Shown piece after piece: positions 1 to 25,090 of a stretch of 25,090 nt of DNA (position 1 is its first letter; every line of letters begins with the position of its first letter). The stretch is from the NCBI GenBank assembly GCA_001803565.1, contig MHDQ01000136.1:1-25090 (forward strand), given 5' to 3'. The position numbers were made by a program, and so were the translations under genes. The notes beneath the pieces are model-generated. The model saw only the letters and a list, made by a program, of their open reading frames with translations. It searched no databases and was not told where the DNA came from. The stretch comes from Nitrospinae bacterium RIFCSPLOWO2_12_FULL_45_22 (GTDB lineage Bacteria > 2-12-FULL-45-22).

Positions 1-1
1 A

Positions 2-73
2 GTATACCATAAAGGAAAGATAGGGGTCAATGAGCAGGAAATTCCGGTAAAAAATCTCCTTGACATCCCTTAG
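2..73 (+). CDS. C-terminal end of an unidentified protein (partial)
   Basis: An open frame enters from the left edge and ends at TAG 71-73. Its 23 visible residues end in PVKNLLDIP and have ordinary protein-like composition (basic, with a hydrophobic tail). There is no start in the window, so this would be the tail of a gene reading into the region on the same strand as the hydrolase that follows. The product cannot be identified from so short a stretch. A TTGACA at 60-65 with a TATAAA 15 bases later lies at the end of this frame. It could be a promoter for the next gene, but the spacing is short. Confidence 0.35.
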   Translation, partial: VYHKGKIGVNEQEIPVKNLLDIP

Positions 74-103
74 TCTTACTTATAAAGTGTAATAAAAAAT
101 GAA

Positions 104-288
104 GTAACAGTTTAGCCAAATAAAGTTTTATAAATATTTGCCACAGATACTACGCGAAACGTAAAGCGTAGAGTGTAAAGCTTAAAACTGAGGTAATTTA
201 TTCCTTAGTTTTGCACTTTGTGCTTTAAGCCTTACACTTTCTGTAAGGCCATCCGTGGCTAAAGTTCTAATTTTGGCTAAACAGTTAC
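104..288. repeat. Long imperfect palindrome (MITE-like), family A copy 1
   Basis: The outer arms GTAACAGTTTAGCCAAA (104-120) and TTTGGCTAAACAGTTAC (272-288) are inverted repeats with one mismatch. Inside them, GCCACAGAT pairs with ATCCGTGGC, and GTGTAAAGCTTAAA with TTTAAGCCTTACAC, each with one mismatch; AAAACTGAGG pairs with CCTTAGTTTT through a G-T wobble. Almost the whole element can therefore fold into one long hairpin. It has no ORF. Part of it recurs at 17737-17848. It fills the gap before the hydrolase gene and could act as an RNA hairpin at its 5' end. Confidence 0.8.
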
Positions 289-307
289 AAAATGAAGGGT
301 TATTAAT

Positions 308-949
308 ATGGGCCGGGAAGTAACGGATAATGGATTAATCTTGAGGATATTGCCTCTGGGTATATACCAGGTAAATAGTTATCTCCTGATCTGTAAAGAT
401 ACCAAAGAAGCTGTCCTGGTAGACCCGGGAGAGGCGGCCGCTGAGATCCTGAAGGCCGGCGCTGGATTCTCGATAAAATTTATCCTTATTACCCATGGCC
501 ATTTCGATCATGTCCAGGCCCTCTCCCAGGTTAAAAAGACCCTCAAGATCCCAGTAGCCGCCCATCCTTTAGATCAAAGCCGCATTCCAGTCCCGATTGA
601 CTACCCATTAGCTGAAGGGGACAATTTGAGCTTTGGTAAGTTAAAAGGGAGAGTGTTTCATACCCCGGGGCATACCCCAGGGAGCATCTGCCTCCTGGTA
701 AACAAGACCCTTATTGCAGGCGATACCCTATTCCCGGGGGGGCCGGGCAAGACCGGTAGCCCTGATGCCTTTCAACAAATTGTCCGGGGCATAGAAGAGA
801 AGATTTATACCCTGACGGATGATACGGTTGTCTATCCAGGGCATGGACAAGAAACCACCATTGGTCAATCCCGGAAGGAATATAAAGTCTTTTGCCAAAA
901 GACGCATCCCAAGCCGGTATGTGGCGATGTCTTATGGCTCTCTCCCTAG
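308..949 (+). CDS. MBL-fold hydrolase, glyoxalase II (GloB/YcbL)-like
   Basis: This is a 213-residue single-domain metallo-beta-lactamase-fold protein, probably a cytoplasmic thioesterase of the glyoxalase II type. The metal ligands are visible: the HxHxDH motif as THGHFDH (H63, H65, D67, H68), HTPGHT (H122), AGDTLF (D139) and YPGHG (H179). The length fits the short YcbL/GloB-like group that lacks the C-terminal substrate-binding helices of true GloB. The exact substrate (hydroxyacyl-glutathione, another thiol ester, or other) cannot be told. The ATG at 308 has a modest site, GAAGGG, eight bases upstream. It stands alone after a palindromic repeat and is followed by a possible terminator. A second, unrelated-length MBL gene lies 400 bases downstream. 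Confidence 0.85.
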   Translation: MGREVTDNGLILRILPLGIYQVNSYLLICKDTKEAVLVDPGEAAAEILKAGAGFSIKFILITHGHFDHVQALSQVKKTLKIPVAAHPLDQSRIPVPIDYPLAEGDNLSFGKLKGRVFHTPGHTPGSICLLVNKTLIAGDTLFPGGPGKTGSPDAFQQIVRGIEEKIYTLTDDTVVYPGHGQETTIGQSRKEYKVFCQKTHPKPVCGDVLWLSP

Positions 950-953
950 GGAC

Positions 954-1002
954 AAACTAGCGGGACTGAGAATATGCCGCTTTATCGCTAATTAGTTTTT
1001 CT
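954..1002 (+). terminator. Possible rho-independent terminator after the MBL gene
   Basis: AAACTAGCG (954-962) can pair with CGC and TAGTTT in 986-997, with a TAAT bulge. The right arm runs straight into TTTTTCTT. The stem is imperfect, so this is a tentative call. Confidence 0.35.
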
Positions 1003-1074
1003 TAACCCCGCACTTTTATATCTATACCCTCAAGCCCTGCCCTAAGCTATCCATTAGGGGGGAGGGGATGTTTT

Positions 1075-1308
1075 ATGGCCATCTCAGCATATGTATTTAT
1101 TGAGGCTTGTCCAGGTAAAGCCCAGGAAGCCAGAAATGGTATAACTAGAATCTCAGGGGTTAAGGAGGCCCATCTGGTAACTGGCCCCTACGATATTGTG
1201 GTATTAGTAGAGGCGCCAGATATAAAGTCCCTGGGAACATTAGTGATCAGTCAAATCCAGGCAGTGGGAGGGGTGAATAAAACCCTAACCAGTGTAGTGG
1301 CGGAATAG
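1075..1308 (+). CDS. Stand-alone Lrp/AsnC-type ligand-binding (RAM) domain protein
   Basis: This 77-residue protein is made only of the beta-alpha-beta-beta-alpha-beta effector domain of Lrp/AsnC regulators (AsnC_trans_reg, PF01037). Visible family features are the opening strand AYVFIEACPG, the segment ISGVKEAHLVTGPYDIVVLVEA and the closing TLTSVV. There is no helix-turn-helix DNA-binding domain. Stand-alone RAM proteins usually form dimers or rings and bind amino acids. A partner or role cannot be deduced here. The start has a very strong purine-rich site (GGGGGGAGGGG) a few bases before ATG 1075. It lies 36 bases before the next gene and is probably co-transcribed with it. Confidence 0.85.
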   Translation: MAISAYVFIEACPGKAQEARNGITRISGVKEAHLVTGPYDIVVLVEAPDIKSLGTLVISQIQAVGGVNKTLTSVVAE

Positions 1309-1344
1309 AGTGAAGGCTTTGGGCAGGACTTGAGGGGAAAGGTT

Positions 1345-2340
1345 ATGGAAGAAGAGTTAATCCAAAGAGGTATTCACTTAATCCCAGTTTACTCTCCTTT
1401 TCCTCTAGGGAGTATCAATGCCTACCTTTTAGCTCATGAGCCCCTAACTCTCATTGATTGCGGGCCTAACCTGCCTCAATCGCTCTCCAGCTTAGAAAAT
1501 GGTCTGGCTGAGGCAGGTTTCTCTCTGGGAGATATCCAGCGGGTCATAATAACCCATGAGCACCCGGATCATTATGGCCTGGTCAGGACCGTGGTAGAAA
1601 GCTCCGGGGCAAAGGTCTATTGTCATTACCGGATCAAAGCCATGATAGAGGATTTCTCATCCCAGCGAGAAAAGCGCCGGGAGGCATATCTGAGCTTCTT
1701 GGAAGAATCCGGGGTCCCAGAAACAGCAATAGAGTATGTCCGGAAAGATACTGAAAAACCTGCGGGGCTAAGGAGTGAGACTGCCGTAGACGTCCCTTTA
1801 CAGGATGGTGATATTATTCCCTGCAACAAGGCATCTCTCCAAGTCTTCCATACCCCAGGCCATTCCCTGGGCAGTATCTGCCTCTATTGCGAGCAGGAGC
1901 AAATCCTTTTTACTGGAGATCATCTTCTCAAGACTATAACCTCCAACCCCATGATTGAAATACCTGTCGGAGACTCCCAGGGTGATTATACCAGTCTAAT
2001 AGATTATCTTGTCTCGTTAGAGAAGATCAGACAACTAGATATAACCCTGGCCTTACCGGCTCATGGGGACCTTATCTCTGATCATCGCCAACTGATAGAT
2101 AGCTTGATAAACCACCACCAGCAAAGGAAAGATCAGATTACCCAACTGATATCTCAGGAAGAATTAACCGCCTATGAGATATCCCGAAAACTATTTGGGG
2201 ATTTGCATCCCTTAGCGGTATTTCTCGGTATCTCGGAAGTGCTGGCCCACCTGGAACTATTACAACGGGAACAAAAGCTCTATTCAGCAAAAAAGGGCGC
2301 CATTACTTATTACCGCTTATTATCTAAATTGATTCCATAG
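1345..2340 (+). CDS. MBL-fold hydrolase with C-terminal winged helix (LACTB2-like)
   Basis: From ATG 1345 the protein has 331 residues. I prefer this start over the in-frame TTG at 1330 because GAGGGG lies seven bases before the ATG. The N-terminal MBL domain has THEHPDH (H71, H73, D75, H76), FHTPGHSLGS, TGDH and PAHGD. An insertion of about 60 residues follows the first motif. The last 75 residues (RKDQITQLI to AITYYRLL) look like the winged-helix domain that follows the MBL fold in LACTB2-like proteins (BLACT_WH). Human LACTB2 is a single-stranded RNA endonuclease, but bacterial relatives are mostly unassigned, so hydrolase is as far as the sequence allows. The gene follows the RAM-domain gene closely and is followed by a palindromic repeat. 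Confidence 0.85.
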   Translation: MEEELIQRGIHLIPVYSPFPLGSINAYLLAHEPLTLIDCGPNLPQSLSSLENGLAEAGFSLGDIQRVIITHEHPDHYGLVRTVVESSGAKVYCHYRIKAMIEDFSSQREKRREAYLSFLEESGVPETAIEYVRKDTEKPAGLRSETAVDVPLQDGDIIPCNKASLQVFHTPGHSLGSICLYCEQEQILFTGDHLLKTITSNPMIEIPVGDSQGDYTSLIDYLVSLEKIRQLDITLALPAHGDLISDHRQLIDSLINHHQQRKDQITQLISQEELTAYEISRKLFGDLHPLAVFLGISEVLAHLELLQREQKLYSAKKGAITYYRLLSKLIP

Positions 2341-2353
2341 GAATTTCCATTTT

Positions 2354-2504
2354 GGACGCAGATGGACGCAGATTATCCTGCTTGGGAATACAGAAGTCAG
2401 AATTCAGAAGTCAGTATGAACGGGACAAACAACTTCTCTTCTGCATTCTGACTCCTGACTACTGAATTCTAGTTATCTGCGCAAATCAGCGGAAATCTGC
2501 GTCC
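2354..2504. repeat. Palindromic repeat family B, copy 1
   Basis: This 151-base element begins GGACGCAGAT and ends ATCTGCGTCC, a perfect 10-base terminal inverted repeat. Internal words (CAGAAGTCAGAATTCAG against CTGACTACTGAATTCT) also pair, so it can form a long imperfect hairpin. A nearly identical copy lies in opposite orientation at 10253-10401. There is no ORF. It separates the MBL gene from hisA and leaves only about 20 bases for hisA start signals. Confidence 0.9.
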
Positions 2505-2525
2505 TATTATAGTATAGTAAGGAAT

Positions 2526-3254
2526 ATGGAGATTATTCCCGCAGTTGATATAAAAGGGGGCAAATGCGTGCGCTTGAGGCAGGGAGAGCGTTTCCAGGAG
2601 ATAATTTATGCCGAGAACCCGGTCTTGATGGCGCAAAGGTGGGAAGATATAGGGGCTAAGCTCCTGCATATTGTAGACCTCGATGGGGCCTGGGCGGGTA
2701 AGCCCCAGAATCTCTCTGTTATTCAAGGGATCATGTCGGCCGTAAATATACCGCTGCAGGTAGGAGGAGGTATCAGAGATTCCCTGGCGATAGAAAGATA
2801 TTTAGACCTGGGTATTGAAAGAGTTATCCTTGGCTCTAGTGCCTTAAAAAATCCCCACTTTGTAGAAGAATCCTGCGAGAGGTACCCAGACAAGATCCTT
2901 TTGGGCATTGATACTAGAAAAGGCTATGTGGCCTATGATGGTTGGGAAAGGGTTTCAGAAAGGAAGGCCATTGATGTAGCGCGACAATTTCAAGGGTTAA
3001 GTTTAAGGGCCTTTATTTTCACTGATATCTATCGAGATGGGATGCTAAAAGGCCCTAATATCGAAGCTATAGAGGAATTTGCCAGGGAAGTGAATAAACC
3101 CATCCTGGCGGCTGGTGGGATAAAGAATTTAGAAGATATCCTGAGGCTCATGAGGTTAGAAGGTCTTGGGTTGGAAGGAATTATAATCGGGCGGGCCTTA
3201 TATGAAGGCACCCTGGATTTAAAAGAAGCCCTGGAGAAAATTAATGTTAGCTAA
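2526..3254 (+). CDS. hisA: HisA, ProFAR isomerase (histidine biosynthesis)
   Basis: The protein has 242 residues, the normal length for 1-(5-phosphoribosyl)-5-[(5-phosphoribosylamino)methylideneamino]imidazole-4-carboxamide isomerase, which catalyses an Amadori rearrangement in histidine synthesis. It is a (beta/alpha)8 barrel. The N-terminal [16 protein letters not shown] carries catalytic D8, and GIDTRKG carries the second aspartate, D129. The two phosphate-binding half-barrel signatures are LQVGGGIRD and ILAAGGIKN, with [13 protein letters not shown] between them. The ATG at 2526 has AAGGA just upstream. It overlaps hisF by 11 bases, so translation is probably coupled. The remaining his genes, including hisH, are not in this window. 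Confidence 0.96.
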
Positions 3255-3999
3255 ACGGATAATACCATGTTTAGACGTGAAAGATGGTAAGGTAGTAAAG
3301 GGGGTGAATTTCCTTAATCTGAGGGATGCTGGTGATCCAGTGGAAGCGGCGGCATATTATGATGGGCAGGGCGCTGATGAATTGACTTTTTTGGATATTA
3401 CGGCTTCCCATGAAAACCGGCGGTTCATACTGGAAGTGATTGAAAGAACAGCCGAGAAGGTCTTTATGCCCTTGACAGTAGGTGGTGGTGTGAGGGGATC
3501 AGAGGATATCCGGCTACTTTTGAAGGCCGGGGCGGATAAAGTAACTATCAATACTGCTGCAATAAAAAACCCGCAGTTCTTAGCTCAAGCGGCCGAGCGC
3601 TTTGGCAGCCAATGCATTGTATGTGCTATTGATGCCAAGAGGAGGGGAGAAGGCTGGGAGGTTTATACCCATGGCGGTAGGATACCTACCGGCGTAGATG
3701 CCTTAGCCTGGGCTAAGCAGGTGGAAGCGCTTGGAGCAGGCGAGATGCTCCTTACCAGCATGGATCGGGATGGGACTAAACTGGGTTATGACCTGGAACT
3801 TTTGAGTCGGGTCTCGCAACTAGTATCTATACCGGTTATTGCTTCTGGTGGAGCGGGTACTCTAGAACACCTTTACCAGGGTCTGACTCAGGGGAAGGCC
3901 GATGCGGTATTAGTAGCCTCTATCTTCCACTACAAGGAATATACTATCCCTCTTGCTAAGGAGTATCTAAAAGAAAGGGGAGTAGCAGTAAGGTTGTAA
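3244..3999 (+). CDS. hisF: HisF, cyclase subunit of imidazole glycerol phosphate synthase
   Basis: The protein has 251 residues, typical for HisF. This barrel uses ammonia made by the HisH glutaminase to convert PRFAR into imidazole glycerol phosphate and AICAR. The opening [19 protein letters not shown] contains catalytic D11, and VCAIDAKR contains D129. The phosphate-binding motifs LTVGGGVR and IASGGAGT and the segment [14 protein letters not shown] are all intact. The start codon lies inside the end of hisA (11-base overlap). HisH must be encoded elsewhere. The gene is followed by about 35 bases before a new promoter, so the hisAF unit probably ends here. Confidence 0.97.
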
Positions 4000-4036
4000 T
4001 CCCAGCCCGCAATACATCATTTTTTATTACCCTCCC

Positions 4037-4064
4037 TTGACAACTATTCTAAAGAAAATATAAT
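4037..4064 (+). promoter_or_regulatory. Consensus sigma-70 promoter for rpsU-dnaG-rpoD
   Basis: A perfect -35 hexamer TTGACA (4037-4042) is followed after 16 bases by a perfect -10 hexamer TATAAT (4059-4064). Transcription should start near 4071, giving a leader of about 70 bases before rpsU. Its position directly before the macromolecular synthesis operon fits a strong housekeeping promoter read by the RpoD encoded in the same operon. Confidence 0.85.
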
Positions 4065-4121
4065 TAGGACATTTAGGTTTTTAAACGCCGGAGAAAAACA
4101 ATACTAAGGAGGAGAGAATAT

Positions 4122-4163
4122 ATGATTGCGGAGGGGGGGGTACATGCCAGGCATCAAGATTAG
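4122..4163 (+). other. 13-codon upstream ORF overlapping the rpsU start
   Basis: ATG 4122 lies eight bases after a perfect ribosome site AAGGAGG (4107-4113) and opens a 13-codon frame that ends at TAG 4161-4163, across the rpsU start. A run of eight G (4133-4140) lies inside it. With one G fewer, this ATG would be in frame with rpsU. It may be a translational-coupling leader, or the trace of a homopolymer length error or variation. Confidence 0.4.
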
Positions 4164-4332
4164 GGAGAATGAACCCTTTGAAACTGCCTTAAGAAGGTTT
4201 AAAAAGCAGTGTGAACGATCTGGCGTTTTAGCTGAAGTCCGGAAACGAGAACATTATGAAAAGCCAAGTACCAAACGTAAGCGAAAGCTCTTGGTAGCCA
4301 AGAAAAAGACTAATCGCTTACCGCGTTACTAG
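4144..4332 (+). CDS. rpsU: Ribosomal protein bS21
   Basis: From ATG 4144 the protein has 62 residues and opens [20 protein letters not shown], a clear bS21 signature. REHYEKPS and a lysine/arginine-rich tail ([13 protein letters not shown]) follow. bS21 sits in the 30S subunit near the anti-Shine-Dalgarno helix and helps initiation. I chose 4144 because family members begin at this methionine and GGAGG (4130-4134) lies nine bases upstream. A longer frame from TTG 4126 would add six residues. The gene is first in the classical order rpsU-dnaG-rpoD behind a consensus promoter. See the G-run and upstream ORF for an odd feature of the start. Confidence 0.95.
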
Positions 4333-4455
4333 GAATTTCTTCCTTATTATCCCCTTAATCTGTTTAATCTTTCTTTTTTCCTGGGAAGGAAACATCCCGG
4401 TTCAAAAACCTTAACCGCTATCCCTTAAATATCTCAAAAAAGAGGTTAGTGATGG

Positions 4456-6258
4456 ATGGGGATGGCCTGGAGGAGGGTCTTGACCAGGGTAATCGAAGAT
4501 AGACTCCTTGATGAAATAAGGCAAAGAAGTAATATCGTAGAAATTATTTCAGGCTACGTTACCCCACAACCTAGTGGAAGAAATTATAAAGCCCTATGTC
4601 CTTTCCATAGCGAAAAAACCCCATCCTTAATCATAAATCCAGAGCGAGAGATTTTCCATTGCTTCGGCTGTGGAGCAGGAGGCAATGTCTTCAATTTTAT
4701 TATGAAAATAGAGCGTCTCTCTTTCCCGGAAACGGTAAAATTTTTAGCAGAAAAACAGGGTATTAAATTACCTCAATTTAGCCCACCAAGGGTAGACGAA
4801 GGTAAAAGAGAGAGGTTTTATACTATTAACCAACTAGCAGTTGATTTCTTCAAGAGGCAATTATGGAGTTCCCCGGGAGGAGAAAAAGGCAGGGCATATT
4901 TGCAAGGACGAGGGCTTACTACCGATACTATAAAGCTATTCCAGTTGGGTTATGCAGGAGAAGGATGGGATAATTTCACGAAACACATTACCCGGCAGGG
5001 TATTCCCTTAGAGATGGCTGTGGGAGCCGGACTAATCAACAAATCCGATGGCGATAGATATTATGATTTATTTCGCAATCGGGTTATTTTCCCTATATCC
5101 GACATCACTGGCAGGTTTATTGGCTTTGGCGGGCGATGGATTGGTGATGCCGAAGCGAAATATCCTAAATATATAAATTCTCCTGAGACCTTGATTTATA
5201 AAAAAAGTAATAACCTTTATGGCTTAAATTTGGCTAGAGAGGCTATCAGGAAGGAGGGGCATGTCTTTGTAGTAGAAGGTTATTTTGATCTGATTACCCT
5301 GGTCCAAAATAGCATATCTAACGTGGTAGCCAGTCTAGGAACGGCCCTCACTCAGGAGCAGTTAAAGATTTTAAGGCGATATACTAATAATGTAATCCTG
5401 GTATTTGATGGTGATACTGCCGGGAGAGCGGCAATAGTAAAAAAGGCGGAGTCTATTTTAGAGAGTAATTTATGGGTGAAAGTCTTACCCTTACCCTCCG
5501 GAGACGATCCTGATTCTTTTATGAGGAGGTATGGCCAGGAAACTTTTTTGGCCGAAAAGGACAAGGCCTTGCCTTATATGGAATATTTAATTAATATTAT
5601 CCTGGAAGAAAAAGGCTATTCCTCCTTAGAACGAAAGCTTGGATCGCTAGATACTTTGCTGCCTTTGCTGAGCAAAGTAACCAATCAAGTGGAACAGATG
5701 GCCTACCTCTCTTGCATAGCTGATAAGATCAAAATACCACCAACAACCTTATTGGCAGAACTAAAGAAAAGGACCCTAAAACCCCAGGTTGCTAAGGGGA
5801 GTCAGAACAATATTGTTTCCGGGACGTTAAAGCCAGATAAACAAGTCTATGCTGAGCAGGAATTGATTCTATTAGCCTTAAAAGATGAGGAGATGTTATC
5901 TCGGATACACCAAGCCCTTTGCCCAGATAACTTCAAAGATCCGGACATGCGCGAGATTATCCTGGCATTACTAAAAGGTTTTCAGGAAGGGCATCGAAAA
6001 CAAAAGCTATGGAATAATGCTATGGAAGCTTTACTACTGGAGAGACAGAAGTCTTTACTCTCCCAGTTCCTGATTGATGACAGAGAGTATGATGATAAAG
6101 AGAAGGCATTAGAGGATTGCCTTAAGATAATTAACCAACGAGGGTTATCCAGAGCTAATGCCACGGTACTAGAAAATGTTTATCGGGAGGCGATTCTTAG
6201 CGAGCAGTATGATAAGTATGACGAATTACAGAGAAAATATATAGAGCACTTTCGTTAA
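4456..6258 (+). CDS. dnaG: DNA primase DnaG
   Basis: The protein has 600 residues, the usual length. DnaG makes RNA primers at the replication fork with the DnaB helicase. The N-terminal CHC2 zinc domain is complete (C48, H51, C69, C72 in CPFHSEKTPS and FHCFGCG). The catalytic core follows, with the motif YDLFRNRVIFPI and the TOPRIM domain: VVEGYFD with E274, and VFDGDTAGRAA with D318 and D320. The weakly conserved last 150 residues are helical and would be the DnaB-binding domain. The start is ATG 4456, with AGAGG ten bases upstream; an in-frame ATG at 4462 is possible. About 120 bases separate it from rpsU without a clear terminator, and rpoD follows 15 bases after its stop. Confidence 0.97.
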   Translation: MGMAWRRVLTRVIEDRLLDEIRQRSNIVEIISGYVTPQPSGRNYKALCPFHSEKTPSLIINPEREIFHCFGCGAGGNVFNFIMKIERLSFPETVKFLAEKQGIKLPQFSPPRVDEGKRERFYTINQLAVDFFKRQLWSSPGGEKGRAYLQGRGLTTDTIKLFQLGYAGEGWDNFTKHITRQGIPLEMAVGAGLINKSDGDRYYDLFRNRVIFPISDITGRFIGFGGRWIGDAEAKYPKYINSPETLIYKKSNNLYGLNLAREAIRKEGHVFVVEGYFDLITLVQNSISNVVASLGTALTQEQLKILRRYTNNVILVFDGDTAGRAAIVKKAESILESNLWVKVLPLPSGDDPDSFMRRYGQETFLAEKDKALPYMEYLINIILEEKGYSSLERKLGSLDTLLPLLSKVTNQVEQMAYLSCIADKIKIPPTTLLAELKKRTLKPQVAKGSQNNIVSGTLKPDKQVYAEQELILLALKDEEMLSRIHQALCPDNFKDPDMREIILALLKGFQEGHRKQKLWNNAMEALLLERQKSLLSQFLIDDREYDDKEKALEDCLKIINQRGLSRANATVLENVYREAILSEQYDKYDELQRKYIEHFR

Positions 6259-6273
6259 GAGGAGTTAAGGCCT

Positions 6274-8055
6274 ATGGGGAGAAGAGGGGAAAATAAACAA
6301 TTTAACCGATTAATACTCTCAAAAAAGGCCATGGGGGAGTTGACCTATGTTACTGGGAAAGACTTTCTGCCTCATGATCCAGTATCATCTAAACAGATGG
6401 ATGATATTATAATGTTCTTAAATGCTGAAGATATAAGCATACTTGATGGGCAAGAGGAGAGGAGAGACGGTCTTCCGCGAGAGAAAGAAAAGGGAAAAAT
6501 TACCCTCCAAAATGACAAGATGCGGTCTCTGTATGGGGAGGAAGGGGATGGAAAGACGGATGACCCAGTAAGAATGTATTTAAGAGAGATGGGTTCTATC
6601 CCTTTGCTTAGCCGCACCGGAGAAATAGAAATAGCCAAGAAGATAGAAGAGGGGAAAAGTCAAATTATCCAGGCGATTATTGATACACCAATTACTACTA
6701 GAGAGATATGCCTGCTAGTGGAAAATATGAAGACCAATCAGATAGAGATAAGGGATTTTCTTGCCTTAGAAGAGATGGACGAGGATAGTAAGGAGAGGCG
6801 AGAAGAGGCATTTCAAAACGTCGGGCGGAGCAAGCTCTTGAAGGTTATAAAAAAGATAGAATCCGAAAATAAGAAATTAGAATTGATTAAAAAAGAACTG
6901 GAGAGAGGGAACCTCTCTGCTCCAAAGAGGGAGGAATTCCTCACTACGCAAAACAAGATAATAACTAAGATTACTAAATTGCTTAAGAACTTGAGCCTAA
7001 ATCAAGCCCTGATAGCGCGGGTAATACAGAAAATTGATGGGATGGTAAAAAAGATTGAGATGTACGAGAAGGAAATTGCCCCCTGCCAACAGGCGCTCGG
7101 CCTAAAATTGGAGGAATTGCCTAAGGTTATCCGCCAGATGAAGAAGAGCATTGGCGTCCGCAGGGCTCTCCAGCGGAAGATCGGATGGTCATTAGGGGAC
7201 CTTTTAGAATTTGAGAGGCAGATTCGGAATAATAAGCGGAAAATTAAGCGTATTGAAGCCGAAGCTGATGAATCTAAAGAAAAACTCCTGGAGAGGCTGG
7301 AACAGATTAATGAGGGCCGTTTAAAAGATAAACAGGCAAAGAAAGAATTAGCCGAGGCAAATCTCCGCCTGGTAGTTAGTATAGCAAAAAAGTATATCAA
7401 CCGTGGGTTGCAATTTTTGGATCTTATCCAAGAAGGTAATATGGGGCTAATGAAAGCGGTGGAGAAATTTGAATATAAACGGGGATACAAATTCAGCACC
7501 TATGCTACCTGGTGGATAAGGCAAGCCATTACCCGGGCTATTGCCGATCAAGCCCGCACTATCCGGATCCCGGTTCATATGATAGAAACTATTAACAAAC
7601 TCGTTAGGGCAGCCCGCCAGTTGGTGCAGGAAATGGGCCGGGAACCTACACCCGAAGAGCTGGCAAAAAAAATGGACCTGCCCATAGATAAAGTACGAGT
7701 AATACTTAAGATTGCCAAAGAGCCTATCTCGCTTGAGACACCTATCGGCGAGGAAGGGGATAGTCACCTGTGGGATTTCATTGAGGACAAGAAGATTATA
7801 GGGCCTATAGATTCCGTGGTAAAAGCAAATCTGCAAGAGCAGGCCGCTAAGGTTCTTCAGTCTCTGACCCCCAGAGAGGAAAAGGTTTTAAGAAAACGCT
7901 TCGGAATAGGTATAGATTCCGAGCATACTTTAGAGGAAGTAGGTCAGGACTTCGATGTCACCCGGGAAAGGATCAGGCAGATTGAGGCAAAGGCGTTACG
8001 TAAGTTACGCCATCCCAGCCGGAGTAAGAGGCTCAGGAGTTTTGTAGAGGCTTAA
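6274..8055 (+). CDS. rpoD: Primary sigma factor RpoD (sigma-70)
   Basis: This 593-residue vegetative sigma factor directs RNA polymerase to -35/-10 promoters such as the one at 4037. A region 1.1-like segment lies within residues 10-60 ([27 protein letters not shown] is too long to be chance, with the usual acidic tail). Region 1.2 begins at [12 protein letters not shown] (about 97). A long non-conserved region rich in charged helices spans about 140-345. Regions 2.1-2.4 include [33 protein letters not shown] and [15 protein letters not shown]. Region 3 follows, and region 4.2 ends with [20 protein letters not shown]. All are intact. The ribosome site GAGGAG lies about nine bases before ATG 6274. 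It is the third gene of the macromolecular synthesis operon. Confidence 0.97.
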
Positions 8056-8063
8056 ATTATCAG

Positions 8064-8130
8064 AGTATCAGTTGTTAGTGTCAGTGTCAGATAAGCAGAT
8101 AGGTTTTTTCTGACACTAACAACTGATACT
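8064..8130. repeat. Perfect 21-bp inverted repeat between rpoD and the tRNA
   Basis: Bases 8064-8084 and 8110-8130 are perfectly complementary over 21 pairs around a 25-base loop. The right arm begins CTGACACTAACAACTGATAC. It starts nine bases after the rpoD stop, so the transcript would carry a very stable hairpin here. That could terminate or process rpoD mRNA and set the 5' side of the tRNA precursor. The word style (CAGTTGT, GTCAG) matches the other palindromic repeats in this region. Confidence 0.85.
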
Positions 8131-8142
8131 GTTAACTAACAC

Positions 8143-8215
8143 GGGCCCATAGCTCAACTGGCAGAGCCACCGGCTCATAACCGGAAGGTTCCTGGTTCGA
8201 ACCCAGGTGGGCCCA
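8143..8215 (+). tRNA. tRNA with CAT anticodon (Met, or Ile2 if lysidine-modified)
   Basis: A full cloverleaf folds over 73 bases. The acceptor stem is GGGCCCA with TGGGCCC, the D stem GCTC/GAGC, the anticodon stem CCGG/CCGG (with an A-A mismatch at the top) around loop CTCATAA, and the T stem CCTGG/CCAGG around TTCGAAC. The discriminator is A, and CCA is not encoded (CTA follows). The first pair G-C and normal D arm argue against initiator tRNA. Sequence alone does not separate elongator tRNA-Met from tRNA-Ile(k2C34AU). Confidence 0.93.
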
Positions 8216-8223
8216 CTATCTCT

Positions 8224-8949
8224 TTGGATCAGGTAGTAATCTTGAATAGGCAACTAGAACTATTAACGAAGCTACAGACCATAGATTTAAAGATAGATCA
8301 GCTTGAGGAGAAAAAAAAGCAGATCCCTAACGAACTTAATAAGCTGAGTGGAGGACTGGAAGCCTTTGCTAAACAACTGGAGGCACTAAGAAGGCGTATT
8401 GACGAGATCAACAAGCTGAGGCGGAAAAAGGAGGGAGAGCTAGAGCTAGAAAGGGGTATACAGAAAAAGGCCCAAGAAAAATTAAGGGAGGTTAAAACTA
8501 ATAAAGAATATAGCGCTATGCTAAAAGAAATGGAACTCCATAAGGGCAAGATATCGGCCTTAGAAGACGAAATACTGAATTATATGGTAATGTTAGACGA
8601 AGAGAATGAAAAACTTAAGGGAAAGGAAAGGGAATTTCAAGAGGAGCAAGCTACGACTCTTAAAGAAAAAGAAAAAAAACAGGCCCAAATAGCCCAGATA
8701 GATGGCCTGCTATTAGAGAAAGCTAAAGCCAGAGATGAGATAATTGCTGGTTTAGAAGAGCGCCCTTATCAGAGCTATGTAAGATTGAGGGAGGGGAGGA
8801 ATGGGATAGCCGTAGCCAATGTGATAAAGGGCATCTGCCAGGGATGTTATATGATGCTACCTCCCCAAACTTTTAACGAGGTAAAGAAGAACAATCAAAT
8901 AATTAATTGTGGCCATTGTAACCGGATCCTTTTTTGGGCCAACTCCTAG
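8224..8949 (+). CDS. Coiled-coil protein with C4-type zinc ribbon (formerly DUF164)
   Basis: The protein has 241 residues. About 180 form a long, highly charged antiparallel coiled coil (LELLTKLQTIDLKIDQLEEKKKQIP opens it, in the family style). A C-terminal zinc ribbon follows, with CQGC (C205, C208) and CGHC (C229, C232), as in the zf-RING_7 family PF02591. The biochemical role of the family is not settled; nucleic-acid binding is the usual suggestion. There is no ATG. TTG 8224 lies nine bases after the tRNA, and a second TTG at 8242, giving MNRQLELL, has AGG eight bases upstream and may be the real start. The gene probably shares a transcript with the tRNA and lies between rpoD and rnhA. 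Confidence 0.85.
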   Translation: MDQVVILNRQLELLTKLQTIDLKIDQLEEKKKQIPNELNKLSGGLEAFAKQLEALRRRIDEINKLRRKKEGELELERGIQKKAQEKLREVKTNKEYSAMLKEMELHKGKISALEDEILNYMVMLDEENEKLKGKEREFQEEQATTLKEKEKKQAQIAQIDGLLLEKAKARDEIIAGLEERPYQSYVRLREGRNGIAVANVIKGICQGCYMMLPPQTFNEVKKNNQIINCGHCNRILFWANS

Positions 8950-8983
8950 AAAACTAAACCCTTTAGGGTTGCCCTCTTCTTAG

Positions 8984-8999
8984 CCACAGAGCTCTGTGG
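8984..8999. repeat. 16-base perfect palindrome CCACAGAGCTCTGTGG
   Basis: This perfect palindrome lies in the 60-base gap between the zinc-ribbon gene and rnhA. The half-site CCACAGAG resembles the ends of the repeat at 17667-17729 (ACCGCAGAG, CTCTGTGGT). It may be a collapsed or empty remnant of that element, or simply a transcript hairpin. No T-tract follows. Confidence 0.6.
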
Positions 9000-9012
9000 T
9001 TAAATAAGCGTA

Positions 9013-9423
9013 ATGATGGGAAAGATAAAAATCTTTATTGATGGGGCTTGCCGGGGTAATCCTGGCGATGCCGCGGCTGGCATTATCGTGTGTGATGCTA
9101 AAGGTAAAGTCATTCATCAGGTGGGATATTACCTGGGCCGGGCCACAAACAATGTGGCAGAATATATGGGGCTTATTAAGGCATTAGAAAAAGCCCGGGA
9201 ATTAGGGTTTAAAGATATAGAGGTTTTTTCTGATTCCCAACTGATAACCAGGCAAATCCGGGGAGAGTATACCGTCCGTAACCAACAATTAAAGGAGCTG
9301 TTTAAGAAGGCCCGGGAATTAATGGAAGGATTCTCCTCCTTTTCTTTAGATTATATTCCCCGGGAAGAGAACGTTTTAGCCGATAGAATAGCCAACTCCA
9401 CCTTAGATAAGGCATCAGAGTAA
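9013..9423 (+). CDS. rnhA: Ribonuclease H (RNase HI family)
   Basis: The 136-residue protein cuts the RNA strand of RNA-DNA hybrids (primers, R-loops). All four acidic catalytic residues are present: D10 in IFIDGACRGNPG, E50 in NNVAEYMG, D74 in VFSDSQL and D124 in ENVLADRIAN. The compact form without the basic protrusion resembles the archaeal/Bacillus YpdQ-like branch rather than the E. coli type, so the symbol is for the family. Two ATGs are possible (9013, 9016) and no strong ribosome site is seen. The last codons and the TAA stop overlap the 5' strand of helix P1 of the RNase P RNA, an unusually tight arrangement. Confidence 0.9.
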   Translation: MMGKIKIFIDGACRGNPGDAAAGIIVCDAKGKVIHQVGYYLGRATNNVAEYMGLIKALEKARELGFKDIEVFSDSQLITRQIRGEYTVRNQQLKELFKKARELMEGFSSFSLDYIPREENVLADRIANSTLDKASE

Positions 9424-9850
9424 ATCAGATGGTCGCTGGTATGGGGCTGGTAGGCATACCAGAGGAAAGTCCGGGCTCCGCAGAGCAAGGTGCTGGATAA
9501 CGTCCAGTGGGGGTGACCCCAAGGAAAGTGCCACAGAAAACATACCGCCTGTGCATGATGGTGCGAGGAAATTATTTCCTCGGAGGTTTTATCCTCAGCA
9601 GGTAAGGGTGAAAAGGCGAGGTAAGAGCTCACCAGTTGTCCGGGTGACCGGGCAGGCTAGGTAAACCCCACCTGGAGCAAGACCAAATAGGAAAGCGATT
9701 AAGGTAAGTATAAAAAGATTACCTTAGAGAGGGCTGCTCGCCCAAGCTTTCGGGTAGGTCGCTTGAGGCATTGGGTAACCAATGTCCCAGAGAAATGACC
9801 ATCACCACGAGGTAGCTGGTGGGACAGAATCCGGCTTATGGTTTACTCTG
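9416..9850 (+). ncRNA. rnpB: RNase P RNA, bacterial class A
   Basis: This is the catalytic RNA that removes 5' leaders from tRNA precursors. The universal 5' core GAGGAAAGTCCGGGCTCC is at 9462-9479, and the 3' core GGACAGAATCCGGCTTA lies near 9822-9838; together they form helix P4. Helix P2 is GATGGTC (9428-9434) with GACCATC (9797-9803). Helix P1 is CAGAGTAAATC (9416-9426) with GGTTTACTCTG (9840-9850), 11 pairs with one G-T. The length of about 435 bases fits class A. The P1 5' strand includes the rnhA stop codon. No own promoter is obvious, so it may be processed from an rnhA transcript or started inside rnhA. panD ends seven bases away on the other strand. Confidence 0.95.
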
Positions 9851-9857
9851 GTGCCGG

Positions 9858-10211
9858 TCAAGTCTTAATTATCCTATTATTTGCGTCTACCAATATTGCC
9901 TTTGGTTTGAGGTTAAGAGCTTCTTGTTCATTCATGATGCCATAGGAAGCGATAATTATCAAGTCTCCTACAGCGACACAACGGGCGGCGGCGCCATTGA
10001 GGCAAATAGTACCTGAGCCTCGCTCACCATCAAACACATAGGTCTCAAACCTCTGGCCATTATTAATATTATAAATTTGCACCTGCTCATAAGGGAGGAT
10101 ACCAGCGGCCTCCAACAACTCTACATCAATAGTGATACTGCCCTCATAGTTCAGATTGGCATCGGTTACTTTCGCCCGGTGAATCTTGGATTTGAACATA
10201 ATCCGTTGCAT
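9858..10211 (-). CDS. panD: Aspartate 1-decarboxylase proenzyme PanD
   Basis: This 117-residue proenzyme makes beta-alanine from aspartate for pantothenate. [20 protein letters not shown] is the standard start, and I place it at ATG 10211 rather than at an upstream frame start at 10259. The self-cleavage site is NYEGS: cleavage between G24 and S25 yields the pyruvoyl group. [16 protein letters not shown] and the [12 protein letters not shown] tail are typical. A purine-rich AGGAAGGAGAGAGGGAAG sits just upstream of the ATG on the minus strand. It is the last gene of the minus-strand cofactor cluster, separated from panC by a palindromic repeat, and it ends only seven bases from the 3' end of the RNase P RNA. 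Confidence 0.96.
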
Positions 10212-10252
10212 CTTCCCTCTCTCCTTCCTTATCTTTATTGAATTATATTTAA

Positions 10253-10401
10253 GACGCAAATTTCCGCAGATTCATGCAGATAACTAGAATTCAGTAGTCA
10301 GGAGTCAGAATGCAGAAGAGAAGTTGTTTATCCCGTTCATACTGACTTCTGAATTCTGACTCCTGTATTCCCAAGCAGGATAATCTGCGTTCATCTGCGC
10401 C
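10253..10401. repeat. Palindromic repeat family B, copy 2 (inverted to copy 1)
   Basis: The reverse complement of this element matches 2354-2504 almost base for base over its central 120 bases. Visible differences are single substitutions, for example TTTATCCCG against TTTGTCCCG, and ACTCCTG against ACTTCTG. It is itself a long imperfect hairpin, with GACGCAAATTTCCGCAGAT near one end and ATCTGCGTTCATCTGCGC at the other. It lies between panC and panD. Confidence 0.9.
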
Positions 10402-10422
10402 AAAAAGAAAGCCCTATACTAC

Positions 10423-11274
10423 TTAATTATTGACTTTAACCAGCCGGTTATCTAATAACCGTGCTGGCCCTATTTTTACCGCCAGGGCAATTAATGCCTG
10501 GGAATCTATAGATTCGAGATCTCCCAAGGTCTCCGGATGGCAGACAGCCACATAGTCTATCTTGGCCCCTGGTTCTTTTTCTATGACCTTAGAGATTTCA
10601 TTAATAATAGATTGGGGGCTTTTTTCTCCCCCCCTTATCAATTCTTCTGCCTTTGCCAGAGACCGGGATAGGCACAGGGCTGAGAGCCGCTCCTGGGGAC
10701 TCAGATAGGCATTCCGGGAACTCATAGCCAGCCCATCCGATTCTCTGACTGTTGGACACCCGATTATTTGAAGGTCCAGGTTTAGGTCTGAGACCATTTT
10801 TTTAATCACTACCAATTGCTGATAATCCTTCTCGCCAAAATAGGCCCTATGGGGTTGAACCAGATTAAATAGCTTTAAAACCACCGTCGTAACGCCCCGG
10901 AAATGACCCGGTCGAGAGCGGCCACAGAGCTTTTCTGTTAGCCCTTCTACGTTTACATAGGTGGCATAGCCGGCAGGATACATTTCTGCTACCTCAGGCA
11001 GAAAAGCAATATCAGTGCCTGCTTCCGAGGCCTTTGCCAAATCCCCTTCGGTATCCCTGGGATATTTCTCATAATCTTCTCCTGCACCAAACTGGGCAGG
11101 ATTAACGAAGATACTCAGCACTACTATATCGTTTTCTTCCCTGGCCCTCCGCAACAGGGTCAGGTGCCCCTCATGTAAATAGCCCATAGTAGGTACAAAG
11201 CCAATCGCTTTTCCTTCTTGCCGAAGGAACCCAGACCGGGCCTGCATCACTCGTAAATCTTTAATAATCTCCAT
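10423..11274 (-). CDS. panC: Pantothenate synthetase PanC
   Basis: The 283-residue enzyme joins pantoate and beta-alanine using ATP, via a pantoyl-adenylate. The nucleotidyl-transferase motif is clear: FVPTMGYLHEGHLTLLRRA with HEGH at 34-37, then VLSIFVNPAQFG. Further motifs are YFGEKDYQQL and SDGLAMSSRNAYLSP, the KMSKS-like loop. Length and order are normal. The start ATG is 11274, with an upstream AGGGGTCAGGT as a fair ribosome site. It lies between panB and panD on the same strand, but each neighbour is separated by a palindromic repeat of about 140-150 bases, so the three pan genes are co-oriented rather than tightly packed. Confidence 0.97.
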   Translation of the reverse strand: MEIIKDLRVMQARSGFLRQEGKAIGFVPTMGYLHEGHLTLLRRAREENDIVVLSIFVNPAQFGAGEDYEKYPRDTEGDLAKASEAGTDIAFLPEVAEMYPAGYATYVNVEGLTEKLCGRSRPGHFRGVTTVVLKLFNLVQPHRAYFGEKDYQQLVVIKKMVSDLNLDLQIIGCPTVRESDGLAMSSRNAYLSPQERLSALCLSRSLAKAEELIRGGEKSPQSIINEISKVIEKEPGAKIDYVAVCHPETLGDLESIDSQALIALAVKIGPARLLDNRLVKVNN

Positions 11275-11301
11275 ACCTGACCCCTGTATTATTATAAATG
11301 C

Positions 11302-11438
11302 AAGCGTTCAGCCCTCAGCAATCAGCGATCAGTAACCGGGGTTAGGGATCAGGGGTCAGCTTTCTGATCTATCTACCCTAATCTCTGATCCATGACCTCT
11401 GGTTCATCTGAAAGCTGACAACTGATCACTGAACGCTT
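11302..11438. repeat. Palindromic repeat family C between panB and panC
   Basis: The perfect 10-base ends are AAGCGTTCAG (11302-11311) and CTGAACGCTT (11429-11438). The interior is rich in the words ATCAG, GATCAG and CTGATC, which allow a long imperfect hairpin. The 18-base word CTGACAACTGATCACTGA (11415-11432) recurs exactly at 17876-17893. There is no ORF. It ends two bases before the panB stop codon on the minus strand, so panB mRNA would end in or run through this hairpin. Confidence 0.85.
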
Positions 11439-11440
11439 AC

Positions 11441-12244
11441 TTACAAAAAGCTGTATTGCTCGGTAGGGAACAATCCCTTTTCTACCTCTTCTTTATATGA
11501 GCTTATGGCCTGGTGGATAATACCGCGTAGATCGGCATAGCGCTTCACAAATTTGGGCACGAACTCCTGATAAAGTCCCAAGAGATCATAAGTAACTAAA
11601 ACCTGGCCATCACACTGGGGCCCGGCCCCAATCCCAATAGTGGGGATCTTTAATTTCTCCGTTATCTGCTGCCCTAATTTTAGGGGCACCCCTTCCAGGA
11701 CGATAGCGAAAGCCCCGGCCTCTTCAACGGCCTGGGCATCGGCCAGGACCCTTTTAGCTGCCGCTTCTTCCTTTCCCTGTACCTTGTAACCGCCAAAGGA
11801 ATGGACTGATTGGGGTGTCAACCCTACATGCCCCATTACCGGTATACCGCATTGGACAATAGCTTTTATCTGTTCCTTAACCGGGATTCCACCCTCCAGC
11901 TTCACCCCTTCAGCCCCCCCTTCTTGTATGAACCGGCCAGCATTACGGACCGCCTCTGGTACTGAAATCTGATAGGACATGAAAGGCATATCAGCTATTA
12001 ATAACGAGCGCGAACAACCCCGTGCCACGGCTTTAGTATGATGGATCATATCATCCATAGTGACTGGAATAGTATTAGGGTAGCCCAAAATGACATTACC
12101 CAAAGAATCCCCTACCAGGATAATATCAATCCCAGCCTGGTCCAAAATCCTGGCCATAGGGAAATCATAAGCCGTTAGCATAGTGATCTTTTCTTTAGCC
12201 TTTTTCTTTTGGATAGTTGTTACCGTTACTTTGTCAGTTGCCAT
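11441..12244 (-). CDS. panB: Ketopantoate hydroxymethyltransferase PanB
   Basis: The 267-residue enzyme transfers a hydroxymethyl group from methylene-tetrahydrofolate to ketoisovalerate, the first committed step to pantothenate. Metal and substrate residues are visible: D46 in [10 protein letters not shown]85 in [12 protein letters not shown]117 in GVKLEGG and the base E184 in [22 protein letters not shown] near the C-terminus is typical. The start is ATG 12244. Only about 20 bases separate it from the T-tract of a strong hairpin upstream, so its expression may depend on read-through of that hairpin. folK lies 235 bases upstream and the family C repeat follows its stop directly. Confidence 0.97.
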
Positions 12245-12255
12245 TCTTTTTCCTC

Positions 12256-12296
12256 AAAATAAAAAAGCCTTCTGAACCAGAATCCAGAAGGCTTTT
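12256..12296 (-). terminator. Rho-independent terminator or attenuator in the panB leader
   Basis: AAAAGCCTTCTG (12263-12274) and CAGAAGGCTTTT (12285-12296) form a perfect 12-bp stem with a 10-base loop. On the minus strand the stem is followed by TTTTTTATTTT, the layout of an intrinsic terminator. It ends 11 bases before the panB start codon, too close for a separate panB promoter. Transcripts from folK must therefore read through it or be controlled at it. Confidence 0.75.
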
Positions 12297-12334
12297 CACT
12301 ATTGGTTAGCAATACCCCAAACCGGCTGAATCAT

Positions 12335-12400
12335 TTAACAGTTTGAATCTGGAATAACTCCAATTTTCAACTGCTCAAACCGATCAATGGTATAACTCAT
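12335..12400 (-). CDS. Short ORF, possible leader peptide upstream of panB
   Basis: ATG 12400, preceded by GGAAGGGAAA, opens a 21-codon frame that ends at TAA 12335. The same frame can start at a GTG (12457) to give 40 residues, including DAWIQKENWTETEGKMSYT. The composition looks protein-like, but I recognise no family. It lies between folK and the terminator hairpin, the place of a leader peptide. It lacks the run of one amino acid seen in classical attenuators, so the role is a guess. The remainder of 12300-12480 holds a small CCCACC/GGTGGG hairpin near folK and nothing else I can name. Confidence 0.35.
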   Translation of the reverse strand: MSYTIDRFEQLKIGVIPDSNC

Positions 12401-12479
12401 TTTCCCTTCCGTCTCGGTCCAGTTTTCCTTTTGGATCCAAGCGTCTATCTTTCCCACCCTTACCGGTGGGTCTGTCTAG

Positions 12480-12989
12480 TTAAGGGTTAATTATTTGTAC
12501 TATTTGGTCTTCTCTTAATCCCTCCAAAAGCTCTTTTATAGGTTTTTTTAAGACAGGATGGACAAACTCAGGGGCTATCTCTCCTAATGGCGCCAGGACA
12601 AATTTTCTATCCTGCAAGCAGGGATGGGGTATGATCAAATCTTCTTCTTTAAGAATCAAATCGCCATAAAATAAGATATCCAGGTCTATCGGCCTGGGCC
12701 CCCACCGTACCCCGTCTTTTCTACCCAGGGATATCTCTATCTCCCGCAAAAAATTCCATAACTCCCTGGGTACTAAACAACTCCTCACTTTCACTACACC
12801 ATTTATAAACCAACGCTGTTTAGTATAACCAATTGGTTCAGTTTTGTAAAGAGAAGATTTTTTTTGCAGCAAAACTTTTTTATCCTGACTTAATCTATCC
12901 AGGGCCTTTTGGCAATTCAGGATAGGATCACCTTCATTCGACCCAAATCCCAGATATATATCAGCAAAAGGTAAAGATTCCATAAACAT
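12480..12989 (-). CDS. folK: HPPK, 6-hydroxymethyl-dihydropterin pyrophosphokinase FolK
   Basis: This 169-residue enzyme of folate synthesis transfers pyrophosphate from ATP to 6-hydroxymethyl-7,8-dihydropterin. The family signatures are IYLGFGSNEGD near the N-terminus, YKTEPIG, and RWGPRPIDLDILFYG with the magnesium-binding D102 and D104. HPCLQDRKFVLAPL follows. The start is ATG 12989 or ATG 12983; neither has a clear ribosome site. It lies 45 bases after nadE. Folate made here supplies the C1 donor for PanB, which is next on the same strand, so the neighbours are linked metabolically. Confidence 0.95.
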   Translation of the reverse strand: MFMESLPFADIYLGFGSNEGDPILNCQKALDRLSQDKKVLLQKKSSLYKTEPIGYTKQRWFINGVVKVRSCLVPRELWNFLREIEISLGRKDGVRWGPRPIDLDILFYGDLILKEEDLIIPHPCLQDRKFVLAPLGEIAPEFVHPVLKKPIKELLEGLREDQIVQIINP

Positions 12990-13034
12990 TTTTTAGACTT
13001 AAATCTACATTTCACTGACTATTAACCTTATCTG

Positions 13035-13859
13035 TTATCTGCCCCAGTCCCTTGGGTAGCGGAAGTCTCGGTCAATGGTCCTTTCTGAGACCTTGGCGAT
13101 AATGGGCAGCCGGCGTTTGAACTGAGAGTTCTGTATCTTCTGATAAACTGAGTGGACAAAATCGGCGGGATAGCCCTTCTCAATCAGATCCGCACAGGAA
13201 TACCTCTTGTCTACCAGGTAGTAAAGGACTTTATCTACCTCATCATAGGTAAATCCCAGTTCTTCTTCATCGGACTGCCCTAGCCACAGATCAGCACTGG
13301 GTTTCTTGTCTATGATTACTTGTGGTACTCCTAAGTGATGGGCCAGGAGGCGTACCTGAGTTTTGTATAAGTCACCAATGGGGTTGAGGGCTGAGGCCAT
13401 GTCACCAAACAATGTCCCATAACCCAGGAGCAGCTCAGTCTTATTGCTGGTACCCAGGACCAGGGCATTTTCGGCGGCCGATTGATCATAGAGAATGGTC
13501 ATCCGTTCCCGGGCCATCTTATTGCCCCGTCTGATATGGTCTACCTCGGGAAAGGTCTGGAAATAGGCATCAATCATAGGAGTAATATCAACGGTTAGAG
13601 ACCTTATCCTTAACTCCTTCACTACTAGCTCAGCATGGCGGAGGCTCTCGGGATTGCTGGTCTTATACGGCATCATCACCCCCAATATATTCTCTTTGCC
13701 TAAGGCTAGTGCCGCAAGATAGGCACAGAGGCTCGAGTCTACCCCACCAGACAAGCCCAGCACCACCTTATTAAAACCCATCTTACCTACTTCATTCTGG
13801 ATAAAGCCTACCAGCAACTGTTTCAGAATCTCTAAGTTAACGCTAAATCCTACCACCAT
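13035..13859 (-). CDS. nadE: NAD+ synthetase NadE (synthetase domain only)
   Basis: The 274-residue protein adenylates nicotinic acid adenine dinucleotide and amidates it to NAD+. The P-loop is SGGVDSS (37-43) in [37 protein letters not shown] and [20 protein letters not shown] are characteristic. The length is that of ammonia-dependent NadE, with no glutaminase domain. A nitrilase-fold amidohydrolase is encoded 255 bases upstream on the same strand, which suggests a two-protein version of glutamine-dependent NadE. ATG 13859 has AAAGGGG about 11 bases upstream. Confidence 0.95.
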
Positions 13860-13965
13860 ATTGTAGCAACCCCTTTGCTCCGGTTAAGTTCATCTTAACA
13901 GGAATTTTGTTTATAGCCTTTTTAAGTCTGCAAAGAGACATTAAATTTTCCCTGTGGAAAAATTT

Positions 13966-14036
13966 AAACAGGGATAGACAGGATGAACAGGATGCCCTAT
14001 TTGCTTTTATCTTGTCTATCCTGTCTATCCCTGTTT
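13966..14036. repeat. Perfect 19-bp inverted repeat between nadE and the amidohydrolase
   Basis: AAACAGGGATAGACAGGAT (13966-13984) is perfectly complementary to 14018-14036 around a 33-base loop. The loop contains further CAGGAT/ATCTTGTC words that extend the pairing. A smaller hairpin (AAATTTTCCCTGT with GGAAAAATTT) precedes it. The 13860-14114 gap holds no gene I can support. Confidence 0.85.
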
Positions 14037-14114
14037 GGCGATCCCTTGCACGGTTACGATAAAGATTTGGGTAATAACTTTTGTCTCTCAATTTTGCTCA
14101 AACAAAATCCCTGC

Positions 14115-14966
14115 TCACGCAAACTTTTTTTGGTGGATACGAAGGAGTTCCCTTAGGGTAAGGTCCAGGTCCTCATCCCGTAATAAGGTAGTAGATATAC
14201 GGGTTCGCCTAATATCGTTAGTATCTATCTCTCCCACGACCAGTTCTTCCTGAAAATAACGGCCTTTGGCTACCTGCTGGCCTTCGGGGGTAATAATCTC
14301 CGAGCCACCCCAGAAATTTATCCCGTCTTCGTACCCTACCCGGTTGGCAAAAAAGATAAATTGGCTAAAGAGTTTGGCATAAGTCTTGTTCAAAGTCTCC
14401 CAGGTATCAGAAATAACTAACTTTTCCCCCAGGTCTACCCCCCGGCCCGGGCTGCTGGATAGTACCAGCAGAAAGTCTGCCCCATCCTGGAAAGCAATAT
14501 AGGCGGTAGAGGGATGCCATAGGTCCTCACAGATAAGGAGGGCGGCCCGGCCAAACTTGGAATCAAAAGCCCTTACCATCTTTCCCCGGGCAAAATAGCG
14601 TTGCTCATCAAACATCCCATAAGTAGGCAGATAGACCTTCCGGTGGATATGCCTGACCTCCCCATCCTCTAGATAGATACCAGCATTATAAAAGAGGTGC
14701 TCTTTAGACTCCTCTACAAAACCGGTAGCAATAGGTATCTCCCGGCTCATATCCTTAAGCCTTGTTAAGATAGCCGATTCTTCCCTCAGGGCCACTTCGG
14801 GCACCATATCCCGCAAAAAATATCCGGTCAGCCCCAGTTCAGGGAATATCAATAGGTCTACTGCCTGGGCCTTTGCCAGGGTAAAAAGCTCCTCATATAT
14901 AGCTATATTCCGGGACAAATTTCCTAAAGCAGGATTTATCTGCCCTAAGCCAACCTTCAGGATCAT
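14115..14966 (-). CDS. Nitrilase-superfamily amidohydrolase, likely glutaminase partner of NadE
   Basis: The 283-residue carbon-nitrogen hydrolase has the full catalytic triad: E43 in LIFPELGLTGY, K110 in HIHRKVYLPTYG and C146 in ALLICEDLWHP. Such proteins cleave amides or nitriles. The closeness to the N-terminal domain of glutamine-dependent NAD synthetases (GMFDEQRYFARG after the lysine motif) and the nadE gene downstream make glutaminase for NAD synthesis the best guess. Another amidase cannot be excluded. ATG 14966 has GGAG about ten bases upstream, within the end of the DUF2065 gene; the two genes are seven bases apart and probably coupled. Confidence 0.88.
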   Translation of the reverse strand: MILKVGLGQINPALGNLSRNIAIYEELFTLAKAQAVDLLIFPELGLTGYFLRDMVPEVALREESAILTRLKDMSREIPIATGFVEESKEHLFYNAGIYLEDGEVRHIHRKVYLPTYGMFDEQRYFARGKMVRAFDSKFGRAALLICEDLWHPSTAYIAFQDGADFLLVLSSSPGRGVDLGEKLVISDTWETLNKTYAKLFSQFIFFANRVGYEDGINFWGGSEIITPEGQQVAKGRYFQEELVVGEIDTNDIRRTRISTTLLRDEDLDLTLRELLRIHQKKFA

Positions 14967-14973
14967 AAATAAC

Positions 14974-15159
14974 TCATCTCCGGACTAAATAAATAAGGAA
15001 AAGCCCCAGCATCATCAAGGTGAACCCGAAAACCCGTAAGGTAGAATCGGCTGTATCTGGCAGCCTACGGGCTACTTCCTTAACCTTATTTGGGAAACAA
15101 AAATAGGGAAACCCTTCTATGATTAGCACCAAACCCAGTACTGAAAGGAAATATATCAT
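14974..15159 (-). CDS. Small DUF2065 (YjeT-like) membrane protein
   Basis: From ATG 15159 the protein has 61 residues with two membrane segments: FLSVLGLVLIIEGFPYFCF near the N-terminus and VFGFTLMMLGLFLIYLV at the C-terminus. A short charged loop containing KVKEVARRLPD lies between them. This is the layout of the DUF2065 family, whose function is unknown. A GTG at 15183 would add eight residues but lies inside a palindromic repeat and has no better ribosome site. The gene is immediately upstream of the amidohydrolase and probably shares its transcript. Confidence 0.8.
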   Translation of the reverse strand: MIYFLSVLGLVLIIEGFPYFCFPNKVKEVARRLPDTADSTLRVFGFTLMMLGLFLIYLVRR

Positions 15160-15178
15160 ATATTCATTTAGGTTTGTT

Positions 15179-15312
15179 ACCACAAAGACACAAAGGTAAT
15201 TTGAGTCATTAGGTTACTAGGTAATTGAGTTATTAGGTAATTGAATCACCTAATGACCCAATGACCTGATTACCTTTTACCTCTCTCTTCGTGGTCTTTG
15301 TGACTTTGTGGT
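15179..15312. repeat. Palindromic repeat family D at a divergent gap
   Basis: The outer arms are ACCACAAAG (15179-15187) and CTTTGTGGT (15304-15312), a perfect inverted repeat. Inside them are AAAGGTAAT with ATTACCTTTT, and the repeated word ATTAGGTAATTGA with TCACCTAATGA. The element lies between the divergently read DUF2065 gene and the acyl-CoA synthetase gene and would overlap any promoter of the minus-strand cluster. The rest of the gap, 15313-15505, is A+T-rich. I see no convincing promoter there. Confidence 0.85.
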
Positions 15313-15505
15313 TCATATACCATGAAAATACAAAATTTAGAAGACACGAAAAGGTTTAAGCGTTATTATAGGACTTGAAGGCCTGGTCAGCAATATTTTT
15401 TTAGACTTTTTGCTTGCTTAATAATCTACCAATTAGTAGAATCTATCATAATCATCTGATTCATGAGGGAAACACATCTTAGAGAAAGGGAGGAGGATTA
15501 CAGCA

Positions 15506-17659
15506 ATGGGTAAAGGAGCTTTGACCAGGAGCTTAGAGCCGCTTATGCGGCCTAAATCTATCGCTATTTTTGGTGTGTCGGGCGATCTAACCAGGTTTGG
15601 TGGTATGCCCCTCAGGCACTTAATCAACCACCAATACCCCGGCAAAATATTTCCCATCAATGCAAAATATGATGAAATAGCAGGCTATAAATGCTATCCG
15701 GATATTCTTGCTATACCCGAGAGTGAAGAGATTGATCTGGCATTGGTAGTAGTACCAGCAAAAACTGTGTATGAAACCCTAAAGAGATGTATCCAACGGG
15801 GGGTTAAGGCGGCTATTGTTTTTAGTAGCGGTTTTGCAGAAATCGGTGGAGAAGGTATTGAAATGCAGCGGCAGATCAGGGAGCTGGTGTGGGACAACCA
15901 TTTTCTACTTTGCGGGCCCAATACGGATGGTATAGGTAATCCTCATGAGCGGATACCATTGGGCTTTGCCACCAGCATGGAACTACTGCCCCCGGGCAAT
16001 ATTGGGTTAGTAACCCATAGTGGTGCGGTGATGAACAGTATTGTTTACCGTTGCTGGGACCGGGGTATGGGTTTTACTTACCACATCTGTGCCGGGAATG
16101 AGGCACATTTAGAATCTTCTGACTATATTGAATTTATGCTGGACGACCCCAGGACCAAAGTTATACTTGCTTTCATTGAAGGTTTTAAGGATGCCAGAAA
16201 ATTTCTGGCGGTAGCAGATTATGCCCTGGAAAAACATAAACCTATCATCGTCCTGAAAGTGGGTAAATCAGAAAAAGGCTCAAAGGCCGCAGCTTCCCAT
16301 ACCGGTGCCTTAGCCGGATCGGACAAAGTATATAATGCTGTCTTTAAGCAGAAGGGTGTTATCCGGGCAGACGATTTTGATGACTTAGCAGCTACGGCCT
16401 TATTGTTCCAGAAATGTCCCCTGCCCAAAGGGACTGGGGTAGGGATCATTTCTGTCTCTGGTGGGGCTATGGGTGTGATGGCGGATAAGGCGGCTGAGCT
16501 GGGGGTAGAGTTGCCCGATCTAGCTCTTCATACCCAGAAGGAGTTACAGAGACTCTTCCATTGGGCCAAACCCGTTAACCCTTTTGATCTGACCGGGCAG
16601 ATGGCCAGCGATCCCAGTCTATTGCCCAAGGTCTTGAAACTATTTTTAGAAGATGAGAACGTTGCTTTCCTGGTGGTTACTGTAACGCCTTTCCCCAGCT
16701 TTTTTGATGAAAAATTCTTTGTAGAGATTGTAGAAGCTGCCAGGAATAGCCCAAAACCCGTAGCAGTTTGCACTATAAGGGGATTCCTCCGGGAACAGTA
16801 TGCCAGGGTCTTAACCCAGGCCGATATACCAATCCTTTATACCCCAGACGAGTGCTTCAGGGCGATAAAGGCCCTAATAGATTATAGTCAATTCCAGGAA
16901 AGATACCGTACTCGCGAGCAAAATTCCAGGGGATTAGAGCCCCCAATTAGTAACCCAGAGCTAGAGAAAATGAGGAGGGAACTGATGTCAACCACCAGGG
17001 TTCTTACTGAGAGGCAGAGCAAGGCCATCCTGTCCCGCTATGGCATACCAGTTACTAAAGAAGCACTGGCCAGGACGACCGACGAGGCTATGGCGCGAGC
17101 CAATGATATAGGCTACCCCGTTGCTATCAAGATTGAATCACCCCAGATCACTCATAAGAGCGATGCTGGTGGCATAAGGCTTAATATCCAGACGGCTGAA
17201 GAGTTAGCAAGCGCCTTTGCTGAGGTGATAATGAATGCCAGGAAATATAATCCCGAGGCGGAAATAGCGGGTGTATTAGTCCAGGAGATGGTTGCCGATG
17301 GTCTGGAGGTAATTATTGGTATCAGCCGCGACCCACAGTTTGGCCTTACGATAATGTTTGGCCTGGGTGGTATCTTTGTAGAGGTATTAGAAGATGTCTC
17401 ACTGCGGCTATTACCCATAACCAGACGGGATGCCGAGGAGATGATTAAAGAAATAAAAGGGTATAAGGTCTTGCAAGGCGTACGGGGTCAGCCCCCCCGT
17501 GACCTTGATGCCCTGGTAGATACCCTGCTTAAAGTTTCCAGGGTAGCTGAGGACCTGGATGATCAGATATCTGAAATGGATCTGAACCCCATAATGGTCT
17601 TTGAGACCGCTAAGGGTATTAAGGTAGTAGACTCATTGATGATATTAAACCAGGGATAA
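15506..17659 (+). CDS. ADP-forming acetyl/acyl-CoA synthetase (alpha-beta fusion)
   Basis: The 717-residue protein converts an acyl-CoA, ADP and phosphate to the acid, CoA and ATP (or the reverse). The CoA-binding domain lies at about 10-130 (LMRPKSIAIFGVSGD), and succinyl-CoA-ligase-like domains run to about 460 and contain the phospho-histidine motif ASHTGALAG with H265. After a linker, an ATP-grasp domain (about 505-717) has GYPVAIKIESPQITHKSDAGG and FGLGGIFVEVLED. This order is the single-chain form of ADP-forming acetate-CoA ligase. The substrate is unclear; the mutase gene that follows suggests propionyl-CoA or a related acyl-CoA. ATG 15506 has GGGAGGAGG about ten bases upstream. A Pat-like acetyltransferase is excluded, since there is no GNAT domain. 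Confidence 0.93.
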   Translation: MGKGALTRSLEPLMRPKSIAIFGVSGDLTRFGGMPLRHLINHQYPGKIFPINAKYDEIAGYKCYPDILAIPESEEIDLALVVVPAKTVYETLKRCIQRGVKAAIVFSSGFAEIGGEGIEMQRQIRELVWDNHFLLCGPNTDGIGNPHERIPLGFATSMELLPPGNIGLVTHSGAVMNSIVYRCWDRGMGFTYHICAGNEAHLESSDYIEFMLDDPRTKVILAFIEGFKDARKFLAVADYALEKHKPIIVLKVGKSEKGSKAAASHTGALAGSDKVYNAVFKQKGVIRADDFDDLAATALLFQKCPLPKGTGVGIISVSGGAMGVMADKAAELGVELPDLALHTQKELQRLFHWAKPVNPFDLTGQMASDPSLLPKVLKLFLEDENVAFLVVTVTPFPSFFDEKFFVEIVEAARNSPKPVAVCTIRGFLREQYARVLTQADIPILYTPDECFRAIKALIDYSQFQERYRTREQNSRGLEPPISNPELEKMRRELMSTTRVLTERQSKAILSRYGIPVTKEALARTTDEAMARANDIGYPVAIKIESPQITHKSDAGGIRLNIQTAEELASAFAEVIMNARKYNPEAEIAGVLVQEMVADGLEVIIGISRDPQFGLTIMFGLGGIFVEVLEDVSLRLLPITRRDAEEMIKEIKGYKVLQGVRGQPPRDLDALVDTLLKVSRVAEDLDDQISEMDLNPIMVFETAKGIKVVDSLMILNQG

Positions 17660-17666
17660 CCCTTTC

Positions 17667-17729
17667 ACCGCAGAGCGCGCAGAAATGAAAAGGAGGAAGT
17701 TTCCCCTCGTCATCCGCGTACTCTGTGGT
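17667..17729. repeat. Short palindromic repeat with CAGAG ends
   Basis: ACCGCAGAG (17667-17675) and CTCTGTGGT (17721-17729) are inverted repeats with one G-T pair. It lies seven bases after the synthetase stop and could form a transcript-end hairpin. Its ends match the 16-base palindrome at 8984-8999. Confidence 0.6.
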
Positions 17730-17736
17730 AAAATAT

Positions 17737-17893
17737 AAGTAACAGTTTATGGGGTTCAGTTAACCGGGTTAAAAATAGCGCAAAGAGTAGAACCAAGGTA
17801 ATTATTCCTTAGCTTTGCACTTTTAGCTTTGAGTTTTACGCTTTCATTATTGATGTCTTAGAAGAAAAGTTTGCCTGACAACTGATCACTGAC
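17737..17893. repeat. Degenerate copy of repeat family A plus a family C fragment
   Basis: AAGTAACAGTTTA (17737-17749) equals 102-114. The stretch AGGTAATTATTCCTTAGC and the following TTTGCACTTT (17796-17823) match 191-219 with a one-base deletion and one substitution. The inverted partner arm is largely lost, so this is a decayed copy. CTGACAACTGATCACTGA (17876-17893) is identical to part of the family C repeat at 11415-11432. The 17660-17956 gap is thus almost entirely repeat debris, ending in the ribosome site of the mutase gene. Confidence 0.75.
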
Positions 17894-17956
17894 CCCGGTG
17901 ACCTGTTACGGTATGGCTGGCAGAAAAAATAGACAGAAGGGAGGTGCTATCAGTAA

Positions 17957-19570
17957 TTGGCTACAGAAAATAAGGACAAAAAGGAGTTTACTACGGCTTC
18001 TTCTTTGCCGCTAAAAAGCTACTATTTACCTAACGATTTAGCAGGCTGGGACTATTTACAGGACCTGGGTTTTCCAGGCCAATACCCCTTTACTCGAGGG
18101 GTACAGCCTAATATGTATCGGGGCCGGTTATGGACTATGCGGCAATATGCTGGCTATGGCACGGCCGAGGAGTCTAACCAGAGATATAAGTATTTACTCC
18201 AGCAAGGCCAGACCGGCCTCAGTGTAGCCTTTGACTTGCCTACCCAGATGGGCTATGACTCTGACCATCCCCTGGCCGCCGGCGAAGTAGGTAAAGTAGG
18301 CGTAGCGATTGACTCCCTGGAAGATATGGAGAACCTATTCCGTGATCTACCCCTGGATAAGATCAGTACCTCTATGACTATTAATGCGACGGCCATTGTC
18401 TTACTGGCCATGTACCTGGTAGTGGCCGAACACCAAAAAGTGCCGTGGGAGCAACTGAATGGTACGATCCAGAACGATATCCTCAAGGAATATATTGCCC
18501 GGGGGACTTATATCTTTCCCCCTCAACCCTCTATGCGGATTATTACTGATATCTTTAGTTTTTGCAGTCAAAGAGTCCCTCAATGGAATACTATCAGCAT
18601 CAGTGGGTACCATATAAGGGAAGCCGGGGCTAATGCCGTCCAGGAGCTGGCTTTTACCCTGGCCAATGGTCTAACTTATGTCCAGGCTGCCCTGGATGCT
18701 GGCTTAAAAATAGATGATTTTGCCCCCCGGCTCTCCTTTTTCTTTAATGTCCATAACGATTTTTTAGAAGAGATAGCCAAATTCCGCGCTGCACGGCGGA
18801 TTTGGGCACGGTTCATGCGGGATAAGTTTGGGGCCCAAAACGAGGCCTCATGGAAACTCCGCTTCCATACCCAGACCGCAGGCTCTACCCTTACGGCCCA
18901 GCAGCCCAATAACAATATTGTCCGGGTAGCTCTGCAGGCCCTGGCGGCTATCTTGGGCAGTACGCAGTCCCTCCATACTAATTCCCGGGATGAAGCCCTG
19001 GCACTGCCCAGTGAAGACTCGGTGCGGATAGCCTTACGTACCCAGCAACTCATTGCCCATGAATCGGGTGTAGCTAACACCGTTGATCCCCTGGCTGGGG
19101 CTTACGCTATCGAGGCCCTAACCAATCAGATGGAAGAGAAGTGCCACGAATACCTGAGCCAGATAGACCAGCGGGGTGGTGTCTTGAAGGCTATTGAAGC
19201 AGGTTATATCCAGCAAGAGATTCAGGAGAGTGCTTATAAGTACCAACAAGCCCTGGAAAAAGAAGAGGCTATCCAGGTGGGAGTTAATAGATTCCGGCTG
19301 GAAAGGGAAGAAATCGGGATAAAAGGAGAGCTGCTAAAGATTGACCCGGCTGTAGAGAAGAACCAGCGAGAGAAGCTAAGCCGCTTAAAAAAGGCCAGGG
19401 ATCAAAAAGGGGTAGAGGCCGCCTTGAATAATTTGAGACAAATAGCCCAAAGGAAGGATAACCTGATGCCCGCCATTATAGACACCGTCAGGGTGAAGGT
19501 TACTCTGGGAGAGATCTCTGACGAATTAAGAAAAGTATTTGGCGAATATAAAGAAGTACCTGTTTTTTAA
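17957..19570 (+). CDS. Methylmalonyl-CoA mutase, large subunit (catalytic barrel only)
   Basis: The 537-residue protein is the acyl-CoA-binding TIM-barrel part of a B12-dependent mutase that interconverts methylmalonyl-CoA and succinyl-CoA. Conserved stretches include [21 protein letters not shown] with the substrate tyrosine Y64, [29 protein letters not shown] (R194), [11 protein letters not shown] (H219) and [19 protein letters not shown]. It stops before any B12-binding domain (no DxHxxG), so it needs a separate small subunit. No such gene follows; an integron begins 223 bases downstream. The start is TTG 17957 with GGGAGGTG upstream. Isobutyryl- or ethylmalonyl-CoA mutase activity cannot be ruled out, but the active-site Y and R favour methylmalonyl-CoA. 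Confidence 0.92.
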
Positions 19571-19606
19571 GGCAAAGTGCCCATCCTGAGGCAACATATT
19601 TTGGTA

Positions 19607-19640
19607 AATGTCGCCTAGGGCCTAAGTTAAGGCCGACATT
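19607..19640. other. Dyad symmetry after the mutase gene
   Basis: AATGTCG (19607-19613) and CGACATT (19634-19640) pair, with an inner GGCCT/AGGCC hairpin. A second small hairpin (TCCAAC/GTTGGGA) follows near 19651-19667. These may terminate mutase transcription, although no T-tract is present. The remaining bases to 19793 are A+T-rich and presumably carry the start signals of the integrase remnant; I see no clear promoter. Confidence 0.35.
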
Positions 19641-19793
19641 AGCCGGCCGCTCCAACGCTTTGTTGGGACAAAGAAAAGCTGGATCATCAAAGTCTCTGAT
19701 TGCCTAATATTTCTATCCCCTGTTAAAATAGTATATCAGCTAAGCAATACTAACTAATAAGTCTACAAATTATTCGGCTACAGTATATTTGTC

Positions 19794-20659
19794 ATGATAA
19801 AAATTAGACCAGGAGCAACAGGAAGGATAATTGTAACCTTCCCTTATAGTCCTGACCATATAGCAAAGATCAAGACTATCAAAGATCACCGGTGGCATCC
19901 CGAGGAAAAATACTGGAGCTTTCCATACTCAAAATGGGTCCTAACAGAAATTCTGTCTCTGTTCGCTGGAGAAGATATGGAAATTGACCCATCCTTACAA
20001 GCCTTGATATCACAGGATCAAAAGAGAAGATTAGGGAATGATAAAATCTGGGGAAAGAATCCACTGCCAACTGAATCGAGAGAAACAAGGAAAGAAAAGC
20101 CGCAGTGGGATAGTACTTTTGGCGAAATGAAGAACGACCTGCTTTTCGGCCAAGTCCGAGAACTTATCCGGTTAAAACATTATTCCATACGGACAGAACA
20201 CACTTACCTCTCCTGGATCAAGAGATATATTCTTTTCCATAATAAACGGCCTCCGAATGATATGGGAAATCAGGAAATCGGGGCCTTTCTCTCCCATTTA
20301 GCTGTTGATTTGAAAGTATCAGCTTCAACTCAAAACCAGGCCTTCAATGCCTTATTGTTTTTGTATAAGGAGGTTCTCAAAAAGGATTTGGATGATTCAA
20401 TTAACGCCATTAGAGCCAAGAAGCCGAGACGATTACCGACGGTCATGACTAAAGATGAGACCATGAAAGTAATTGGTGCTATGTCGGGTAATTATCAATT
20501 GATGGTAAATTTTATTCCGCCACGCATCTATTGGAGGCAAACTATGACATAAGGACAGTGCAGGAGATGCTGGGTCATAATGATGTCTCAACTACCATGA
20601 TTTACACCCACGTGTTAAATAAGCCAGGGATAAGCATAAAAAGTCCATTGGATATTTGA
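19794..20659 (+). pseudogene. intI: Integron integrase IntI, internally deleted and frameshifted
   Basis: The first frame (19794-20552) encodes an N-terminal extension (1-70, GRIIVTFPYSPDHIAKIK and WHPEEKYWSFP, HARP-like), then the core-binding domain of integron-type tyrosine recombinases (RELIRLKHYSIRTEHTYLSW, FLSHLAV, STQNQAFNALLFLYKEVL). It breaks off after GNYQLMVNF. The C-terminus resumes in another frame just downstream: [20 protein letters not shown] and [12 protein letters not shown], to TGA 20657-20659. About 130 residues are missing, including the first catalytic arginine and the HxxR box. The catalytic tyrosine remains. The junction is near 20505-20520. The enzyme must be inactive. 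It reads in the same direction as the cassettes. Confidence 0.9.
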
Positions 20660-20743
20660 CATTGTCAGATATCTTTTTTATAGTACAAGAGCGTTCTGTA
20701 AAAAACGAGAATAATTGTGTTATACAGAAGAATTTCTGTATTT

Positions 20744-20788
20744 TCTAGTGGAGTTGAGCGGCCCTATGGGGTCCGCTCCGCGTTAGAC
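20744..20788 (+). other. attC-like or attI junction site before cassette 1
   Basis: The core GTTAGAC (20782-20788) fits the GTTRRRY insertion site. TCTA (20744-20747) pairs with TAGA (20784-20787), and GAGCGG (20756-20761) with CCGCTC (20773-20778), giving a short imperfect hairpin like a truncated attC. It lies 123 bases after the integrase remnant, where attI or a first attC is expected. At 45 bases it is shorter than usual attC sites. Confidence 0.55.
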
Positions 20789-20833
20789 TTCTTAATTGAT
20801 TTACACGCGGATAAGATATTCTGAGATTATGTA

Positions 20834-22024
20834 GTGGAGAAGGGTTGTTCAAAAGTGATTGAGACATTTATACCGTTACATGGTGCGGGAACTCACTATT
20901 TCACGGGAAGCACAGAGTATTACGATATGCTGTGGGGGCCATTCTTCCCAGGGGCAATCCATGGCATCACCTTGCTGATATCGGATACAATTATTATAGA
21001 TGCTTTTTGGAGGGAATCGGTTGATCCCGGAGTTTGGGAGGATTTGGTGACTTGCAGTGTCATTAACGAACTGATACAGCGGAACATAATACAAGAGATC
21101 AATATCCGGAAGGAATTAAATCCAAATCAATTTCGGCAAGAACTGGGAGTAGGATTAGCGGAATCGATGAAATTTTGGATACGTCACAATCGAGCTGCAT
21201 TACCAAAGCGCTTGATAGAAGAGACACATGATAACCCCTATGAGGCTTTGCAATTGCTGAAAACAGGACGTGTTCCTGAATCATTAAGGGTTCTTGTGCG
21301 TGGACTGGATATATCTCTGACAGGCATTTACACGAGTATTGTTGCAGGCCGTATTTGCTCAAGAATTCATGACCCACAAGGCTATTTAAGATCCTATAAT
21401 TGCCTCGTACACAGTAATTGCCGGAAGTCGGTGGATGAAGAAAACGTTGACCGTATCGTAGCAATCTGTAGCGAGAGCCTCCCTGAGATTCCCATATTCT
21501 TATCAAAAGAAAACGAACCAACTGTACCTGATCCACCTGCAGCAGCGGAGGGATTTACTTTACAAGACCATCCAATGTGTGACAAAGACAAAACGATGAA
21601 GAACCTGGAAAAAATACTATCCGTCCGGGATTCTGGTGCCTGCAAAGACCTACGCGCAACTTATAGAAGCACATTGGAACGTGTCATGAAAGCCAAAGCT
21701 GAACTGTCTTTTTATGTTGAAAAAGAAGATTTCCATAAGCAATGGGCACTGGCGCGTGCAGAAATGCATAAGCATCTGGCTATTAGTAAGAAGTTTGAGC
21801 AATGGACCGACATCTTGACAATACCAGCATTCGTTGCTTCCATATTTCTTCCTGCAGCAGGCGCAATCCCCTTTGTCTCTTGGGCTGCTACAAAAGTAAC
21901 ATCTGGGTTGGCCACAAGGAAGGTTCTTATAGAATATCCCTGGCTTTCTTTGGCGGAACAAATGGGCGATCTCGGATTAGAACTAAAGAAGTCTTTTCTT
22001 AGAGATCGGGTTATAGATAATTGA
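20834..22024 (+). CDS. Integron cassette protein of unknown function (396 aa)
   Basis: I recognise no family. The N-terminal half has ordinary globular composition (THYFTGSTEYYDMLWGPFFPG, then helices around LRVLVRGLDISLTGIY) with cysteines in CLVHSNC. A proline-rich linker (PTVPDPPAAAEG) near residue 230 leads to a helical C-terminal half. That half contains one strongly hydrophobic stretch, ILTIPAFVASIFLPAAGAIP, which could insert into a membrane. No signal peptide is seen. The frame starts at GTG 20834; GTG 20855 is preceded by GGAGAAGG at a good distance and is a likely alternative. Cassette 1 runs from the core site at 20782 to the attC ending at 22120. An accessory defence or toxin role is only a guess. 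Confidence 0.7.
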   Translation: MEKGCSKVIETFIPLHGAGTHYFTGSTEYYDMLWGPFFPGAIHGITLLISDTIIIDAFWRESVDPGVWEDLVTCSVINELIQRNIIQEINIRKELNPNQFRQELGVGLAESMKFWIRHNRAALPKRLIEETHDNPYEALQLLKTGRVPESLRVLVRGLDISLTGIYTSIVAGRICSRIHDPQGYLRSYNCLVHSNCRKSVDEENVDRIVAICSESLPEIPIFLSKENEPTVPDPPAAAEGFTLQDHPMCDKDKTMKNLEKILSVRDSGACKDLRATYRSTLERVMKAKAELSFYVEKEDFHKQWALARAEMHKHLAISKKFEQWTDILTIPAFVASIFLPAAGAIPFVSWAATKVTSGLATRKVLIEYPWLSLAEQMGDLGLELKKSFLRDRVIDN

Positions 22025-22034
22025 GATTTGAAAA

Positions 22035-22120
22035 GTCTAACAAATCAATTAAGGCGACGGGTCATAGCCTGTGCCTTTTGCGGAAGCTGTTGCCCCCGCG
22101 CCTTATTTCAAACGTTAGCT
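22035..22120 (+). other. attC recombination site of cassette 1
   Basis: An 86-base site is bounded by R'' GTCTAAC (22035-22041), which matches RYYYAAC exactly, and R' GTTAGCT (22114-22120), with one mismatch to GTTRRRY. The inner arms AATTAAGGCG and CGCCTTATTT are imperfectly complementary, so the bottom strand can fold as integrase requires. The site begins 11 bases after the stop codon of the cassette gene. Confidence 0.9.
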
Positions 22121-22130
22121 CTTATTCGCT

Positions 22131-23096
22131 ATGAGCCAAGCCGCATTCGTCCTACGCATCGCGCCTGGTGGCGAAGACAAAGTGCCTGAAGCCCTGCGCG
22201 CGGATCAAATTATTATCGGGTGGGCTGAGGCCGAAGGGTTACTCAATCCCAACCTCGATTGGGAGCCGTTCCGCGAGATCGTTCGCGACGCCTACTACTC
22301 CGACGAACCTACTCTACGGAAGGCTGGTGCGGCTGCCGGTCACATGTGGCGCTTTATCCGTGACATGAAGCCCGGCGATCTCGTGGTGGTTCTATACGGG
22401 GCGGACTTTTTTGTATCGGAGATCGCGGGTCCCGCCACTTACAACTCTGCGAAGGTAGATGAAGACTCGGCTTACCGACGTCCCGTTCGATGGCTGAACG
22501 GCAAGAAGCCGATCCCACGTCAGCTAGCGCGTTCGGCGTTGCTGTCGCGCATGAAAACTCAGGGAACATCCGCTGACGCGACGGATCTACTGGATGAGAT
22601 AAAGGAATGCCTGAATCTGGCAGCGCATGGAGAAGCGCCGACCTTTGAAAAGGATTTACAGTCGCGCTTAGTTCGCGAGGTCCTAGCTGAGTTACGTAGC
22701 GGTCGTATCGAGAGCTTTGGGTTTGAGCGCCTTATCCAGACCGTTTTGCGAAACTTAGGCGCCAAAGAAGTGCGTATTGTCCCCCGCAGTGAAGACAAAG
22801 GCGCCGACCTATTAGCCACTTTCCGTGTGGCGGGCACATTTCAACAGAGCATTGCGGTTCAGGCCAAGCACTGGCAACCGGACCCGCCGGTCGGGCGCGA
22901 GGTAGTTGACCAACTCATTCGCGGGATCGAGGCTGAGTCTACCAATCTAGGCATGGTGATCACATCTGGCGCGATCTCAGATGAAGCGTATCAAGCCGCC
23001 GAACAATACTTTGAGGAGAAGGGAATTCGAATTGAGATGGTTGATGGCGAGCAGTTCGCCAAGCTGATCGTCGAGCATGGAATCCGCACGAGCTAA
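22131..23096 (+). CDS. EVE/PUA-like plus Mrr-type restriction endonuclease (cassette 2)
   Basis: The 321-residue protein probably cuts foreign or modified DNA. Residues 1-165 resemble a PUA/EVE-like base-reading domain: GWAEAEGLL, MKPGDLVVVLYG, VSEIAGPATY and RRPVRWLN. Residues 190-315 are an Mrr-type PD-(D/E)xK nuclease: GFERLIQTVLRNLGA, EDKGADLLATF with D226, IAVQAKHW with Q244 and K246, then LGMVITSGAISDEA. A reader plus nuclease layout suggests modification-dependent (type IV-like) restriction, which needs no methylase, and none is present. ATG 22131 lies ten bases after the attC core without a ribosome site. The TAA stop lies inside the next attC. G+C is visibly higher than in the neighbours, a sign of separate origin. 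Confidence 0.85.
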   Translation: MSQAAFVLRIAPGGEDKVPEALRADQIIIGWAEAEGLLNPNLDWEPFREIVRDAYYSDEPTLRKAGAAAGHMWRFIRDMKPGDLVVVLYGADFFVSEIAGPATYNSAKVDEDSAYRRPVRWLNGKKPIPRQLARSALLSRMKTQGTSADATDLLDEIKECLNLAAHGEAPTFEKDLQSRLVREVLAELRSGRIESFGFERLIQTVLRNLGAKEVRIVPRSEDKGADLLATFRVAGTFQQSIAVQAKHWQPDPPVGREVVDQLIRGIEAESTNLGMVITSGAISDEAYQAAEQYFEEKGIRIEMVDGEQFAKLIVEHGIRTS

Positions 23097-23177
23097 CTCC
23101 AGGTCGAACGGACGGGCCGCCAGCACCGTGCGTGTTTACCCGTCCGTGCTGGCCCGCCGTTCACCAAAACGTTAGGC
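23091..23177 (+). other. attC recombination site of cassette 2
   Basis: An 87-base site runs from AGCTAAC (23091-23097) to GTTAGGC (23171-23177). The inner arms, GAACGGACGGGCC and GGCCCGCCGTTC, pair almost fully, giving a strong hairpin with an extrahelical base. The stop codon of the nuclease gene (23094-23096) is part of the R'' box. Confidence 0.92.
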
Positions 23178-23205
23178 CAAGACAAAACAGCGTTGGAGGA
23201 TAAAT

Positions 23206-24150
23206 ATGGCAAAGAGAATCAGTATCATAAATTTTAAGGGTGGCGTTGGAAAGACAACTTTCGCGTTTCAGTTCGCGGCGGGCCTCGTTCGATACCACGA
23301 TGCGCGCGTCCTGCTAATTGACATGGATCACCAAAGCAGCCTCTCCATTGTTTGCTTGACAGCGCCGGAATGGTCCACCATTGTGAAGGCGAAGCTTACG
23401 GTCAATGAGGTTTTTAGACCTTTCATCGGTCAAACCAGCTCATTTCCAGATAAAACGATAATTAAGCAGAGGGCGATAAAAAGGATTTCTTATTCTACGA
23501 ATTACGACAAGCTGGATTTGGTTCCGGCAAGCCTTCAACTGGATGATATTGAGATTGATCTCACAGCGTCCCATCACGGGAATGCGATTCATTCAGAGTG
23601 GGATAAAAGAACCTTGATTTGCAGATGGCTCGAAGAAGCGAATGTCGACAAAGAATACGACTACATAATTTTTGACTGCCCACCAGCGACAAAAATAGTC
23701 TCGCAAAATGCAATCGCTGCAAGTCATGGTTACATCATTCCAGTTGTGCCAGAAGCTGTGATGGAGCGTGGAGCTCCACATCTGGCCGCAATGATTAAGG
23801 ATGGAATCGACGCTAGATTAAAAGCGCTCGCTTCGCTGGGAACAAAACGGAAGACGCACGTGCCAGATACCGAACTGGTTGGCGTGGTGATTACGCGCAT
23901 CAGAACCCACGGCCCGGCCCAGTCCGGTTATACCGATGACCACACTCGTCATCTTGCTTCTCTTCAAAGACAATGGGGTACGATGTTGATTGAACCTTAT
24001 ATTCCAGAAGGAACTGGAATTTCACAGGCATTGGATGATGGCGTTCCAGTCTATGAACGTTCTGGAACCCAAAATATCGGTGGACGAGGACTCAACAAAA
24101 TATATCAAAACCTCACTGATGCCTTGAAGGTCCGGGTTGATGCGCTATGA
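23206..24150 (+). CDS. ParA/Soj-like ATPase in an integron cassette
   Basis: The 314-residue protein of the deviant Walker (ParA/MinD) ATPase class has the signature lysine box FKGGVGKTT (K11, K16), the A' box LLIDMDHQSSLS (D39, D41) and Walker B YDYIIFDCPPA (D157). Such ATPases dimerise on ATP, often on DNA or membranes, and move or position partners. There is no N-terminal DNA-binding domain as in plasmid ParA of type Ia. The next gene overlaps its stop by four bases (ATGA), so the two are a coupled pair; no ParB or centromere-like repeats are visible. A good ribosome site, TTGGAGGA, precedes ATG 23206. The cassette starts at the GTTAGGC core 23171. Confidence 0.9.
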   Translation: MAKRISIINFKGGVGKTTFAFQFAAGLVRYHDARVLLIDMDHQSSLSIVCLTAPEWSTIVKAKLTVNEVFRPFIGQTSSFPDKTIIKQRAIKRISYSTNYDKLDLVPASLQLDDIEIDLTASHHGNAIHSEWDKRTLICRWLEEANVDKEYDYIIFDCPPATKIVSQNAIAASHGYIIPVVPEAVMERGAPHLAAMIKDGIDARLKALASLGTKRKTHVPDTELVGVVITRIRTHGPAQSGYTDDHTRHLASLQRQWGTMLIEPYIPEGTGISQALDDGVPVYERSGTQNIGGRGLNKIYQNLTDALKVRVDAL

Positions 24151-24641
24151 CACCAAGCAAAGACCGAAGTCCAATACCCGAACTCCCGTTAGAAGCTCAG
24201 TACGGGAAACTATCTAATGATGAGCTTGCAAGTTTCTTAAAACGTTTGGCTGTGCTCTACAAGTCGCCAGCAACCGGCAATCTCTCATTGAGTGAAGCGC
24301 TCGAGGAGCTCGCCTCCTGGGTCAGCAAACGAGCAACTGTTTCAAAGACCTCATCAACAACATTACGCAAGCAGAAAACGCTGGGTAAACCGGCACTCGA
24401 TATAACGCAATTGAAGGCACTCGACATAAAAGAGGTTGAGAAATTTATAGCTGATGAACGAAAATCAAAAATCGAACTTATTGAGCTGGCGTCCGCCCGG
24501 TTTTCTATTCCACGTTCTCAGTTAAAACGATTAAGGACAGAAGAGGTGCGTGAAACTATCAAGGCTGCGTGCCTGCATGAAGACTCTATAGAAATTATCT
24601 CGCAAGAGGCGCGGCGGGAGGGCTTAAATCGCTCTTCCTAA
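24147..24641 (+). CDS. Small partner of the cassette ParA, unknown family
   Basis: The 164-residue protein is translated from an ATG that overlaps the parA stop (ATGA), so the two are made together. It is charged and mostly helical. A segment near residues 24-60 (LSNDELASFLKRLAVLYK) is helical, a serine/threonine/lysine-rich linker follows (KTSSTTLRKQKTLGKP), and the C-terminal half (IKEVEKFIADERKSKIELIELA and SRSQ-like PRSQLKRLRTEEVRETI) recalls small DNA-binding SAP-like helices without a clear match. By position it could be a ParB-like adaptor or cargo of the ATPase. This is inference, because I recognise no family. Confidence 0.75.
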   Translation: MTPSKDRSPIPELPLEAQYGKLSNDELASFLKRLAVLYKSPATGNLSLSEALEELASWVSKRATVSKTSSTTLRKQKTLGKPALDITQLKALDIKEVEKFIADERKSKIELIELASARFSIPRSQLKRLRTEEVRETIKAACLHEDSIEIISQEARREGLNRSS

Positions 24642-24647
24642 TGGGTT

Positions 24648-24698
24648 AGCTAACAGAACCTTTGTCCAGCTCTATGATGAAGAATACAGGGGTTAGCC
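24648..24698 (+). other. Candidate short attC of cassette 3
   Basis: AGCTAAC (24648-24654) equals the R'' box of cassette 2 and lies six bases after the stop of the ParA partner, where an attC should begin. GTTAGCC (24692-24698) is a good R' core, and the outer boxes pair over six bases. The inner arms pair poorly and 51 bases is short, so this is tentative. TTGACA (24700-24705) with TAAAAT 15 bases later follows directly and may be a weak promoter. Confidence 0.4.
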
Positions 24699-24801
24699 CT
24701 TGACAGGCTGTTGAAATAGGTAAAATGACTGTCAAGTTGGCAACGGATTTACTCGAACTTAGGGATAATCGGGGGACATAATATCAATTTCTGGCAGGTC
24801 G

Positions 24802-24915
24802 ATGACAATAAGGAGTTCGGAAGACACCTTACTTAATTATTCCTCGACTTGCGGATGGAAAGTGCGGAGAAAGAGTCATTTCTTAACATTGGACAGAATG
24901 AAAGTTTTGGCCTAA
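24802..24915 (+). CDS. Possible 37-aa ORF of a short cassette
   Basis: The ATG-started frame ends with a TAA that lies inside the R'' box GCCTAAC of the next attC, the same geometry as in cassette 2. The peptide (MTIRSSEDTLLNY at its start) has no recognisable family and no good ribosome site. The 24699-24909 stretch may equally be an ORF-less cassette. Apart from the weak promoter-like hexamers I see nothing else there. Confidence 0.25.
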   Translation: MTIRSSEDTLLNYSSTCGWKVRRKSHFLTLDRMKVLA

Positions 24916-24999
24916 CCATTTAATCCAGCCGACCGGGAATAAGCTGGCGGGTTTTTTCATTCAGCCCTGTGGCCCGGCGGCTGAATTCGAACGTTATCC
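24910..24999 (+). other. attC recombination site of cassette 4
   Basis: A 90-base site runs from R'' GCCTAAC (24910-24916, an exact RYYYAAC) to R' GTTATCC (24993-24999, close to GTTRRRY). The inner arms AATCCAGCCGACCGG and CCCGGCGGCTGAATT pair well with an extrahelical base. The array therefore continues beyond the right edge; bases 25000-25090 would be the start of cassette 5. Confidence 0.85.
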
Positions 25000-25090
25000 A
25001 ACGATAAGAGAAGTCATAGAAAAGCACAGGAAGTCAATCTATAAAGGCTGGCATGGATCGTCAAAATCTGAAAAGACTCTACCTTGACAT

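Follow-up and report, generated by a model that had tools for sequence, protein, structure and literature searches.

An integron cassette of Nitrospinae bacterium RIFCSPLOWO2_12_FULL_45_22 encodes a ParA-type ATPase together with a small partner protein of helical structure. The two genes appear to constitute a mobile accessory module that is self-contained and, judged from its genomic context, has most probably been selected for defence against phages or other mobile DNA. We tentatively propose that this pair and a sister clade of similarly organized pairs may represent a new class of defence against phages or other mobile elements, in which a ParA-type ATPase switch would be combined with a fast-evolving adaptor, with integron cassettes, P2-like prophages and P4-like satellites as vehicles.

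Cassette architecture and genomic context

The window, i.e. the whole stretch of DNA analysed here (25,090 nucleotides), is a complete contig (G000:C136) and contains three attC-like hairpins, all with GTTRRRY-type boxes, which bound genes of a single orientation in the manner of integron gene cassettes (Table 1). The ParA/partner cassette begins at the R' box GTTAGGC (23171-23177) of the hairpin that ends the upstream cassette, and its closing hairpin carries the boxes R'' GCCTAAC (near 24910) and R' GTTATCC (24993-24999). As no further attC-like fold was seen between these two hairpins, the ATPase and its partner are considered to share one cassette of approximately 1.8 kb. The cassette that would follow is not visible because the window comprises the complete contig.

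The first-pass annotation had described a ParA/MinD-class ATPase and a basic helical protein of 164 aa, overlapping by ATGA and travelling as one unit. Both ORFs (314 and 164 aa) are indeed present with a 4-nt ATGA overlap, through which translation of the partner is predicted to be coupled to that of ParA, and a GGAGG motif resembling a ribosome-binding site (23195-23199) is located directly 5' of the ATPase start. The two genes thus do occupy a single cassette, but the rarity that the annotation had attached to this arrangement needs qualification, as two-gene cassettes are not extraordinary and include known toxin-antitoxin and defence cassettes. The non-coding 3' stretch of the cassette (24642-24905) lacks both repeat arrays and ORFs of at least 60 aa, and a search of positions 19500-25090 against Rfam returned no match. 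An 8-bp inverted repeat (CTTGACAG/CTGTCAAG) is present near position 24700 of this non-coding tail; by estimate, such a repeat could be expected by chance in a sequence of that length.

The neighbouring upstream cassette encodes an Mrr-type restriction endonuclease corresponding to the PADLOC candidate PDC-S02. The product of the first cassette (20834-22024), a protein of 396 aa, has a stretch of hydrophobic residues at its C-terminus and matches no family of Pfam, PADLOC or NCBIfam. The integrase encoded in cis is broken past position 124 of the 315-position profile; its central part is lost and a C-terminal remnant lies out of frame at approximately 20530-20660. An additional N-terminal stretch of the broken integrase gene (19794-20660) has a weak HARP match. 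Further integrase relatives are present elsewhere in the same genome, and integron cassettes can persist without a functional integrase in cis. The host's own soj-spo0J locus is separate and located on contig C134.

Table 1. Coordinates of the ParA/partner cassette and neighbouring integron features in the window.
Feature	Position	Strand	Description and evidence
Broken integron integrase	19794..20552	+	N-terminal half only; NCBIfam integrase_gron 8.5e-43, profile 3-124 of 315
attC-like site of first cassette	22035..22121	+	Hairpin with GTTRRRY-type boxes
Mrr-type restriction endonuclease, neighbouring cassette	22131..23096	+	321 aa; Mrr_cat 2.9e-22; PDC-S02 7.9e-26
attC-like site, end of upstream Mrr-like cassette	23086..23178	+	Hairpin, complementary core-site ends; DNA fold -23.3 kcal/mol, bottom strand
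ParA-type ATPase gene	23206..24150	+	314 aa; Pfam AAA_31 5.8e-32, family alignment, Soj comparison
Helical partner gene	24147..24641	+	164 aa; ORF, homologues adjoining the ATPase in L002, L003, L004, L006 and L007; AlphaFold2 model
3' non-coding stretch of cassette	24642..24905		264 nt; ORF and repeat search
attC-like site closing the ParA/partner cassette	24906..25001	+	DNA fold -17.4 kcal/mol, bottom strand

Distribution and conservation of the gene pair

When 84,980 species genomes were scanned with a sequence pattern, four relatives with ATPases 60-81% identical were recovered (L002 to L005), and IMG/VR viral contigs, which were searched as well, yielded L006 and L007; all family counts are lower bounds. 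In a Chloroflexota MAG (L002) and on a gammaproteobacterial chromosome (L003) the pair forms an isolated insertion among metabolic genes, and in a Paracoccaceae MAG (L004) it is found near a transposase and small unknown genes. Downstream of the pair in L003 (6490-6700) there is a degraded second copy of the C-terminal part of the upstream AMP-ligase gene, perhaps a trace of the pair's insertion. The relative from a Nitrospirota MAG (L005, 5001-5549) is a decayed copy, with a truncated ATPase that ends after approximately 178 codons and no partner on the contig. L006 (ATPase 71% identical) resides in a P2-like prophage, and L007 (ATPase 49-50% identical, partner 18%) has a DNA methyltransferase downstream. 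Also beside the L007 pair (3443-6818), the methyltransferase is followed by three orphan proteins, two of which have ferredoxin-type domains, a neighbourhood that is possibly an undescribed restriction-like cluster. The relatives other than L007 are chromosomal or prophage-borne, and inspection by eye, rather than by a systematic attC scan, revealed no cassette structure around the other members. Approximately 1,450 further genomes of Gammaproteobacteria, Chloroflexota, Nitrospirota and the class of L004 contained no new member, with only the seed genomes recovered among the candidates scored, and the family is thus regarded as rare and patchy. The only addition from a DCPPATKIV motif scan of IMG/VR (L025) was a chance match in a tail gene and was rejected.

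A homologous partner directly follows the ATPase in all six intact loci (the window, L002, L003, L004, L006 and L007); the two genes overlap by 4 nt in all of these except L007, where 38 nt separate them. A partner profile search of the five other records recovered exactly one copy in each, adjoining the ATPase. This constant adjacency is in line with the first-pass view of the pair as one unit, and no intact homologous ATPase without a partner, named there as a sign to the contrary, was found. The AAA_31 match and the homologues in other phyla, 61-71% identical and each followed by a homologous partner, indicate that both genes are real. Identity to the window proteins amounts to 61-71% for the ATPase and about 21-42% for the partner (with L007 lower on both), and the partner diverges much faster than the ATPase.

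It is very improbable that the pair is a type I plasmid or phage-plasmid partition locus caught in a cassette, with a centromere-binding partner and a centromere nearby. The ATPase belongs to the ParA/Soj superfamily, the order of ATPase and small basic partner resembles type Ib loci, and the window partner has a weak match to RHH_1 (E 0.023, below the cut-off), but this match is absent from the other five family partners. No ParB-family match was obtained for the partner, and no ParB gene was found near any family member. Furthermore, neither a family member nor a partner is present in the 72,556 plasmids of PLSDB, where the best ParA is 31% identical among the matches listed, and no relative shows plasmid or oriC-adjacent carriage. 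The flanks of the seven loci contain no iteron-like repeat families or repeat arrays on either side, a search that a degenerate or distant centromere could escape, and the attC R' box leaves only 28 nt before the ATPase start. The first-pass annotation had placed the pair away from any plasmid or ParB gene, which agrees with the absence of ParB nearby, the separate host soj-spo0J locus and the lack of a plasmid setting in the family; the plasmid partition locus with ParB and parS in relatives that it had held out as the counter-case did not emerge. Anatomy and distribution of the pair fit a self-contained mobile module under its own selection, not a plasmid partition locus.

Features of the ATPase and its partner

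The ATPase contains the motifs of the ParA/MinD (Walker A cytoskeletal ATPase) superfamily, namely a deviant Walker A (KGGVGKTT, residues 11-18) with the signature Lys11, an A' motif and a Walker B motif (DYIIFDCPP), and its closest solved relatives by sequence are Soj proteins. This core is common, at the sequence level, to the Soj/ParA chromosomal partition ATPases (Helicobacter pylori Soj, PDB 6iub, and the host Soj on C134). In contrast to Soj, the family ATPase is 50-60 aa longer, carries family-specific inserts (e.g. GNAIHSEWDKRTLICRW) and a C-terminal QNIGxRG, has GTG at the position of NVR when compared with the host's own Soj, and is paired with an unrelated small helical protein instead of ParB. 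Hester and Lutkenhaus are said to have found in 2007 that Bacillus subtilis Soj binds DNA through R189 and R218; both of these arginine positions are replaced in all six family members of the alignment. The structure model of the ATPase has a mean pLDDT of 59. In PADLOC-DB 2.0, no curated model was matched; the similarity of the ATPase to PDC-M28B (E 4.8e-4, 17 bits) is short and limited to the Walker A region.

The partner is a basic protein (pI 9.35, net charge +4.6) predicted to be all-helical, consisting of a disordered N-terminus, a helical hairpin (24-64), a disordered linker (66-82) and a C-terminal helical domain (86-163), with EARREGLNRSS as its C-terminal tail. Its AlphaFold2 model is of moderate confidence (mean pLDDT 70.5, pTM 0.39). 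No convincing family was identified in Pfam, PADLOC, NCBIfam or PHROGs, and neither PDB sequences nor a tblastn search of plasmids and phages gave anything usable. When the model was compared with known structures, the best Foldseek match had an E of 0.49 and the VIA-align matches (best Z 5.6) were scattered over common helical bundles, and therefore no fold is assigned. None of the six family partners has a Rho_N or SAP match, and their alignment contains no stretch conserved enough for scanning sequence collections.

The combination of a ParA/MinD-type ATPase with a small unrelated adaptor is also the plan of the McdAB carboxysome positioning system (PMC6328274, PMC12204374), and the disordered segments and helices of the partner would be compatible with a role in which ATPase gradients place a protein assembly bound by the partner. 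Such cargo positioning is nevertheless highly unlikely for the family, as no microcompartment, carboxysome or other shared cargo genes are found beside L002-L004, L006 and L007 and the Soj DNA-binding residues are missing. In addition, the C-terminal tails of the family partners lack the Trp that is reported as invariant in McdB (PMC11321042).

A sister clade in P4-like satellites and P2-like phages

Among the plasmid matches listed, the ATPase with the best bit score is that of Pantoea agglomerans, in which a plasmid (L038) encodes a sister ATPase followed by its own 149-aa partner. This plasmid has a separate RepB-linked ParA-type ATPase and ParB elsewhere, which further argues against a partition function of the pair. 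In three P4-like satellites from IMG/VR (L043, L044 and L045) and on a Klebsiella chromosome (CP125156), sister pairs are always located between the P4 integrase and psu, and in a P2-like phage (L046) the pair is immediately beside gpQ, with the gpA side absent from the contig. Anti-phage hotspots have been described both at psu-int in P4-like satellites and at gpA-gpQ in P2-like phages (PMC9122126). Between the sister pair and psu, L043 contains an AbiU-like gene (AIPR 5.5e-32; AbiU 3.5e-33) and L045 a RexA-like gene (1.3e-12) and a gene for a small probable membrane protein. The RexA-like protein and this 150-aa companion (L045, 7495-8908) probably constitute an exclusion system of the RexAB type, found here in the different setting of a P4-like satellite hotspot. 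In a Klebsiella satellite (L041, 11053-12402), the sister ATPase gene is in fragments and the partner is frameshifted or unannotated.

The sister clade is the closest outgroup of the family ATPase. Sister ATPases score 148-155 bits against the family profile compared with at most 85 bits for 15 other ParAs, group with the family in the tree with moderate support (87/85), and match it in a profile-profile comparison with an E of 1.2e-42. The sister modules (L043, L044, L045, CP125156, L046 and L038) resemble the family in the ATPase inserts, the gene order with overlap or near-contact, the partner size (136-149 aa) and the mobile setting, and their ATPases have GDG in place of NVR, with loss of the arginine. 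They differ in that the ATPase is only approximately 30% identical to that of the family, similarity between the partners is undetectable (hhalign probability 0.4%), and three of the five sister partners have a weak, sub-threshold Rho_N match (best 2.3e-4, 21.5 bits against a Pfam cut-off of 24.9). A search of 369 Gammaproteobacteria with the sister profile, run without a positive control, gave no match, as did a distant DNA search of E. coli genomes with the Pantoea pair. No published description of the sister module was found in the literature searched.

A probable role in defence

The recurrence of family and sister pairs at spots where phages and satellites carry anti-phage genes suggests that the pair is probably a defence module rather than a plasmid partition locus. 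For the sister clade, defence-type locations include the psu-int interval, the position beside gpQ and the AbiU-like and RexA-like neighbours. In the family itself, such locations are confined to the Mrr cassette next to the window pair, the DNA methyltransferase of L007 and the P2 orf30 locus, at which the L006 pair is inserted between gpV (baseplate) and gpS (tail completion) and which is one of three P2 loci known for horizontally acquired genes (PMC3091744). About 20% of Vibrio cholerae cassettes without predicted function have been reported to encode anti-phage systems (PMC12444791). The hotspot argument is based on small numbers of loci and is strongest for the sister clade, reaching the window family via the ATPase only, since sister and family partners are not demonstrably homologous. 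The occurrence in phages partly reflects ascertainment, as IMG/VR consists of viral contigs only; the position of the pair inside the phage is unaffected. Against a defensive role, L002 and L003 have metabolic genes around them and no neighbours related to defence, and the L004 pair has a transposase and small unknown genes nearby. From the roles that the first-pass annotation had suggested (positioning, defence or array stabilisation), defence is favoured by the positions of the family and the sister clade, whereas array stabilisation is unsupported, with the other members outside visible integrons.

In the mechanism we envisage for a defence module, the ATPase would function as an ATP-dependent dimer switch, while the partner would bind a target, either nucleic acid or an invader protein, and control the ATPase, so that activation would block replication or inheritance of the invader. 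Loss of the Soj DNA-binding arginines in the ATPase, together with the sub-threshold Rho_N matches in some sister partners, suggests that nucleic-acid binding may be supplied by the partner rather than by the ATPase.

Defence could also be directed at plasmids instead of phages. ParI, a ParA-type orphan ATPase encoded on a genomic island of Pseudomonas putida, acts against other mobile DNA by destabilizing IncP-7 plasmids, and the passage describing it mentions no partner gene (PMC9178275); the likeness is drawn from that description, not from sequence. An ATPase acting as a decoy, with a partner of its own, could likewise disturb the partition of incoming plasmids. We consider such an incompatibility factor unlikely, because the sister copies occupy hotspots of phages and satellites that are directed at phage competitors, identity of the family ATPase to plasmid ParAs reaches only approximately 30% among the matches listed, and loss of the Soj DNA-binding arginines would be odd for a partition decoy. 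Family or sister pairs are carried by several P4-like satellites as well as by a P2-like prophage and a P2-like phage, as would also be expected of a phage or satellite accessory pair with another benefit, such as lysogenic conversion, helper interference or regulation of the carrier, which occasionally drifted into integrons and chromosomes. This explanation has a similarly low probability in our assessment, as the integron cassette and the chromosomes of distant phyla without phage suggest a benefit that is independent of the carrier.

The known roles of ParA-type ATPases lie in the movement of chromosomes, plasmids and organelles, and no description of a ParA-based defence system was found in the literature searched, the coverage of which is incomplete. 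The pair adds another type of cargo common to integrons and phage or satellite hotspots. If this branch of the ATPases defends cells, the same molecular switch would have been recruited into immunity, and the module would constitute a small, easily cloned two-gene system.
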